From: Balneolaceae bacterium
Lineage (GTDB): Bacteria > Bacteroidota > Rhodothermia > Balneolales > Balneolaceae
Reading direction: 5' to 3'
Assembly (NCBI GenBank): GCA_007693745.1
Contig: REDA01000046.1
Coordinates: 1 to 64,000, forward strand
Length of the DNA stretch: 64,000 nt
Shown here piece by piece: positions 1 through 64,000 of the stretch (its first letter is position 1; every line of letters begins with the position of its first letter). The notes below the pieces were generated by a model, which worked only from the letters and a program-made list of their open reading frames with translations, ran no database searches and had not been told where the DNA came from. Made by a program: the position numbers and the translations under genes.

Positions 1-7
1 GGGGCTT

Positions 8-2638
8 TTACTTCACCAGGATCATCTGCATGGAGCTGCTGTAGAAAGAAGTATGAAACCGGTAGAGGTAGAGTCCGCTGGAAAGAAATGAGCCGTCGAA
101 TGTAACCTGATGCATACCTGCTTCGCGGTTTTCGTCCAGCAGGGTGGTGATGCGTCTGCCCAGCAGGTCAAAGAGTTCCAGTTTTACCCGGGTTCCAACC
201 TGAAGCCGGAACCGGATCGTTGTTTCCTGCTGAAACGGATTCGGATAGTTTTGATAGAGCCTGAAGGAGCCGGAGTCATCCGGATCAAATCCGTTGGAGG
301 GTTTGTCGGAAGCAGCCTCCAGGGAGAAATTGTTGAACGTGACCCGGTTCCCGTCATCGGCAAGCGGGTCGTCTGCTTCAAACCGGATTCGTATTTTAAA
401 ATTTGGATTGTCGTTCACTTCAGGGGCAGAAGAGAAATCGATCTGAAAGAGACTATACTCCTCAGTGAGATCAAACAGGTTTTCAGAGAGTCCGGTTGTG
501 ACCCAGTCTGGTTCTTCAGGAGTTGCAGAGTAGTCGATTCGAAGTTGCTGAGCGGCGCCTTCGTCGATTGCGGCAAAGGAGAATGACAGATCGCTTAGAC
601 CGGTTGTTGGAAGGTGAAAGAGAAGGTGATTCTCACCGGCGCTTCCCCTGAAAGGCTGACGTACCTGCAGGCCCCTCATGTTCTCTTCGCTGTAGGCTCT
701 GCCCTCATTGCCAATCGTGTTGTAGTTCAGGGCAGTAGGCCGGTTTCTGCGTTCCATGGAGGCTTTGCGCCAGTCGGGGTGGCTGCTGTCGAAAGGGTAT
801 CCCTGCAGGGAGGAGTGATACCTTATTTGTGCGTCCTGACCTGACTGGGAGTAGGTCGCAGTTACTTTTTCGAGAGGGGTATTGTTGGGCAGTTCGTCGG
901 TGAAAGCCCAGAAGTAATGAAGCCGGTTTTCGGGCTGGGGTCCCAGCTGGCTGTCCATCCAGGCCAGGCGTTCACTGAGCCAGTTTTTCATCCAGTTTAC
1001 TTCATCCATCCAGGTGTTTCCGATGTACCAGTTTGGCCAGACGTAGCTTCCAAGCCGCGGCCATCGCTGAAAATCACGAGCCTGGGATTCCTGGAGCTGT
1101 TCCCGGTTCGCATCGATCATCCCCAGCAGATACTCATTGGAGAAGATACCCTGCCGGAGTTCCCACCAGCGGCTTTTCAGCCGTTCCATATAGTCGGGGT
1201 CTTCCATCAGGCGCAGATACCATTCGCGGATATTACAACCGATAAAACAGTCGTTCACCATAATTTCATGGTACCAGCCCCGCGGAATCCATCCCTCCAG
1301 GTAGTTCCCGATGCCGAGACTGAGATTGTAATCCCAGACGGGGCCCATGATCAGTTTACCATCCCTGTCTTTGTACATGAAGGTGCTCAGACGGAAGCCA
1401 TCGATCTCTTTGAGAAGCTCGGTGTGGAGGAAATGGTCGATAAATGAATCGGTGTCGATGTACTTTTCATACCCGATATCCGGATTCCTGAACTGTTCTC
1501 CGAAGAGGGCTTCTTCAAAGTCGCTCATGTAATTCCGGATCCATTCGCGCTGATCTCTGGTCATGTCAATCTCATGGGGACGCACATGGGCCAGCTGAGT
1601 ACCGCGGCGGGTCCTGAAACCCGATTCCCCGGGGTTCAGGCGGTCTTTTTTGATGATATATCCGCCTGTGATTTCAGGTTCGCTGTTATCTTCCGGAGCA
1701 ATTTTGGTGATGTTTACCCTGTTGTTGTCCCACTTAATCCGCTCCACCAGAACATAGACGCCGTGATAGTGCTGCATGGTAACAGGGCCGGTTCCGCTGT
1801 GCAGAAAGAGTTCCACATAGCGGGTTCGGGGAGCGTACCATCCCATCTCTTCGGAGAGCTGATAAGCCACAACATTTCGCATCAGGGTCATGTCGGTATA
1901 GGGAGCATAGAGAATCCAGTTGTTCTCGGAAGGCATCCCGAGAAGGGGCAGGTTTCGGTTCTCATCCTCTTCATCACGAAGAGAAAGTCCAAACATATTT
2001 TTTGGAAACATCAGAGAACTGGAACCCCGTTTGTTGATCTCCATCCGGCTGTAGAGAGGGTTTTCGCCGGGGAATGAATACCTGCCATCCGTTTTGTCGT
2101 TCAGCAGTGTGATGGCTGCCGGAACGCGCACGTCTGGAGTAATCTGCTGATTGTAGGCGTTCACGATGATCAGGGGCAGATCGGAGGTGAATGCTGCCAC
2201 CTCCGCAGAGAGGCGGTTGTAGGTGTGGGATGCCACTTCACTGGTCTGGCCGCCCCGGAACGCTGCAGCCCGCACGGTAACGGAGCCAGTCATTCGAATC
2301 GGTGCGGTGTAGCGCTGGCCGTTTTGGGGAGAGGGGCGTGTATTGTTGAGTGTGTAAAAGATTTCTGCAGCGCTGTCACTTTCGAGGATCAATTGAAAGG
2401 GTTCCTGATAGGGGCCTCCCTGATGGGAAAAGAGAGGGGCAGAAATCTCCGGTTCGGTGCCGGCCGGTTGTTCCGCAGCACTCTTTTCAGCAATGGAGGT
2501 GGATCCGGGAGAGTAATTACCTGAGCCGGCAAGAGTGGTGGCCGGGTAAAAAGTGGATTCCGGAAACTGATGTAACGCCTGGGAATGAAGCGGGCAGAGA
2601 AATATAAAAAGAGTCAGTAAACGAATGGGTAGTTTCAT
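8..2638 (-). CDS. Secreted CotH-family protein with type IX sorting domain
   Basis: Large exported protein of 876 residues when started at the ATG at 2638, where a typical signal peptide follows (MKLPIRLL..., hydrophobic core, cut near SQA). The frame stays open 27 codons upstream, but that start would bury the signal peptide. Order of domains: a chitobiase/hexosaminidase C-terminal-like beta module at about residues 70-140 ('FYTLNNTRPS', 'VTVRAAAF'), then a CotH kinase-like region at about 150-560 ('INKRGSSS', 'GVYVLVERI', 'GGYIIKKD', 'GPVWDYNLSLG'), a beta-rich part, and in the last 85 residues a type A C-terminal sorting domain ('LYQNYPNPF', 'ELFDLLGRR', 'GLYLYR'). CotH of Bacillus phosphorylates spore-coat proteins; the substrate here is unknown. 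The sorting domain implies passage of the outer membrane by the type IX system and surface attachment or release. The stop lies 8 bases from the window edge, so its downstream neighbour is not visible. Confidence 0.88.
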   Translation of the reverse strand: MKLPIRLLTLFIFLCPLHSQALHQFPESTFYPATTLAGSGNYSPGSTSIAEKSAAEQPAGTEPEISAPLFSHQGGPYQEPFQLILESDSAAEIFYTLNNTRPSPQNGQRYTAPIRMTGSVTVRAAAFRGGQTSEVASHTYNRLSAEVAAFTSDLPLIIVNAYNQQITPDVRVPAAITLLNDKTDGRYSFPGENPLYSRMEINKRGSSSLMFPKNMFGLSLRDEEDENRNLPLLGMPSENNWILYAPYTDMTLMRNVVAYQLSEEMGWYAPRTRYVELFLHSGTGPVTMQHYHGVYVLVERIKWDNNRVNITKIAPEDNSEPEITGGYIIKKDRLNPGESGFRTRRGTQLAHVRPHEIDMTRDQREWIRNYMSDFEEALFGEQFRNPDIGYEKYIDTDSFIDHFLHTELLKEIDGFRLSTFMYKDRDGKLIMGPVWDYNLSLGIGNYLEGWIPRGWYHEIMVNDCFIGCNIREWYLRLMEDPDYMERLKSRWWELRQGIFSNEYLLGMIDANREQLQESQARDFQRWPRLGSYVWPNWYIGNTWMDEVNWMKNWLSERLAWMDSQLGPQPENRLHYFWAFTDELPNNTPLEKVTATYSQSGQDAQIRYHSSLQGYPFDSSHPDWRKASMERRNRPTALNYNTIGNEGRAYSEENMRGLQVRQPFRGSAGENHLLFHLPTTGLSDLSFSFAAIDEGAAQQLRIDYSATPEEPDWVTTGLSENLFDLTEEYSLFQIDFSSAPEVNDNPNFKIRIRFEADDPLADDGNRVTFNNFSLEAASDKPSNGFDPDDSGSFRLYQNYPNPFQQETTIRFRLQVGTRVKLELFDLLGRRITTLLDENREAGMHQVTFDGSFLSSGLYLYRFHTSFYSSSMQMILVK

Positions 2639-2830
2639 GCAGCAATGCGTCCGGAATGAGGCTGTAAATAACGGTACAATGATAGAGTGTAAAGTAAGCT
2701 GTTCTCTTGCATTCTTCAATTAAAACAGAGTGAAAGAGTGAGGCGGTCTTGAATAGCCGGTTTCCCTGAAGTGATAACGGAAAAATATCCCGGGTGTTGC
2801 CGTAATAAGATGAGGCAGCAGAGAAGAGAG

Positions 2831-2882
2831 AAAAAAAAGAGCTGTATCCCTAAGCAAATGGGGGGTTGCAGGGACACAGCTC
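2831..2882 (-). terminator. Intrinsic terminator of the small exported protein gene
   Basis: Read on the minus strand, a 12-bp stem (GAGCTGTGTCCC pairing with GGGATACAGCTC, one G-U pair) is followed directly by eight Ts. Arms are at 2871-2882 and 2839-2850, and the T run is at 2838-2831. It lies 22 bases past the stop of the gene at 2905-3315, so that gene is probably transcribed alone and at a high level. Confidence 0.85.
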
Positions 2883-2904
2883 AGGTGAGATTAGAAAGGG
2901 TTTG

Positions 2905-3315
2905 TCAGAGGTAGAATATTTCAGCAACCTGGGTTCCGGAGTAAGTCCCGGCCTTTGATGCGGTGCTGTTTTTAGCAGTAAACTGAAGCCTCAAACCGCC
3001 GTTGCCGTCGAGGGATTGATTTACGGTTGAATCAAGAGTCATGTTGTCGCTGCCATTTGCAAGTGAGAGCATATCTGAAGCAGAGGTGATGACCTGTACA
3101 TCTTCGGGGAGAGTCAGGTAGAAATCACCGTAGAGTACCTCATCGGTTTCATCAGAAAACGTGATCAGCTGGCCGCTGTCGGAGCGTTCCACCGAGCTGC
3201 CGGAAACAACTTCCACGCGAACTTCCATGACTGCGGTTGAGAGGCCCTGTGCTGCTGCAAAAAGTGGCATAAGGGTCAGTGCGAGGGTCAGGAGAGAGAG
3301 TGTTGTTGTTTTCAT
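2905..3315 (-). CDS. Small exported protein, DUF4402/pilin-like beta fold
   Basis: A 136-residue protein with a clear signal peptide (MKTTTLSLLTLALTLMPLFA, cleavage near AAAQG). The mature part of about 112 residues is rich in Ser, Thr, Asp and Gly, lacks Cys, and appears all-beta. It ends in 'AGTYSGTQVAEIFYL', which resembles the closing strand of DUF4402 and other pilin-like secreted proteins ('GTYTGT.TVTV'). I infer a periplasmic or surface structural protein, but the family call is by resemblance only. It is a single-gene unit: a strong terminator follows it and a very AT-rich stretch (about 3340-3480) lies upstream, as for an abundantly expressed or foreign gene. No neighbour suggests a pathway. 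Confidence 0.65.
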   Translation of the reverse strand: MKTTTLSLLTLALTLMPLFAAAQGLSTAVMEVRVEVVSGSSVERSDSGQLITFSDETDEVLYGDFYLTLPEDVQVITSASDMLSLANGSDNMTLDSTVNQSLDGNGGLRLQFTAKNSTASKAGTYSGTQVAEIFYL

Positions 3316-3587
3316 GATGTTCAGCCTTTGGTGTTTGTCTCTATGAATAAAATATTAATACTTCTTAATAAATCCAATAGAAAAGATTAAAAAATTTTAA
3401 TAAATAAGATCTAAAAAATGTTAAGTTAAATAATTTCAATAATTAATAATTATTAAAAAATTTTAATGTTAGGAAAAGGGGAGGGTCATCTTTGTTCTTA
3501 GGATGGTCTGGATTATCCATGAAACCGGGATTGGACCCCCAAAGAATGTGATTTCAATCTTTGCAAAGGAATCCATAGCTTCATGCA

Positions 3588-6014
3588 ATGGCACGCAAGT
3601 ATGTTGATATCGCTTTTCCTGCGGCAGTCCGCTCTCTCTTCACCTACCATACGGCAAAGGATCTTTCTCTTGAGCCCGGAATGCGGGTATGGGTTCCATT
3701 GAGAAAGGAGTTTGCAATCGGTATGATTGTGCGTGTGCACCTTCAGAAACCAGCATTTGAAACAAGGCCGGTTGAGTTGGTTCTGGATCAGGAACCGGTG
3801 ATGAGCGAACAACTTCTCCGGCTTGCCGACTGGGTGCACAGATTCTATTACTGTAGTCTTGGCGAGGCAATACAGGCCGCTCTTCCGGCCGGTCTCAATT
3901 TTTCATCGGAAAAGATTCTGAAGGTGAAGGCCGGATTTAAGGAGGGGATTACAGATCGGCAGTCTGCTATTCTGAAAGAACTTGAAAAGAGCTTCTATAC
4001 CCTGCAGGATGCCAAAAAACGATGGAGGGAGAGTCCGGAAAAAGAGGAACTTGCCCGAATGCTGAAAAAGGGCTGGATCACCGTGTGGGAGTCGCCCCGG
4101 CGGAAAATGGAAACCAGAAAGATCAAACACTGGAGCTTCGCCGAAGGGATCGATCCGCCTGCACTGATTGAATCGCAGGAGGAGTCGCAGAAGAAACTGA
4201 AATGGGTGCAGGCTTTTCAGCGGCTGACGGAAATGGAGATGCCGGCTTCTTCAACCCTGCTGCTGAAGGAGGATAAGATCAGCTCATATTCTCTTTCGAG
4301 GCTCGAAAAAGAGGGATGGATCGTCCCGGCAGATCTGGAAGTTGAGACACAGCCTGATCATCACGGGATGCACGAACCTTCGAATCTGAAGGAGCTGACA
4401 GTGCGGCAGAAACAGATTCTTGAGGAAATCACTCAGCCTCTGAAAGACCGGCAGTATAAAAGTTTTCTGATCTATGGGGTAACCGGTTCCGGAAAGACAG
4501 AGGTCTATATTCATGCGCTGAAAATGGTGATGGAGCAGGGGCGCGGCGGACTGGTACTGGTTCCTGAAATTGCGCTTACACCGCAGACGGTGAAGCGGTT
4601 TTATGAAATATTTGGAGATCAGATTGCAGTGCTGCACAGTCGCCTTTCCGAAAGAGAGCGATTTGATGCCTGGCAGAGCCTGAAATCAGGCAAGAAGCGT
4701 ATAGCTATTGGTCCGCGTTCTGCGGTATTTGCCCCTGTCCGGGATCCCGGTCTGATCGTAGTGGATGAGGAGCATGATACCTCATACAAGCAGTACGATC
4801 CGGCCCCGCGCTACCATGCCAGAGATGTGGCGATCATGCGGGCTCACAGTGAGAATGCCGTGGTTCTGCTGGGCTCAGCCACTCCGGGTATGGTTTCCGT
4901 AAAAGCTGTGCAGGAGAATAAACACACCCTTCTCACACTACCGGACCGGCCCTCCGGAAAGATGCCGGAGGTGAAGGTGCTGTCTCTGAAAGAGTACAAA
5001 GGAGCGATGCGCGGTCCGCTTACAGTAGAGCTCTGGCAGGAAGTGGAAGCTGCGCTGAGCCGAAAGGAGCAGGTGATATTACTCTACAACCGCAGGGGAT
5101 TTGCCTCTTTTTTGCAATGTAAGGAGTGCGGATGGATCCCTCAGAGCCCGGAAAGTTCTACAACGCTTACCTATCACAAGAAAAAAAACATTCTGCTGGA
5201 TCACTATAGCGGTTACTCCAGGCGCGCTGACACATCCTGCGAACTTTGCGGCTCGGGCAGGCTTGAAACGAAGGGCAGCGGAACCCAGCAGGTGGAGGAA
5301 GAGATTGAGGAACTTTTCCCGTCGGCGAAGCTGCTCAGGATGGATCGCGATTCCACATCCGGAAAACATGCACACCGGCTTATCTATCAGAAATTTCTGG
5401 ATGGAGAGGCGGATATCCTGATCGGTACGCAAATCGTAGCCAAGGGACTCGATTTTCCAAACGTTACCGTTGTGGGAGTGATCAATGCCGATACCGAACT
5501 CGCCTTTCCCTCATTCCGCGCGGGCGAACGGATGTTCCAGCTGCTGAGTCAGGTAGCGGGCCGTGCCGGGAGAGCAGAGAAACCGGGACGCGTTTATGTG
5601 CAGACATGGAAACCGGAACATCCCGCCATACGCTATGCCCAGACGCACGATTTCAAAATGTTTGCCGCCCGGGAGCTTCAGGACCGGGAAATGCTGAATT
5701 TTCCGCCGTTTTCGCGCATGGTTGTATTTCAGTTCAAGGCAGCATCCTGGAGCCGGGTACAGCTGGTGGCCGACCGATTCTGTGATGCCATGAGAAGGGT
5801 GGCAGGCGAAAACAGTGTCATGGGCCCGGCACCCTCGGTGATTGAATGGATGAACGGACAGTATCAGTGGGAAGCGAACATTCGACTGAACCGACAGCAT
5901 TCGGCCCGCCAGATCGAACGGCTGCTCGATCAGATATTTGCAGCCTTTGAGCAGATTAAACCCAAAGGAGCCTCATCCGTCCGTATCAATGTGGATGTGG
6001 ATGCGGTTGAATAG
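3588..6014 (+). CDS. priA: Primosomal helicase PriA (inner zinc site lost)
   Basis: PriA is the 3'-to-5' superfamily 2 helicase that recognises stalled forks and reloads the replicative helicase. The N-terminal DNA-binding domain starts in usual fashion ('ARKYVDIAFP'), Walker A is G297-T304 (GVTGSGKT), the DEAH-type box reads 'VVDEEHD', and the C-terminal helicase motifs are present ('GTQIVAKGLDFP', 'QVAGRAGRAEKPG'). At 808 residues it is near the size of Bacteroidota PriA and longer than E. coli PriA (732). The zinc module is odd. E. coli uses eight cysteines in four CxxC pairs. Here C511/C514 and C551/C554 (pairs 1 and 4) remain, but pairs 2 and 3 are S520/S523 and D538/S541, with all spacings identical to E. 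coli. The helicase part is otherwise intact, so I call it functional. No operon partner: a repeat-bearing gap follows. Confidence 0.95.
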   Translation: MARKYVDIAFPAAVRSLFTYHTAKDLSLEPGMRVWVPLRKEFAIGMIVRVHLQKPAFETRPVELVLDQEPVMSEQLLRLADWVHRFYYCSLGEAIQAALPAGLNFSSEKILKVKAGFKEGITDRQSAILKELEKSFYTLQDAKKRWRESPEKEELARMLKKGWITVWESPRRKMETRKIKHWSFAEGIDPPALIESQEESQKKLKWVQAFQRLTEMEMPASSTLLLKEDKISSYSLSRLEKEGWIVPADLEVETQPDHHGMHEPSNLKELTVRQKQILEEITQPLKDRQYKSFLIYGVTGSGKTEVYIHALKMVMEQGRGGLVLVPEIALTPQTVKRFYEIFGDQIAVLHSRLSERERFDAWQSLKSGKKRIAIGPRSAVFAPVRDPGLIVVDEEHDTSYKQYDPAPRYHARDVAIMRAHSENAVVLLGSATPGMVSVKAVQENKHTLLTLPDRPSGKMPEVKVLSLKEYKGAMRGPLTVELWQEVEAALSRKEQVILLYNRRGFASFLQCKECGWIPQSPESSTTLTYHKKKNILLDHYSGYSRRADTSCELCGSGRLETKGSGTQQVEEEIEELFPSAKLLRMDRDSTSGKHAHRLIYQKFLDGEADILIGTQIVAKGLDFPNVTVVGVINADTELAFPSFRAGERMFQLLSQVAGRAGRAEKPGRVYVQTWKPEHPAIRYAQTHDFKMFAARELQDREMLNFPPFSRMVVFQFKAASWSRVQLVADRFCDAMRRVAGENSVMGPAPSVIEWMNGQYQWEANIRLNRQHSARQIERLLDQIFAAFEQIKPKGASSVRINVDVDAVE

Positions 6015-6115
6015 CGTATCTGATAAATTCCTGATTCAACGCATACCTTGACCACAATTGTCAGTGTACAATTTTTTAATTAAATTAAAAGAATAACAGG
6101 TACGTTTATCTAAAT

Positions 6116-6253
6116 AGAGCTTTGAAATAGAAGATGTTTTGCACAAGATCAAGGCGGGAGCAACTTTAAAACCGAAGCCTCTTTGCTATACGTGAGGTGT
6201 TTAACTTTGCGAAAATGAAAATATTGGGTAGAAGAACAGTACTTCAAAGCTCT
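6116..6253 (+). repeat. Dispersed palindromic element, copy A
   Basis: A 138-bp element bounded by inverted repeats: 'agagctttgaaat' at the left against 'acttcaaagctct' at the right (12 of 13 match). The inner motif 'ttttgcacaagatcaaggcg' is nearly identical to copy B at 55263-55397; over 31 bases starting there the two differ at two positions. The right half also aligns with copies B, C and D ('aagaacagt' before the right end). Arms inside the termini are partly complementary, so the whole element can fold as a long imperfect hairpin. It contains no reading frame. I infer a MITE-like or REP-like element, or a structured RNA. Confidence 0.8.
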
Positions 6254-6256
6254 CGA

Positions 6257-6293
6257 AAAAAAAGAACTGGATAAGAGCTGAGATTCTTTTTTT
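6257..6293. terminator. Possible bidirectional AT-rich terminator
   Basis: A perfect 10-bp inverted repeat, 'aaaaaaagaa' (6257-6266) and 'ttcttttttt' (6284-6293), with a 17-base loop. The run of Ts on the plus strand fits a weak intrinsic terminator after priA, although the stem is almost purely A-T. Confidence 0.35.
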
Positions 6294-6390
6294 GAGGGTC
6301 ATCATTTTCGGCGATTCAGGCAATGTTGACCGGGTAGCAGAGGCAGGAGATGGGTCGGGAATAAATGCAGGTTAAGAAGGTAAGAGAATC

Positions 6391-6942
6391 ATGGATAATC
6401 GTGCTGAGGGAATGGAGAGATTTTCAAGACGTCAATTTTTGAAAGTTTCGGCAATTTGGGCAGGGGGTACATGGGTAATCGGGATGCCTGCACTTCAGGG
6501 TAAATCGTTTACTGTGCTTTCGGAGCAGGAGGCAGTGATTATGGATGCCCTGGCCGATACGATCATTCCGCCCGATGAGGAGTATGTGGGGGGCAGAGAA
6601 GCGATGGTAACCCGCTTTCTGGATCAGCAGCTTGGCCGCTACGGCTATCTTCAACGGGAAAAAGAGCGGTATCACACCTGCCTGCCGGCGCTGAACCGAA
6701 GCTCCCTGAATCGTTTTGGGGAGCTTTTTACGGAGCTGGATGAAGAGGCAAGAACAGCTCACCTCACGGAGATTGAGGCCGGATTGCACGATTCCGGAGC
6801 CCTGGAGAATGGATGGGGTGAATACAGCCCTTCCGCCTTTTTCCGGCTGGTTCGGGATCACTGTATGATGGGGTTTTATGGCAGCCCGCAGCATGGCGGG
6901 AATAAACATTTTGTCAGTTTCAGGATGCTGGGGCTCACGTAA
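6391..6942 (+). CDS. Gluconate 2-dehydrogenase subunit 3 family protein
   Basis: A 183-residue small subunit of a membrane-associated GMC dehydrogenase. The N-terminus carries a twin-arginine-type signal ('FSRRQFLKVSA' then a hydrophobic stretch and 'GMPALQG'), typical of subunit 3 proteins, which escort the cofactor-bearing large subunit through the Tat pathway. The body shows the family pattern: 'LSEQEAVIMDALADTIIPP', a helical middle part, and a C-terminal 'FYGSPQHGGNKHFVSFRMLGL' (family: H-G-G-N near the end). The next gene, 32 bases downstream, is the FAD-binding large subunit, so the two form an operon. The usual multihaem cytochrome c third subunit is not in this window. An internal Met8 just before the RR motif is an alternative start. 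Confidence 0.88.
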   Translation: MDNRAEGMERFSRRQFLKVSAIWAGGTWVIGMPALQGKSFTVLSEQEAVIMDALADTIIPPDEEYVGGREAMVTRFLDQQLGRYGYLQREKERYHTCLPALNRSSLNRFGELFTELDEEARTAHLTEIEAGLHDSGALENGWGEYSPSAFFRLVRDHCMMGFYGSPQHGGNKHFVSFRMLGLT

Positions 6943-6974
6943 TTTCCAACCGAAATTCAGGGAGAAAGAAATCA

Positions 6975-8636
6975 ATGACAATCCGGGATAAACATGCAGA
7001 TGCAGTAGTGGTCGGTTCGGGTGCAGGCGGCGGTGTAGTGGCCAAAGAGCTGAGCGAGGCCGGCCTGAAGGTCGTTCTGCTGGAGCGCGGAGGCTGGGCG
7101 CATTATGCGGCGCATGGTGACGATGAACTGACCGCACAGCGCTCTTTTCCTCTGGAAGCTTTTTTTGGTCCGGATAACGAACGTTACCGCAGGGTTGCGG
7201 TGGACCGGCAGGGGAACGAGCGTGTGGTTCTGCCCAACGACTGGGCTTATCAAAACAACGCGGCCTGTGTTGGCTCGGGAACCGTGAGTTACGGCGCCAT
7301 GGCCTGGCGTTTTATGAGAGAGGATTTTACCATGCGTTCCACCTATGGGGATATCGCAGGATCAACCCTGGCCGACTGGCCGATCAGCTATGATGAGCTG
7401 GAACCGCATTATGAGAAAGCGGAGTGGGAAATCGGTGTGGCAGGCGATGATGATCAGAATCCGTTTGCTCCCCCGCGGAAAAAGCCCCACCCCATGCCTC
7501 CGTTTCCGCATACAGAGGAGTCGAAAGTGCTGGAAAAAGCAGCCAAAACGTTGGGCTATCACCCGTTTCCGATACCCATGCTGCGCAATTCAGTTCCGTA
7601 CGATAACCGTCCCGCATGCGTGCACGTACGAAACTGTGTGGGTTTCGCCTGTCCGGTGGATGCAAAAAACGGAACGCAAAACACGGTGATCCCGAAAGCG
7701 ATCGCTACCGGTAACTGTGAACTTCGGATCCACGCCCAGGTGACCCATGTACTGATGAACGACAGTGGAAAAGCAACGGGAGTGCGCTATATCGATAAGG
7801 AGGATCAGGAGCACATCCAGAGCGCCGACATTATTGTGCTCTCTGCATCGGCTACGGAAACACCCCGCCTGCTTCTCAATTCAAGGAACAGGCTGCACCC
7901 CCATGGCATCGGAAATCGTTACGACTGGGTGGGCCGCAATCTTCAGGGACATGCCTACTGCGGGGCTGACGGCCTCTTCGGGGAAGAGCTCTTTAACCGC
8001 GACGGCCCCGGTGCTACCATCGCCATCGCCGATTTTGTTCACAATAATCCGGGCATCACAGGGGGAGCGGTGCTCTGTAACGAATTCATTAAACTGCCTT
8101 ACGCCTACAGCAGCGGCTTTCGGCCACCGGGCAGCAAGAGCTGGGGCCGTGCACACAAGGAGTTTCAGAAACGCAACTACATGCGCAATGTGAGTATCCG
8201 GGGACCCGTACAGGAGGTTCCCAATTTTGAGTCGAGAGTGGAGGTGAGCGATTCGGTGCGCGACTACTGGGAGATGCCGGTTGCACGTATTTCCGGCTTC
8301 AAACTGGACGAGGATATAAAAACCGCGCGATTTATTGCCGATAAAGCGCAAAAATGGCTGGAAGCGGCCGGAGCAACAGAGGTCTGGCAGAGTATCCCGG
8401 GTACCGGTGTCAGCGGCAGCCAGCATCAGTCGGGGACCTGCCGTATGGGTGATGATCCTCAGACGTCGGTTACGGACCGGTACGGAAGGGTTCACGATGT
8501 GGACAACCTCTTTATTGCCGACGGAAGCCTGCATGTGACCAACGGCGGTTTTAATCCGGTGCTGACGATCATGGCTCTTGGATACAGGGTATCCGAATAT
8601 ATTGTAAAAGAGTGGCAGGCCGGAAACCGGTTTTAA
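6975..8636 (+). CDS. GMC-family FAD dehydrogenase, large subunit
   Basis: A 553-residue glucose-methanol-choline oxidoreductase that oxidises a sugar, sugar acid or alcohol in the periplasm, exported with the preceding Tat subunit. The FAD-binding Rossmann motif is at the N-terminus ('VVVGSGAGGGVVAKEL', about residues 10-25, followed by 'LLERGG'). The C-terminal GMC signature includes 'HQSGTCRMG' and 'VTNGGFNPVLTIMALGYR', which hold the catalytic His and Asn. Three cysteines at 215, 221 and 226 resemble the 3Fe-4S ligands of the alpha subunit of bacterial FAD-dependent glucose dehydrogenase and would pass electrons from FAD outwards. The substrate cannot be told from the sequence. The next gene is on the opposite strand, so no cytochrome partner is encoded downstream. 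Confidence 0.9.
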   Translation: MTIRDKHADAVVVGSGAGGGVVAKELSEAGLKVVLLERGGWAHYAAHGDDELTAQRSFPLEAFFGPDNERYRRVAVDRQGNERVVLPNDWAYQNNAACVGSGTVSYGAMAWRFMREDFTMRSTYGDIAGSTLADWPISYDELEPHYEKAEWEIGVAGDDDQNPFAPPRKKPHPMPPFPHTEESKVLEKAAKTLGYHPFPIPMLRNSVPYDNRPACVHVRNCVGFACPVDAKNGTQNTVIPKAIATGNCELRIHAQVTHVLMNDSGKATGVRYIDKEDQEHIQSADIIVLSASATETPRLLLNSRNRLHPHGIGNRYDWVGRNLQGHAYCGADGLFGEELFNRDGPGATIAIADFVHNNPGITGGAVLCNEFIKLPYAYSSGFRPPGSKSWGRAHKEFQKRNYMRNVSIRGPVQEVPNFESRVEVSDSVRDYWEMPVARISGFKLDEDIKTARFIADKAQKWLEAAGATEVWQSIPGTGVSGSQHQSGTCRMGDDPQTSVTDRYGRVHDVDNLFIADGSLHVTNGGFNPVLTIMALGYRVSEYIVKEWQAGNRF

Positions 8637-8731
8637 GGATTTCCCAAAACCCGGTCAGGTGAAACCTGGGAGCGCAATAAACTCCAAACAGAAAGGAATG
8701 CATAGGATTCTTACGTCCTGCTGAAAGGCTC

Positions 8732-10837
8732 CTATTCAGAGGTTACCGCGCGCTGTTTCAGATGCTTTTCAAAGAAATGAAAAATCCGGTAGTATTCGTC
8801 ATACCAGGAGTGAGGGCTCCTAAAGCCGTGCCGTTCGGAGGGGTAGATCATCATCTCAAAGTTGGTGTTTCCACTCTGGATCAGCTCTTCCGCATACTGA
8901 AAGGCGTCCTGCGCCCCCACATTATCATCGATAAGGCCGTGAAGTAACAGCGCGGGCCTTGTAAGCTCCCCGGCATAGGTGAGCGGTGAGCTCCGGTCGT
9001 AATGTTCAGGCACCACCTCCGGGTCACCCAGCCGCGGCAGTGTGTACCAGGGATTGGCATAGTAGTAGTTGCGCCAGTTGGTCACTTTTCGCAGCGCAGC
9101 TCCGGCGTGGAATCGGTCCGGCATGTAAGTGAGCGCGTAGAGTGCCATAAAACCGCCATAACTTCCGCCATATATTCCGACCCGGTTCAGATCCAGACAG
9201 CCCCCGCACGACTCCTGCAGCCAGTCGAGGCCATCCGCAATATCCTCGGTTTCATATTTCCCCATCCAGTTGGTGACATCCTCCCGGAATTTCCGGCCAT
9301 ATCCGGTACTGTGACGGAAGTCCACTTCCACCACCACGTAACCGTGGAGCAGCAGGTACTGATGAAACATATATTCCCGCCAGTAGTTGTTCGACCATCC
9401 CTGATAGACATTTTGCAGGGATCCGGCGCCATGGGCGAAGACCACGACCGGATAGTCGTTTTCGGGATCAAAATTCTGCGGATAGAGAACAGACATGGAG
9501 AGGCCGGTCTCGCCGTCGCGCCCGGTAAACCGAACGTACTCCTCCTGCTGCCAGCTGAACTCATGAAAGCGTTCAGGAATGGTATGAGTGATCCGTATCT
9601 CCTTTTCAGGTTCGTTGATCCGGAGCAGGTAGAGCTCATAAGGCAGATTGAATCGGGTTTTGGCATAGACCACGGCGGAATGGTCGGGTGTGAGCTGAAA
9701 CTGATAGCGATAGGCAGTTTCCGACGTCAGCTGTTCAATCCTTCCCCTGCGGGTATTGAGGCGGTAGAGATGCCGGACTCCGTACTCCTCCTCGTTACTG
9801 GCATAGAGGATGTAGCGGCCGTCGGTCCATCGCGCCCAGGGGACATAGAACTCACCGGAAGTGTGTTGCCGGAGACGCGAACCATCGGGATTTACCGTAT
9901 AGATATGATTCCAGCCATCCACTTCGGAGAGCAGAAGAAGCTGCTCAGAATCGGGAGAGAAGGCCATATAGGTGTGATGAAGCCATCCTTCGGTTGAATC
10001 TTCAAAAACAACTGTCCGGTTCTCCTCAAGGAGATCGTGCACAATCACCTTTCGCTGTTTAAGAGCCGGATCAGCAGTGTCGATGGCGATATAACGGCCA
10101 TCGGATGAGACATCAGCCGAAGAGCGGTGGAAACCTGAAAGAAGGGTATCAAGTGCCGTGCTGTCGGTTCTTGTCACCAGCAGATTCACGGCCGGGATTC
10201 CGCGTGTGGATCCGGAAGGCTCCACAAACTCCCCGAGATAGTCAGGAAAATAGACCATGCGGGAAGCGGAATGGTCGGTCTGGCGAAGCAGAAGGCGGTC
10301 ATTGCCAACCCAGCTATCCAGTGTGAAAGAGGGTTCGTCCGCTCTGCGGTTCGTGACCTGCTCAAGCCCCGGGGATTCAACAGCTGCCGTCCAGATATTG
10401 CCGTTCAGCGTAAATGCGAGACGGGTACCGTCGGGCGACCAGGTGAGTGAGCCTGGAGTGTGCTGAAAAGAGGCAAGGGTGAACTCGCCTGATCCGTCAG
10501 CCTCAGTGATCCGGATCGAATTCTCGTGAACCGATGCGGCAAAGTTCCGGTCGGGTGAGAAGAGAGGGGAGGGTTCTTCATCATCCTCTTTTTGATAGTC
10601 AAAAGCGTCGCTGAGGGATGTGGAGTAGAGGCCGGTTTCAAACCATGAGGAGTCATTCCAGGTAAAAAAGAGCCGGTCCTGTTCGGCGTTGAAGCGAACG
10701 AAAGAGGGCCGGATGCCCGGGATGACCGGCTCGTGAAAGAGCTCCTTCAGGGTCAGGTTTTCAGGAACGGTTTGAGCCTGTGAAGTGGATGCAAACCATG
10801 TGATTACACAGAGCAGTGAAAGGGAAAGTCGTTTCAT
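8732..10837 (-). CDS. Exported S9 prolyl oligopeptidase/dipeptidyl peptidase IV-type peptidase
   Basis: A 701-residue exported serine peptidase. A signal peptide (MKRLSLSLLCVITWFASTSQA) is followed by a DPP IV-like beta-propeller of about 400 residues with WD-like repeats ('LTWSPDGTRLAF', 'AFSPDSEQLLLL', 'YAPWARW'-type blades) and a C-terminal alpha/beta hydrolase domain. The nucleophile is Ser559 in 'GGSYGGF', the Asp lies in 'LIDDNVG', and the His in 'ERHGFR'. The family removes dipeptides, usually after Pro or Ala, or cleaves short oligopeptides, here in the periplasm as part of peptide feeding. The gene starts 9 bases after the stop of the alpha-oxoamine synthase gene and is probably co-transcribed with it, although no functional tie is clear. 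Confidence 0.92.
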   Translation of the reverse strand: MKRLSLSLLCVITWFASTSQAQTVPENLTLKELFHEPVIPGIRPSFVRFNAEQDRLFFTWNDSSWFETGLYSTSLSDAFDYQKEDDEEPSPLFSPDRNFAASVHENSIRITEADGSGEFTLASFQHTPGSLTWSPDGTRLAFTLNGNIWTAAVESPGLEQVTNRRADEPSFTLDSWVGNDRLLLRQTDHSASRMVYFPDYLGEFVEPSGSTRGIPAVNLLVTRTDSTALDTLLSGFHRSSADVSSDGRYIAIDTADPALKQRKVIVHDLLEENRTVVFEDSTEGWLHHTYMAFSPDSEQLLLLSEVDGWNHIYTVNPDGSRLRQHTSGEFYVPWARWTDGRYILYASNEEEYGVRHLYRLNTRRGRIEQLTSETAYRYQFQLTPDHSAVVYAKTRFNLPYELYLLRINEPEKEIRITHTIPERFHEFSWQQEEYVRFTGRDGETGLSMSVLYPQNFDPENDYPVVVFAHGAGSLQNVYQGWSNNYWREYMFHQYLLLHGYVVVEVDFRHSTGYGRKFREDVTNWMGKYETEDIADGLDWLQESCGGCLDLNRVGIYGGSYGGFMALYALTYMPDRFHAGAALRKVTNWRNYYYANPWYTLPRLGDPEVVPEHYDRSSPLTYAGELTRPALLLHGLIDDNVGAQDAFQYAEELIQSGNTNFEMMIYPSERHGFRSPHSWYDEYYRIFHFFEKHLKQRAVTSE

Positions 10838-10846
10838 GGGTGCTGG

Positions 10847-12079
10847 TTACACTTGTTCTGTAATGACTTCTGCTTTTTGGAACACCATCGGTTTAATTGC
10901 TTCAAATGCCCGAAGGGTTTTGTCGATGTGTGCATCTGTATGGGTTGCCATCGGTATGAGGCGAATCAATACCATTCCTTTTGGAACAACCGGATAGGCA
11001 ACACCACTCACAAATACACCATGCTTCTCACGCATTTCCCTCATGATGTCGGTGCAGAGTTCGGTGCTTCCGCTGGTGAGTACCGGCGTGACCGGGCTCT
11101 CGGAGGGTAATACATTATATCCGAGTTCTTTTAATCCGGAGCGCAGTTTTCGGGTATTCTCCCATAATTTTTCCCGCCATTGGGGATTTTCACGGATCAG
11201 CCGAATTCTTTCACGGGCAGTGACAACAATTGGGAATGGCAATGACTTTGCGAAAATCTGGCTGCGGACATTTGCTCTGAGAAAATCGACAACATGCGGC
11301 TCTGTGGCTATAAAAGCGCCGATCAGGGCAACCGATTTGGCAAAGGTGCCAAAATAGACATCAATTCCATCCTGGCAGCCCAGTTCGGTTCCTGTACCGG
11401 AGCCGTCGTGACCCAGTGTTCCAAACCCGTGGGCATCATCCACAAGAAGCCTGAAAGGATACTTCTCCTTCAAAGCCACTATCTCGCGCAGCTTTCCAAG
11501 ATCTCCTGTCATGCCAAACACTCCTTCTGTAATTACTAGAATCGAGGAGTTGGGCTTCATTCGTGCCACAGCCCTTTGCAGCTGACGCTCAAGGCCTTCA
11601 ATATCATTGTGCTTGAACACAGAACTTTCACTCATAGCCAGTTGTTTCCCGTCCACAATACAGGCGTGGCTGAGTTCATCATAGATCAGAAAGTCATTAC
11701 GATCCACGAGTGCATGAATCACGCTCATGATGCCCTGATACCCGAAGTTCAGAAGAAAGCCGGCAGGTTTATGTACAAAATCTGCCAGTTCCTGTTCCAG
11801 TGCTTCATGCTCATCTGAATTACCCGTCATCAACCTTGCCCCCATCGGCGCACTCAGGCTGTATTTGGCGCTCGCTTCTGTATCTACCTTCCGGATGTGT
11901 TCATTCTGCCCTACCCCAAGATAATCATTGATACTCCAGACCGTAACATCCTTGCCGTTAAATTTCATATCGGGTCCAAGCGGTCCCTCCAGTTTCGGAA
12001 ATGTGTAGTATCCGTATCCTTCTGAGGTAAAAGGGCCTAAAGGCGAAGGGCGTTCAGCAAGCTTGTCGAAAAGATCCAT
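10847..12079 (-). CDS. PLP-dependent alpha-oxoamine synthase (serine palmitoyltransferase candidate)
   Basis: A 410-residue fold-type I PLP enzyme of the alpha-oxoamine synthase group (2-amino-3-ketobutyrate CoA ligase, 8-amino-7-oxononanoate synthase, serine palmitoyltransferase), which condenses an amino acid with an acyl thioester. I start it at the ATG at 12079 (MDLFDKLAER); 16 in-frame codons upstream are unlike the family. Key residues: His138 stacking on PLP ('DELSHACI'), 'VDDAHGFG' with Asp214 and His217, and the Schiff-base Lys248 in 'GTFAKSVA'. A 'KHNDIEGLE' segment and a long N-terminus resemble serine palmitoyltransferases of sphingolipid-making Bacteroidota. No bio or threonine-degradation genes lie nearby, so I favour lipid synthesis, without proof. 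The S9 peptidase gene follows after 9 bases. Confidence 0.82.
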   Translation of the reverse strand: MDLFDKLAERPSPLGPFTSEGYGYYTFPKLEGPLGPDMKFNGKDVTVWSINDYLGVGQNEHIRKVDTEASAKYSLSAPMGARLMTGNSDEHEALEQELADFVHKPAGFLLNFGYQGIMSVIHALVDRNDFLIYDELSHACIVDGKQLAMSESSVFKHNDIEGLERQLQRAVARMKPNSSILVITEGVFGMTGDLGKLREIVALKEKYPFRLLVDDAHGFGTLGHDGSGTGTELGCQDGIDVYFGTFAKSVALIGAFIATEPHVVDFLRANVRSQIFAKSLPFPIVVTARERIRLIRENPQWREKLWENTRKLRSGLKELGYNVLPSESPVTPVLTSGSTELCTDIMREMREKHGVFVSGVAYPVVPKGMVLIRLIPMATHTDAHIDKTLRAFEAIKPMVFQKAEVITEQV

Positions 12080-12349
12080 GAAGATAGTTTTTAGTATTAA
12101 AATCGAATTGAAAACGCATAAAATCATAGAATGATACGCAATTTGAATTATTCATAAAAGCGTTCATGCGGGTTTTTAAGACGTGCCGGATTACCGAAGA
12201 TTTCAATCAGAATACTGGCAGTGTATTCGGTCAAAATCAGTGGAATCATTACAGTGCCTGAGGATGCAAAGGATATCCTTTGTCAGGAACAGAAAGATGT
12301 GTCCGCCGTGGTTTCCGGCTCCAGAGAAGATGGATGTAAAACAGTGCTT

Positions 12350-13261
12350 CTAAGGAACCGGATGGCCATTGGATGCCTGAAGAAGATGATACCAGTCCTG
12401 CCGCTCCAGGCGGACATCAAGAGATCCTGCAGCTCCCATGATCCGGTCGATCCGGCCGGTTCCGATTACAGGCAAGGGCTTGCATGGTAGTTGTCGGATC
12501 CATGCCAGTGCGATCTGATCCATTGCCGCTTCGTATTTCAGCGAGAGCTGATGCAGAACCGACCGTACTCTTCCCGCCTGTTGTGATGTACTTGTAAATA
12601 GATTTCCTCCGGCAAATGGGCTCCACACCATCGGTGAGAACTGCAATCTCTGCGCCTGATCGAATGTGCCATCATAAACAGGACGGGTATTTAGCAGTGA
12701 AAATTCTACCTGATTCGTGACAAGTGAAATGTCCATTCTGCTCTGTAAGAGGTCGAACTGTGCAGGAGTGAAATTGGAGACACCTATATTTTGAACCTTT
12801 CCTTCATTGTGCAGTTTTGTAAGTACATCTGCAACATCTGTTGCGTCCATCAGCGGATCGGGCCTGTGGATAAGCAGAAGATCGAGTGTCTCTGTGTTGA
12901 GTTTGCGAAGCGACTGTTCAGCAGCGTTACGAATCCAGGCTGAAGTCGTGTTATAATGCGGAATACGGTGCTCCGACCGGGTTTGGGTAACAAGAGCTAT
13001 CCCGCACTTACTCACCAGCTCGATTTTTTCCCGTAGATCCGGGCGTTCCTTAAGAGCATATCCAAAAAGTTCTTCATTTCCGTAAGAGCCGTATATATCT
13101 GCATGATCAAATGTTGTAATACCCAATTCGATGCATTCCTCAATAAGATGGATCAATTCTGAAGTGGACAAATTCCATTCATGCAGCCTCCAGAGTCCAA
13201 ATGCAATGGGTGAAAATGGCATGCAGGCTGGATGTACTTTCATTCGATGTTTTTTTGTCAT
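12350..13261 (-). CDS. Aldo/keto reductase
   Basis: A 303-residue NAD(P)H-dependent reductase with a (beta/alpha)8 fold. The catalytic tetrad is complete: Asp52 and Tyr57 in 'FDHADIYG', Lys85 in 'LVSKCG', His132 in 'LLLIHRPDP'. The overall pattern ('GIGVSNFTPAQFDLL' type, ending in 'PVIGTGRIDRI') matches the YdhF-like subgroup. It reduces an unknown aldehyde or ketone in the cytoplasm. It stands alone, with gaps of about 270 and 209 bases on its two sides, so the context says nothing about the substrate. Confidence 0.9.
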   Translation of the reverse strand: MTKKHRMKVHPACMPFSPIAFGLWRLHEWNLSTSELIHLIEECIELGITTFDHADIYGSYGNEELFGYALKERPDLREKIELVSKCGIALVTQTRSEHRIPHYNTTSAWIRNAAEQSLRKLNTETLDLLLIHRPDPLMDATDVADVLTKLHNEGKVQNIGVSNFTPAQFDLLQSRMDISLVTNQVEFSLLNTRPVYDGTFDQAQRLQFSPMVWSPFAGGNLFTSTSQQAGRVRSVLHQLSLKYEAAMDQIALAWIRQLPCKPLPVIGTGRIDRIMGAAGSLDVRLERQDWYHLLQASNGHPVP

Positions 13262-13470
13262 AAGATGTGATTTTTCTGAAAGTGTCGGGATGTGATTCGA
13301 ATCTGTTGATCTGTTTCAAAACAGGTTTTCACATCTTTAAAATAGCATTCTGATGGGTCAACTGCATAAAGTCTGTTCTTTCTGTTGCAGAAAGTTCTTT
13401 AAATGTATGAGCAGGGATACTGAACAGCAAATCCAATCCTCTCCCTACATTTTGGATCAAACCTCTTCTT

Positions 13471-14364
13471 TTAATGGATCACTTTCAGAGCGCTTTTTCT
13501 GATTTCCATGCTGAGATATCTGATTTCGCTGGATATATGCTCTCCATCAACATGAACTGTAAGAGGTCTGGCCGATTCAATTTCAAGAGAGGTACAGCTC
13601 TCAGATTTAACTCCCCGCATCCAGGCTGCAGGGCCCCTAAGAAAGAAAGGGAGGTACATCAGCAGAAGAAAAACAGGGATTTTACGGATTGTCAGCAGTT
13701 CAAGGATTCCATCCGCAGGATCAGCACCCGGGGCGACATGAAAATTCCCGCCTTCCCAGGGGCCGTTACAGAGTGTTGCCATGAGATATGTTCCCGTAGA
13801 TGTCTCTTTATCTACGGTCAAAGTGATACTACTGCCATGAAACTGACGGATCGCTTTTAGCAAGCCAATGATATAGACAGATGAGCCCTTGAGATTGCGT
13901 ATCTGACCAGCCTGATAGTTGGCCAGTCCATCGAGTCCAAGGCCGATCGTATTGGCAGACCATCCCTGTGCATCGCCGGAATAACGTATCATGTCGAAAG
14001 CCGTAATATTGCCCCTGATCAGTATTTCAAGACACTCTGGCAGGCTTCGGTTTATCCCTGCCGCTTTAGCAAAATCATTTCCGGATCCCATGGGCATCAC
14101 TCCAAATGCAGCATCACTGCCGGCAAGGCCACCGGCAACACGGCTCACAGTACCATCACCGCCACAAGCCACAATAAGATCGAAATGGTCGGCTTTTTCT
14201 TTTGCGAGACGGGTGAGATCCGTACCCGATTTAACGATTAAAATTTCTGAGTCAAGCCACTGTTTTTTTACTTCAATACCAAGCCAATTTATATGGCGTA
14301 CAGCACGGTTCCGATCTGCTGAGACATTAACGATAAAACAGGGGCGTTTAAATGGGCTATCCAT
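13471..14364 (-). CDS. Diacylglycerol/sphingosine kinase-family lipid kinase
   Basis: A 297-residue cytoplasmic lipid kinase of the DAGK catalytic family (DgkB, YegS, sphingosine kinase). The nucleotide-binding motif GGDGT is at residues 68-72 ('VACGGDGTVSRV'), followed by 'GVMPMGSGNDFAKA', which is diagnostic of the family; a C-terminal beta-sandwich domain ends in 'VHVDGEHI'. I start at the ATG at 14364 because the family begins with a strand such as 'KRPCFIVNVSA'; an open extension of 16 codons lies upstream. The substrate could be diacylglycerol for phosphatidate recycling, or a long-chain base if the oxoamine synthase at 10847-12079 makes sphingolipids. That link is speculation. Confidence 0.88.
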   Translation of the reverse strand: MDSPFKRPCFIVNVSADRNRAVRHINWLGIEVKKQWLDSEILIVKSGTDLTRLAKEKADHFDLIVACGGDGTVSRVAGGLAGSDAAFGVMPMGSGNDFAKAAGINRSLPECLEILIRGNITAFDMIRYSGDAQGWSANTIGLGLDGLANYQAGQIRNLKGSSVYIIGLLKAIRQFHGSSITLTVDKETSTGTYLMATLCNGPWEGGNFHVAPGADPADGILELLTIRKIPVFLLLMYLPFFLRGPAAWMRGVKSESCTSLEIESARPLTVHVDGEHISSEIRYLSMEIRKSALKVIH

Positions 14365-14779
14365 GAAATATACTAACAACATTCTGTAAAATTGTAAAGG
14401 TCTGGCAGGCAATGAATCTAATCCATTTTTTCACTTCAATTCAATGATTGCTGAACCGGATGCTTTTAAAAACCAAAAATCTTTTAAAAGATCAAAGTGA
14501 AAGTAGATTTAATACCGTATCGGATTTGCCACAGGTGTTTTTTTAAATTTGCGATAACGAAGACATTGGTTATTGAAAAGTTTTAAAAAGTGCGCTGATC
14601 GAAAAAAATCACCAGTTTGGTATTTTTTAATCCTTTCCATTTACATTTTTTAACGAAGCGGGAACGTATGTTGTCATTTATTTTTTCAAATCGAACCAGG
14701 GTTCAATAAATTGAGCCCTTTAGATCCGGCAAGGAGTGACTTCTGCCGGTGTTCCCTTTCAATCAACCAAAACATTTTT
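14365..14779. other. Divergent intergenic region with a decayed repeat
   Basis: A 415-base AT-rich gap between the lipid kinase (minus) and the amidohydrolase (plus). It holds the worn repeat copy D (about 14462-14593). No gene is visible. Promoters for both directions should lie here, but none could be assigned with confidence. Confidence 0.5.
14462..14593 (+). repeat. Dispersed palindromic element, decayed copy D
   Basis: This aligns end to end with copy B but is much diverged. Shared landmarks in the same order and spacing are 'gcttttaaaaacc' for the left end, 'agatcaaagtgaaag', 'tttgccacaggtg', 'aaatttgcgataacgaagac' and 'aagttttaaaaagtgc' for the right end. Boundaries are approximate. 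The termini are still roughly complementary. Confidence 0.6.
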
Positions 14780-17752
14780 ATGATGGCTCAATTTATAACT
14801 GCCGCCAGTGGAAGAGTCTCTCTTTGGCTCTGTTTGCCGCTGATCCTGCTGCTCATATTGTCATTACCCATTAAATCCCCTGCCCAGACAGTGCCGGTAG
14901 AGGGGATGATGGAAAATCCGCCCTCTGTTCACGCATTCACCAATGCAACCATTGTTACGGAACCCGGCCGGATAATCAGGAACGGGACTCTTGTGATCCG
15001 AAAAGGTGTGATCGAAGCGGTAGGGCGCAATGTCTCTGTCCCGGCTGATGCCCGGATATGGGATCTTGATGGCAAAACGATCTATCCCGGGTTTATCGAC
15101 CCTTACAGCGAAGTGGGGCAGCAAAATCCCAGAGTGGAACTGGATCGGGGTACCCTCTCCTGGAATCCGCAGGTTCGTGCGCACCTGACGGCTTCTGCAG
15201 AGTATGAGGAAGAGGGAGATGGCCGTGCCGATCTCCGCAAGAACGGGTTCGTTGCTGCGCTTTCAGTACCATCACTGGGACTCTTTAAAGGAAGTACTTC
15301 CGTTTTTTCTCTTGGTGACGAGGCTGTATCCGACCGGCTGGTTCGGGACCAGGTGGCTCAGGCAGCTTCTCTGACAAGAAGCTGGGCATTTGGATTTGGC
15401 TATCCAACCTCCCCGATCGGTGCCATTGCACTGATTCGACAGACTCTTTATGATGCCGGGTGGTATGCTGCGGCTCACGAACGCTTTGAAAGCAATCCGG
15501 CCGGACTCCGAAGGCCTGAAGCCAATGCGCCGCTCGCAGCGCTCAGGCATGTAGTGCGCGATGGGATGCCGCTTCTCTTTGATGTTACCAGCGAAGAGGA
15601 GATTTTACGGGCTCTGCGTATCCGGGATGAGTTTTCAGTTACACCCTGGTTGCGGGGGAGCGGGCATGAATACAAGCTGCTGGACGTGCTTTCATCAGAA
15701 AGGGTGCCGCTGATTTTGCCGCTCTCTCTGCCGGCCACCCCGGATATCAAAACCCCTGAGGATGCACTCAATGAGGATCTTGCTGATCTGAGGCACTGGT
15801 ATCTGGCACCCGAAAATGCCGCCCGTGTGGCCGCTTCCGGCCTCCAATTCTCTTTTACCACGCATGGAGTGGATAACTCCACTCATGTGCTTCGCAACCT
15901 GAGAGAGATGGTTCATGCCGGTTTGCCGCAGGAGACTGCGCTGGCTGCACTCACAACAAATCCTGCCGCGCTGCTCGGTATCTCCCGGATGTATGGCACA
16001 CTTGAGCGGGGGAAATCGGCGGGATTTGTGGTGATGGACGGGGATCTGTTTGAAGATACATCGAAAATACTGTCGGTTTGGATCGACGGGAAGTACTACC
16101 GGGTTCAGAGCGAGCCATCGGTAGATCCAAAAGGCAGCTGGGAGATTACTTCATCCGGCGGATGGCTCGACGGCGACCTGAATGTGCGTGAAACGAGACC
16201 CGGCAGACTGGGTGGCACCTTTACGCATGGAGATACGGAAATCACTCTTGCCACTGTGTCATCGGAAGATCAGCCCCGCCGTTTCCGCGCCGATTTTGCC
16301 GGGGATGAACTGGAGTTAACCGGTATGGTGCGGCTTACAGCTTCCATTAGTGAGAACCGGATGCAGGGATGGGCTGAGGTGCCCGGCAGGGAACGTATCC
16401 AGTGGAGTGCAGTGAGAACAGCATCGGTCGAAACAGAGGAACGCGAGCCACGCGAGCGCCGTGCGCGTGATCTGCAACTCGCGGATATACGACCGGCCAT
16501 GGAGTATGGCCGTGAGCAGCAGCCGGAACAGCCGCGACATGTGCTGGTACGCAACGCCACTGTCTGGACCATGGGAAGTGAAGGTATTCTTGAAAATGCC
16601 GATCTTTTGGTGAGCGATGGTAAAGTGGCCGAAGTGGGAGAAAGTCTGCGTGCCCCGCGAGGCGCAGTTGTGATCAATGCAGAAGGCAGGCATGTTACTC
16701 CCGGCCTGATCGATGCCCACATTCACTCCGGTGTAAACGGAGTGAATGAAATTGGCAATGCCATTGTGCCGGAAGTGCGGATGGCAGATGTGCTTGATAT
16801 CAATAACATCTGGATGTACCGCCAGCTGGCCGGCGGGCTCACCACAGCGCATGTGATGCACGGGTCTGCAAACCCGATCGGCGGACAGAATGTGCATGTG
16901 AAGATGAAATGGGGTGCGCTCTCACATGAATTGGTTATAGACGATGCGCCCGGCACGGTAAAATTTGCTCTTGGAGAGAATCCCAAAAGAGTGGGGACTG
17001 ACCGCTATCCGGAAACCCGAATGGGGGTGGAACAGATCATCGCCGACCGGTTTCAGAACGCCCGCGACTATGAGGCGCGATGGAACGAGTGGAGAGCAAC
17101 AGGCACAGGCCTTCCGCCGCGCCGCGATCTGAGGATGGATGCCCTGGTGGGAATCCTGAATGAGGAGCTGCTGGTACAGTCGCACAGTTACCGGGCGGAC
17201 GAAATCTTGATGCTGATGCGGCTGGCAGAGGATTTTGATTTTCGTATTAAAGCGTTTCATCATGGAGTGGAAGCCTTCAAGGTGGCTCCGGAACTGGCAG
17301 AACATGGTGCGGGCGCCGTGGTGTGGTCAGACTGGGGAGCTTTCAAAATTGAAGCGTATGATAACACAACTTACAATGCCAGACTGCTGCACGAAGCAGG
17401 TGTACTTACCTCGCTCCATTCCGACAACAGTCAGATTGCTTCCAGGATGAACTGGGAGGCCGCCAAAATGGTAAGGGCTGGAATGAGTCCGGAGGATGCC
17501 ATGTCGCTCATCACCAGCACCACTGCAAAACTGTTGGGAATCGATCACCGGGTGGGTTCACTTGAACCAGGCAAGGATGGTGATTTCGTCATCTGGAGCG
17601 GGGATCCTCTCTCCACACGTACAAGAGCCGAGCAGACCTGGATAGAGGGAAGAAAATATTTTGATATGGACGAAGACATTGTGCTTCAGCAGGCGATTGC
17701 ACGGGAGCGTGAACTCCTGATCCAAAGAATCATGGAGGTGCAAAATGACTGA
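14780..17752 (+). CDS. Exported tandem-domain amidohydrolase
   Basis: About 990 residues from the ATG at 14780; the frame is open to a TTG at 14711, which would precede the signal peptide by 40 residues and is unlikely. A long hydrophobic signal (WLCLPLILLLILSLPIKSPA) is followed by two imidazolonepropionase-like amidohydrolase modules. The first, about residues 40-490, begins well ('NATIVTEPGRIIRNGTLVI') but its metal motif is 'YPGFIDPYSE' instead of PGxIDxHxH. The second, about 590-960, is intact: 'TPGLIDAHIHSG', 'FHHGVEAFK', 'TSLHSDNSQ', ending 'VGSLEPGKDGDFVIW'. So one catalytic and one non-catalytic module are likely, acting in the periplasm on an unknown cyclic amide or dipeptide. The second exported amidohydrolase-fold gene lies directly downstream and is probably co-transcribed. 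Confidence 0.85.
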   Translation: MMAQFITAASGRVSLWLCLPLILLLILSLPIKSPAQTVPVEGMMENPPSVHAFTNATIVTEPGRIIRNGTLVIRKGVIEAVGRNVSVPADARIWDLDGKTIYPGFIDPYSEVGQQNPRVELDRGTLSWNPQVRAHLTASAEYEEEGDGRADLRKNGFVAALSVPSLGLFKGSTSVFSLGDEAVSDRLVRDQVAQAASLTRSWAFGFGYPTSPIGAIALIRQTLYDAGWYAAAHERFESNPAGLRRPEANAPLAALRHVVRDGMPLLFDVTSEEEILRALRIRDEFSVTPWLRGSGHEYKLLDVLSSERVPLILPLSLPATPDIKTPEDALNEDLADLRHWYLAPENAARVAASGLQFSFTTHGVDNSTHVLRNLREMVHAGLPQETALAALTTNPAALLGISRMYGTLERGKSAGFVVMDGDLFEDTSKILSVWIDGKYYRVQSEPSVDPKGSWEITSSGGWLDGDLNVRETRPGRLGGTFTHGDTEITLATVSSEDQPRRFRADFAGDELELTGMVRLTASISENRMQGWAEVPGRERIQWSAVRTASVETEEREPRERRARDLQLADIRPAMEYGREQQPEQPRHVLVRNATVWTMGSEGILENADLLVSDGKVAEVGESLRAPRGAVVINAEGRHVTPGLIDAHIHSGVNGVNEIGNAIVPEVRMADVLDINNIWMYRQLAGGLTTAHVMHGSANPIGGQNVHVKMKWGALSHELVIDDAPGTVKFALGENPKRVGTDRYPETRMGVEQIIADRFQNARDYEARWNEWRATGTGLPPRRDLRMDALVGILNEELLVQSHSYRADEILMLMRLAEDFDFRIKAFHHGVEAFKVAPELAEHGAGAVVWSDWGAFKIEAYDNTTYNARLLHEAGVLTSLHSDNSQIASRMNWEAAKMVRAGMSPEDAMSLITSTTAKLLGIDHRVGSLEPGKDGDFVIWSGDPLSTRTRAEQTWIEGRKYFDMDEDIVLQQAIARERELLIQRIMEVQND

Positions 17753-17858
17753 GATCCTGAACTTTGCGGAGCCAAACCGAACCGTCGGCCACGACGATCC
17801 CATGAGCGAATCAATAAAATGCCGGCAGGGAAATCAAATCTTACAAACAGTTAAAACT

Positions 17859-19175
17859 ATGAAGAATCTTAACCGACGATCATTTATGCAGATAGTAAAA
17901 GCGGTACTTTCGATGCTGTTTTTTATCTGGACAGCAGTTCCTGCAGAAGCACAGACACCGGCTTCTGCGCAGAGCTCACCGATAGCAATTACAGGGGCTG
18001 CGATTCATACCGTTTCCGGGGATCTCATTGAAAACGGAACCCTGCTCTTCGAGGATGGAGTGATTACCGCTGTAGGTGTGGATATTGAATTGCCCGCAGG
18101 GACGGAAGTGGTGGATGCATCCGGAAAGGAGGTCTGGCCGGGTTTGATCGACGCCTACAGCCAGATGGGTATCTATGAGATCGGTGCTGTGAACCTGACC
18201 GTGGATGTAAATGAGCAGGGGAGTGTGAATCCCAATGTGATGGTGGAGCGGGCTTTTAATCCGGAAAGCCGTCATATTGCAGTGGCGAGGTCAGCCGGTA
18301 TCGTAGTTTCCGTGACAACACCCGGCGGCGGGCTGGTATCCGGTCAGTCGGCAGCGATGCTGATGGATGGCTGGGCGTGGGACAGCATGACTCTGAAGGC
18401 GGGGGTAGGAATGATTGTAAACTGGCCGAATGCGTCACAAAATAGTTACAGCAGAAACCTGGAAACACTTAGGGATCTCTTTGCAGAGGCGCGTGCCTAC
18501 CGGAAAGCCCGGCTGGCAGTGGAAGCGGGTGAAGCGGCCAGAATGGACATTGATATCCGGCTGGAGGCGATGATGAGGCTTTTTGATGGTACCATGCCGG
18601 TTGTGATCAGTGCCAATGAGGTACGCCAGATACAGGATGCTGTAACCTGGGCAGAGGAGGAGGGACTGCGAATGATACTTCTGGGCGGACGCGATGCACA
18701 TCTCGTGACAGAGCAGCTCCTTGCGCATTCAGTGCCGGTAATTCTGACCGAAGTGCTTACTTCACCCAGCCGCAACTGGGAATCATTTGATGCACGCTAT
18801 CGACTCCCCGCGCAGCTCTATGATGCTGGAGTACAGTTTGCGATAGCCGGTATCGCCAATCCGGCCAACGCAAACCGGTTGCCCTATGAAGCGGGTGCTG
18901 CCATGGCATTTGGGCTCTCCGAAGAGGCGGCTGTGCGGGCTGTGACCCTGGAACCGGCAAGGATTTTGGGCCTTGGTGACCGCCTCGGGTCACTGGAGCC
19001 GGGCAAAGATGCATCCTTTCTGATTACTGACGGGAATCCGATTGAGTATGCGACCCAGATTGAGCAGGTCTATATCCAGGGTCGCAAAAGTGATATGAAT
19101 GACATGCACCGGCAGTTTTATGAGCGTTACAGTGAAAAAGTGAGACAGATGCAGCAGGACTCTGCTCAGAGATAA
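17859..19175 (+). CDS. Exported amidohydrolase-fold protein lacking the HxH metal motif
   Basis: A 438-residue protein from the ATG at 17859, chosen because a signal peptide follows (KNLNRRSFMQIVK... AVPAEAQ). The same frame is open upstream to 17745, overlapping the end of the previous gene, so the two are at least translationally close. The composite-domain start is typical ('GAAIHTVSGDLIENGTLLFEDGVI'), as is the end ('GDRLGSLEPGKDASFLITDGNP'). At the place of the first metal motif it reads 'WPGLIDAYSQMG', that is Asp-x-Tyr where His-x-His is needed, the same type of change as in the first module of its neighbour. I infer a partner or scaffold of the upstream enzyme, or a divergent active site. 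The N-terminal double arginine could allow Tat export. Confidence 0.82.
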   Translation: MKNLNRRSFMQIVKAVLSMLFFIWTAVPAEAQTPASAQSSPIAITGAAIHTVSGDLIENGTLLFEDGVITAVGVDIELPAGTEVVDASGKEVWPGLIDAYSQMGIYEIGAVNLTVDVNEQGSVNPNVMVERAFNPESRHIAVARSAGIVVSVTTPGGGLVSGQSAAMLMDGWAWDSMTLKAGVGMIVNWPNASQNSYSRNLETLRDLFAEARAYRKARLAVEAGEAARMDIDIRLEAMMRLFDGTMPVVISANEVRQIQDAVTWAEEEGLRMILLGGRDAHLVTEQLLAHSVPVILTEVLTSPSRNWESFDARYRLPAQLYDAGVQFAIAGIANPANANRLPYEAGAAMAFGLSEEAAVRAVTLEPARILGLGDRLGSLEPGKDASFLITDGNPIEYATQIEQVYIQGRKSDMNDMHRQFYERYSEKVRQMQQDSAQR

Positions 19176-19182
19176 ATCCTCC

Positions 19183-19258
19183 ATCCGGGAAGCAGGGAAT
19201 TCAGACAGGGAATACTTTACTTTTACTCTCCCTTTAAACATTCCTTCTCTTCCCGGAT
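19183..19258. other. Long inverted repeat between convergent genes
   Basis: The arms 'atccgggaag' (19183-19192) and 'cttcccggat' (19249-19258) are perfectly complementary, with weaker pairing inside ('aggga' and 'tccct'). It sits between the convergent stops at 19175 and 19340 and may end transcription from either side, although no long T run follows. Confidence 0.4.
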
Positions 19259-19339
19259 TTCAAGGTAATTTCAGAATGGGGAATGGGGGTCAAATCAATA
19301 TCCCCTTGACAAGAGCCGTTTATTGATAGCCTGAAGAGA

Positions 19340-20407
19340 TCATTTCTCTGTTTTCAGTCGTAGAAACGAAACTTCATCCCCGGTATTGAGACGAGCCGTT
19401 TCTGCTGCACTTTCGTGATTGCGTGCCAGCAGGATTGTATCTGAAGCCGTTGGGAAAGCGACCCATTCGCCCAGGGGTACATCGCCATAACTCAGGCCGT
19501 AATAGACCCGGCGAAGCTCACCGTGTGTTTCAATCAGGAAAAAATCACCGCGCTGAAGCCCCCATGCGGCCAGTTCATCCGGATGAAATCCGATAAAAGC
19601 ATTTCCGAAAAAGGGATTGATACTGATTACCCGGTTGCTGATTCGGGTTTCGGTTTGCACTGTACCGGTCTCCCTAACGGGGACTGTTCTCGTGCCATCC
19701 GTGATCATACCGGGAAGAGTGCCATCCAGCCACTTTTCCATAGCCAGAAAAGCATCCCGGCGCTCCATCCAGTTTACATTCACATGGCCGGGATTGAGCA
19801 GTGGCCTTAGAACCGGCCTCACCGGGGCATTTTCTGCGGAGGCGACGTAGGCTACAGGTCCGTCCAGCTCAGTCAGGTTACTCATCAGGATGGCGGGAAT
19901 ACCCGGCGTTGCTTCCAGGAAGGAGTCGGCTTCACGGTCATTCAGGTTGACAAAAGCTCCCTTGGCAATCACACCGTCCGCGAGATCCGGGTTACACTCC
20001 GCTATTCTGAGAACCAGAGTGGCTGCTGTGGATTCACCTTCGAGGATCACACGCTGTACCGTAGAAATCTCGTTGTGAATCCAGGATTTCAGGATTTCGA
20101 TATCTGCTGTATGGGCATCGTGATTCACGCCGTTTTCCCTGAAAGCCGTACGGGCAATGGCCCATCCGTTTTCGAGTAAAAAGCGGTAGAAAGGATCGTC
20201 TGTGTCCAGGTCAGCCTCGTGAGGTGCCTCTGCAGGCCGCCATCCGTGTACGTGGAAAAAAAGATTACCACTCTGCCAGGCAGCCGGAAGGGCAATGGTG
20301 TAAGGCGAGCCGTTCAGTTCACCTCTGAGTATCTCAGGGTCGGTCTGCGCTAAAGTAGCTGCAGATGAAAGCAGAAAAAGGATCAGAAAAAGTGAAAATG
20401 ATTTCAT
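19340..20407 (-). CDS. Exported alpha/beta-hydrolase-like protein fused to a SAM-hydroxide adenosyltransferase-like C-terminal domain
   Basis: A 355-residue exported protein (signal KSFSLFLILFLLSSAATLA). Residues 30-235 look like an alpha/beta hydrolase: 'FFHVHGWRP' at the oxyanion position, a nucleophile elbow 'LEGEST' with Ser126, and a candidate His209 ('NPGHVNVNW'). Residues 245-352 do not belong to that fold. They match the C-terminal domain of SAM hydroxide adenosyltransferases (DUF62): 'INPFFGNAFIG', then 'YYGLSYGDVPLGEW' and 'HESAAETARLNTGDEV', where the family has FGN, a Tyr-x-x-Val-pro-Gly turn and 'GSAAERLGLKxGDxV'. The DUF62 N-terminal catalytic part is absent, so the domain likely acts as a binding barrel. 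Substrate unknown. It stands alone between a hairpin and the PII operon. Confidence 0.72.
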   Translation of the reverse strand: MKSFSLFLILFLLSSAATLAQTDPEILRGELNGSPYTIALPAAWQSGNLFFHVHGWRPAEAPHEADLDTDDPFYRFLLENGWAIARTAFRENGVNHDAHTADIEILKSWIHNEISTVQRVILEGESTAATLVLRIAECNPDLADGVIAKGAFVNLNDREADSFLEATPGIPAILMSNLTELDGPVAYVASAENAPVRPVLRPLLNPGHVNVNWMERRDAFLAMEKWLDGTLPGMITDGTRTVPVRETGTVQTETRISNRVISINPFFGNAFIGFHPDELAAWGLQRGDFFLIETHGELRRVYYGLSYGDVPLGEWVAFPTASDTILLARNHESAAETARLNTGDEVSFLRLKTEK

Positions 20408-20524
20408 AAGGGTGTGGTGATAATCAATAAACGGGGTTTGTCGGGGGAGAAGAACTCAAAAAAATATTAAAAAGACGGCTTTCCGGGGTGCAAAAGTTGC
20501 CTTTTGGATCAGTGGCCATCCCGA

Positions 20525-20549
20525 TGATACCGAAGCAGAAGAGGTATCA
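20525..20549 (-). other. Hairpin overlapping the stop codon of the second PII-like gene
   Basis: 'tgatacc' (20525-20531) and 'ggtatca' (20543-20549) form a 7-bp stem that includes the TGA stop of the upstream PII-like gene. It could stabilise the 3' end of the operon mRNA. No T run follows, so I do not call it a terminator. Confidence 0.3.
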
Positions 20550-20879
20550 CTCAATCAGATGGTTGATACCTGTTACGTTTTCCACGTCGAGAACAAATGC
20601 GATGCCGTGCCCCGGCTCATTCAATTTGGTGGCTTTCACGATGGCCTCCAGAACTTTTTCAGTTCTGTCTGAAGGTACCAGGGTAAGCACGATCTCCTTT
20701 TCCGGCTCAATTGCAAACGAGAAAAGCTTGGCTTTCTCGTGGATTCCTGACCCGCGACCGGAGATGATGGTACCACCCTCTGCACCGGCTTTAAGTGAGG
20801 AGTCGATCACCTCACCGCAGTGACCCTTGTTCACGATACTGATGATCAGTTGAAATTGAAGAACTTTGTTATTACTCAT
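20547..20879 (-). CDS. PII-like signalling protein (second copy)
   Basis: A 110-residue PII-fold protein. It shows the ferredoxin-like PII pattern: strand 1 'FQLIISIVNKG', then 'AGAEGGTIISGRGSG', a short T-loop, 'EKEIVLTLVP', 'VLEAIVKATKL' and the B-loop 'NEPGHGIAFVLDVENV'. Classical GlnB/GlnK carries Tyr51 on a T-loop of about 19 residues for uridylylation. Here the loop is shorter and has no Tyr, so modification of that type is unlikely and nucleotide binding is the probable signal. It is the last gene of a four-gene operon, 16 bases after its paralogue, behind two DUF1538 membrane proteins, which PII-like proteins presumably gate. Confidence 0.82.
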   Translation of the reverse strand: MSNNKVLQFQLIISIVNKGHCGEVIDSSLKAGAEGGTIISGRGSGIHEKAKLFSFAIEPEKEIVLTLVPSDRTEKVLEAIVKATKLNEPGHGIAFVLDVENVTGINHLIE

Positions 20880-20895
20880 GGCAGGATAGATTTGG

Positions 20896-21237
20896 TTAGA
20901 AATCGTTTTTCAGAAGGTGGGCGACCCCGCAAATCGTTTTGCTGTTCACAACAAATGCGATTCCGGTACCCGGTTTATGCAGATTTGCGCTTTTCTCGAC
21001 AGAGGCGATCACACTGTCAACCAGGTGATCCGGAATAACACTTAATATCACCGCTTTCTCAGTTTCCACTTTAAAGCCGAAAATACTTCCGGATTCAAAT
21101 TTACCGGTTCCTCTGCCAAGCAGCACTGTCCCACCGTCAGACCCTCCCTCCTTGCAGGCACGGATTACGGTTCTGGACAACTCCTTTTTAACGATAACTA
21201 TAAGGAGTTTAAACTGGTCACCTGCATTCTTAATCAT
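20896..21237 (-). CDS. PII-like signalling protein (first copy)
   Basis: A 113-residue PII-fold protein from the ATG at 21237, which overlaps the last 8 bases of the upstream DUF1538 gene (ATGATTAA). Pattern: 'FKLLIVIVKKE', 'GGSDGGTVLLGRGTG', a short loop without Tyr, 'TEKAVILSVIP', 'VIASVEKSANL' and B-loop 'HKPGTGIAFVVNS'. It is clearly related to the next gene, but the two differ throughout, which suggests a hetero-oligomer or two separate sensors. The start overlap implies translational coupling to the membrane protein, the same logic as glnK-amtB but with the regulator second. I infer direct control of the DUF1538 pair by an adenine nucleotide or other small ligand. Confidence 0.82.
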   Translation of the reverse strand: MIKNAGDQFKLLIVIVKKELSRTVIRACKEGGSDGGTVLLGRGTGKFESGSIFGFKVETEKAVILSVIPDHLVDSVIASVEKSANLHKPGTGIAFVVNSKTICGVAHLLKNDF

Positions 21238-21961
21238 ACGATCTGGATTCGTTGTATTTAAAAATAAGTCCAAGTATAAGAACTGTCAGAATCGGAGCGA
21301 GTGCCACAAGTGCGATCATGCCAAATCCGTCCAGCAGAGGATCCCGACCCTCTAAAGTCTCTGAAAACCCGAGTGCAATTGCAAGGATAAACGTGACGGT
21401 CATAGGTCCGGTAGCCACCCCTCCTGCGTCAAATGCGATGGAGGTAAATGTTTCCGTTGAAAAAAGCGCCATTGTGAGGGCAAGAAAGTAGCCGGGTCCG
21501 ATAAAATACCAAAGTGGGATTCCATAGATGATTCTGGCCATAGCCAGTGCAATGGAAATGGCAACACCGATGGAGAGTGTATAAAGCAGTAATCGGGCGG
21601 GGATATATCCGCTTGTCACCTTATCCACTTCCAGGTTGAGAACCCTTACGGCGGGTTCTGCAAAGGTGGCGACAAAACCGAGCAGAAAACCCACCGGAAT
21701 GAGTATCCACTGATTCTCCCAATCCCCAACAATTTCCCCGATTTCGCGTCCTACCGGCAGGAATCCAACGTGAACACCCTGCAGAAAGAGAGCCAGTCCG
21801 ATGAACGTGAAGAGGATCCCCATAATGATGCCCTTGACCCGTTTCCAGGGTAATTTGAGCATAAAGAGCTGAAAAAAAAGAAAAAAGATCACAAGCGGAA
21901 TCAAAGCCATTGCCACTTCCGTGAGAACGTGATCAAAACCGTAAAAAATCTTAACGTCCAT
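21230..21961 (-). CDS. DUF1538 membrane protein, second subunit
   Basis: A 243-residue integral membrane protein with about six or seven hydrophobic helices. The DUF1538 signatures are present: 'GVHVGFLPVGREIG', 'GFVATFAEPAVRVL', 'DAGGVATGPMTVTFILAIALG' and 'DGFGMIALVALAPIL'. A paired arrangement of DUF1538 proteins (UmpA and UmpB) in a Halomonas species has been described as a two-component Na+(Li+,K+)/H+ antiporter; I cite this from memory. It lies 3 bases after the first DUF1538 gene and overlaps the following PII-like gene by 8 bases, so the four genes are one transcript. The C-terminus ends in a short basic/polar tail facing the cytoplasm by inference. Confidence 0.85.
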   Translation of the reverse strand: MDVKIFYGFDHVLTEVAMALIPLVIFFLFFQLFMLKLPWKRVKGIIMGILFTFIGLALFLQGVHVGFLPVGREIGEIVGDWENQWILIPVGFLLGFVATFAEPAVRVLNLEVDKVTSGYIPARLLLYTLSIGVAISIALAMARIIYGIPLWYFIGPGYFLALTMALFSTETFTSIAFDAGGVATGPMTVTFILAIALGFSETLEGRDPLLDGFGMIALVALAPILTVLILGLIFKYNESRSYD

Positions 21962-21964
21962 CTC

Positions 21965-22663
21965 TTATCCGTACATGATTCCAAGTATGAGCACGGCGAT
22001 CAGTGGCCCGATGGAGGCGAGGGCAACCAGCCCGAACCCATCCGCAGCTTTATCGTCAGTCCGTAAAACAGTGGCGATCCCGATCCCGAATGCGAGAATA
22101 AAGGGCACGGCCATCGGGCCGGTAGTGACGCCCCCCGCATCGAAAGAAACAGGAACGAATTCAGCGGGCATCCATGGGGAGAGAGCCAGGCCGAAGACGA
22201 TCGAATAGCCTGCGATAAGAATCCATTTAATCGAGATTTTCAGTATGATACGGGCCATGGAGAGGGCCACAAAAATACCGAGGCCGAGAGCCACAGGAAA
22301 GATGAGGGTCCATTTGCCAATCGCACCATCAGATACCTGATCGACGTATTCGGAAAGCACATGAACATCCGGTTCGGCAACGGTGACCACAAACCCGAGA
22401 ATAAAACTGAAAAGCAGGATCATCCACACTTTCCCTGTTTTAGGAAGGGCAGACCCGATCATTTCCCCCACAGGCAACAATCCGAAATGAACCCCAATGA
22501 GAAAAAAAACGAGCCCGGCAGAAACAAAAACCACGCCGATTAAAAACTGAATCACGGATTGAGGAGGCAGCCAGATCAGTGTGTACTGCAGAACGAGAAC
22601 CAGCACTGTGATCGGCAGTATTGCATAAATAACTTCTTCTATGGTTTCCCGTATGGATTTCAT
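21965..22663 (-). CDS. DUF1538 membrane protein, first subunit
   Basis: A 232-residue paralogue of the next gene and the first gene of the operon. It has the same landmarks in the same order: 'GVHFGLLPVGEMIG', 'GFVVTVAEPDVHVLSEYV', 'DAGGVTTGPMAVPFILAFGIG' and 'DGFGLVALASIGPL'. The conserved acidic 'AEP' and the 'FDAGG.TTGP' turn lie in or next to membrane helices and are the best candidates for ion-binding sites. I infer that it forms a heterodimer with the second subunit, acting as a cation/proton antiporter in the inner membrane. Characterised relatives (UmpAB) support this, but ion specificity and the role of the attached PII pair are open. Confidence 0.85.
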   Translation of the reverse strand: MKSIRETIEEVIYAILPITVLVLVLQYTLIWLPPQSVIQFLIGVVFVSAGLVFFLIGVHFGLLPVGEMIGSALPKTGKVWMILLFSFILGFVVTVAEPDVHVLSEYVDQVSDGAIGKWTLIFPVALGLGIFVALSMARIILKISIKWILIAGYSIVFGLALSPWMPAEFVPVSFDAGGVTTGPMAVPFILAFGIGIATVLRTDDKAADGFGLVALASIGPLIAVLILGIMYG

Positions 22664-22722
22664 CAGCTGAAAGCAGTGCCGGTTAAGTTCCGTTGATGGG
22701 AGAAAATAGGGAATCTCTCAGT

Positions 22723-22762
22723 AAAAAAAGAACCCCGGCGACGGTATTCCCGGCCGGGGTTC
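22723..22762 (-). terminator. Intrinsic terminator of pckG
   Basis: On the minus strand a perfect 10-bp stem (GAACCCCGGC with GCCGGGGTTC; arms 22753-22762 and 22730-22739) is followed by seven Ts (22729-22723). It lies 33 bases past the pckG stop and separates pckG from the DUF1538 operon on the same strand. Confidence 0.9.
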
Positions 22763-22794
22763 GGTTTTCTTTTGGAAGTGTGTGCTGCTTCTCT

Positions 22795-24639
22795 CTATGA
22801 AACGGGTCTTTCAGCAGCGAGCTCCCAATGCTCCGGAGATCTCCAGAGGCTTGAATTCAGCAGTTCTCTCATGAAAAGGAACTCTTTTGGCAGTTTGTCG
22901 TAGAGCTTGCTGAAGAGCTCTTCATGCCCGAGTACCTCTTTTTTCCACGCTTCGCGATCAACAGACATCAGCTTCTGGAAATCATCTCTTGAGAAGTTTT
23001 CCATACCGGTCCAGTCGATATCCTCGTACTGTGGCATCCATCCCAGCGGACTTTCCACTGCGAAGGCCTCTCCGCGGACTCTTTCAACGATCCAGATCAG
23101 TACTCTCATATTTTGTCCGAATCCGGGCCAGATGAACTTCCCGTCCTGATCCTTGCGGAACCAGTTTACGGAGAAAATTCGCGGTGCGTTTGGCAGGGTG
23201 CGTCCCAGCTGGAGCCAGTGGTTAAAATAGTCGGCCATATGGTATCCTGAGAAGGGCAGCATCGCAAACGGATCGCGGCGTACGGCACCGTGATCACCAA
23301 AAGCAGCTGCGGTTATCTCTGAGCCCATGGTTGCGGCAGTATAAACGCCGAAGTTCCAGTTGAAGCTCTGATAGACCAGGGGCACGGTAGTTGCACGACG
23401 ACCGCCAAAGATAAAGGCTTTGATCGGCACACCTGCAGGATCTTCCCACTTCTCGTCAAGTGACGGGCAGTTGATAGCCGGAGCTGTAAAGCGGGCATTT
23501 GGGTGTGCAACTTTTTCACCTGAGGCGGGATCATGTACTTTGCGCTTCCAGTTGATCGTTCCCTCGGGGCAGTCGTGGCCGATATCTTCCCACCAGACAT
23601 CACCATCGGGGGTCACGCCCACGTTGGTGAAGATAGAATCCTTGTCAATGCTTTGCATTGCACTCGGATTGGTTTCATAGTTGGTTCCGGGAGCTACACC
23701 AAAATATCCTGATTCCGGATTGATCGCATTAAGCTGGCCTTTCTCATCCTTCTTGATCCAGGCGATATCGTCACCAACGGTAGTCACTTTCCACCCGTCG
23801 ATACCTTTTGGAGGAATCATCATGGCAAAGTTGGTTTTACCGCAGGCACTCGGGAAAGCGGCTGCCACGTAGGTTTTCTCTTTTTTGGGAGATTCCACAC
23901 CCAGAATCAGCATATGCTCAGCAAGCCATCCTTCGTCGCGGGCCATAGTAGAGGCGATTCTCAGTGCAAGGCACTTCTTTCCAAGCAGGGCGTTGCCGCC
24001 GTATCCTGATCCGTAGGAAATAATGGATCTCTCTTCAGGGAAGTGGCAGATATACTTCACGTCAGGATTGCATGGCCATGGCACGTCTTCCTGTCCCGGC
24101 TCCAGTGGTGCGCCTACGGTATGCAGAGCCTTCACGAATTCACCGTTTCCAAGAACATCCAGAACGGATTGTCCCATTCGGGTCATAATTCTCATGTTCA
24201 CAACCACATAAGCGGAGTCGGTTATTTCGATTCCGATCTTGGAGATTGGAGAGCCGAGTGGCCCCATGCTGAAAGGAATTACATACATTGTGCGACCCTT
24301 CATACATCCCTTGAAAAGTTTATTCAGGGTTTTCTTCATCTCCCTGGGATCTTCCCAGTTATTTGTGGGACCGGCATCGCTCTTTCTGAGGCTGTTGATA
24401 AAGGTTTTATCCTCTACACGGGCAACATCGGAGGGATCTGAGAATGCAGCAAAGCTGTTTGGGCGTTTCTCCGGGTTGAGTCGTATAAACGTACCTGCAT
24501 CCACCATCTCCTGGCAGAGCCTGTCATATTCTTCTTTTGAGCCGTCGCACCAGACAACGTTATCAGGTGTTGTAAGTGCCGCTGTCTCCTCGACCCATTT
24601 TAATAACTCTTTATTCTTGGTAGGTGCTGTTGTATTCAT
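22795..24639 (-). CDS. pckG: Phosphoenolpyruvate carboxykinase (GTP)
   Basis: Converts oxaloacetate and GTP to phosphoenolpyruvate, CO2 and GDP, the first committed step of gluconeogenesis. It has 614 residues from the ATG at 24639, near the family norm of about 600-620; 17 upstream in-frame codons rich in Asn/Lys are unlike the family. The PEPCK-specific P-loop reads '[13 protein letters not shown]', the metal-binding region '[11 protein letters not shown]', and the later '[18 protein letters not shown]' and '[12 protein letters not shown]' are typical of the GTP-dependent class. It is a single-gene unit with a strong terminator. A LacI-type palindrome lies about 115 bases upstream of the start and could mediate carbon-source control. 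Confidence 0.97.
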
Positions 24640-25102
24640 CTTTTGTGATTTTTTATTGTTGTTGTTACCTCTCTGCGAGTTCTCTCTCATTTAAAATAAA
24701 AAGATTACAAGCTATTTTTATCTTTTATTCTCTTGAAAACGAGCGAAAATCGTGGAACCGCTTCCATTTTGGTTCCTTTTGCGATTTGAATTAGTCTCCG
24801 TGGAGAACATGTTTAAATCGTTTCAAATATGCAGGATTCAATGACCAATCTGTATAGTGAAAACCCTGATACACCCGATTTTAACATTCCCGTAACATTG
24901 AAAGGTACTGCAGAACCCCAAAGAGAGGGATTGCTAACACACAGAAACGGTTATCCGGATCTGCCTGAATGATTTATCTCTGTGATACACTGCCGGACAG
25001 AGAGTACATTCCTGTACTGTTCTCAGCGGTTGTCGGGAACATGGATAAGCAATACATTTCTGATTCAGATATTTAGAACAGGCATCAAATAACTTCAGGA
25101 AG
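24640..25102. other. Intergenic region upstream of pckG
   Basis: A 463-base gap between divergent genes (pckG on minus, patatin remnant on plus). Apart from the operator-like palindrome at 24753-24766 I see nothing that reads as a gene, RNA or repeat. Confidence 0.5.
24753..24766. promoter_or_regulatory. LacI-type operator candidate upstream of pckG
   Basis: 'tggaaccgcttcca' has 5-bp arms (TGGAA/TTCCA) around a central C-G step, the layout of LacI/CcpA-family operators (TGnAAnCGnTnnCA). A second 'ggttcc' follows at 24771-24776, complementary to 'ggaacc' within the site. A related sequence lies just upstream of glutamate dehydrogenase (62977-62990). No such regulator is encoded in the window. 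Confidence 0.35.
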
Positions 25103-25318
25103 ATGATGATTTCAGATTATTTCAGGGAAAAAGAGAAAAAATTTGGTCTTGCGCTGGGCGGAGGAGCCGCACTGGGTGCTGCACACATCGGCGTGATGAG
25201 AGCACTGGAGGAGCTGGAGCTGAGTGCCTACAACAAAGCAGATACCCGGCAGACGAAGAAGCTGATCGATGAGGGTTATGAAGCTGCCATAATGGCTCTC
25301 CAATCCTCTGTAAAATAG
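25103..25318 (+). pseudogene. Patatin-like phospholipase remnant (internal deletion)
   Basis: A 71-codon frame that joins the very start of a patatin-like phospholipase to its very end. Residues 12-38 ('KKFGLALGGGAALGAAHIG...RALEEL') hold the oxyanion-hole glycine motif of the family. Residues 43-71 ('NKADTRQTKKLIDEGYEAA') look like the C-terminal helix of RssA-type patatins. Everything between is missing, including the GxSxG nucleophile motif and the DGG/DGA catalytic Asp, so no lipase activity is possible. Intact relatives have about 250-300 residues. The join is in frame and lies near a 'gagctggagctg' tandem. It could still make a short peptide, but I call it a gene remnant. Confidence 0.75.
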
Positions 25319-25503
25319 ATCCACATTCTGGAATAGCTCTTTCTTAAGCGGATTATTTTTTGGAAAACGTCCGCCCGGCAGTTCTGCTCTCTTTCCGGAC
25401 AGTATTCCGCTTGTTTATTAAGCTGTACATGAGGGGTTGAAATTTTGTAGATTTTGGCTCACCAGATCTGACAACTGAACCGGTTTCAAAAGAAGATATT
25501 TTT

Positions 25504-26760
25504 ATGAACCTGATTGCTGTAATTATACTTTCTGCCCTGCTGATCGATACTCTTCTGGATTTTATTTCCAGCCGTCTCAATTTGAAATCAATGAGCGTAA
25601 AGCTGCCTGAGGAGTTCAGTGATGTGTATGACGGGAAGAGTTATGCAGAATCGCAACTTTACACCGGTATCAGGACCCGGTTTGGCTGGCTGGTATCCGG
25701 AACAGATCTGTTTCTGCTGCTTCTGTTCTGGTTTGCCGGCGGTTTTAACTGGCTGGATCAGTGGGCACGGAGCTTTGACCTGGGGGTGATCTGGACAGGT
25801 TTGATGTTTATCGGCGTGTTGGTGGTTGCGAAAACAATCCTTTTTATGCCGTTTACAATCTACTCTACATTTGTCATTGAAGAGCGTTTCGGTTTCAATA
25901 AAACAACGATCCAAACTTTTATTACGGACAGACTGAAGGGTGCGCTGCTGTCCATTGTTATAGGGGCACCGCTCCTGGCTGCAGTGATTGCCTTTTTTGA
26001 ATATGGGGGGCAATGGGCCTGGGCTTATGCCTGGCTTGCCGTCACACTTTTTTCATTGATGATGCAGTATGTGGCACCTACATGGATTATGCCGATTTTC
26101 AATAAGTTTGAGCCCCTCGGGGAGGGAGAGCTCCGTGAAGCAATTGAGGCGTACGCCAAAAAGGTCGATTTCCCACTGCAGGGAATCTATGTGATGGATG
26201 GATCGAAGCGTTCGTCCAAGTCGAACGCATTTTTCACCGGATTTGGTAAAAATAAACGCATTGCCCTGTTCGATACACTGATTGAAAAGCATACCACGGA
26301 TGAACTGGTGGCTGTTCTCGCTCATGAGATCGGCCACTCCAAAGAAAAACACATTGTGAAAAATATGGGAATCAGCATCCTCCACACGGGAGTAGTCTTT
26401 GCACTGCTTTCAGTTTTTTTACAGGTTCCGGCTCTCTTTGACGCTTTCTATATGGAGCAGATGAGTGTGTATGCTGGTCTCCTCTTTTTTGGACTTCTTT
26501 ACTCCCCGGTTGAGACTGTTTTAGGGATTGGCATGCAGATTTTAAGCCGGAAACATGAATATGAAGCTGACCGGTTTGCCGCAAAGACCACGGGAAAACC
26601 GGAGGAAATGATAAATGTGCTCAAAAAACTCTCAAAGGATAATCTGAGTAACCTGACACCTCATCCATTCTATGTTTTTTTAAATTATTCACATCCGCCG
26701 GCGCTCAGCAGAATTCACTCCATCAGAAAAGAGTTTCAGGAATCGTCTGCACACCATTGA
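25504..26760 (+). CDS. M48 (Ste24/CAAX-type) membrane metalloprotease
   Basis: A 418-residue integral membrane zinc protease related to Ste24p and HtpX. It has about seven hydrophobic segments, the M48A N-terminal region ('EERFGFNKTTIQTF', typical of the CAAX protease 1 subgroup), the zinc motif HEIGH at residues 274-278 ('AVLAHEIGHSKEKH') and the third ligand near Glu352 in 'HEYEADRFA'. Bacteria lack CAAX prenylation, so its role is probably quality control of membrane proteins or processing of exported peptides. Size and motifs match full-length relatives. It is flanked by a patatin remnant and cutA on the other strand, with no clear operon. Confidence 0.93.
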   Translation: MNLIAVIILSALLIDTLLDFISSRLNLKSMSVKLPEEFSDVYDGKSYAESQLYTGIRTRFGWLVSGTDLFLLLLFWFAGGFNWLDQWARSFDLGVIWTGLMFIGVLVVAKTILFMPFTIYSTFVIEERFGFNKTTIQTFITDRLKGALLSIVIGAPLLAAVIAFFEYGGQWAWAYAWLAVTLFSLMMQYVAPTWIMPIFNKFEPLGEGELREAIEAYAKKVDFPLQGIYVMDGSKRSSKSNAFFTGFGKNKRIALFDTLIEKHTTDELVAVLAHEIGHSKEKHIVKNMGISILHTGVVFALLSVFLQVPALFDAFYMEQMSVYAGLLFFGLLYSPVETVLGIGMQILSRKHEYEADRFAAKTTGKPEEMINVLKKLSKDNLSNLTPHPFYVFLNYSHPPALSRIHSIRKEFQESSAHH

Positions 26761-26876
26761 TCTTCTGCGTCGGTGAAAAGTAATCATACAAAATTACAGC
26801 ATAGAACAGGTAAGGCCTTGAAAAAGGGAGTGCACAAAATCGGCGCAGTCACTGCAGATAAAACTGACCGGGAAAT

Positions 26877-27239
26877 TTACTCTTTGAAATCCTCGCCATC
26901 AATCTCCTTAACTCTGTGAGAGGAGTTTCGAATCCAGTCCAGATATTCCATGTTCCCCTCCTGTTCAGAGAGATTCAGACTGATCACGCAAGGCACTTTG
27001 TAGGAGTGGAGCTCTTTGATTCTCCGGGTTATACGGCTAACATTGCCATAGGCGGTTTTAAGAAGGAGTACAGTTTCACTGCCACTCACCACTTCACCTT
27101 CCCATTGGTAAATGGATTCCATTCCGTCGAGGATATTGGCACAGGCTACAAGCTGTTCTTCAACGAGTGTCCTTCCGATCATGATTGCCTCTTCTCGATT
27201 TTTTGTGGTTACATAAACAAGCCGGAGATTTCGGAACAT
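26877..27239 (-). CDS. cutA: CutA family protein
   Basis: A 120-residue trimeric protein with a PII-like ferredoxin fold. Typical landmarks are 'LRLVYVTTKNREEAIMIGRTLVEEQLVACANIL', then 'SIYQWEGEVVSGSETVLLLKT' and 'LHSYKVPCVISLNL', ending 'YLDWI'. CutA was linked genetically to divalent cation tolerance in E. coli, though its exact function is debated. Full length and free of odd features. It stands alone, facing away from the tRNA-Leu and tig group. Confidence 0.95.
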   Translation of the reverse strand: MFRNLRLVYVTTKNREEAIMIGRTLVEEQLVACANILDGMESIYQWEGEVVSGSETVLLLKTAYGNVSRITRRIKELHSYKVPCVISLNLSEQEGNMEYLDWIRNSSHRVKEIDGEDFKE

Positions 27240-27426
27240 AGCAGTATTCAGCAGTTTTGTTGAAATTGATAAGATCGCAAGGTATAAAAGAATTCCGGAA
27301 TTGAGAATCCGATGCGCAGAAATTTCGCAAAAAATGAGAGGTTTATCACTGAAAACCTTTCTTTTGAACGGGGATAAAAAATCCCGTAATTTTCAGGGCT
27401 AAAATCATAATGATTCTTTCGGCAAT

Positions 27427-27510
<84 letters not shown>

Positions 27511-27565
27511 CTTGATCGCATCAGCCCGAAAGAGATATTCCGGAACAATTAACTGAGATAAATAC

Positions 27566-28858
27566 GTGGAAATTAAAGTTGAAGAGTTAACCGCTGTTGA
27601 CAAGGAGATCCGTATTGAGGCAACGCGGGAAGATCTGGCCGAAAAGTTCGATAAAGCCTACAAAAAGTATCGTTCACAAATCCAGATGCCGGGGTTTCGG
27701 CCGGGCAAAACACCCATGGGGATTGTGAAAAAGCGATTCGGCAAGGAGATCGAGCTGGATGAAATTAACAGTTATGTTCAGGAAGTGTATGAAAAGCAAA
27801 TTGTTCCGGAGTATGAGCCTGTAGGTGAGACAGAGATGTCCGGTTTTTCCTGGGAAGACGACCGGCTGGAAGTCACCTTTAAAGTGGGTGTGAAGCCGGA
27901 ATTTGATCTTGCAGAGCTTGAAAAGCTTACTGTGGATAAAATGGTTCACGATGTAACGGACAAAGAGGTGGAAGAGGAGATTACCCGCTCTCTTGAACGC
28001 CAGGGAAACTGGGTGGAAAAAGAGGGTGAGATTACAGCAGAATGCCGGGTTACAGTAGATGCTGTGAGTCTGGATAAAGATGGAAATCCGGTTGAGGAGG
28101 AGAAGGATGAAGATCAGAAACTGGATCTCCGGCAGGACTCTGCCAAAGATTTTAAAGAGAATCTGTTGGGTAAGAAAGCGGGAGACTCCGTTGTAATGGA
28201 GCTTGGAGAGGGTGATGAAAAGGATCGGTTTGAAATGCGTGTTAAAAAAGTGGAGCTGATGAACAGCGCTGAACTCTCGGATGAGTTTGCCCTGCAACAG
28301 TCGGGCGGTGAGGCAAAAAATGTGGATGAATTCAAGAGTTTCATCAAAAGCCAGATGCAGGATTACTACGATCAGTCATCGGAAGATCTCTTTCGTCAGG
28401 CTGCAATTGATGCCCTGACTGAGGCACACGATTTCAGTTTACCGGAGGTATTGGTAAAACAGGTACTCAATTCCTATGTGGAATATGCCAAACAGCAGTC
28501 GGGCGGTGAACTTCCCGAAGGGTTTGATGCGGAAGGGTACAAGGAAAAAATGAAAGACCAGGCGGTACGCGAGGGGAAATGGGCTTTTATCAGTCAGAAA
28601 CTCCAGGATACATTTGAGGATATTGAAATCAAACCAGAAGATATAGATACCTATATTAAGGGTGAGGCAGCGAAATATGGAGCCACATCTGAGCAGCTGA
28701 AAAGTTATTATGCACAGAACCCATCCATGCTGGAAAATATGAGAACGGCGATACGGGAAAATAAAGTGTTTGTGAAGCTGGCAGAGGTTGTGGAGCTGAA
28801 TGAACTTTCGAAGGAAGAATTTCGTAAGAAAAGGGAAGAACTGGATAACAAAGAATAA
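27566..28858 (+). CDS. tig: Trigger factor
   Basis: A ribosome-bound chaperone and peptidyl-prolyl isomerase that shields nascent chains. 430 residues from a GTG start at 27566 ([10 protein letters not shown]); no better ATG exists near the family start. The N-terminal ribosome-docking signature is present ('[19 protein letters not shown]', about residues 43-60). The middle FKBP-like domain (about 150-240) is divergent and carries an acidic insert ('EEEKDEDQK'), and the C-terminal helical arms (about 245-420) complete the cradle. It stands 14 bases before clpP, followed by clpX, the common tig-clpP-clpX arrangement linking folding and degradation of new proteins. Confidence 0.96.
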
Positions 28859-28872
28859 ACAGAGGCATTTAC

Positions 28873-29514
28873 ATGACGATTAAACAACCACTTTATGATT
28901 TTTCAGCGATGGAGGATATGTCGCAGGTATCAAACAGCCTGATTCCTATGGTCGTAGAGACCACCAACAGGGGAGAGAGGGCTTACGATATCTATTCCCG
29001 GCTCCTGAAAGACCGGATTATCATTCTGGGAACACCCATCAACGATGCGGTTGCCAGCTCTATCGTGGCGCAGCTTCTGTTTCTTGAGTCGCAGGATGCC
29101 GAGAAAGACATTAATCTCTACATCAACAGTCCGGGAGGTGTCGTTTCTGCGGGTATGGCGATTTACGATACCATGCAATACATTAAATGTGATGTGGCGA
29201 CAACCTGTGTTGGCATGGCTGCCTCTATGGGTGCAGTTCTGCTTACTGCCGGTACGGCAGGGAAAAGGAACAGCCTGCCGCACTCCAGGGTCATGATACA
29301 TCAGCCGCTGGGTGGTGTTCAGGGTCAGGCAAGTGACATTGAGATTGAAGCGCAGGAGATTTTGCGCATCAAGCGGGAACTAAGTTCTCTGATCGCGTCT
29401 CATTGTGGCAGGGAGGTGGAGGATATTATTCGTGACTCTGACCGAAACAAATGGATGACTGCTGCTGAGGCTCTTGATTACGGATTGATCGATAAGGTAA
29501 TGAAAAGAGATTGA
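28873..29514 (+). CDS. clpP: ClpP protease subunit with Ser-His-Asn triad
   Basis: The proteolytic core of ClpXP: two heptameric rings enclosing the active sites. 213 residues, with an N-terminal extension of about 20 compared with S. aureus ClpP and an otherwise ungapped alignment up to the triad. Ser118 ('GMAASMGA') and His143 ('VMIHQPLGG') match S98 and H123. The position of Asp172 is Asn192 in '[11 protein letters not shown]' (codon AAC at 29446-29448). Listeria ClpP1 is a known natural Ser-His-Asn case with weak activity alone. Oligomer and gripping motifs ('[11 protein letters not shown]', '[10 protein letters not shown]') are intact. It lies between tig and clpX, so it is the main ClpP by context. 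Sequencing error is possible but the frame and neighbours are clean. Confidence 0.95.
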
Positions 29515-29671
29515 TATCTCTTATCACCTGCCGATAAACGGAACCGGACCGGTGAACATTTCAGGACAGACAGTGCGTAAAGCCCGGATGGACGAATGAA
29601 AAGCCCTGAACTGTTTTCAGTTTCGAAGTAGACCCGAAAATAGATACATTTAAAGCAAAAAAGGCGTTTCA

Positions 29672-30925
29672 ATGAGTAAGAAGAAAGATAACGAGTCGGT
29701 GTTCTGTTCATTTTGCGGGCGGTCGAGCCATGATGTGAGCTCAATGGTAGCGGGTCCGGACGTTTACATCTGCAATCACTGTGTTGAAGATGCATCCAGT
29801 ATCATCCAGAGTGATCTTTCGTCACTGGCCAGAAGGAGGGACCGGCAGTACAAGCCGATACTGAAGCCGGTTGAAATCAAAAGTCAGCTTGATGAGTATG
29901 TGATTGGCCAGGATCAGGCGAAAAAGGCACTCGCCGTAGCTGTTTATAATCATTACAAGAGAATTTCCAGCTCTTCTGAATTAAATTTCGACGACACTAA
30001 AATCGAGAAGAGCAATATTGTGATGCTGGGTCCCACCGGATCAGGTAAAACCCTGCTTGCCCGAACCCTTGCCAACCTCATCGATGTGCCGTTTACCATA
30101 GCCGATGCAACCGTTCTTACGGAGGCCGGATATGTCGGTGAAGATGTTGAAAGTATTCTTAGTAACCTGCTCCAGGCGGCCGACTATGATGTGGAAAGGG
30201 CAAAAAGAGGAATCGTTTACATTGATGAGATCGACAAAGTTTCAAGAAAGAGTGATAACCCGTCCATCACGCGGGACGTATCTGGAGAGGGTGTGCAGCA
30301 GGCACTCCTGAAAATTCTGGAGGGAACAACGGCCAATATCCCGCCAAAGGGAGGGAGAAAGCATCCTGAACAGAGTTTTATTCAGCTTGATACATCGGAT
30401 ATTCTGTTTATCTGCGGAGGAGCATTCAGCGGGCTGGAAGAGATCATTTCCAAAAGACTTTCTGTGAGTTCCATGGGGTTTCATTCGGGGGATCAGAAAA
30501 AGTTTGACAAAAAGGACCCAAGAATATTCACGTATGTAGAACCTGAAGATCTCCAGAAATTCGGTCTGATACCAGAGCTGATCGGCCGTATGCCAATTAT
30601 CTGCGGCCTTGAAGAACTTTCCGATGAAGCAATGATTGAGATATTGGTTAAGCCAAGGAACGCTATCACAAAACAGTACAAGAAGCTCTTTGCCATGGAG
30701 GATGTGGAGCTTCATTTTGAAGAAGATGCACTGACTGCAGTGGTGGAAAGGGCACGGGAGCGCAAAACCGGGGCGAGGGGATTGCGATCCATTCTGGAGG
30801 ATGCCATGATTGAGATCATGTTCATCATCCCGTCCATGAAAAATGTAAAGCGCTGTACGATCACCAGGGAAACCGTTGAGAAAAAAGCTCCCCCTGTTTA
30901 CGAAAAGCAGAAAGCATCTGCCTGA
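29672..30925 (+). CDS. clpX: ClpX ATP-dependent unfoldase
   Basis: A AAA+ hexameric unfoldase that feeds substrates to ClpP. 417 residues. The N-terminal zinc-binding domain has C12, C15, C34 and C37 ('FCSFCG', 'ICNHC'), Walker A is residues 120-127 (GPTGSGKT), and Walker B 'IVYIDEIDK' has Glu186. The pore loop 'GYVGEDVE' and the ClpP-docking tripeptide MGF ('SSMGFHSG', where E. coli has IGF) are present, as are sensor 2 'GARGLRSI' and a usual C-terminus. It follows clpP after 157 bases, so it may have its own promoter. Its paired ClpP has a variant triad (see clpP), while ClpX shows no unusual residues. Confidence 0.97.
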
Positions 30926-31011
30926 TTTCAGGGAGGCAGATATACTCTTTTGCTCACCATTGTTATTATTTGGCTCTTTTTTTAACGATCCCGAAATTCC
31001 ATTCCTGATCT

Positions 31012-32292
31012 ATGAATATCTTCCCAGCTTCGGGCCGGATCAAGGTAATCCTTGTCACCCTGCTGATTCTCCTGGCCGGCGCCTCTTACCTGAACAATCA
31101 GGTTCTGATCAATAAGATCATGGAGCAGGAGCGCGCAAGTGTTGAACTCTGGGCAAAAGCCTTCCAGCATAATGTGGATCCGATACACGATGAGGTAAGC
31201 CGTAAACTGAATGGAGTTATCCTGCAGCTGGAACGGTATCCGGAACTGCCGGATAGCCTCAGCCGGCTGATTCGTGAAGCAGAAGCTGTAAAAGCTACCA
31301 ATAATTTTGTAATGACAGAGATCATACAGCCTGAAGATCTTTTTGAGATTCCGGTGATAGTGGTGGATGAGCATGGTTTTGTGAGTGCAACAAGATATAT
31401 CGACACGGAACGGGCAGACTATGAGAGAATTATTACTTCGTTTGCAGCCCTTCATGAACCCATTCCCATTACTCTGACCGATCGAGACCGGACCATTCAG
31501 CTTCTTGTTTACTATGGTGAGAGTGCAATGATTCAATATCTGAGATATTTCCCGTTTCTTCAGTTTGGAATACTTGTACTGTTGCTGGGAGTTGGCTATA
31601 TCACCTATAAAAGTATTACACGTTCAGAGCAGTCCAACTTATGGGTAGGCATGACCAAAGAGGCGGCGCATCAGCTTGGCACACCTCTTTCCAGTATGTA
31701 TGGCTGGATACAGCTTCTCAGGGACAGAAATCAGGACAGTGATGAAAATCTCTCTATTCTTTTTGAAATTGAAAATGATGTAACGCGCCTGAAAGGTATC
31801 GCCGAGCGTTTCAATAAGATCGGTTCCCAGCCGGAACTGAAAAGGGTGCCGATTGAGCCAATCATTGATGATGTACTCTCTTACATGGAACGCAGATTGC
31901 CCAGTCTGGGGCGTTCAGTTGAAGTTGAAAAATCTGTCGATGGTTCGCTGAAAGCATCGATCAATCCGGAACTTTTCCAGTGGGCCATCGAGAACCTCAT
32001 AAAAAATTCTATGGATGCCATGAAGGAAGCTTCGGGTGATAACAGAATTTCAATCCGGGCTGTTAAAGATGACAGGCAGCTTTTTGTGGATGTGGAAGAT
32101 ACGGGCTCGGGTATCGACAGGAAGTATCTACGTGAGATTTTTAAACCCGGATTCAGTACAAAAAAGAGAGGCTGGGGATTGGGGCTCAGCCTTACCCGCA
32201 GAATTATTGAGGAGTATCACAACGGGAAAGTGTTCGTTCTTAGCAGTGAACCAAAACAGGGAACGATCATCCGGATTATACTCCCGGCCTAA
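31012..32292 (+). CDS. Membrane sensor histidine kinase
   Basis: A 426-residue two-component sensor. TM1 is at residues 9-25 ('VILVTLLILLAGASYL'), a periplasmic sensing region of about 150 residues follows, then TM2 ('FGILVLLLGVGYITY', about 185-200), with no obvious HAMP domain. The phospho-acceptor is His220 in 'KEAAHQLGTPLSS', and the ATPase domain has N-box 'AIENLIKNSMDAM', G1 'DTGSGID' and G2 'GWGLGLSLT'. No response regulator gene is adjacent, so it is an orphan kinase here. It begins 86 bases after clpX. Its TAA stop overlaps the stop of the convergent ECF sigma gene. The signal sensed cannot be told from sequence. Confidence 0.9.
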   Translation: MNIFPASGRIKVILVTLLILLAGASYLNNQVLINKIMEQERASVELWAKAFQHNVDPIHDEVSRKLNGVILQLERYPELPDSLSRLIREAEAVKATNNFVMTEIIQPEDLFEIPVIVVDEHGFVSATRYIDTERADYERIITSFAALHEPIPITLTDRDRTIQLLVYYGESAMIQYLRYFPFLQFGILVLLLGVGYITYKSITRSEQSNLWVGMTKEAAHQLGTPLSSMYGWIQLLRDRNQDSDENLSILFEIENDVTRLKGIAERFNKIGSQPELKRVPIEPIIDDVLSYMERRLPSLGRSVEVEKSVDGSLKASINPELFQWAIENLIKNSMDAMKEASGDNRISIRAVKDDRQLFVDVEDTGSGIDRKYLREIFKPGFSTKKRGWGLGLSLTRRIIEEYHNGKVFVLSSEPKQGTIIRIILPA

Positions 32293-32864
32293 TCTGTGGC
32301 GTAACCCCGTTTCGTAGCATACTCCATCAGTTCTGCCTTGAGCAGGTTTCTTCCCCGATGGAGTCTGGAACGTATCGTGCCGATCGGCACATCCAGCATA
32401 TTGGCAATTTCTTCATAGGTGAAGTCTTCCACATCACAAAGCAATACGACCGTACGGAAATCCTCAGGAATGCTGTCGAGAGCCCTGGATAAATCATCAT
32501 CGATAAGCTCCCGAAACATTTTATCTTCGAGATCGGAGGTCTCGGTGCGCTCGGCACGTACTGTCTCGTAAAATGTGGCCACTTCATCATAATCTACTTC
32601 CTGCGGTTTTTTGGATTTCCGCCTGTAGTTATTGATGTAGGAGTTCTTTAAAATGCGGAACAGCCAGGCTTTGGCGTTGGTTCCCTTTTCGTAGCTGCTG
32701 AAAAAACGATAAGCTTTTACAATTGTATCCTGAACAAGGTCTTCTGCGTCATTAGGGTCGGATGTTAGCCGGAGTCCAAAATTATAGAGAGCGTCCAGAT
32801 GAGGCAGAATCTCCCCGTTAAAATCCTGCTGTTTCTTAATTTCTTTATTTGTGAGTTGTGTCAT
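32289..32864 (-). CDS. ECF-type RNA polymerase sigma factor
   Basis: A 191-residue group 4 sigma factor. Region 2 contains 'GLRLTSDPNDAEDLVQDTIVKAYRFF' and 'NAKAWLFRILKNSYINNYRRK', and region 4 contains 'FTYEEIANMLDVPIGTIRSRLHRGR'. The linker is long and acidic (about residues 85-115). No anti-sigma factor gene with a zinc motif lies next to it, which is unusual for stress-type ECF factors, though common for broadly expressed Bacteroidota homologues. The gene is convergent with the histidine kinase, with stops sharing four bases (32289-32292). Its target promoters are unknown. Confidence 0.95.
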   Translation of the reverse strand: MTQLTNKEIKKQQDFNGEILPHLDALYNFGLRLTSDPNDAEDLVQDTIVKAYRFFSSYEKGTNAKAWLFRILKNSYINNYRRKSKKPQEVDYDEVATFYETVRAERTETSDLEDKMFRELIDDDLSRALDSIPEDFRTVVLLCDVEDFTYEEIANMLDVPIGTIRSRLHRGRNLLKAELMEYATKRGYATD

Positions 32865-33087
32865 CCCGGAAACCGCATAACGCTGCGTTGACGATCAAGT
32901 GGTTGAACTAAAATAATCTAATACAGTTTGTTGTGATCTTCTAATTGATAAAATTGATAAGGCTTGTAGATTTAATTCGAACATATATTTCAAAGATAGC
33001 TATTTTTCCGGGGAAAAATGATCTGAACTGAAGAACACCCCGATTCCCATTTTAGACAGGAAGATTACAGGACTTTAGATTTAAATG

Positions 33088-33232
33088 GGACTTTGAAAAA
33101 GCAGGAATTTTGCACAAGATCGATGCGAAAGCAATTTTAAAGACTTTAAAACACTCAGTATAGCTACGATTTGCTGGTATTTCAAATTTGCAGCAACGAA
33201 GATATTGAACATAAGAACAGTTTCCCATTCAT
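33088..33232 (+). repeat. Dispersed palindromic element, partly decayed copy C
   Basis: The left part matches copy A closely ('ggactttgaaaaag', then 'ttttgcacaagatc' and 'gaaagcaattttaaa'). The right part keeps 'aaatttgcagcaacgaagat' and 'aagaacagttt', but the right terminal inverted repeat is replaced by unrelated sequence ('cccattcatccc'). A few bases are inserted in the middle. The right boundary is approximate. Confidence 0.7.
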
Positions 33233-33352
33233 CCCACCTTTAACATAGTTAAGAATCGTTTGTCAGACAAAAAAAACTATTCGTTGTTGTTTAACCGGAA
33301 TCCTGTACAGGCTGATTCGTTTGATTAAAGTCATTGGGCAAGAGAAAGACCC

Positions 33353-33373
33353 GGCATTTTTGCAGGAAATGCC
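33353..33373 (-). terminator. Weak terminator-like hairpin after the LysM gene
   Basis: 'ggcattt' (33353-33359) and 'aaatgcc' (33367-33373) form a 7-bp stem with a 7-base loop, 20 bases past the stop of the LysM gene on the minus strand. It is followed there by GGGTCTTTCTC, a poor T tract. Confidence 0.35.
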
Positions 33374-33393
33374 CGATATGGCAGGGCTGCAAA

Positions 33394-34566
33394 TCAATTT
33401 TCGAGATAGATCGTGACCATCGGAGATTGATTCGATGAGAAGTTGAGTAATCTGTACGCATTATGGGAGAGCTTCAGGCCATCGCCGGTGTGCCGGTCAT
33501 TGATTCTTACGTAAATGCCGTTTCCATTCACTGGATTTTCAATGAAAATTACACTTCCCAGCGACATGTTGCTGTGTGCGGCAGTCAAAAGATTCGGATT
33601 ATACAGCTCTCCGCTGGTTGTAGGCAGTGCACGGTGGCCATCACTGTAACGGGTTACGTGTATAGTGCCCAGATCTTCGAGACGTGCATCCGGACGATAA
33701 GGGTTTGCGAATGTTCTTGTGGGGGGCAGAAGAACTGTGAGTTGCTGACCCTGAGTTACGACCGGCGAAGAGAGTCCCGGATTGAGTGCCATAAGTTCCC
33801 GCTCACTCATTTGAAACCGATTCAAAAGTGATTGAAGGGTTTCACCTCTTTCAACCCTGTAGAGAGAAAACCGCCCCTGGGGAGTTGAATTTTCTGCTCC
33901 TTCCGCTACAGATGGAGCACTTCTTACGGATCGCACCATAATTCGCTGGCCAACCCGCAGGGCATCGCCCGTAAGATTATTCAGTTGTCTTAATTCGCCG
34001 ACCGTCATTTCATGATTGCGTGCAATCTGATAGAGAGTGTCGCCGCTTCTGACTGTATAGATATCTGAATTACTTTCACTGCCATTGATCTGCAGGGCTA
34101 CAGAGCTGCGCTCCTGCTCACTCATCTGCTCAATTTCGGAGATAGAAAGAGCTCTTTGTGTTCGGAACGAATCGGAATGGTAAATAATAAGCTCTGTGCC
34201 GGCATCAATGGAGCTGTTTTCAAGCTGATTCCACTGTTGGATTTCGGCAATGGTCACTCCATACATCCTTGAGATGGCAAAAAGTGATTCGCCTGCTTCC
34301 ACAGTATGAAAGAGCTGATCCCCTGAGTCGGGAGGCAGGAGCCGGAGCGTCTGTCCCGGCTGAAGCTGATCAGATTCCAGCTGATTCCAGGCTCTTAGCT
34401 CTGTAATAGTGATATCATATTCGCGGGCAATACTGAAGAGTGTATCTCCCTGTCTAACCTCATGGATTTCGGGCCGCTCCTGGCCTTGTGCCTGTAAAAG
34501 TGAAGGCATAACCGAAAAGATGCCTGAAAAAGCTGTAATCAGTAGTAATTTGAGGAATCTATTCAT
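33394..34566 (-). CDS. Exported four-LysM protein with RlpA-like barrel
   Basis: A 390-residue exported peptidoglycan-associated protein. Signal peptide at residues 1-26 (LLLITAFSGIFSVMPSLLQA). Four LysM modules lie at about 33-78, 86-130, 170-213 and 234-281, each with the 'GDTLxxIA.......L..WN' pattern. The last 90 residues form a double-psi beta-barrel like RlpA ('TSGELYNPNLLTAAHSN', 'YVRINDRHTG', 'LKLSHNAY'). RlpA of Pseudomonas is a lytic transglycosylase acting on naked glycan strands; the matching His of 'TAAH' and Asp of 'INDR' are present here, but the 'DRGPF' part is changed to 'DRHTG'. Probably a cell-division or daughter-separation factor. Its start overlaps the TPR gene by 8 bases (ATGAATAG), so the two are translationally coupled. 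Confidence 0.87.
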   Translation of the reverse strand: MNRFLKLLLITAFSGIFSVMPSLLQAQGQERPEIHEVRQGDTLFSIAREYDITITELRAWNQLESDQLQPGQTLRLLPPDSGDQLFHTVEAGESLFAISRMYGVTIAEIQQWNQLENSSIDAGTELIIYHSDSFRTQRALSISEIEQMSEQERSSVALQINGSESNSDIYTVRSGDTLYQIARNHEMTVGELRQLNNLTGDALRVGQRIMVRSVRSAPSVAEGAENSTPQGRFSLYRVERGETLQSLLNRFQMSERELMALNPGLSSPVVTQGQQLTVLLPPTRTFANPYRPDARLEDLGTIHVTRYSDGHRALPTTSGELYNPNLLTAAHSNMSLGSVIFIENPVNGNGIYVRINDRHTGDGLKLSHNAYRLLNFSSNQSPMVTIYLEN

Positions 34567-34894
34567 GATCCTGTTCCGGTATTAATTGCAGAAGTGCTTC
34601 ATTCAGCTCAAGCAGAGTTTTTTGTTCCCCTGTTTTGGCGGCAAGTTCGATCCCTTCCCTGTAGGTTTCAACGGCTCTTTCATGAAGGGATGTTTTTTCA
34701 TAAAGTTTACCCAGGTGATAATAAACACCCAGATAACCCGGATCCTGCTGCCGAATCGATTCAAACAGGAGACGTGCTTTTGAAACGTCATCCCGTTTTA
34801 GAAGTTCCAGTGCCAGTGCAAATTTGGCAAATGAATCATCCGGATTTTTTTTCAGAATACCGGCGAGCCGTGCTATGTTATTTTCATGATTCAT
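34559..34894 (-). CDS. Small TPR protein
   Basis: 111 residues from the ATG at 34894 (MNHENNIARL), which overlaps the last 11 bases of aroC; a GTG/ATG extension upstream would lie deeper in aroC. It consists almost entirely of tetratricopeptide-type helical repeats: 'PDDSFAKFALALELLKRDDVSKA', then 'GYLGVYYHLGKLYEKTSLHERAVETYREGIELA'. No signal peptide or other domain is seen, so it is a cytoplasmic adaptor by inference. It sits between aroC and the LysM/RlpA gene with overlaps on both sides, so the three form one operon; a shared function is not obvious. Confidence 0.85.
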   Translation of the reverse strand: MNHENNIARLAGILKKNPDDSFAKFALALELLKRDDVSKARLLFESIRQQDPGYLGVYYHLGKLYEKTSLHERAVETYREGIELAAKTGEQKTLLELNEALLQLIPEQDHE

Positions 34895-36068
34895 CAGATT
34901 CCAGATAACGTTCCCGGATCTCATTCATTGAGTCGCCGCCAAATTTTTCCAGCAATGCATTGGCAAGAACCGGTGCGATCACACTTTCGGCAACAACTAC
35001 TGCACGTGGAAGTGCACAAACATCCGACCGTTCATACCGTGTTTCCTGCTCGATTCCGGATTCAATATCTGCCGTTTGCAGAGGTTTAAGCATTGTGGGA
35101 ATCGGCTTCATCACACCCCGTATGATAACCGGCATACCCGTCGTCATTCCTCCTTCGATGCCACCGGCCCGGTTGGTTCTCCGCCGGAACCCGGCGTTGT
35201 ATGTAATTTCATCATGTACTGCGTGGCCATGGCGGCGGCCTGATTCAAACCCAAGCCCGATCTCCACACCTTTCATCGCCTGTGTACTGAGAATAGCCTG
35301 TGCAAGTTGTCCGTCAAGCTTACGGTCCCACTGTACATAACTCCCCAGGCCAGGGGGCAACCCCGTTACGATAATCTCATAGACCCCGCCCAGAGAAGTG
35401 CCCTCTTTCCTTTTTACCATGATTTCATCGCGCATTTTTTCACTGAGATTCGGATCCAGGCACCGAACTTCAGAGAGATCTGATTCTCTGTAGAGATTCT
35501 CAGCTCCCTTCTCATAGACAGGGTCGGCAGTACTGCGGATCTGTTCCCAACTTTCATACCCGACAGATCCGATTTGTATCACATGCCCGCCGATTTCGAT
35601 TCCAAGATCAAGTAAGAATTTCCTCGCTACGGAACAGCAGGCCACTCGCATTGCGGTCTCCCTTGCGCTGGAACGTTCGATTACCGGCCGGATGTCATCG
35701 AAACGATATTTTTGAAGCCCTACAAGATCGGCATGGCCGGGACGCGGGAGTGTGATTTTCTCCACATCTCCCCGTTCGCCTTCAGCAGCCATCACAACAG
35801 GCCAGTTGTCTTTATCCTTTTCGTAGGCTCTGTTGATCATGCTGAGTGTGATCGGTGCACCTGTGGTTTTGGAAAAGCGTACACCGGAAGAGAAGAATGC
35901 ATGATCTTTTTCGAACGCCATTCTGCCGCCGCGGCCATAGCCCTGCTGCCGGCGCACCAGGTGCTGTTCAATATAGCCTTCATGTATGGATAGTCCGGCA
36001 GGAATACCTTCCACTATTCCCGTTAGTTGCGGACCATGTGATTCACCTGCTGTAAAGTATCTGATCAT
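34884..36068 (-). CDS. aroC: Chorismate synthase
   Basis: The last step of the shikimate pathway: 5-enolpyruvylshikimate-3-phosphate to chorismate, using reduced FMN. 394 residues, the length of the longer bacterial type. Signatures are 'GESHGPQLTGIVEGIPAG' at the start, 'RRQQGYGRGGRM', 'GRSSARETAMRVA'-type ('ERSSARETAMRVACC') and, near the end, 'GGIEGGMTTGMPV' and 'ALPRAVVVAESV'. It appears to be the first gene of the minus-strand aroC-TPR-LysM operon. No other aro genes are present in the window. Confidence 0.97.
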   Translation of the reverse strand: MIRYFTAGESHGPQLTGIVEGIPAGLSIHEGYIEQHLVRRQQGYGRGGRMAFEKDHAFFSSGVRFSKTTGAPITLSMINRAYEKDKDNWPVVMAAEGERGDVEKITLPRPGHADLVGLQKYRFDDIRPVIERSSARETAMRVACCSVARKFLLDLGIEIGGHVIQIGSVGYESWEQIRSTADPVYEKGAENLYRESDLSEVRCLDPNLSEKMRDEIMVKRKEGTSLGGVYEIIVTGLPPGLGSYVQWDRKLDGQLAQAILSTQAMKGVEIGLGFESGRRHGHAVHDEITYNAGFRRRTNRAGGIEGGMTTGMPVIIRGVMKPIPTMLKPLQTADIESGIEQETRYERSDVCALPRAVVVAESVIAPVLANALLEKFGGDSMNEIRERYLESDES

Positions 36069-36275
36069 AAAATAATTCGGGGTTAACTCTGTTCTTTATC
36101 TGAACAGGGAAAAGATAACAGAAAACGAAACGATCTGCTTTGCAAAGTTCGTTCATTTCACCGTTGCGCGTTAAGCGGAAAACGGAGAGAGCTATTCGTT
36201 AACATCTTGACTGAAACTTTTGTAATTTTAAAAGCTTTACCGACTTATAATTATGATGCCAACGTATAAAACCGA

Positions 36276-37013
36276 ATGCATGCACTGAATCAGTTAGGCA
36301 GGTACAGTAACCTGCTCTATCAGGGGTTGCGTTCCTCAACGGAATTCCGCACCTACCGGAAAAATCTTTTTCAGGAGCTGGTGAAAATTGGGTACGACTC
36401 AGTGCCCATTGTGATACTTGTAGGGATTTTTACCGGATCTGTTCTCACAATACAGACCGCATATCAGCTTGAGTCCGGATTCATCCCCGCCTCGACCATT
36501 GGAGCAATTGTTTCTGAATCGATCCTGATTGAACTGGCGGCTGTGATTCCTGCACTGGTACTTGCCGGAAAAGTGGGAGCCAGAATTGCAACTGAATTAG
36601 GCAACATGCGTGTCACTGAGCAGATTGATGCACTGGAGTCGATGGGCCTGAATTCAGTGTCATTCCTTGTCGTACCCAGACTGATAGCGGGTATTGCAAT
36701 GTTTCCTGTTCTCTATATCGTGGCATCCGTTACCGGGGTGGGCGGGGGACTCCTGGTAGGGCATCTTTCGGGTGCAGTTCCAACAGCGGATTTTCTGAAG
36801 GGAGCCAGAATGTTCTTCTCTCCTGCGAATCTCGTTTTTGGTTTTGTAAAGTCCTATGTTTTTGGTTTTATAATAACTTCCGTAGCCTGCTTTAAGGGGT
36901 ATTATGCATCAGGCGGCGCTGAAGGTGTGGGACGAAGCACAACTGAAGCAACAGTGATGGCCTGCATTTATGTGCTTCTGGCTGATTTTATACTTGCAGC
37001 ACTACTGTTATGA
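36276..37013 (+). CDS. mlaE: MlaE-type lipid ABC transporter permease
   Basis: A 245-residue inner-membrane permease of the MCE/Mla phospholipid transport system that keeps outer-membrane lipid asymmetry. Family features are 'GIFTGSVLTIQTAYQL', 'PALVLAGKVGARIATELGNMRVTEQIDALESMG', 'PRLIAGIAMFPVLY', and a C-terminal 'VGRSTTEATVMACIYVLLADFILAALL'. The gene ends in an ATGA overlap with mlaF, followed by the MCE-domain gene, so the three form an operon. A TATAAT at 36246-36251 is a possible -10 box. MlaB and MlaC homologues are not adjacent, as is common outside the Proteobacteria. Confidence 0.94.
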   Translation: MHALNQLGRYSNLLYQGLRSSTEFRTYRKNLFQELVKIGYDSVPIVILVGIFTGSVLTIQTAYQLESGFIPASTIGAIVSESILIELAAVIPALVLAGKVGARIATELGNMRVTEQIDALESMGLNSVSFLVVPRLIAGIAMFPVLYIVASVTGVGGGLLVGHLSGAVPTADFLKGARMFFSPANLVFGFVKSYVFGFIITSVACFKGYYASGGAEGVGRSTTEATVMACIYVLLADFILAALLL

Positions 37014-37744
37014 TTGAGATCCGAAACCTCTCAAAATCTTTTGGAGACATGCTTGTGTGGGAGCATGTGAATCTGACCGTTGCGGATGGGGAGACTCTTG
37101 CAGTCATTGGGAAATCAGGGTGTGGAAAGTCGGTGCTTCTCAAACATATCAACGCTCTGCTTACTCCCGACAGTGGCGAGGTTTACATTGATGGACAGAA
37201 TATTTTTAATCTGGATTATGTGTTACAGCGAAAGGTCAGGCAGAAGTTTGGCCTTTTGTTTCAGGGAGCCGCACTTTTTGACTCCATAGATACCTTTGAG
37301 AATGTCGCTTTTCCGCTCCGGTACTTTACAAAATTATCGGAGAAGGAAATCCGGGAAAAAGTAATGCAATCATTAACCTATGTGAATCTTGAAAAAGCCG
37401 CATCGAAGATGCCGTCTGAACTTTCGGGGGGCATGAAAAAGCGGGTAGGGCTGGCCCGGGCGATCATCATGGAGCCGAAATATATCATGTATGATGAACC
37501 GACATCCGGACTCGATCCGCAGACTGCAGATGAAATCAATGAATTGATTATCTTTATGGCTGAGACATTCGATGTAACCTCAATTGTAATCACGCATGAC
37601 ATGTTCAGTGTATTAAAAGTAGCTGATAAAGTTGCGTTCCTGAATGACCAGAAGCTCAGTTGGTTTGGTACCATTGAGGAGATGAGGCTTAGCGATCAGC
37701 CGGATCTGACCGAATTTGTGAGAGCCAGTGAATATCAAATTTAA
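37010..37744 (+). CDS. mlaF: MlaF-type ABC ATPase
   Basis: A 244-residue ATP-binding subunit that powers the lipid transporter. Walker A 'GKSGCGKSVLLK' is at about residues 35-46, then a Q-loop 'LLFQGAALFDSI', the signature 'LSGGMKKRVGLARA', Walker B 'YIMYDEPTSGLDPQ' and H-loop 'VITHD'. The 'GAALFDSI' Q-loop and 'GGMKKRVGLARA' are characteristic of Mla/MCE ATPases rather than of importers. It overlaps mlaE by four bases and precedes mlaD by 12. Confidence 0.95.
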   Translation: MIEIRNLSKSFGDMLVWEHVNLTVADGETLAVIGKSGCGKSVLLKHINALLTPDSGEVYIDGQNIFNLDYVLQRKVRQKFGLLFQGAALFDSIDTFENVAFPLRYFTKLSEKEIREKVMQSLTYVNLEKAASKMPSELSGGMKKRVGLARAIIMEPKYIMYDEPTSGLDPQTADEINELIIFMAETFDVTSIVITHDMFSVLKVADKVAFLNDQKLSWFGTIEEMRLSDQPDLTEFVRASEYQI

Positions 37745-37756
37745 CATTTATATCAA

Positions 37757-38686
37757 ATGAACATCACTAATGAAGCTAAAGTAGGAATCACTGTTTTACT
37801 GGCGGCAATTGTGGCCGTTATCGGATTTCGGTTTATGAGTGATATACCGGTCTTCAGGCAACCGATGATCATTACCGCTGAGTTTGACAGGGCGGATGGT
37901 CTGAGCGGCGGAAGCCTTGTCTATATCCGTGGAGTCAGAGTGGGTTCTGTAAGGAATCTGGCACTCAATCAGGCCGGCAGAGTAGATGTTTACATGCGGA
38001 TTGATTCGGAAATTCCAATTCCGGACAACTCTGTCGCCAGGCTCACATCCCTCGGGCTTGTTGAGGGGAAGTCCATTGTGATTGAGCCTGGCAACTCGGA
38101 GCGGCATCTGATAAACGGAGATACTGTGGCCGGGATATATGATGAATCTGTGATGGAGTTTCTCGGCCAGAAAGGTGAAGAACTCGGAGATGATGTCTCC
38201 AATGCGATCGCTGAACTGAATCAATTTTTTATGCAGTTAAATGAGACTCTGAATGATGATGCCAGAGTCACCCTTGATCAGACCCTTCAGAATACCATGC
38301 AGGCAACAGAAAGAATTTCTTCCATCCTTACCGGTAAACAGCAGGAGATCGGCCAGGCCATTGAGGCCGGCAGCCGGATGCTGAGTCAGATGGATACACT
38401 TGTCACCGACAACCGTCCGCGGGTTGACAGCCTGATGACAGCGCTGGAGAGTGGAATCAGGGATCTGGAAACGGTGCGGACAGAACTGGAGCAGGCATCT
38501 GTGAACCTCAATGAAATTCTGGCAAAAATTAATCAGGGCGAGGGTACACTGGGTCGTCTATTAAACGATCCTTCTATGTACGAAAACCTCGATTCACTCA
38601 CGGTTGAGCTGAATAGTCTGATTCGGGGGATTAATGAAAATCCGGGGCGCTATCTCAGACATATGAGCATCATCGAACTATTTTGA
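37757..38686 (+). CDS. mlaD: MCE-domain (MlaD-type) lipid-binding protein
   Basis: 309 residues. One N-terminal membrane anchor (residues 8-26, 'VGITVLLAAIVAVIGFRFM'), then a single MCE domain at about 35-115 ('AEFDRADGLSGGSLVYIRGVRVGSV', 'LTSLGLVEGKSIVIEPG'), then about 180 residues of periplasmic helix with coiled-coil character ('LDQTLQNTMQATERISSIL', 'LETVRTELEQASVNLNEIL'). The hexameric MCE ring carries lipids between the membranes; the long tail suggests a tunnel or needle extending into the periplasm, rather than the short E. coli MlaD. Last gene of the mla operon. Confidence 0.93.
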   Translation: MNITNEAKVGITVLLAAIVAVIGFRFMSDIPVFRQPMIITAEFDRADGLSGGSLVYIRGVRVGSVRNLALNQAGRVDVYMRIDSEIPIPDNSVARLTSLGLVEGKSIVIEPGNSERHLINGDTVAGIYDESVMEFLGQKGEELGDDVSNAIAELNQFFMQLNETLNDDARVTLDQTLQNTMQATERISSILTGKQQEIGQAIEAGSRMLSQMDTLVTDNRPRVDSLMTALESGIRDLETVRTELEQASVNLNEILAKINQGEGTLGRLLNDPSMYENLDSLTVELNSLIRGINENPGRYLRHMSIIELF

Positions 38687-38879
38687 CCCTGTTTTGAGTA
38701 TTCACCGGAAAAAATGAACTTTGGCAGGTGAATGCAAAAGCAGTCAGGGCTGCAGAGTCGCCATCCGGACATGGAATTCTCACTACTTTAGATTGTTCTT
38801 AGGCTGTTTAGATCGTATATTTCAAAGCTTCGACTTATGTTTTTAACTGCAGAATAAATTTTTCAGCTGAGGTCATTTT

Positions 38880-40658
38880 ATGATTATGGGTGTAATGGAA
38901 AAAATGAGAGACAGTACCGCGTCCATTTTGTGGATTCTGATCTTCTCATTTGGAATTTTATGGGTGCTTGCTGATGTCGATTTTTTTAGTGGCGTAACCC
39001 AGGGGCCCGCAAACCTGGGTCAGGTTAACGGGGATCCTATTACTTTGGAAGAGTATAACCAGAGAGTCAGCTTCTACACAGATCAGTTTACACAGCAGAC
39101 CGGCGGGAGTTTGACACCGGAGTTGCGTTCACTTTATGAAAATCAGGCCTGGGAAGACCTTGTTGCGGCCAGATTAATTCAGCAGAAGATCAACGACATG
39201 GGAATTGTTGTAACCGACAATGAGCTGATCGATATGGTAATGGGTGAAAACCCGGATCCGTTCATCCGGCAGCAATTTGCCGATTCAGATGGCGTGATTG
39301 ACCGTATCGCCCTCAGAGCGGCTATTGATGCACCTGAAAACAGTCAGGCATGGATTATGATTGAACAGCAGCTGCGTGATAACCGCCGCCAGCAGAAAAT
39401 GAGTAATTTTATTATGTCCGGGCTCAGAGTCAGTTCACTGGATATCGAAAATGAATTTGTCAGAACAAACTCCATCGCTGATGTACGATATCTGCGTTTC
39501 CCCTTTGCTGAGGTGCCCGACAGAGACATTACCATATCTGAAGATGAGCTGCGCCGTTACCACAGAGAGAATTCAGATCAGTTTCAGCGCAGTGAAAGCT
39601 ACAGATTCCGTTTTGTTGGCTGGGATAAAACGCCGACTTCGCAGGATACCCTGAATACGATTCAGGATGTGTCAGAGCTTCGGGAAGCATTTGCCCTTGC
39701 GGAAAATGACTCATTGTTTCTGTTACGTTACCAGTCTGCCATCCCCTATCGCGGAGAGTTTGTCGAGGAAGAGGCTGTCCGGGAAGAGTTTCGACCCGTA
39801 CTTGATCTTGAGGTTGGAGAGGTGTCGGACGTGATGATGATCAACGGAGCGCCTCATTTGTTTAAAAAAATCGATCGCAGGGGAACTGCAGTCCGCTTTG
39901 CAGTGCTTAGTTATCCGGTAACGGCTGATCCGATCAGCACTCTGGACCGGCTGCTGGAATCAGCTGAAGAGTTTGAATTTTTTGCTTCTGCTGATGGATT
40001 TGAAACTGAGGCCGACCGAAGGGATCTTGAGATTACCCAGGCTACCGCAACCAAAGACAACCCCTTTATCACGGGGCTTGGAGTGAGCCAGGTAACACTG
40101 GATGCACTTACAGACCTTCGTGTGAATCGTATTTCCAGTCCTGTTGAACTGGATGATCGCTTTATAGTGCTTCAGATGCTGGAACGAACACCCGCAGGCA
40201 CAAGACCGCTTGAAGAAGTAAGAACACAGGTTGAAAATGCTGTGAGAAACCAGAAGAGAAAAGAGATTATGGTTGATCGTGTTCTGGCCTGGATGGAACA
40301 GGAGTCGGATCTGGATGAACTGGCACTGCTCACGGAGCGGGAAGTACAGCTGGCCGATGCGGTTAGCATGAACTCCACTACGTTGCCGGGTGCCGGCAGG
40401 GAGGTAGAAGTGATTGGTGCCATATTCGGGATGGAGAGAGGTCAGATTCACGGGCCCGTGACGGGGCAGAACGCTGTCTTTATCCTTCAGACGAATGATG
40501 TGTTTGTTGCCAACCCTTCCGAAATGACTCTATCGCAGCGCAATGAAATTCGATCCCGCCTCGAGCAGCAGAAGTTTATGGCATTTAATGAAGTCTTTAT
40601 TGAGAGGCTAAAGGCAGATGCCCGGATCCGGGATAACAGAAGTCAGTTCTTCAGATGA
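38880..40658 (+). CDS. ppiD: PpiD/SurA-like membrane-anchored periplasmic chaperone
   Basis: A 592-residue periplasmic folding factor. It starts like PpiD: 'MGVMEKMRDSTASILWILIFSFGILWVLADVDFF', an inner-membrane anchor, then a SurA N-terminal-type chaperone domain ('GQVNGDPITLEEYNQRVS', 'ENQAWEDLVAARLIQQKINDMGI', residues 45-200). Two parvulin-like regions follow, but I do not see the conserved parvulin core motif in full, so isomerase activity is doubtful. The tail is helical. It is shorter than the roughly 700-residue Bacteroidota homologues. A clean terminator follows at 40687-40720, so the transcript ends here. Confidence 0.87.
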   Translation: MIMGVMEKMRDSTASILWILIFSFGILWVLADVDFFSGVTQGPANLGQVNGDPITLEEYNQRVSFYTDQFTQQTGGSLTPELRSLYENQAWEDLVAARLIQQKINDMGIVVTDNELIDMVMGENPDPFIRQQFADSDGVIDRIALRAAIDAPENSQAWIMIEQQLRDNRRQQKMSNFIMSGLRVSSLDIENEFVRTNSIADVRYLRFPFAEVPDRDITISEDELRRYHRENSDQFQRSESYRFRFVGWDKTPTSQDTLNTIQDVSELREAFALAENDSLFLLRYQSAIPYRGEFVEEEAVREEFRPVLDLEVGEVSDVMMINGAPHLFKKIDRRGTAVRFAVLSYPVTADPISTLDRLLESAEEFEFFASADGFETEADRRDLEITQATATKDNPFITGLGVSQVTLDALTDLRVNRISSPVELDDRFIVLQMLERTPAGTRPLEEVRTQVENAVRNQKRKEIMVDRVLAWMEQESDLDELALLTEREVQLADAVSMNSTTLPGAGREVEVIGAIFGMERGQIHGPVTGQNAVFILQTNDVFVANPSEMTLSQRNEIRSRLEQQKFMAFNEVFIERLKADARIRDNRSQFFR

Positions 40659-40686
40659 CCTGTAATCTGTTTCTGAATTATTTTGA

Positions 40687-40720
40687 AAGGGTAGGGGTTT
40701 CTCCTTACCCTTTTTTATTT
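40687..40720 (+). terminator. Intrinsic terminator after ppiD
   Basis: The stem AAGGGTAGGG (40687-40696) pairs with CCTTACCCTT (40703-40712; one G-T wobble) around a 6-base loop, and the T-rich tail runs to 40720. It lies 28 bases past the ppiD stop and 20 bases before the ribD start, so ribD must use a promoter inside or very near this element. Confidence 0.85.
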
Positions 40721-40740
40721 TAGGATAACGGAACATCATC

Positions 40741-41859
40741 ATGCGTACGAGACAAGATCAGATTTGGATGCAGCGTGCCTTGAGCCTGGCTCAGAAAGGT
40801 GAGGGGTATGTATCTCCAAACCCGCTTGTCGGCTGTGTGATTGTCTCAGCAGACGGGGATCTGATCGGTGAGGGATATCATGAGCGGTTTGGAAGGGAAC
40901 ATGCCGAGGTGCTGGCCATACGAAATGTCAAGGAGCGGGAGAAACTCAAGGACGCCACACTCTATGTGACGCTCGAGCCCTGCGCTCATCACGGGAAAAC
41001 ACCGCCTTGCGCCGATCTTATTGCAGACACACCCTTCAGCAGGGTTGTAATCGCAATGAGAGATCCGACAGATAAAGTGAATGGTAAGGGTATCCGTAAA
41101 ATTGAGAGTGCCGGGATCCGGGTAGAGACCGGTTTACTTCAAAAAGAGGCAGAAGAACTCAATGAATACTGGCTTCATCTGAACGACTTTAAAAGGCCTT
41201 TTGTCACGTTAAAAATTGCACAGACAGCAGACGGGTATGTGGCCGCTCCCAACGGCGACTCAAAGTGGATCACCTGCAAACAGTCGAGAGAAAGAGTTCA
41301 TCTCTGGCGCAGCAGAATGGATGCTGTGATGGTAGGCCGGCGCACGGCTTTACATGACAATCCTTCCCTCACTGTCCGGCATGTCGAAGGAAGGCAGCCC
41401 AGAAGAGTGGTTCTTGACGGACCCTTCGAACTTCCGCGAAACCTGAATCTCTTCAGTGACTCTCACGAAGAGAAAACCATCATTATCACCCATAATAAAG
41501 AGAAGAGTGAAACAGGGACGGATCCGATGCTTCGGTTACTTACAAGTAACTACTTCCGTGGTGAAATTGTTCATGTCGATGAACAGGATGGTCATGTGAA
41601 TCTGCAGCAGACACTCCAAAAGCTGGGTTCTATGGGGATTTCATCCTTGCTGGTAGAGGCAGGTGAGGCACTTTCAGCAGCGTTGATCAAGGCGGAACTG
41701 GCAGACAGGCTTCAGCTCTTCATCGCACCGAAAATTCTGGGAGGAGGAGCAAGATCTGTGGCAGGTATCGGACGCAACAGAATGGATGATCTTATACCGT
41801 TTCGGAGTCACAGCTGGGAGCAGGTTGGATCGGATATGTTATTAACAGCAAATCTATAG
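40741..41859 (+). CDS. ribD: Bifunctional pyrimidine deaminase/reductase RibD
   Basis: Carries out two steps of riboflavin synthesis: deamination of 2,5-diamino-6-ribosylamino-pyrimidinone phosphate, then NADPH-dependent side-chain reduction. 372 residues. The N-terminal zinc deaminase has 'HAEVLAI' and 'PCAHHGKTPPCADLI' (His-Ala-Glu and the two Cys ligands), and 'MRDPTDKVNGKGI'. The C-terminal RibD reductase has 'KIAQTADGYVAAPNGDSKWIT' and 'LVEAGEALSAALI'. ribE follows after 5 bases. No FMN riboswitch is visible upstream, where only 20 bases separate the start from the ppiD terminator. Confidence 0.96.
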   Translation: MRTRQDQIWMQRALSLAQKGEGYVSPNPLVGCVIVSADGDLIGEGYHERFGREHAEVLAIRNVKEREKLKDATLYVTLEPCAHHGKTPPCADLIADTPFSRVVIAMRDPTDKVNGKGIRKIESAGIRVETGLLQKEAEELNEYWLHLNDFKRPFVTLKIAQTADGYVAAPNGDSKWITCKQSRERVHLWRSRMDAVMVGRRTALHDNPSLTVRHVEGRQPRRVVLDGPFELPRNLNLFSDSHEEKTIIITHNKEKSETGTDPMLRLLTSNYFRGEIVHVDEQDGHVNLQQTLQKLGSMGISSLLVEAGEALSAALIKAELADRLQLFIAPKILGGGARSVAGIGRNRMDDLIPFRSHSWEQVGSDMLLTANL

Positions 41860-41864
41860 TTATT

Positions 41865-42458
41865 ATGTTTACAGGAATCGTAGAAGAGACAGGAATCGTT
41901 AAAAAAATTAATCAGATGGAGGGAGGGCAGGAGCTGCTGATTTCCTGCTCTTTTCTGAATGAGGTTCACATCGATGAGAGTATCTCAGTGAACGGAGTAT
42001 GCCTCACCGTGGTCGCATTTACAGAGGAGTTTTTCAAGGTTCAGTGTGTTGATGAGACTCTTCGCAAAACAAATCTGGGAACATTGCAAGAGGGTTCAGT
42101 CGTAAATCTGGAACGTTCACTTACGCTTGAAAAAGCAGTAGAAGGGCACATTGTTCAGGGACATGTTGACTGCACCGGCACGGTAAGCCGTATTGAGAAG
42201 AAGGGAGCGGATATACTGCTGACCATTGATTATCCGCAGGAGTATCAGAATTATATTGTAGGCCGGGGGAGTGTGGCAGTTGACGGCATCAGCATGACGA
42301 TCGCACGGGATGAGGACTCATCGTTTGTTCTTGCCGTAATCCCCTATACCTGGGAGTACACGAATCTTTTGCACAAGAAAGTGGGGGATCCGATCAATAT
42401 CGAATTTGATGTATTTGGAAAATATATTGTCAAATACCTGCAGAAGAGGGGACTTTAG
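41865..42458 (+). CDS. ribE: Riboflavin synthase alpha chain
   Basis: Dismutates two 6,7-dimethyl-8-ribityllumazine molecules to riboflavin and the pyrimidine substrate. 197 residues with the two lumazine-binding barrel repeats: the first starts 'MFTGIVEETGIV', the second at about residue 98 starts 'GHIVQGHVDCTGTV'. 'SVNGVCLTV' and 'AVDGISMTI' occupy the equivalent place in each repeat. It is co-transcribed with ribD. Lumazine synthase and GTP cyclohydrolase/DHBP synthase genes must lie elsewhere. Confidence 0.95.
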   Translation: MFTGIVEETGIVKKINQMEGGQELLISCSFLNEVHIDESISVNGVCLTVVAFTEEFFKVQCVDETLRKTNLGTLQEGSVVNLERSLTLEKAVEGHIVQGHVDCTGTVSRIEKKGADILLTIDYPQEYQNYIVGRGSVAVDGISMTIARDEDSSFVLAVIPYTWEYTNLLHKKVGDPINIEFDVFGKYIVKYLQKRGL

Positions 42459-42543
42459 CACTCTGTTAGCGGGTGACACCTTCAAAAGATCCGGTTCTGG
42501 AAACAGGGAGCAGAAAGTTACTCTGTCAGGGAATTGCGCCCGG

Positions 42544-42960
42544 CTATGAAGGATCCTGTACTGGCTTCGTCTGACAGAGCTCGACAAGTACCCCACCGGT
42601 ATCTTTTGGATGCAGAAAAAGAATCTCTTTGTTGTCAGCTCCCGGCTGCGGGTGTTCATTTAGCAGACGGAATCCCTCATTTTGCATCCGGGCTGCCTCC
42701 TTGCGCAGATCGTCGGTCTCAAAGGCGATGTGATGAATCCCCTCGCCGCGTTTTTCAATAAATGAAACAATCACGGATTGCGGCGATGTAGCTGCAAGCA
42801 GTTCGATTTTGGAATCACCCACCTTGAAAAAAGCAGTTTCAACCCCCTGGCTTTCCACTGTTTCGCGTTTGTAACAGGGTGTATTGAGCAGGATTTCATA
42901 ACGGGCTATTGACGCCTCCATGTTATTCACGGCAATACCAATGTGATCAATCTGTTTCAT
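42544..42960 (-). CDS. mce: Methylmalonyl-CoA epimerase
   Basis: Interconverts (R)- and (S)-methylmalonyl-CoA in the propionate/succinate route. 138 residues from the ATG at 42960 (MKQIDHIGIAV), which matches the family start; a GTG at 42978 touching the upstream stop is an alternative. VOC-fold metal ligands are His in 'IDHIGIAV', His in 'GIHHIAF' and Glu near the end ('GVLVEL'). It lies directly behind a Gfo/Idh oxidoreductase gene and is convergent with ribE. Methylmalonyl-CoA mutase genes are not in the window. Confidence 0.92.
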   Translation of the reverse strand: MKQIDHIGIAVNNMEASIARYEILLNTPCYKRETVESQGVETAFFKVGDSKIELLAATSPQSVIVSFIEKRGEGIHHIAFETDDLRKEAARMQNEGFRLLNEHPQPGADNKEILFLHPKDTGGVLVELCQTKPVQDPS

Positions 42961-42977
42961 GTGGCTGGAGATTTTCA

Positions 42978-44051
42978 CTATAAGACTACCGTTTTCCCGG
43001 TTTTAACGGACTCGTCGCTGGCCAGAACAATTTTCAGCGTGTGTACCACTTCCCTCAGATGGTCTGAGAGATCCAGATCTTCCTGTATGGATTTCAGGAA
43101 AAACTTCTGTTCCAGCAGGCAGAGCTCGTCGTGATCCGGTTCATTGGACGCATCAATAAATTCATCTTCCCTGGAAAGGGCTCCATCGGCATCTCTTTCC
43201 GAATGGTGAAGATGCAGTCTCTGTACACTTGTGTGCCCTCCGATGTCGGCGGAGGATCCCCTGGGCAGGTCAAAGGTATTCTTGCTGATACTCACGCTGC
43301 CCTTTGGACCCATCACATCTTTTACAAAATAGGCCTGCTCACTGATCATGGGTCCCCAGCCGGATTCATACCACCCGACTGACCCATCATCGAAACGAAC
43401 CTGAAGCTGGCCGTAATTATACTGATCTTCAGCGATCTCATCACTCAGCCTGGCGCCTATTGCACTTACGCTCACGGGATTTGCCCTGGTCATCTGGCAC
43501 ATCACATCCACATAGTGCACCCCGCAATCGACAATCGGCGACATCGCTTCCATAATGCTTTTGTGTACCTTCCACTCCTTTCCTGTACTCTGCTGATTCA
43601 GGTTCATTCTCATGACAAGAGGCTTGCCCAGTCCGGAAGCGGCATCAATGAATTTTTTCCATCCGGGATGATGCCTCAGAATGTACCCGACCACAATCTT
43701 TTTACCCGTCTCAGCCGCTTTTGCAACCACAGCTTCGGCATCTTGCACCGTTTCGGCTATCGGTTTTTCAACAAAAACATGCGCTCCGGCATCCAGCGCC
43801 TTGAGGGTGAACTCAGCGTGGGTTGATGGATAAGTGCAGATACAGACTGCATCCGGTAAGTGTTGCTTCAGAGCCTGATCGAAGTCGGAGTAGACAGGAC
43901 AACTACCGATCTGATCGGTTAACTTTTTGAGATTATCTTCATTTCGATCCACCAGGGCAACAATTTCAAAATCCTCCAGTGCATGATAGGCCCTGGCGTG
44001 CGAAGAGCCCATGTTTCCGCATCCGAGTACAATAATTCTGATTTTATCCAT
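42978..44051 (-). CDS. Gfo/Idh/MocA-family oxidoreductase
   Basis: A 357-residue NAD(P)-dependent oxidoreductase. The Rossmann motif is at the N-terminus ('IVLGCGNMGSSHARAY'), the family's catalytic Lys in 'VFVEKPIA' at about residues 92-99, and a C-terminal alpha/beta domain includes 'SPIVDCGVHYVDVMCQM' with the conserved Asp/His pair. Relatives oxidise or reduce sugars, inositols or their derivatives; the substrate is not predictable. Upstream lies a two-domain VOC protein (168-base gap), downstream methylmalonyl-CoA epimerase, which may be co-transcribed. Confidence 0.92.
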   Translation of the reverse strand: MDKIRIIVLGCGNMGSSHARAYHALEDFEIVALVDRNEDNLKKLTDQIGSCPVYSDFDQALKQHLPDAVCICTYPSTHAEFTLKALDAGAHVFVEKPIAETVQDAEAVVAKAAETGKKIVVGYILRHHPGWKKFIDAASGLGKPLVMRMNLNQQSTGKEWKVHKSIMEAMSPIVDCGVHYVDVMCQMTRANPVSVSAIGARLSDEIAEDQYNYGQLQVRFDDGSVGWYESGWGPMISEQAYFVKDVMGPKGSVSISKNTFDLPRGSSADIGGHTSVQRLHLHHSERDADGALSREDEFIDASNEPDHDELCLLEQKFFLKSIQEDLDLSDHLREVVHTLKIVLASDESVKTGKTVVL

Positions 44052-44219
44052 AGTAAAACGGTTTCATTGGTTCCTGTTGATTCTGGTTAAAAGATGATAG
44101 CACCTTGTATAATTTTCTGCAAAAAGTGTTTACACTTTGCGGGAAAAAGAGGCTTATGAACAGAGTAGTTTCCATCCATGACCCGGAACATCAGAAATTA
44201 CAAAGGTGTGAATTCAGAT

Positions 44220-45266
44220 TTAATCTTTAACTCTGGCAAAACTCATGCAGCGCAGCATCCAGTTTTGCAGCGGCTTCTGATGGGATCGTTTTCGCAGGTT
44301 GATATACCAACCCCAGCGCTTCATGACCGGTACTTTGTGAGCCTGAACAAATTCAATCAGGGTTCTGTCCGGATCTTCGATGTAGGAAAATCGGCCGGAA
44401 GCCTCTCCCATGTCAAATGTTGATGCGCTGTCTACCGTAAACGGGAAACCGAGTTTTTGCAGGCGCTCTTTCAGTTCATCCATATCAATGACATCAAAAC
44501 AGACATGAATAAAACCTGGATCTCCCCAGAAGCGGCCTTCGTAAATACTCCTCGGGCTGCGGTCTCTGCTCTCAATCAGTTCGATATCGATGTGACCGAA
44601 TAGCCGGCTGAAGGCACCTGCTCCACTCTCATTTTTCCGAAGGAGGGTCCGGCGGAATGTACAGCCGGGATCCAGATCATCAAACGATCCGCTTACATCA
44701 TAGATGATCTCCGTAAAGCCGAGAGCTTCACGGTAAACAGGCAGCACCCTCTCTATGTCCGACACACCGATCACTACTCCGCACACGCCTCCGGTGGGTG
44801 TTCCTGTATTCCCGAACCAGGAATCGCCGTGAACCATCTGGAAACGGTTCCCGCCGGGATCCGTGACCTGAAATGTAAGCGATTGATCGGGCAGGGTGAA
44901 GAGGGGTGAAAGGTTCTCACAATTACGGCTTTTAAACGAATCATAGGCAGTTTTCACATCCCTGCATTTCATCTTTACGGCATTGATTCCCAGATCACCG
45001 TACTCTGTTTTGAAAGCTGTACTTTCGGGTTTCCTTGAGGTAAACTGCCATATTTCAAATCCACCGCCACCGCTCATGTTGAGAGCCAAAACTGCCCGGC
45101 GGCTGTGAACAATACCACCGGTGTACTGCTTCATCAGGGCAGCATCGGCTTCATCATCAAATACAGGTACGTCCGTACCAAACCAAGTCCTGTACCATTT
45201 CCATGCGCTGTCAATATCATCAACACCTATGCCGACTTGCTGTATCCCTGTGATAATCTCTTTCAA
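44220..45266 (-). CDS. Two-domain VOC (glyoxalase-fold) protein
   Basis: A 348-residue protein with two vicinal-oxygen-chelate modules: the first at about residues 6-140 ('QVGIGVDDIDSAWKWYRTWFG', 'FQVTDPGGNRFQMV'), the second at 160-312 ('GVVIGVSDIERVLPVYREALGF', 'FIHVCFDVIDMDEL', 'YIEDPDRTLIEFVQ'). This is the layout of extradiol dioxygenases and 4-hydroxyphenylpyruvate dioxygenase, but I cannot place it in either family, and the metal ligands are only partly convincing. The start at 45266 is a TTG, with no upstream ATG in frame, so the true start is uncertain. It lies 55 bases after the DNA ligase gene on the same strand. Confidence 0.8.
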   Translation of the reverse strand: MKEIITGIQQVGIGVDDIDSAWKWYRTWFGTDVPVFDDEADAALMKQYTGGIVHSRRAVLALNMSGGGGFEIWQFTSRKPESTAFKTEYGDLGINAVKMKCRDVKTAYDSFKSRNCENLSPLFTLPDQSLTFQVTDPGGNRFQMVHGDSWFGNTGTPTGGVCGVVIGVSDIERVLPVYREALGFTEIIYDVSGSFDDLDPGCTFRRTLLRKNESGAGAFSRLFGHIDIELIESRDRSPRSIYEGRFWGDPGFIHVCFDVIDMDELKERLQKLGFPFTVDSASTFDMGEASGRFSYIEDPDRTLIEFVQAHKVPVMKRWGWYINLRKRSHQKPLQNWMLRCMSFARVKD

Positions 45267-45321
45267 TTGCGTCTGTTAAGTGAGTAAATGCATGCGAAAG
45301 ATAGTATAATTATGATGGAAA

Positions 45322-47049
45322 TTAACTCAAAAAATGATTTGCGGACGGGATGAAAAAAGAATGATGATCCGCATTTGACAGACCGGCCTTCTCTGTTTTC
45401 TGTCGGTAGAGCAATTCTACATCGCGGAGGGTATTGACGTCTTCAGGTCGCAGATCCCACCGAATGGTTCTGAATCGGGGAAAACGGAGAGTATATCCTG
45501 CTTTGGTGCGCCGGTTCATTACAATATCATCGAATTCAATTTCTACGACAAGTCCGGGAAGCAGTCCCAGGGTCGGGCCGTATTTCTCAACGGTCAGTTC
45601 CTTAATCCGCCGGTTCATTTTACGCAGTTCTTCATCGCTGTAGCCACCGTAAGCCTTTCCGATCGGGATAAATTCTTCCTCATAGCGTTCATCTTCACTG
45701 ACCCGAACTCCTAAAGTAAAATCGGAATAGGTGCCACCCCGTTTACCGCTTCCTGCATGTGCATACATCACGATCGTATCGATGGAGCCTCCGGGCTTTT
45801 TGACTTTCAGCCACGATTTTCTTCTTTGCCCGTATTCATAGCGGCTTGTTTCAAGTTTGAGCATCAGTCCCTCGTTGCCGTGAAGCAAAGCCTTTTCAAA
45901 ACTCTGTTCCAGCTCGTTTTCACTGTATATCCGAAACTGTTTTGAGACTGGAAGATGGTACTTCAAAGCCTGGTTTTCGAGCAAAACCCTTCGTTCGTTA
46001 AGAGGAAGATCAAACACCGGTCTGCCCTGTGTGTATAAGAGATCATAGGCAATAAAGAGTGCAGGAGAGTCTGACAGGATTTTCTTTCCTGGTTTTTTTA
46101 AGCCCATGCGCTTCTGGAGTTGCTGAAATGGCTGAATTTTGCCATCAATGTAAACACAGATCTCTCCATCCAGGACGGTTGGAGGCATCTCTTTCGATGT
46201 AAAGAATTGTGTCAGATCCGGAAATGAGGAAGTGATGTCGTTCTTATCCCTTGAGTAGAGTCTGATCACTTTTCCATCTGCATGAACCTGTGCTCTCATC
46301 CCGTCAAACTTTTCTTCTGCCACGTAATTTTCCAGCGGTACAGCAACCGGGATCTCCAGGGGTGCAGCCAGCATAAAAGAGAGCGGGTGGAACAGCCTGA
46401 ACACGGCCTCATTCAGGGTCCCGGCTCGCGCCATTACCGCTGTTTCCCCAAGACTGCCGGTGATCATGTGTGCATAGCGAACCTGCTGCAGTTCGCGATG
46501 CCAGGCGTCACTGATCGCAGCTTCGATGCTTTTTGTTTCAAATCCGATGCGAAGAGATCCCTGACTCAGCATGCGGATAAAAAATTTGATTTCGTTGCCG
46601 CTCATGCCAGACCAGATTTTCTGCAAAAACTCCTGTTTGGCAATACGGGATGAAATCTTTCGAAGCTGCTCAAAAAGCTCAGAGATCTGAGTGAGTGAAT
46701 GGACTTTCGGGATGCGTTTCACTGTTGCAGCCGGCAAATTTTCCATGAGGCGTTCGATAGCTTCCGAGTGGCTTCCTGTGGCTGTTTTACAGGCTTTATA
46801 GACCACATCATAATCAATTTCGCAAAACTGAGCGGCTGCCTGCCCAATGGTTCGGCTGCCTGCAGATGCCCGTTTCCCGGAAATCGACTCAAATGCCCCT
46901 TCTCCGGCAAACCGGACAGCAAGCACCAGCTCGCGATCACTTTTCATCTCCCGGATCATATCTGAAAAGAGTTTGATTTTCGCATTGGAGCTCCGGGTCT
47001 GCCCGATTTTTTGCAGAACTCCGCAATAGTGTCTGAAACAGATCTCCAT
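45322..47049 (-). CDS. ATP-dependent DNA ligase of the ligase-associated repair cassette
   Basis: Seals nicks using ATP through a lysyl-AMP intermediate. 575 residues from the ATG at 47049, which has an excellent ribosome binding site (AGGAGG, spaced 8) right after the exonuclease stop; a 19-codon upstream extension is rejected for that reason. It has an N-terminal DNA-binding domain (1-220), the nucleotidyl-transferase domain with Lys247 in 'EEKFDGMR', 'VLDGEICVY', 'EGLMLK' and 'WLKVKK', and a C-terminal OB fold ('RTIRWDLRPEDVNT'). Bacterial ligases of this class typically sit with a metallo-beta-lactamase exonuclease, an Lhr-type helicase and PdeM. Here only the exonuclease is present. Confidence 0.93.
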   Translation of the reverse strand: MEICFRHYCGVLQKIGQTRSSNAKIKLFSDMIREMKSDRELVLAVRFAGEGAFESISGKRASAGSRTIGQAAAQFCEIDYDVVYKACKTATGSHSEAIERLMENLPAATVKRIPKVHSLTQISELFEQLRKISSRIAKQEFLQKIWSGMSGNEIKFFIRMLSQGSLRIGFETKSIEAAISDAWHRELQQVRYAHMITGSLGETAVMARAGTLNEAVFRLFHPLSFMLAAPLEIPVAVPLENYVAEEKFDGMRAQVHADGKVIRLYSRDKNDITSSFPDLTQFFTSKEMPPTVLDGEICVYIDGKIQPFQQLQKRMGLKKPGKKILSDSPALFIAYDLLYTQGRPVFDLPLNERRVLLENQALKYHLPVSKQFRIYSENELEQSFEKALLHGNEGLMLKLETSRYEYGQRRKSWLKVKKPGGSIDTIVMYAHAGSGKRGGTYSDFTLGVRVSEDERYEEEFIPIGKAYGGYSDEELRKMNRRIKELTVEKYGPTLGLLPGLVVEIEFDDIVMNRRTKAGYTLRFPRFRTIRWDLRPEDVNTLRDVELLYRQKTEKAGLSNADHHSFFIPSANHFLS

Positions 47050-47053
47050 GCTG

Positions 47054-48040
47054 TCAATCCTCCTGCCGGATTTGAAAATGGAGCCCCTCAGACTCCAATC
47101 CTTCAAGTGTCAGATAATGTTGAACCACGTCCGGATTGGGAGTATGCGTGATCATTACTTTACGGGGCTGTATTTTTTTGCAAAAACGAATCAGCTCAAA
47201 AAAATCGAGATGGTCGGAGAGGGGGATAAGGGCATCTGCTGAGAGCTGGCTGCGCCTGGATTCATCCGCTGCCCAGCCGGAACAGTAGGCGATTCTTTTC
47301 CTTTTTACATTTGAGGCAAATCCGCTGCTGAGGGCGGATGAGGGAGCGACAAGCAGTTTCCCTTCACACTGTTCTCTGTCGTAGGCCGAATAGTTGCCCA
47401 GATGAAACCCGTACTTATTATACACTTTACAGAGTTTGTAGCCGGCTCCGTGAATCATTATTTCTCTATCGAGAGGAGCGAGCATATGCATAATCTCCTG
47501 CGCCTTGCCGAGATTATAACCAAGGAATATGGGTGTATATCCATCCCTCAGGGCATCTGTTGCGAACAGGCGGACCTCCTCTGCAAGTTGATCATGAGAC
47601 TTCCATTTGTAGATTGGCAGACCAAAGGTTGCTTCCGTGATCAGGAAATCAGCAGACTCCGGTGAATCAAACCCCTCGGAGACCGGAGATGGTGGGGTTC
47701 GGTAGTCTCCCGTATAGAGCAGGGAACCGGCATTCGATTCGATACTTATCATCGCAGAACCGAGTATGTGACCGGCTGGCCAAAGAGTAACTTCAGCTTT
47801 TTCCAGTGTGAGCTTCCTGCCAAAATCCACTGGAAGCTCCTTTCCGCGGAAACCCCGTTCCTTCATCAGATCCAGTGTTGCAGGGGTGGCGTGAACCGTT
47901 ACTTTGCGGTTGTATGGAATATGATCGGCATGTGCATGGGATACAAAAGTTGCTGCTGCATCCGGATGAGAGCCGTCCAGAGCAATCCCGAGATCCGGGA
48001 AATAGAGACCGTGGTGGCCGGTTTTTTCAATTCTAAACAC
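47054..48040 (-). CDS. Ligase-associated DNA exonuclease (metallo-beta-lactamase fold)
   Basis: A 328-residue nuclease of the metallo-beta-lactamase/beta-CASP-like group found next to bacterial ATP-dependent DNA ligases and related to mRNA 3'-end-processing factors. The metal motif HxHxDH is at residues 35-40 ('VSHAHADH'), followed by 'GHILGSAMI' and 'LLYTGDYRT', with the later His in 'SDHLDFFEL' and 'VMITHTPN'. It probably trims DNA ends before ligation. Its gene is 4 bases upstream of the ligase start and 5 bases downstream of the small membrane protein, within an OxyR-led operon. Confidence 0.93.
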   Translation of the reverse strand: MFRIEKTGHHGLYFPDLGIALDGSHPDAAATFVSHAHADHIPYNRKVTVHATPATLDLMKERGFRGKELPVDFGRKLTLEKAEVTLWPAGHILGSAMISIESNAGSLLYTGDYRTPPSPVSEGFDSPESADFLITEATFGLPIYKWKSHDQLAEEVRLFATDALRDGYTPIFLGYNLGKAQEIMHMLAPLDREIMIHGAGYKLCKVYNKYGFHLGNYSAYDREQCEGKLLVAPSSALSSGFASNVKRKRIAYCSGWAADESRRSQLSADALIPLSDHLDFFELIRFCKKIQPRKVMITHTPNPDVVQHYLTLEGLESEGLHFQIRQED

Positions 48041-48045
48041 AGAGA

Positions 48046-48480
48046 TCAGGAAATTCGGGTTCGCTCGAGTAAGAGATATGTGAGCATAAAGAGGATAATT
48101 CCGATCGTGATGAGATTTGCAGCGGCAAAGCGAACTTTTCCGCGAATGAGCTCACTGTTTTCACGTATCATCTTTGATGTCTGTGGCCAGATGAGAAGCA
48201 GCTGTCCTCCGATGAAGATGACAAAAAGACTCCATAAAGAGAAGATCAGTTCTACCCAGGAGAAGGGAAAAAAAGAGAGGAACAGTCCCGGAAGGGCAAA
48301 AAGGAGCAGATACTTAAGAACTCTTCTCAGTAACAGCGGCGCTTGTGGATCCCCGGATATCTCAAGAATATAATCCCGGACCGGCACGGTTTTGAGCAGC
48401 AGATAGATCCCGTAACTGAGCAGCAGCGCGCCAAGAGAGAGATAGTAAGCGGTAAACCATTGCGCGGAGAACTGTTCCAT
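48046..48480 (-). CDS. Small membrane protein of unknown function
   Basis: I do not recognise this family. It has 144 residues with about four hydrophobic helices ('YYLSLGALLLSYGIYLLL', 'YLLLFALPGLFLSFF', 'LIFSLWSLFVIFIGGQLLL', 'LITIGIILFMLTYLLL') and short basic cytoplasmic links. No catalytic motif is visible. Its ATG overlaps the OxyR stop (TAATG), so translation is coupled, and the exonuclease gene follows after 5 bases. Being placed between a peroxide sensor and DNA repair enzymes, it may serve in the oxidative stress response, but this is inference from position alone. Confidence 0.75.
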   Translation of the reverse strand: MEQFSAQWFTAYYLSLGALLLSYGIYLLLKTVPVRDYILEISGDPQAPLLLRRVLKYLLLFALPGLFLSFFPFSWVELIFSLWSLFVIFIGGQLLLIWPQTSKMIRENSELIRGKVRFAAANLITIGIILFMLTYLLLERTRIS

Positions 48481-49412
48481 TATTCGATCAGAATTCGTTG
48501 TTCATTCTCCAGTAATATTCCGGGGATAGATTTGCAGATTGACTCTTTAAACTCCTGAATGATATTTTTCTTCAGATGTTTGCGACTGTAAACAAGCCTC
48601 ACCTTTCGTGAAGGAGCCGGATCCTCGAACTCTTTAACCACAGCACTGCTGCAGGAACTGTCGAATTCCTGAACCGCTGTCCAGGGCAGAAGGGTCATGC
48701 CGAAATTCTGTTCGACCAGTTTTTTCAGGGTCTCGAGATTACCGCTTTTAAACTCGATAGCGGCTTTGTTTTTCTTATGAACGTCACTGCAAAGTTTGAT
48801 GGCCTGATCGCGGAAACAGTGCCCCTCATTAAGCAGCCAGATATTGGTTCGGTCGAGATCCTCAACGGTGAGTTTTTCCTTCTCTGTAAGAGGATGGGCA
48901 TGAGAAAGATACCCCAGAAATGGTTCGACGTAGAGATCTTCACTGTAGATAAAACTCTGATCCACAGGTGTTGCAATAATTGCGGCATCGAGCTCATCCG
49001 AAGAGAGTTTTTCAAGGACCTCTGAGGTAAGAAGCTCCTCAAATACAAGTTCAATGAGCGGATGTTTTGCAAGAAATGAACGAAGAAAAAGAGGAACGAG
49101 ATAGGGGGCAATGGTTGGAATGATGCCAACCTTAAAGGTGCCGCGCAGTTCTGTATCCGAAAAACCGGCGATATCCAGAATCTGTTTCGATTCCCTGAGT
49201 ACAATCCTTGCCTGCCGGATAATCCTTTCACCGGTTTCAGTTGGGACTACGGGTGTTTTGCTTCGGTCAAAAAGAATGACACCGAGCTCCTCCTCCAGTT
49301 TCTGGATCTGCATACTCAGGGTGGGCTGGGTAATAAAACTTTTGTCGGCGGCCGTTGCAAAATGGCGGTAGGTATCCACTGCAACTACATATTTTAACTG
49401 TGTAAGAGTCAT
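48480..49412 (-). CDS. oxyR: OxyR, peroxide-responsive LysR-type activator
   Basis: A 310-residue LysR-type regulator. The N-terminal winged helix (residues 1-60) reads 'TLTQLKYVVAVDTYRHFATAADKSFITQPTLS...' in the family manner. The effector domain has 'NEGHCFRDQAIKLC' with Cys199 and Cys208, at exactly the E. coli positions. In E. coli these form the disulfide that switches OxyR on with hydrogen peroxide. It is the first gene of the minus-strand group oxyR, membrane protein, exonuclease, ligase, and faces away from an alpha/beta hydrolase gene across a 263-base divergent region where it may bind. No katG or ahp gene is in the window. Confidence 0.95.
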   Translation of the reverse strand: MTLTQLKYVVAVDTYRHFATAADKSFITQPTLSMQIQKLEEELGVILFDRSKTPVVPTETGERIIRQARIVLRESKQILDIAGFSDTELRGTFKVGIIPTIAPYLVPLFLRSFLAKHPLIELVFEELLTSEVLEKLSSDELDAAIIATPVDQSFIYSEDLYVEPFLGYLSHAHPLTEKEKLTVEDLDRTNIWLLNEGHCFRDQAIKLCSDVHKKNKAAIEFKSGNLETLKKLVEQNFGMTLLPWTAVQEFDSSCSSAVVKEFEDPAPSRKVRLVYSRKHLKKNIIQEFKESICKSIPGILLENEQRILIE

Positions 49413-49675
49413 ATTTTGTATAACAGATCTTTTAACAGACTCATTTTATCTCTTTATCAGGATTGGTTAAGTTACTAAAGTATCGGGCATTTTGTAAAAC
49501 CGTCTTTTTAACCCTGCAACGGTCTTCTCGTAATGATCATCATCACATTTCGAGGTACTGAACTGCAGTTATTTGGTTGCCGTGCGTTGACCCCTACCTG
49601 TGATCCGGGTTTTTTTCAGCACTCCTGTATCAAAAGGGATTCTGTGAATACTCAAAAAATCGGTTCAATAACCTC

Positions 49676-50485
49676 ATGAAATCCATTGTATCCATTTTCC
49701 TTGCGGCAGTACTTGTTTACCTCATGATCCTGCTGCTGATGTTTCTCTTTCAGAACCGCCTTCTTTTTATGCCATCCTCAGGAATAATCGCTGAGCCTGG
49801 TCATGCCGGCCTGCAGGCAGAAGACCTGTGGATCGATACCTCCGATGGTCTGCGACTGCACAGCTGGTATTTCCCGAACGATGAAACTGAGTTTGTGGTG
49901 GTGCTGTCTCATGGAAATGCCGGGAACATCAGTGGCCGGATTGCCATTGCCGAAACTCTGATTCGAAGTGGGGCATCCGTTTTGATGTATGATTACAGAG
50001 GGTATGGCCGCAGTGGTGGCCGCCCGTCTGAAAAGGGATTTTACAGAGACATTGAAGCAGTGACAAAAGCCCTGATGAGTGAGAAGGGATACAGTGAAAA
50101 ACAGATCGTGATGTATGGCCGCTCCCTTGGGGGTGCTGTTGCAGCTTATGCAGCCACTCGTTTTGCGGTGGGTGGCCTGGTACTCGACTCGGCATTTCTG
50201 AATCTGAGGGAAATGGTACGGGATGTTTATCCGTTTGTTCCCTCACGCCTGGCGCGATATGAGTTCCCCACGGATCAGTATCTGAGCCGTATTCACGAGG
50301 TTCCGGTGATGATTATCCACAGCCGGCAGGATGAGATTGTTCCATTCAGGCATGCTGAAAGATTGTATGAAATGACCGGTGAGCCCCGAAAATTCACAGA
50401 GACAGCAGGAGGGCACAACCATCATTTTTTTACTTCCAGAGAGTTGATTGAGCAGAGCTGGAGAGAATATTTGCAGGGGCTCTGA
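49676..50485 (+). CDS. Membrane-anchored alpha/beta hydrolase (BEM46-like)
   Basis: A 269-residue serine hydrolase with an N-terminal hydrophobic anchor (residues 4-24, 'IVSIFLAAVLVYLMILLLMF'). Then come the oxyanion motif 'VVLSHGNAGNIS', the nucleophile elbow 'YGRSLGGAV' with Ser, the acid in 'IHSRQDEIVPF' and the His in 'GGHNHHF'. This is the pattern of BEM46/ABHD13-like hydrolases, whose substrates are mostly unknown, with lipids or acyl esters suspected. It lies between oxyR (divergent) and dnaE, with 118 bases to the latter. Confidence 0.9.
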   Translation: MKSIVSIFLAAVLVYLMILLLMFLFQNRLLFMPSSGIIAEPGHAGLQAEDLWIDTSDGLRLHSWYFPNDETEFVVVLSHGNAGNISGRIAIAETLIRSGASVLMYDYRGYGRSGGRPSEKGFYRDIEAVTKALMSEKGYSEKQIVMYGRSLGGAVAAYAATRFAVGGLVLDSAFLNLREMVRDVYPFVPSRLARYEFPTDQYLSRIHEVPVMIIHSRQDEIVPFRHAERLYEMTGEPRKFTETAGGHNHHFFTSRELIEQSWREYLQGL

Positions 50486-50603
50486 TCTGTTGTGATGCCC
50501 GGCTGATCCTGACTTTTAAAAAAATCTGCTCTCATTTTGCAGGCTGACTTAGTATATTGTCTATCCTGTTGTGAAAGGTGATTTAATCCGGGATTTGGCC
50601 TCT

Positions 50604-53600
50604 ATGTACCTGATATTTGATACAGAAACAACCGGGCTCCCTCAGAATTACGGAGCTCCGCTTACAGATTTTGACAACTGGCCGCGCTGTGTTCAGCTCG
50701 CCTGGCAATTGCACGACCAAACGGGAAGGCAGATCTCTTCCGGCAACTATATTATCCGGCCCGACGGTTTTACCATCCCCTTCAATTCCGAAAAAATCCA
50801 CGGGATATCCACAGCAAGGGCAGAACGTGAAGGTGTTCCTCTCAGTGAGGCTATGGATGCGTTCAGCAGGGATCTGGAAAGATGCACATTTGTGATTGGC
50901 CATAATCTGGAATTCGATCTTAATATCATGGGATCTGAATACCTGAGGATGAATCGGGAGAGTTTACTTGGTTCCCGAATCACAATCGATACCAAGGATG
51001 AATCAACAGAGTTCTGTGCCCTGCCCGGTGGTCGTGGAAGGTACAAGTGGCCAACCCTTGAGGAGTTGCATCAGAAATTATTTCAGGCTGGATTTGAGGA
51101 AGCTCACAATGCAGCAGCAGATGTAGATGCCACAGCGAGGGCTTTTCTTGAACTGGTACGCATTGGGGTGATCCGTCCCGTATTCCCGGCGGATGGAGTG
51201 GTCCCTTCAGAAAGCCCGGCATCTCTGATTGATACTTCCACATACATGCCAAAAGTTGAGGAGTTACGCAGAAAGAGAGGAAGCGATGATGAAGAGAAGA
51301 GTACTTCAGCCGTGCTCCCGAAAACGGGGGATGCATCAGCCATCGATTCAGGTTTTGTACATCTGCATAACCACTCCAAATACTCGGTGCTGCAGGCGGC
51401 ATCCGGGGTTAAGGATCTGGTGAAAAAGGCAAAGGAAGACGGCATGAAAGCGGTGGCATTAACTGATCTGGGGAATATGTTCGGCATATTCCACTTCGTG
51501 AATGCTGCAAAAAGCGCCGGGATCAAACCGATTATCGGCCTGGAAGCCTATTTTGTGGAGGATCGTCTTCAGAAACGGTTTACCCGGGACTATAAGGATA
51601 AGCGCTATCAGCAGGTTTTTCTGGCAAAAAACCGAAAAGGGTATGAGAATCTGGCTGAGCTCTGTTCGCTTGGTTTTATCGAAGGGTATTACTACAAATT
51701 TCCCCGGATTGATCGTGAGCTGGTTGAACAGTACAGAGAAGGGGTGATCACAACAACGGGGGGGATTTCAGGGGAGGTTCCGGATCTGATTCTGAACAGG
51801 GGGGAAGCCGCAGCAGAAGAGGCTCTCCGCTGGTGGCATTCACTATTCGGGGAGGATCTCTATATCGAACTGATGAGGCACGGCCTGGAAGAAGAAGAGA
51901 GAGTAAACAGCGTTCTGCTGAAGTTTGCGGAAAAATACAGTATCCCGGTCATTGCCACCAATAACTCTTTCTATCTGGACAGAAAGGATGCAAAAGCGCA
52001 TGACGCTCTTCTCTGTATTGATAATAACGACCTGATTTCAACGCCGGTGGGCCGTGGACGCGACCGGCGGTTTGGTTTTCCGAATGATGAGTTTTATTTC
52101 AAAACAGAGCAGGAGATGAAAGCGCTGTTTGCAGATCTTCCTGAAGCGATTACGAATACAGCAGAGCTTGCTTCAAAAATTGAAATGATCGATCTGAGCA
52201 GAGACGTCATTCTTCCCAATTTCATTCTTCCTGAGGGATTTGAAACGGAAGATGACTATCTGAGGCATCTGACCTTTGAGGGTGCAAACCGAAGATACAA
52301 CCCGTTTCCGCAGAATGTGGCTGACCGAATAGAGCACGAATTGAGCATCATTGCAAAGATGGGATTTGCCGGCTACTTTCTTATTGTGCAGGATTTTATC
52401 GCAGCTGCCCGGGAAATGGGGGTTTTTGTGGGGCCGGGCCGGGGCTCGGCAGCGGGTTCTGTCGTTGCCTACTGTACGGGTATCACCAACATCGACCCGC
52501 TTGCATATGATCTTCTTTTCGAGCGTTTTCTGAATCCGGAACGAATATCCATGCCCGATATCGACATCGATTTCGATGATGACGGCCGTCAGAAGGTGAT
52601 CGATTACGTTGTGGAGAAATACGGCAGGGATCAGGTTGCCCACATCATCACATTTGGCACCATGGCCGCGAAATCATCAGTTCGGGACGTAGCCAGGGTG
52701 CTCGACCTTCCGCTTCCCGATGCCGATCGCATCGCCAAACTCGTGCCTGATACCATCGGGATCTCTCTGGATAAAGCTTTCCATGAAGTGAGTGAACTGA
52801 GCGAGATCAAAAAGTCGGACTCACTGGAAGGCAGGACGCTTCAGATGGCAGAAACCCTGGAGGGATCGGTGCGTAATACCGGTATCCACGCTGCCGGGAT
52901 CATCATTGCACCGGATAAGCTGACACGTTTTATCCCTGTCTGTACTGCCAAAGATGCGGAGCTTTACGTCACTCAGTTTGACGGGAAGGTGATCGAGGAT
53001 GCCGGAATGCTGAAAATGGATTTTCTTGGGCTGAAAACACTCTCCATACTCAAAACGGCAATCAACTATGTACAGGAAAATCATGGCGTAACTTATGATC
53101 TTGACGCTATCCCGCTGGATGACCCAACAACCTACGAACTCTTTCAGCAGGGGGCAACCGTTGGCATTTTCCAGTTTGAGTCGGATGGAATGAGAAAACA
53201 TCTGAAAAATCTGAAACCTACCGGGATCAACGATCTCATCGCCATGAATGCGCTCTATCGGCCGGGGCCGATGCAGTTTATTCCGGACTATATCCGCCGA
53301 AAGCACGGGGAGGAAGAGGTAGCCTACGATCACGACGATTTGCGGGATATTCTTGAACCGACTTTCGGGATTATGATCTACCAGGAGCAGATTATGATGG
53401 TGGCGCAAAGGATGGGAGGATACACATTGGGAGAAGCAGATGTTCTCCGTCGCATCATGGGAAAAAAGCAGCCGGAACTGCTTCCGCCGGAAGAGGAAAA
53501 ATTTGTCAGGCAGGCGGTAGCCAAAGGATATCAGGAGAGAACCGCAAAGGAGGTTTTTGATAAAATGGCCATGTTTGCAGGCTATGGTTTCAATAAATCT

Positions 53601-54833
53601 CACTCAGCAGCCTACTCTGTAGTTGCGTACCAGACCATGTATTTCAAGGCCAACTATACAGCAGAGTATATGGCCGCTGTACTGAGCCACAATATGAACG
53701 ACATCAAAAAGGTGAGCTTTTTTATTGAGGAGTGTCAGAGAATTGGTATTGCGGTGGATCCACCGAATATCAATACGGCAAGGGGCCGGTTTATTGCCAG
53801 AGACAACAGGGTGCAGTACGGAATGTCGGCCATAAAAGGGGTGGGCTCGTCAGCAATAGAGCAGATCGTAAAAGAGCGCCGCGAAAACGGAGAGTTTCGG
53901 TCCCTGTTCGATTTTTCATCACGGATCGACACCCGGGTCTGTAATAAGAAAACCATCGAAAGTCTGATCCAGGCCGGTGCTTTCGATACCATGCACGAAA
54001 ACAGGGCACAACTGCTTGCGAGTATCGAAGATGTTTTAAATTATGCTGCCCGTAAACAGGAGAATGAACGCCTCAATCAGGTGAGTCTTTTCGGAGATTC
54101 CGGAGGCGCGGGGACGGGGCTGAGCGAGCCCAGGCTGAGGGAGTGTGAGCCCTGGAGTAATATTGAGCGTCTGAACCGTGAGCGGGAACTGATCGGATTT
54201 TATCTGAGCGGCCACCCTCTTGATCGCTACAGGGAAGATGCCACGCTATTTGCATCTCATACGTTGTCAGCTGAACAGCTTGCCGGTCTTAAAGACCGGG
54301 ACAGTGTTAAACTGATTGGGATCATCACGTCTGTAAAACGGATATCCGACAAAAAGGGAAGACCCATGTGTTTTATTCAGGTAGAGGATCTAAAAGGGAG
54401 TATTGAAGTGCTTATCTTCAGCGAGGTCTATGACCGCCATCAGGGATTAATTGCACCCGATACCATTGTGATGCTTGAGGGCGCCCTGTCCAAGCGTGAA
54501 GAGCCGCCAAAAATTATAGCCAGCAGCATGGAGCGGGTTCAGAATCTCAGGGAAAAATACCAGAAAGAGCTCGAACTGTTACTTATGCTGAATACCGGTG
54601 AGCTCTCGCGTGATGACCTGAATCAAATGGCATCGCTGTTCAGCCTGCACAAAGGAGAAACCCCTGTCCGTTTCCATATTATGACTGAATTCAGTGAAAA
54701 TCCGCTAAACATGAATGTCAGAAAATTTGTGGTAGAACCGAACAACGATCTCCTGTCAGGTCTCAGGGAGCTGCTTGGGCCGAAGGCTGTCCGGTTGAAA
54801 AAAAGCAGAGAAACTGGTACAGTTTATAACTAA
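50604..54833 (+). CDS. dnaE: DNA polymerase III alpha subunit with fused DEDDh exonuclease
   Basis: The replicative polymerase. 1409 residues from the ATG at 50604 (MYLIFDTETTG); a GTG 33 bases upstream is also open but less likely. Residues 1-200 form an epsilon-like proofreading exonuclease: 'FDTETTG' (Asp6, Glu8), 'GHNLEFD', and His168/Asp173 in 'HNAAAD'. After a linker comes the PHP domain (from about 250, 'HLHNHSKYS'), where expected metal residues are altered (Leu289 in 'LTDLGNMFG', Phe456 in 'NNSFYL'). The polymerase palm keeps 'GPGRGSAAGS' and Asp652/Asp654/Asp656 ('PDIDIDFD'). Then beta-binding, HhH ('SAIKGVGSSAIEQI') and OB domains follow ('LIGIITSVKRISDKKGRPM'). Ordinary DnaE has about 1150-1180 residues; PolC carries its exonuclease inside PHP, unlike this. 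Confidence 0.95.
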   Translation: MYLIFDTETTGLPQNYGAPLTDFDNWPRCVQLAWQLHDQTGRQISSGNYIIRPDGFTIPFNSEKIHGISTARAEREGVPLSEAMDAFSRDLERCTFVIGHNLEFDLNIMGSEYLRMNRESLLGSRITIDTKDESTEFCALPGGRGRYKWPTLEELHQKLFQAGFEEAHNAAADVDATARAFLELVRIGVIRPVFPADGVVPSESPASLIDTSTYMPKVEELRRKRGSDDEEKSTSAVLPKTGDASAIDSGFVHLHNHSKYSVLQAASGVKDLVKKAKEDGMKAVALTDLGNMFGIFHFVNAAKSAGIKPIIGLEAYFVEDRLQKRFTRDYKDKRYQQVFLAKNRKGYENLAELCSLGFIEGYYYKFPRIDRELVEQYREGVITTTGGISGEVPDLILNRGEAAAEEALRWWHSLFGEDLYIELMRHGLEEEERVNSVLLKFAEKYSIPVIATNNSFYLDRKDAKAHDALLCIDNNDLISTPVGRGRDRRFGFPNDEFYFKTEQEMKALFADLPEAITNTAELASKIEMIDLSRDVILPNFILPEGFETEDDYLRHLTFEGANRRYNPFPQNVADRIEHELSIIAKMGFAGYFLIVQDFIAAAREMGVFVGPGRGSAAGSVVAYCTGITNIDPLAYDLLFERFLNPERISMPDIDIDFDDDGRQKVIDYVVEKYGRDQVAHIITFGTMAAKSSVRDVARVLDLPLPDADRIAKLVPDTIGISLDKAFHEVSELSEIKKSDSLEGRTLQMAETLEGSVRNTGIHAAGIIIAPDKLTRFIPVCTAKDAELYVTQFDGKVIEDAGMLKMDFLGLKTLSILKTAINYVQENHGVTYDLDAIPLDDPTTYELFQQGATVGIFQFESDGMRKHLKNLKPTGINDLIAMNALYRPGPMQFIPDYIRRKHGEEEVAYDHDDLRDILEPTFGIMIYQEQIMMVAQRMGGYTLGEADVLRRIMGKKQPELLPPEEEKFVRQAVAKGYQERTAKEVFDKMAMFAGYGFNKSHSAAYSVVAYQTMYFKANYTAEYMAAVLSHNMNDIKKVSFFIEECQRIGIAVDPPNINTARGRFIARDNRVQYGMSAIKGVGSSAIEQIVKERRENGEFRSLFDFSSRIDTRVCNKKTIESLIQAGAFDTMHENRAQLLASIEDVLNYAARKQENERLNQVSLFGDSGGAGTGLSEPRLRECEPWSNIERLNRERELIGFYLSGHPLDRYREDATLFASHTLSAEQLAGLKDRDSVKLIGIITSVKRISDKKGRPMCFIQVEDLKGSIEVLIFSEVYDRHQGLIAPDTIVMLEGALSKREEPPKIIASSMERVQNLREKYQKELELLLMLNTGELSRDDLNQMASLFSLHKGETPVRFHIMTEFSENPLNMNVRKFVVEPNNDLLSGLRELLGPKAVRLKKSRETGTVYN

Positions 54834-54870
54834 TTTCAATGATAGTAATAGTTAAATGAGATATGAAAGT

Positions 54871-54900
54871 TTGACAGGAAAATGCGATTATACATAAAAT
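54871..54900 (+). promoter_or_regulatory. Sigma70-type promoter of trxA
   Basis: A perfect -35 box TTGACA at 54871-54876, an 18-base spacer, and a -10 box TAAAAT at 54895-54900, placing the start of transcription about 14 bases before the trxA ATG. This is the clearest promoter in the window and fits strong constitutive expression. Confidence 0.65.
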
Positions 54901-54920
54901 AAAATTAACAGAATGAACTT

Positions 54921-55244
54921 ATGAGTAAAACAATTGAACTGACAGACAGTAATTTTTCTGAAGAAGTTGAGAAATCTGAAACACCGGTACTGGTTGATTT
55001 CTGGGCAGAATGGTGCGGGCCCTGCAGGATGGTAGGGCCGGTCGTTGATGAAGTGGCAGGTGAATATGACGGGAAGGTGAAAGTTGGAAAAGTGAATGTG
55101 GACCACAATCCTGAGGTGTCTGTCAAGTACGGAATCAGAAGTATCCCGGCTCTGCTGATCTTTAAGAATGGCGAGGTGGTGGATCAGATTATCGGTGCAG
55201 TGCCAAAAACACATATCAAAAAACAGCTGGATGCCCAGCTGTGA
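54921..55244 (+). CDS. trxA: Thioredoxin
   Basis: A 107-residue cytoplasmic dithiol carrier for ribonucleotide reductase, peroxiredoxins and methionine sulfoxide reductases. The active site WCGPC has Cys32 and Cys35, the same numbers as E. coli. The cis-proline region '[11 protein letters not shown]' and buried Asp of 'VDFWAEW' are present. It is expressed alone from a strong promoter. Repeat copy B and a terminator lie in its 3' region, with the element inside the likely 3' untranslated part. Confidence 0.97.
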
Positions 55245-55262
55245 ACGCAGTTTCCATCCAGT

Positions 55263-55397
55263 GGCTTTGAAAAACCGGGAGTTTTGCACAGGATCAAGGC
55301 GGAAGCAACTTTGAAACCGCAGCCTGTTTGCTACCCGTGAGGATGTTTAAATTTGTGACAACGAAGATACTGGGCAAAAGAACAGTTTTTCAAAGCC
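55263..55397 (+). repeat. Dispersed palindromic element, best-preserved copy B
   Basis: A 135-bp element with perfect 13-bp terminal inverted repeats ('ggctttgaaaaac' and 'gtttttcaaagcc'). Pairing continues inward: 'ttttgcacaggatc' against 'gatactgggcaaaa' (11 of 14 complementary), then a weaker stretch, leaving an apical loop around 'gcagcctgtttgctacccg'. The whole unit can thus form a hairpin of more than 50 bp. It lies 18 bases after the trxA stop and before the terminator. It has no coding capacity and no transposase nearby. Confidence 0.85.
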
Positions 55398-55420
55398 CCC
55401 ATCTCTGAATTTAAATAAAG

Positions 55421-55446
55421 GGCGATGTATCTCATCGCCTTTTTTT
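55421..55446 (+). terminator. Intrinsic terminator downstream of trxA
   Basis: The stem GGCGATG (55421-55427) and CATCGCC (55433-55439) with a 5-base loop is followed by a run of seven Ts. It comes after repeat B, so the trxA transcript would carry the whole repeat in its 3' region. Confidence 0.85.
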
Positions 55447-55661
55447 ATTGGAAGAAATCATTCAAACGGAAAAAAACGGTCATTTTTGCTGTCCGGCACT
55501 TCTTACCGGGGCTGGAAGATAAATCGTTGAGCCGGTTGTCATACTTTTGGTGAGGGAGATGATGAGAACTGACTTAGGAACAATCTTTTACATTGCTTCA
55601 CTAAATAATACAGAACTAACCCTTAATTTTATGCGTTAGCTGTAACCATTCAGAATACCCT

Positions 55662-56750
55662 ATGAGTAAGCAGATAAAAAAAATTTTGACAGCAGTACTG
55701 TTGCTGGCTGTAATTGGTGGCCTTGCCTACCCGAAGGTAAAACCTCTTTTTGGAGACAGCAGCGCGCAGGAGTCAGCCGCGTCTGGCGGACCGTCAGTTA
55801 TCGCGGTGGACGTTGTTGAACTGGAATACGAAGTGATTGAAGACCGTATTTTCTCAAGTGGTACTGTGCAGGCTAATGAACTGGTGGAACTGAGTGCTGA
55901 AGCATCCGGAATTATTACGGAGATTCTTTTCGAGGAGGGCTCGGAAGTAAACCGGGGCCAACTGCTTGTGAAAATTAACGATAGCGAACTTCAGGCACAG
56001 AAGCAGCGTTCGGTCTACCGGCTTACCCTTGCCGAACAGCGTGAGGAGAGGCAGCGCAGGCTGCTCGATCGCGGGGGAATCAGTCAGGATGACTATGACG
56101 CCACACTCAATGAATTGAATGTTCTTAGGGCGGAAGAGCAGCTGATACAGGCTCAGATTGAAAAAACAGAGATTCGTGCTCCCTTTTCGGGCCGGATCGG
56201 TTTGAAATATGTGAGTACAGGTGCCTATATAACACCCGCTACAAGAATTGCATCACTTCAGGAAGTGGATCCTGTGAAAATTGATTTTTCCATACCGGAA
56301 CGCTTTATCAGCAGGGTGACGGTTGGAGACCGAATTGAATTTTCGGTTCAGGGGGTCGATTCAACGTTTACAGGCGAAGTATATGCAATTGAACCGCGAA
56401 TTGATACCCAGACACGGACGCTTCAGATCAGGGCACTGAGTTCAAACCCTGAGAACAGGCTTTTTCCGGGGGCTTTTGCAAACATTGTACTGATTATGGA
56501 TCAGATCGGAAATGCGCTTATGGTACCTGCCATTGCAGTAATCCCTGAACTGAACTCGCAGCGTCTCTTTATTGTGCGGGATGGTCGTGTAGAAAGACGT
56601 ACCGTTCAGACCGGTATCCGGACCAGTGACCGAGTACAGATTCTGGATGGCCTGCAACGTGGGGATTTGGTCTTAACCACCGGTTTGCTGCAGGTTCGCG
56701 AGGGGATGGAAGTTGAAATCGGAAACCGGATTAAATCAACTGAACTATGA
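55662..56750 (+). CDS. RND efflux periplasmic adaptor (membrane fusion protein)
   Basis: A 362-residue adaptor joining the inner-membrane pump to the outer-membrane channel. An N-terminal hydrophobic anchor or signal (KKILTAVLLLAVIGGLAYP) is followed by the barrel-sandwich/lipoyl halves ('SAEASGIITEILFEEGSEVNRGQLLVKI' and 'IRAPFSGRIGLKYVSTGAYI'), a short helical hairpin between them, a beta-barrel ('KIDFSIPERFI') and a membrane-proximal domain ending 'TGLLQVREGMEVEI'. The short hairpin (about 60 residues) is usual for MdtA/MexA-like adaptors of this phylum. First gene of the operon; its stop overlaps the pump start (ATGA). Confidence 0.94.
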   Translation: MSKQIKKILTAVLLLAVIGGLAYPKVKPLFGDSSAQESAASGGPSVIAVDVVELEYEVIEDRIFSSGTVQANELVELSAEASGIITEILFEEGSEVNRGQLLVKINDSELQAQKQRSVYRLTLAEQREERQRRLLDRGGISQDDYDATLNELNVLRAEEQLIQAQIEKTEIRAPFSGRIGLKYVSTGAYITPATRIASLQEVDPVKIDFSIPERFISRVTVGDRIEFSVQGVDSTFTGEVYAIEPRIDTQTRTLQIRALSSNPENRLFPGAFANIVLIMDQIGNALMVPAIAVIPELNSQRLFIVRDGRVERRTVQTGIRTSDRVQILDGLQRGDLVLTTGLLQVREGMEVEIGNRIKSTEL

Positions 56751-59700
56751 GCAGAATTTCGTCACTAAGTATCAGAAGGCCGGTCCTTGCCTCGGTCATG
56801 TCTATCGTTATTGTACTTTTTGGAGTGATCTCCTTCTTCTATCTGGGAGTGCGTGAATATCCCTCTGTAGATCCTCCGATCGTAACGGTATCCACCAGTT
56901 ATGTGGGAGCGAACGCGGATGTGATCGAATCCCAGATCACAGAACCAATAGAGGAGGCGATCAACAGTGTGGCCGGGATTCGCACACTAACCTCAGTGAG
57001 CCGCCAGGGACAAAGTACGGTAACAGTAGAGTTTGACCTGGAGGTGGATATTGAGGCGGGAGCAAATGATGTAAGAGATCAGGTAGCCAGAGCTCTGCGA
57101 AATCTGCCTCCGGACGCTGATCCGCCTGTGGTCAGAAAAGCGGACGCCGATTCCAGTCCGATCATTTTCCTCAATGTGAACAGCGACAGAAGGGATCTGC
57201 TGGATCTTACTGCAATTGCGGAAAACACGTTCAAGGAACAGCTTCAGACGATTCCCGGCGTGAGTGAAATCAATATATGGGGTGCAAAACGGTATTCGAT
57301 GAGGCTTTGGATGGATCCGCTGAAAATGGCGGCATACAGCGTCACACCGCTGGATATCCAGCAGGCGCTGGCCAGCGAAAATGTTGAGCTTCCCTCCGGC
57401 CGTATCGAAGGAATGCTGACTGAACTTTCGGTTCGGACCATGGGCAGACTGATAACCCCTGATGACTTCAATAATCTGATTATCAGGGAGGATAACGGCC
57501 GGAAAGTTCGTTTCCAGGACATTGGGTTTGCAGAACTTGAAGCTCAGAACATGAGAACTGTCCTGAAACGTGATGGAGTTCCGATGGTAGGGATTGTCGC
57601 AATTCCTCAACCGGGTTCCAATCAGCTTGACATCGCTGAAGAATTCTTCAACCGTATTGAACGAATAAGGCCCAATCTGCCGGAAGATATCCGGATTGCT
57701 ACCGGGTTTAATACTACGGAGTATATCCAGGATTCTGTTAATGAAGTGCAGCAGACCATTTTTATTGCGTTAAGTTTGGTGATTTTGGTGATTTTTCTGT
57801 TTTTAAGAGACTGGCGCACCACACTGATCCCGATCATTGTGATACCCATTGCTTTGATTGGCGCTTTTTTCATTATGTATGTTGCCGGTTTCTCCATCAA
57901 TGTGCTGACAATGCTGGCGATTGTGCTGGCCATCGGACTTGTTGTGGATGATGCTATTGTGGTTCTCGAAAATATCTATGCTAAAATGGAGAAAGGTCTG
58001 CCCGCTGTTGAAGCAGGGATCCTCGGCTCCAAAGAGATCTTCTTCGCTGTTGTGGCAACGTCCCTGGCACTTGTCTCTGTGTTTATGCCAATCCTCTTTC
58101 TGGGAGGCCAGACGGGAAGACTGTTCCGTGAATTTGGTTTGGTTATTGCCGGAGCTGTCATTATTTCTTCCTTTGTTGCCCTGACCCTGACACCGATGCT
58201 GGCAACGAAAATTATCTCGAGGGGAGCTGAAAAAAGCCGGTTTTATATGTTTACCGAACCCTTTTTTATCTGGCTGAATGAAGCTTACAGGAGTTCACTC
58301 GAGTCATTTATGAGAGTTCGGTGGGTTGCATTTGTGATCATGGGTTTTTCCCTTGTTCTGTCGGTACTCATTTTTACATACCTTCCAAAGGAACTTGCCC
58401 CCCTTGAAGACAGGGGGCAGATGCGGATTGTAGCCACTGCACCAGAGGGTGCAACATTTGAGTACATGGATCAGTATGTGGATCAGATGATCCGCTCGGT
58501 TCAGGAGAATGTTCCTGAACTGGCATCCATCAACACCGTTACATCACCCGGCTTTGGTGCGGCCGGATCCGTGAATTCGGCATTTGGGTTTCTGAGGCTT
58601 GCTGACAGAAGCGAAAGGGATCGCTCACAGCAGGAAATTGCCGATGATCTGTCCCGCATTATGAGCGGATTGACCGGTGCCAGAACGTTTGTGGCACAAC
58701 CTCAATCGATTGGTGACCGCCGGGGAGGATTGCCGGTGCAATTTGTACTGCAGGCTCCGACTCTTGATGAACTGGAGCAGGTGATACCGGATTTTATGGC
58801 CGCAGCAAACAGCCATCCTGCTTTTACATTTGCTGATATCAATCTGAAATTCAATCAACCTGAAATTCAGGTCAATATCGACCGCGACCGTGCCCGTGTA
58901 TTGGGTGTGTCAGTTCGTGATATTGCGCAGACGCTGCAGCTTTCACTTTCCGGTTCACGGTTCGGACTCTTTATCATGGACGGGAAGCAGTATGATGTGA
59001 TTGGTCAGATGGAGAGACGATTCAGAAACGAGCCTCTGGATTTGCGGACGATTTACGTGAGAAGCAGCAACGGTGAACTCATTCAGATTGACAATCTTGT
59101 AACCATTACAGAGACAAGCTCTCCCCCGCAACTGTTTCGGTTCAATCGTTTCAATTCGGCAACAATTTCTGCAGGTTTGGCGCCCGGTTATACGATCGGA
59201 GACGGGATCAACGCCATGAATGAAATCGCGGAGGAGGTGCTTCCAGCCTCAATTTTCACGGACCTGGCCGGGCCATCCAGGGATTTTGCCGAAAGTGCCG
59301 CAAGCCTGATGTTCATTTTTATCCTTGCGATCATACTCATTTATCTGGTTCTGGCGGCGCAGTTTGAGAGCTTCAGGGATCCGTTGATTATTCTTTTTAC
59401 TGTGCCTCTGGCAATCTTCGGAACACTCTTTTCTCTCTGGTACTTTGATCAAAGTCTCAATATTTTCAGTCAGATCGGAGCCGTGATGCTGATTGGCCTG
59501 ATTGCTAAAAACGGGATTTTGATTGTGGAATTTGCAAATCAGCGGCAGCTTCAGGGGCTCTCGGTTATGGACGCCATCATGGATGCATCAGCCGTTCGTT
59601 TCAGGCCGATCTTGATGACAACAATCTCAACACTGCTTGGTATCATGCCTATTGCCTTGGCACTTGGTGCAGGGGCGGAAAGCCGTACATCTATGGGTAT

Positions 59701-59857
59701 TGCAGTGATCGGCGGATTGCTGATTGGCAGTCTTCTCACACTCTACGTGATTCCTGCAGTCTACAGCTATCTTGCCTCAGACAAGAAGATAAAGAAAGAG
59801 ATCGAAGTGAGAGCCAGGCAGGCTGATAAGGAATTCGAAGCAGCGGCGGTTCTATGA
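56747..59857 (+). CDS. RND-type (HAE1) multidrug efflux pump
   Basis: A 1036-residue proton-driven transporter of the AcrB/MexB type. Twelve membrane helices in the usual 1+5, 1+5 layout, with two large periplasmic loops. The start 'SSLSIRRPVLASVMSIVIVLFGVISF' is typical. The proton-relay aspartates are Asp401 and Asp402 in TM4 ('GLVVDDAIVVLENI'), and the TM10 region has 'LIAKNGILIVEFANQ' with the conserved Lys. It exports lipophilic toxins, bile-like compounds or antibiotics; the actual range is not predictable. Overlaps of four bases on both sides couple it to adaptor and channel. No TetR-type repressor is adjacent. Confidence 0.96.
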   Translation: MSRISSLSIRRPVLASVMSIVIVLFGVISFFYLGVREYPSVDPPIVTVSTSYVGANADVIESQITEPIEEAINSVAGIRTLTSVSRQGQSTVTVEFDLEVDIEAGANDVRDQVARALRNLPPDADPPVVRKADADSSPIIFLNVNSDRRDLLDLTAIAENTFKEQLQTIPGVSEINIWGAKRYSMRLWMDPLKMAAYSVTPLDIQQALASENVELPSGRIEGMLTELSVRTMGRLITPDDFNNLIIREDNGRKVRFQDIGFAELEAQNMRTVLKRDGVPMVGIVAIPQPGSNQLDIAEEFFNRIERIRPNLPEDIRIATGFNTTEYIQDSVNEVQQTIFIALSLVILVIFLFLRDWRTTLIPIIVIPIALIGAFFIMYVAGFSINVLTMLAIVLAIGLVVDDAIVVLENIYAKMEKGLPAVEAGILGSKEIFFAVVATSLALVSVFMPILFLGGQTGRLFREFGLVIAGAVIISSFVALTLTPMLATKIISRGAEKSRFYMFTEPFFIWLNEAYRSSLESFMRVRWVAFVIMGFSLVLSVLIFTYLPKELAPLEDRGQMRIVATAPEGATFEYMDQYVDQMIRSVQENVPELASINTVTSPGFGAAGSVNSAFGFLRLADRSERDRSQQEIADDLSRIMSGLTGARTFVAQPQSIGDRRGGLPVQFVLQAPTLDELEQVIPDFMAAANSHPAFTFADINLKFNQPEIQVNIDRDRARVLGVSVRDIAQTLQLSLSGSRFGLFIMDGKQYDVIGQMERRFRNEPLDLRTIYVRSSNGELIQIDNLVTITETSSPPQLFRFNRFNSATISAGLAPGYTIGDGINAMNEIAEEVLPASIFTDLAGPSRDFAESAASLMFIFILAIILIYLVLAAQFESFRDPLIILFTVPLAIFGTLFSLWYFDQSLNIFSQIGAVMLIGLIAKNGILIVEFANQRQLQGLSVMDAIMDASAVRFRPILMTTISTLLGIMPIALALGAGAESRTSMGIAVIGGLLIGSLLTLYVIPAVYSYLASDKKIKKEIEVRARQADKEFEAAAVL

Positions 59858-61182
59858 TGAAAAAGTACAGAATATTTCTCCGGGCACTCCTTTTAGCCTT
59901 GATTTTAAGTAGCGTCTCTGTTGTAAAGGGACAGGTTCTCACTCTTGAAGAGGCCATTTTTGAAGGACTGGATAATAATTTCGGAATCTTGTTATTCAGA
60001 AATCAGTCAGAGATTGCCTCCAATAACGTTACGCTGGGGAATGCCGGTTTTTTACCGACCCTCTCTGCAACTGCCACGCATACGGAACGGATTGAAGACA
60101 GCAACTTCGAAACGGCCGTGGACTCCCGCTCAACCAGTGGTGCGAGAAGCAGCAATACCAATGCGGCACTGAACCTGAGCTGGACGCTTTTTGATGGGTT
60201 GCAGATGTTCCGTGCGTATGACCGGCTCTCGCTGCTTAAAGATGTTAGTGATACTGAACTCAGGTTGCAGATGGAATTTCTGGTTGCCCGCATCACAGCC
60301 GCATACAACAATATTATTCGTATCGAGCAGCAGATCCGCATTCTTCTGAATAACATTGAGGTTTCTGAAGAGCGCATCTCGATTGAAGAGACCAAGGTAG
60401 ATCTGGGCGCTGCCTCTGAATATGATCTCTTACAGGCCCGTTCTGACCTTAATGCCGACAGGGCAGCCTATATTCGTGAAAGAAATGGACTCATCTCTGC
60501 AAGGATTACCTTCAATGAGCTACTGTCACGATCTCCTTCTGAGGAGTTTGAGGTAACAGAAGAGATCATGGTGGACCGGCATCTTGACAGGCAGAATCTA
60601 TTCAGCCTGTTTCTCAGCAACAACAGTGAGCTGTCGATGGCAAGGATGGAAAATAGCCTGAGAGCCATTGAGTTAAGTGAGATTGCAGGAGAACGCTATC
60701 CTGAAATCATTTTCAATTCAGCATACAGTTTTAACCGAAATGAAAATGCCGGAGGTTTCATCCGGTTCAGTGAATCGACCGGTTTTTCGGCCGGGGTTAC
60801 AGCGAGATTTCCAATTTTTGATGGCTTTAACCAGAACAGGAGAATCCAAAATGCGCAGGTGAACCGGAGAAGTGCTGAAATAACATATGATGCACGAAAA
60901 CTTCAGCTTCAGGCTGAATTTGAAATGGCCTATTCAACCTATCTTCAAAGTCTCGAACTGATCCACCTGGAAGAGCAGAATCTGGAAAATGCAGAGCTGA
61001 CTCTTGAAATTGCGCTGGAACGCTTCAGGCTGGGAACCATCACATCTCTCGAGTTTCGGGAAGCGCAGCGAACGTTGCTGCAGGCAGAGAACCGGTTAAT
61101 CAGCGCTAAATTTGATGCGAAGATCGCGGAAACGGAACTCTTGCAGCTAAGCGGCAGCCTCAATAGTATCTTTCCTGATTAG
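59854..61182 (+). CDS. TolC-family outer membrane channel
   Basis: A 442-residue outer-membrane efflux protein completing the tripartite pump. Signal peptide (FLRALLLALILSSVSVVKG), then two TolC-type repeats with long periplasmic helices: 'LTLEEAIFEGLDNNFGILLFRNQSEIASNNV' in the first, 'YDLLQARSDLNADRAAYIRERNGL', and in the second 'ELSMARMENSLRAIELSEIAGERYPEI', 'LENAELTLEIALERFRLGTITSLEFREAQRTLLQAENRLISAK'. It has no lipobox Cys. Its ATG overlaps the pump's stop, making it the last gene of the operon. Its stop faces the minus-strand RsbW-like gene across 40 bases. Confidence 0.94.
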   Translation: MMKKYRIFLRALLLALILSSVSVVKGQVLTLEEAIFEGLDNNFGILLFRNQSEIASNNVTLGNAGFLPTLSATATHTERIEDSNFETAVDSRSTSGARSSNTNAALNLSWTLFDGLQMFRAYDRLSLLKDVSDTELRLQMEFLVARITAAYNNIIRIEQQIRILLNNIEVSEERISIEETKVDLGAASEYDLLQARSDLNADRAAYIRERNGLISARITFNELLSRSPSEEFEVTEEIMVDRHLDRQNLFSLFLSNNSELSMARMENSLRAIELSEIAGERYPEIIFNSAYSFNRNENAGGFIRFSESTGFSAGVTARFPIFDGFNQNRRIQNAQVNRRSAEITYDARKLQLQAEFEMAYSTYLQSLELIHLEEQNLENAELTLEIALERFRLGTITSLEFREAQRTLLQAENRLISAKFDAKIAETELLQLSGSLNSIFPD

Positions 61183-61222
61183 GAGGATATGAGTGGATAA
61201 ATGAATCTGGACAGTGTGTTCG

Positions 61223-61633
61223 TCACTCTCTTCTTTTCACTGTAAAACAAAGAGTTGTGCCGTGATCCCTGTATTCATAACTGTCTGCCAGTTCCTGTAT
61301 CAGAAAGAGGCCCCTGCCTCCGCTTTTCAACAGGTTTTCCTCATCCAATGGATTCTTTTGCACAGCAGGATCGAATCCCTCTCCCTCATCCGATACGGTG
61401 ACGACTACCTCATCGGTATGTACCTCAAGCAGTGCCCGTACTTTTTTGGCAGGGTCTGATTTATTACCGTGTACAATAGCATTAGTCACAGCTTCACTGA
61501 GCAGGAGCATGAGAGTAGATTCACACTCTTCATCCAGCCCGCACTCCATTGCGATCTTTGAGACAAAAGAGGGTACCACTTCAGCCTCTTCGTATGAGGA
61601 GGAGAGTATGAGCTGGTATGGGTGATTTTTCAT
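61223..61633 (-). CDS. RsbW-like serine kinase/ATP-binding protein
   Basis: A 136-residue HATPase fold protein of the anti-sigma regulatory factor type. N-box 'LSEAVTNAIVHGN', G1 'DEGEGFDP' and G2 'GGRGLFLIQEL' are all present, with no histidine phospho-acceptor domain. Relatives such as RsbW and SpoIIAB bind a sigma factor and phosphorylate an STAS-domain antagonist; in Gram-negatives many act on STAS proteins in other partner-switching circuits. No STAS or PP2C gene is in the window. It starts 30 bases after glutamate dehydrogenase and is probably co-transcribed with it. Confidence 0.9.
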   Translation of the reverse strand: MKNHPYQLILSSSYEEAEVVPSFVSKIAMECGLDEECESTLMLLLSEAVTNAIVHGNKSDPAKKVRALLEVHTDEVVVTVSDEGEGFDPAVQKNPLDEENLLKSGGRGLFLIQELADSYEYRDHGTTLCFTVKRRE

Positions 61634-61663
61634 AAACCGGATTAATTGCCTGTATCTGAAGGA

Positions 61664-62968
61664 TCAGGCATAGATCCCACGCATCTTGAGTGTAGTCGCC
61701 ACCCTGTCGATGGAATAAACATACGCTGCCTGTCTTAAGGTAATATTATAATGGGTACTTACATTATAAACATTATCAAACGCATTTTTCATGAGTCTGT
61801 TCAGTCTTCGGTTTACCCGCTCTTCAGTCCAGAAATACCCCTGGCGATCCTGAACCCATTCAAAATAAGAGACGGTGACACCACCTGCATTGGCAAGGAT
61901 ATCCGGTATTACCATAATCCCATTCTGTTCGAGAATTAAATCTGCATTTGCTGTGACAGGGCCATTGGCTCCCTCTGAAATGATTTTTGCCTTGATCTTA
62001 TGGGCGTTATGCTTACTGATCTGATCTTCCTTGGCTGCCGGGATCAGCACATCACACTCCAGTTCGAGAAGCTCTTCGTTAGTAATTGGATCGGCATCGG
62101 GAAACCCTTCGAGGCTTCCATTCTCCTTTGTATAAGCCATTGCTGCAGGGATATCAATACCCTCTTTCCTGTAGTATCCACCTGAAATATCACTGATAGC
62201 TATTACTGTGGATCCCTGTTCATACATTAACTGAGCAGATACACTGCCCACATTACCGAATCCCTGCACAGCGACCGTAACTTTGTTCGGAAGTAGTCCG
62301 ATCTTATTGAGCGCTGATAGCGTGACTGTAACAACACCACGCCCGGTGGCTTCCTTTCTTCCCTGAGAACCTCCCAGGATGATGGGTTTGCCGGTAACTA
62401 CAGCTGTCTCGGTCCTCTGCACATTCATGCTGTAAGTATCCATGATCCAGGCCATTACCTGCTCATTGGTATTCATGTCGGGAGCGGGGATATCCTGATC
62501 CGGGCCGAAAACATCCAGCAAGTTGGCTGTATAGCGGCGGGTAAGCCTCTCCAGCTCGGCCAGAGAAAGTTCCTTGGGATTGCATCGGATACCACCTTTT
62601 GCGCCTCCAAAAGGGACATTCACCACCGCACACTTCCAGGTCATCCACGCAGCCAGTGCCTTCACCTCTTCAATATTCACATCAGGAGAATAACGAATTC
62701 CTCCCTTGGATGGACCCAGTACGTTGTCATGAATAACCCTGTACCCTTCAAACACTTCAATGGAGCCATTGTCCATTACGATGGGTATGGAAACGATAAC
62801 CTGTTTTACAGGACTTGAAAGATATTTAAACAATCCCTTGTCCAGCCCCAGGATATCTGCTGCGAACCGGAATCTCTCCATCATCGATTCGAAAGGAGAT
62901 TCACTGCTGAGCTTGGGGCCTGGTTCTTTATAAAATCCCGAATTCTGAATTTTTCTGTTTGTTGTCAT
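61664..62968 (-). CDS. gdhA: Glutamate dehydrogenase (Glu/Leu/Phe/Val family)
   Basis: Reversibly converts glutamate to 2-oxoglutarate and ammonia with NAD(P). 434 residues, the hexameric short type. The catalytic Lys lies in 'PFGGAKGGIRCNP', the substrate region in 'GPSKGGIRYSPDV', the Asp in 'DIPAPDMNTN', and the dinucleotide motif in 'VAVQGFGNVGS'. 'EGANGPVT' and 'PDILANAGGVTVSYFEW' are further signatures. The coenzyme preference cannot be stated. It is the first gene of a pair with the RsbW-like gene. A LacI-type palindrome lies 9 bases upstream of the start. Confidence 0.96.
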   Translation of the reverse strand: MTTNRKIQNSGFYKEPGPKLSSESPFESMMERFRFAADILGLDKGLFKYLSSPVKQVIVSIPIVMDNGSIEVFEGYRVIHDNVLGPSKGGIRYSPDVNIEEVKALAAWMTWKCAVVNVPFGGAKGGIRCNPKELSLAELERLTRRYTANLLDVFGPDQDIPAPDMNTNEQVMAWIMDTYSMNVQRTETAVVTGKPIILGGSQGRKEATGRGVVTVTLSALNKIGLLPNKVTVAVQGFGNVGSVSAQLMYEQGSTVIAISDISGGYYRKEGIDIPAAMAYTKENGSLEGFPDADPITNEELLELECDVLIPAAKEDQISKHNAHKIKAKIISEGANGPVTANADLILEQNGIMVIPDILANAGGVTVSYFEWVQDRQGYFWTEERVNRRLNRLMKNAFDNVYNVSTHYNITLRQAAYVYSIDRVATTLKMRGIYA

Positions 62969-62976
62969 TCTCTTTA

Positions 62977-62990
62977 TGGAAGCGCTTGCT
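62977..62990. promoter_or_regulatory. LacI-type operator candidate upstream of gdhA
   Basis: 'tggaagcgcttgct' contains the self-complementary core 'aagcgctt' and resembles the cre-like layout TGnAAnCGnTnnCA except at the last base. It lies at -9 to -22 relative to the ATG, so binding would block translation start or early transcription. Compare the site upstream of pckG (24753-24766). Confidence 0.3.
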
Positions 62991-63171
62991 TGAAAGTTAT
63001 TAGCATGTATGGTAGCTATTTAAATGAAAATACAGGCTTTTTGAACAAGTAAAAAAAACTTTTTCACGGAGTGAATTTTCCATGCAAAAAGAACGCAGTT
63101 ACTCTTATTAAAGTTGAAATTTAGCAGGAAATAAAGCATCATTAACCGAATATTCAAGTAAACAAGCAGTG

Positions 63172-63669
63172 ATGAATTCAGTCGTATTGGTACTAAATCA
63201 GGATTATCAGCCGATCAGCATCTGCTCTGTTCAGAGATCTGTGAAGCTTGTTTTTTTAAATAAAGCAGAGATGCTTCATAATAATCCGGATCAGGTATTA
63301 CGTACAGTAAACAGGGATTTTCACTATCCTTCAGTGATTCGTTTGCGTCGCTATATCCATCTGCCCTATGCGAAAATTGTACTGTCGAGAAAGAATATCA
63401 TGAAGAGAGACAGGCATATGTGCCAGTATTGCGGGTCGAAGGCGGATCTGACCCTGGATCATGTATATCCAAGGAGCAGAGGTGGCAGAGACAGCTGGGA
63501 AAATCTGGTAACTGCCTGTACGCGTTGCAACGTAAGGAAAGGAGACCGTACACCGGAGGAAGCAGGAATGCCCCTCAACATAAAACCTTATCGCCCGATA
63601 CACATCACTTTTTTCCAAAATTTAATGGGAGGTGTTCAGGAACACTGGAAACCGTATCTCTACATGTAG
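63172..63669 (+). CDS. HNH endonuclease domain protein
   Basis: 165 residues from the ATG at 63172 (a GTG immediately before it is also in frame). The N-terminal half ('VVLVLNQDYQPISICSVQRSVKLVFLNKAEML', 'PSVIRLRRYIHLPY') and the C-terminal HNH module ('HMCQYCGSKADLTLDHVYPRSRGG', 'NLVTACTRCNVRKGDRTPEEA') match a widespread stand-alone family in Bacteroidota and Cyanobacteria. Zinc-binding CxxC pairs flank the His-Asn catalytic core. It is thought to be a nuclease in housekeeping context, not a restriction enzyme, but its target is unknown. Its neighbours are gdhA (divergent) and mnmA (64 bases downstream). Confidence 0.9.
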   Translation: MNSVVLVLNQDYQPISICSVQRSVKLVFLNKAEMLHNNPDQVLRTVNRDFHYPSVIRLRRYIHLPYAKIVLSRKNIMKRDRHMCQYCGSKADLTLDHVYPRSRGGRDSWENLVTACTRCNVRKGDRTPEEAGMPLNIKPYRPIHITFFQNLMGGVQEHWKPYLYM

Positions 63670-63733
63670 AAGGCAGGGATGCAACTAGGCCATAAATCCC
63701 GTATTTTATCGTTTCTAATGAAAAAGTGTGGTT

Positions 63734-64000
63734 ATGAGTAAAAAAGGACGAGTTCTTGTAGCGATGAGCGGAGGTGTGGATTCCTCTGTTGCAGCCGTTA
63801 TGCTGAATGAACAGGGTTATGAGGTGATCGGCATCACCATGAAGACCTGGGATTATCACAGAAGTGGAGGAAACAGTGGAAAGGAGACCGGCTGCTGCAC
63901 TGTGGAATCGATGAATGATGCAAGACAGATCGCCGTAAGGCATGGATTCAAGCATTTTATCGTAGATATACGGGATGAGTTTGGCAACTGGGTGATTGAC
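63734..64000 (+). CDS. mnmA: tRNA-specific 2-thiouridylase MnmA (5' part)
   Basis: The beginning of MnmA, which puts sulfur on U34 of tRNA-Lys, -Glu and -Gln using ATP and a relayed persulfide. The 89 codons in the window run from the ATG at 63734 to the window edge. The PP-loop '[15 protein letters not shown]' is at about residues 10-24, followed by '[14 protein letters not shown]' and '[19 protein letters not shown]', where the family has GCCS..D..DAR. The catalytic Cys residues lie beyond the window. It may be co-transcribed with the HNH gene. Confidence 0.93.

Follow-up and report, generated by a model that had tools for sequence, protein, structure and literature searches.

A DUF1538-PII gene cassette in a Balneolaceae bacterium as a candidate PII-gated transporter

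The four-gene locus

The window analysed in this study is a stretch of 64,000 nucleotides corresponding to positions 1 to 64,000 of contig REDA01000046.1 from a Balneolaceae bacterium. Four genes follow one another 5' to 3' on its minus strand, two of which code for membrane proteins of the DUF1538 family (D1 and D2) and two for PII-like proteins (PII-a and PII-b). The intergenic distances are 3 bases for D1/D2, -8 for D2/PII-a and 16 for PII-a/PII-b. An earlier note on this DNA had described such a one-strand group of two DUF1538 and two PII genes, and its coordinates are exact; both the open reading frames and the Pfam profiles confirm the arrangement. The features of the locus are as follows.

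21965 to 22663, minus strand: DUF1538-1 (D1), 232 amino acids, a half with seven transmembrane spans and a predicted N-terminus inside; PF07556, E 8.5e-74; loop charge bias +8; member of the D1 clade in the tree
21230 to 21961, minus strand: DUF1538-2 (D2), 243 amino acids, a seven-span half with a predicted N-terminus outside and C-terminus inside; PF07556, E 8.1e-77; loop charge bias -5; member of the D2 clade
20896 to 21237, minus strand: PII-a, 113 amino acids from an ATG that gives an 8-base overlap with the end of D2, a divergent PII partner; PF00543, E 2.1e-7; T-loop weakly conserved across the family
20547 to 20879, minus strand: PII-b, 110 amino acids, a conserved PII; PF00543, E 2e-9; T-loop motif GRGxGIHExxKLFxxxIEPEKE
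22720 to 22772, minus strand: GC-rich inverted repeat (CCCCGG..CCGGGG) followed by a run of T nucleotides, read directly from the sequence and located between the PEP carboxykinase (PEPCK) gene and D1

D1 and D2 are 39% identical and score 257.7 and 247.8 bits against a Pfam gathering score of 22.6 for PF07556. PII-a and PII-b reach 31.7 and 38.1 bits, respectively, where the gathering cut-off for PF00543 is 25. An alternative TTG start at position 21273 would lengthen PII-a to 125 amino acids.

Upstream of D1, and on its strand, lies a gene that codes by sequence for PEPCK. The inverted repeat is probably the terminator of this gene and would set it apart from the four-gene operon. A consensus scan of the same interval picked up no more than a shorter stem, on the plus strand, and its count of promoters and terminators at the locus was not above chance. 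Elsewhere in the window, two adjoining amidohydrolase-like ORFs of 1013 and 476 amino acids, with an 8-base overlap, occupy positions 14711-19175 of the plus strand.

The assembly is 95% complete and holds no DUF1538 or PII genes beyond these two pairs. An amtB gene lies on another contig of the same genome (L235, G000:C90:1035-2204), and despite its presence no GlnK-type PII was found in the assembly.

DUF1538 and PII are linked across phyla

Our survey covered the phylum of this bacterium, Bacillota, Thermoplasmatota and plasmid records. DUF1538 genes were sampled without regard to PII, and a second sampling started from relatives of PII-b. In the bacterium's own phylum, DUF1538 exceeds the cut-off in nine of 247 genomes, this one included, and all of them, thus 8/8 of the others, carry an adjoining PII gene. 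Among Bacillota, 101 of 299 genomes encode DUF1538, and when loci from all 101 were inspected a PII gene was directly downstream in 97 (a first reading had given linked PII at 90 of 91 testable loci). Two of the four exceptions are contig edges (G349 and G520), and a third (G322) is a degraded copy interrupted by six in-frame stops. In the fourth, G484, a tandem PII of the DUF1538 type is encoded apart from its DUF1538 gene (L240, C77); this is the sole testable Bacillota locus of the first reading without a linked PII. Roughly one in three of the Bacillota species sampled carries the cassette.

In Thermoplasmatota, PII is beside DUF1538 at eight of 11 loci, and the genomes G579, G685 and G752 carry no PII of the DUF1538 type. 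In these three, a fused DUF1538 gene (L156, L160 and L162) is followed directly by a gene resembling a hydrogenase maturation protease, and related genomes retain PII. On plasmids, including those of Alphaproteobacteria, PII accompanies DUF1538 in 7/7 records (from Methylocystis, Chelativorans and several Clostridia). Where these records are annotated, the linked gene is named 'P-II family nitrogen regulator', a call that is independent of the profile used here. The sampling from the other side gave the same picture, since all 65 relatives of PII-b identified among genome contigs, which come from Balneolales, Bacilli, Syntrophomonadaceae, other Clostridia and one archaeal MAG, are encoded directly 3' of DUF1538. 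The PII start codon often overlaps the end of the DUF1538 gene and the median gap is below zero, with overlaps that are upper bounds because ORF starts were taken as the longest possible.

Genomes hold few PII genes among some thousands of genes, and so the probability of chance adjacency at the observed rate is negligible. Recurrence in several phyla likewise places the four-gene arrangement well outside what chance would produce. The link between DUF1538 and PII is almost universal in the sampled genomes. We sought a clue to the substrate in the flanking genes, which are lineage-specific and include no conserved third neighbour across lineages; thus, the DUF1538-PII cassette is the conserved unit. 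The earlier note had proposed a self-contained transporter-plus-PII cassette, to be checked by surveying other DUF1538 loci and abandoned if no association existed outside this lineage. The association is conserved far beyond Balneolaceae, and this part of the proposal is upheld.

Two DUF1538-DUF1538-PII cassettes are arranged in tandem on one contig (L176 and L184). A search of viral contigs for DUF1538 returned only one, in which the gene is at the contig end (L253, IMGVR_UViG_3300031922_000051), and this region is probably host flank.

Gene fusions

With D for a DUF1538 half, P for a PII domain and DD or PP for fused pairs, the forms seen are D-D-PP, DD-PP, D-D-P-P (this locus), D-D-P, DD-P, DD-P-P and D-P. 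The fusions of D and of P vary independently, yet D and P stay together, and none of the surveyed loci showed an ORF in which DUF1538 and PII are joined. The 'two-protein regulator' of the earlier note corresponds to one form of several, as PII is a fused tandem in most relatives and a single protein in some. Loci of eleven Bacillota genomes have one complete DUF1538 gene and one PII gene without a neighbouring second DUF1538, and in most of these genomes that DUF1538 is the only one. We refer to their products as one-gene proteins.

Opposite charge bias in the DUF1538 halves

Charge bias was calculated as the number of Lys and Arg residues in the N-terminus and loops L2, L4 and L6 minus the number in L1, L3, L5 and the C-terminus. 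Its mean is +6.0 for D1 (sd 1.9, n=155), -6.0 for D2 (sd 1.8, n=155) and +1.2 for the one-gene proteins (sd 1.7, n=11). A positive D1 accompanies a negative D2 at 153 of 154 loci, and the remaining one, L223, has an incompletely filled D1 row. As a yardstick, antiparallel heterodimers have biases of +6/+7 and -6/-7, and dual-topology proteins fall between -2 and +1 (PMC3962082, a review). The DUF1538 family therefore combines the features expected of antiparallel two-domain proteins, namely partners of opposite bias, one-gene proteins near zero and fused forms in many loci. The opposite loop charges of D1 and D2 appear to be the signature of an antiparallel heterodimer, with bias serving as a predictor of topology.

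A different reading holds that D1 and D2 share one orientation and that the opposite biases are an adaptation of the loops for binding PII on one side. The topologies of D1 and D2 given here are predictions, which leaves some room for this reading. We regard it as highly improbable, however, because the bias is nearly symmetric and extends over many loops and both termini at almost every locus, whereas acidic residues show only a small, opposite difference. Moreover, fusions join one half to the other by a short linker and therefore require an inversion, if each half has seven spans.

The antiparallel arrangement is also in keeping with the family tree. Among 91 DUF1538 domains, D1 and D2 form separate and strongly supported groups that reflect an ancient duplication, and the one-gene proteins are located between them. 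Both halves of a UmpAB-like fused protein from G087 also fall between the groups, on long branches. The simplest history suggested by the tree starts with a one-gene, dual-topology ancestor, continues with an ancient duplication in which opposite orientations became fixed, and ends with later fusions. A history that includes loss keeps a small probability, as the tree does not fix the root.

An AlphaFold2 model of a fused Balneolales pair (L018; pLDDT 86.9, pTM 0.87) can be read as seven spans per half. Two spans in each half are broken, at an AEP motif and at an FDAGGVTTGP motif. The acidic residues at these breaks, E97 (AEP) and D175 (FDAGG) in D1 numbering, are 91-100% conserved in D1, D2 and the one-gene forms, with mostly conservative replacements otherwise. 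They lie in the broken helices and are the likely cation/proton site. In a Foldseek search of this model against the PDB, no match reached E <0.001 and the 50 best included none with a TM-score >0.2, and profile and sequence searches of DUF1538 against the PDB revealed no relative. One PDB match of DUF1538, to an alcohol dehydrogenase, was read as chance.

PII proteins without the canonical ligand residues

When aligned with Escherichia coli GlnB, the T-loops of PII-a and PII-b are about 5-6 residues shorter and the position of Tyr51, the uridylylated residue, is deleted. The statement in the earlier note that both proteins have short T-loops without this Tyr is borne out. Three GlnB residues that hold the ATP phosphates are also replaced across the whole family of DUF1538-type PII proteins: K90 by I, R101 by G and R103 by non-basic residues. 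In addition, Q39 of GlnB is mostly His in PII-b, and K58 is retained as K61 within the EPEKE motif. Given these losses and scores of 13-15 bits versus 202 for PRK10858, the proteins fall outside canonical GlnB/GlnK. A canonical ATP/2-oxoglutarate mode is unlikely for them, judging from their residues. The description 'nucleotide-gated' in the earlier note loses its support, because the T-loops are short and Tyr51, K90, R101 and R103 are gone.

The two PII proteins differ in how their T-loops have been conserved. In PII-b the T-loop is conserved above the rest of the protein (0.77 vs 0.61), and in PII-a it is not (0.47 vs 0.48). PII-b consequently looks like the sensing and contacting subunit, with PII-a a diverged, degenerate partner. 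The PII tree is poorly resolved, has long branches and yields no time of origin for PII-a. The model of a tandem homologue from Balneolales (L015) comprises two PII domains (pLDDT 85.9), and GlnK structures are among its matches.

The PII pair might serve functions other than the transporter, such as nitrogen metabolism or AmtB, and be co-transcribed with DUF1538 merely to report on transport activity or for reasons of dosage. It is common for canonical PII proteins to have more than one target, and this genome has AmtB and no other PII. We nevertheless consider such a role unlikely as the main explanation, since this type of PII tracks DUF1538, not AmtB, over several phyla, its PII-b-like members invariably adjoin DUF1538 in our second sampling, and the residues for canonical ligands and modification have been lost. 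A dedicated sensor of the transporter remains our preferred reading, and PII-a/PII-b might act on AmtB as well.

UmpAB and the transported ion

UmpAB from Halomonas zhaodongensis is a DUF1538 pair that gives pH-dependent Na+(Li+,K+)/H+ antiport in E. coli, and both subunits are required and co-precipitate (PMC5484666). Like D1 and D2, the UmpAB subunits are two homologous proteins of seven spans from the same Pfam family, and they work only together. The cloned insert was reported with four ORFs, none of them PII, and the function comes from one laboratory's complementation screen (PMC5484666). The paper has no mention of PII, topology or dual orientation (PMC5484666). D1 and D2 differ from UmpAB in that they score 110-118 bits where the NCBIfam equivalog cut-offs are 490 and 500 (NF041627 and NF041628). 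The nearest UmpAB-like protein in our survey (G087, L077) scores 218 bits, branches with the one-gene forms and not with the D1 or D2 clade, and has PII domains downstream. This locus, from the bacterium's own phylum (L077/L086, C52), encodes a fused DUF1538 protein of 626 amino acids followed by a 380-amino acid protein with three PII-like domains.

The assignment of a monovalent ion, made by analogy with UmpAB, is of moderate confidence because UmpAB is distant from D1 and D2 and its activity is one laboratory's result. The 'ion antiporter' of the earlier note thus keeps a precedent in the same Pfam family and rests on that distant relative. DUF1538 pairs could instead move a substrate other than Na+ or K+ (e.g. 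an organic anion, ammonium or bicarbonate), with the antiport of UmpAB a side activity and PII still the gate. Only the distant UmpAB has been assayed, DUF1538 is frequent among gut and anaerobic Clostridia and also among halophiles, and no fold match to known antiporters was obtained. This is a serious alternative that we nonetheless judge less likely than not, given the activity of UmpAB, the many close relatives that are halophiles or alkaliphiles by name, and a machine-learning study of growth pH optima that lists DUF1538 among its key families (PMC13255231).

That study has no mention of PII (PMC13255231). Papers on cable bacteria cite UmpAB homologues, and the one that was searched for PII does not mention it. 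Our search of openly available papers found none linking DUF1538 to PII, and the titles and abstracts of work on PII proteins with H+ antiporters contain nothing on DUF1538-PII.

Proposed mechanism

We think it likely, with some reserve, that the four genes constitute one transport cassette in which an antiparallel D1-D2 transporter is gated by its own PII-a/PII-b sensor. In this model, D1 and D2 would be inserted in opposite orientations to form an antiparallel heterodimer, and the two broken helices of each half would place the near-invariant E97 and D175 at a cation or proton site. Transport would probably be monovalent cation/H+ antiport, by homology with UmpAB. We infer a physical contact between the two protein families, whereby PII-b would bind a cytosolic ligand and offer the conserved T-loop to the transporter on its cytoplasmic side as an on/off switch, analogous to the action of GlnK on AmtB and SbtB on SbtA. 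The degenerate PII-a would complete this assembly as a partner. Transport itself does not require PII, because three Thermoplasmatota genomes have no such PII and UmpAB was active from an insert without it, and this dispensability fits the role of a regulator.

More tentatively, and with doubt slightly outweighing belief, these cassettes could represent a widespread and unrecognised class of PII-gated transporter. Its members would combine an antiparallel pump of 7+7 spans and unsolved fold with a PII pair or tandem that has no ATP/2-oxoglutarate site and senses a new ligand via the GIHE...EPEKE T-loop, the asymmetric PII-a/PII-b acting on the asymmetric D1/D2. Current annotation labels the PII genes 'nitrogen regulator', and DUF1538 is nearly uncharacterised. 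If the model is correct, a large number of PII proteins are wrongly described at present, and the cassette offers a testable case of PII signalling that is tied to ion or pH balance and not to nitrogen.

Comparison with known systems

DUF1538 and PII exhibit the conserved linkage that characterizes a PII-gated transporter such as AmtB-GlnK. Both systems comprise a membrane transporter and a cotranscribed PII that is able, or in our case proposed, to gate it from the cytoplasm. The transporters are unrelated, however, and PII-a and PII-b have lost the long T-loop, the Tyr51 and the ATP/2-oxoglutarate site that are present in GlnK. SbtA-SbtB offers another parallel, in which a bicarbonate transporter has a dedicated PII-like regulator with a non-canonical ligand, but SbtA is not a DUF1538 protein. 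SbtB is a weak profile match to the PII proteins described here (E about 0.1).

For the membrane half, the closest parallels are SMR, Fluc/CrcB and DUF606, for which we know of no PII partner. These families resemble DUF1538 in having one-gene forms of neutral bias, two-gene forms of opposite bias and fused forms whose bias is opposite internally. Their tabulated examples have 3-6 spans per unit (PMC3962082), in contrast to seven spans and a PII partner here. The opposite loop charges of DUF1538 partners and the near-zero bias of the one-gene forms are new in this work. If our interpretation is correct, DUF1538 joins the few families that keep one-gene dual-topology, two-gene antiparallel and fused forms, and it does so with seven spans per unit.
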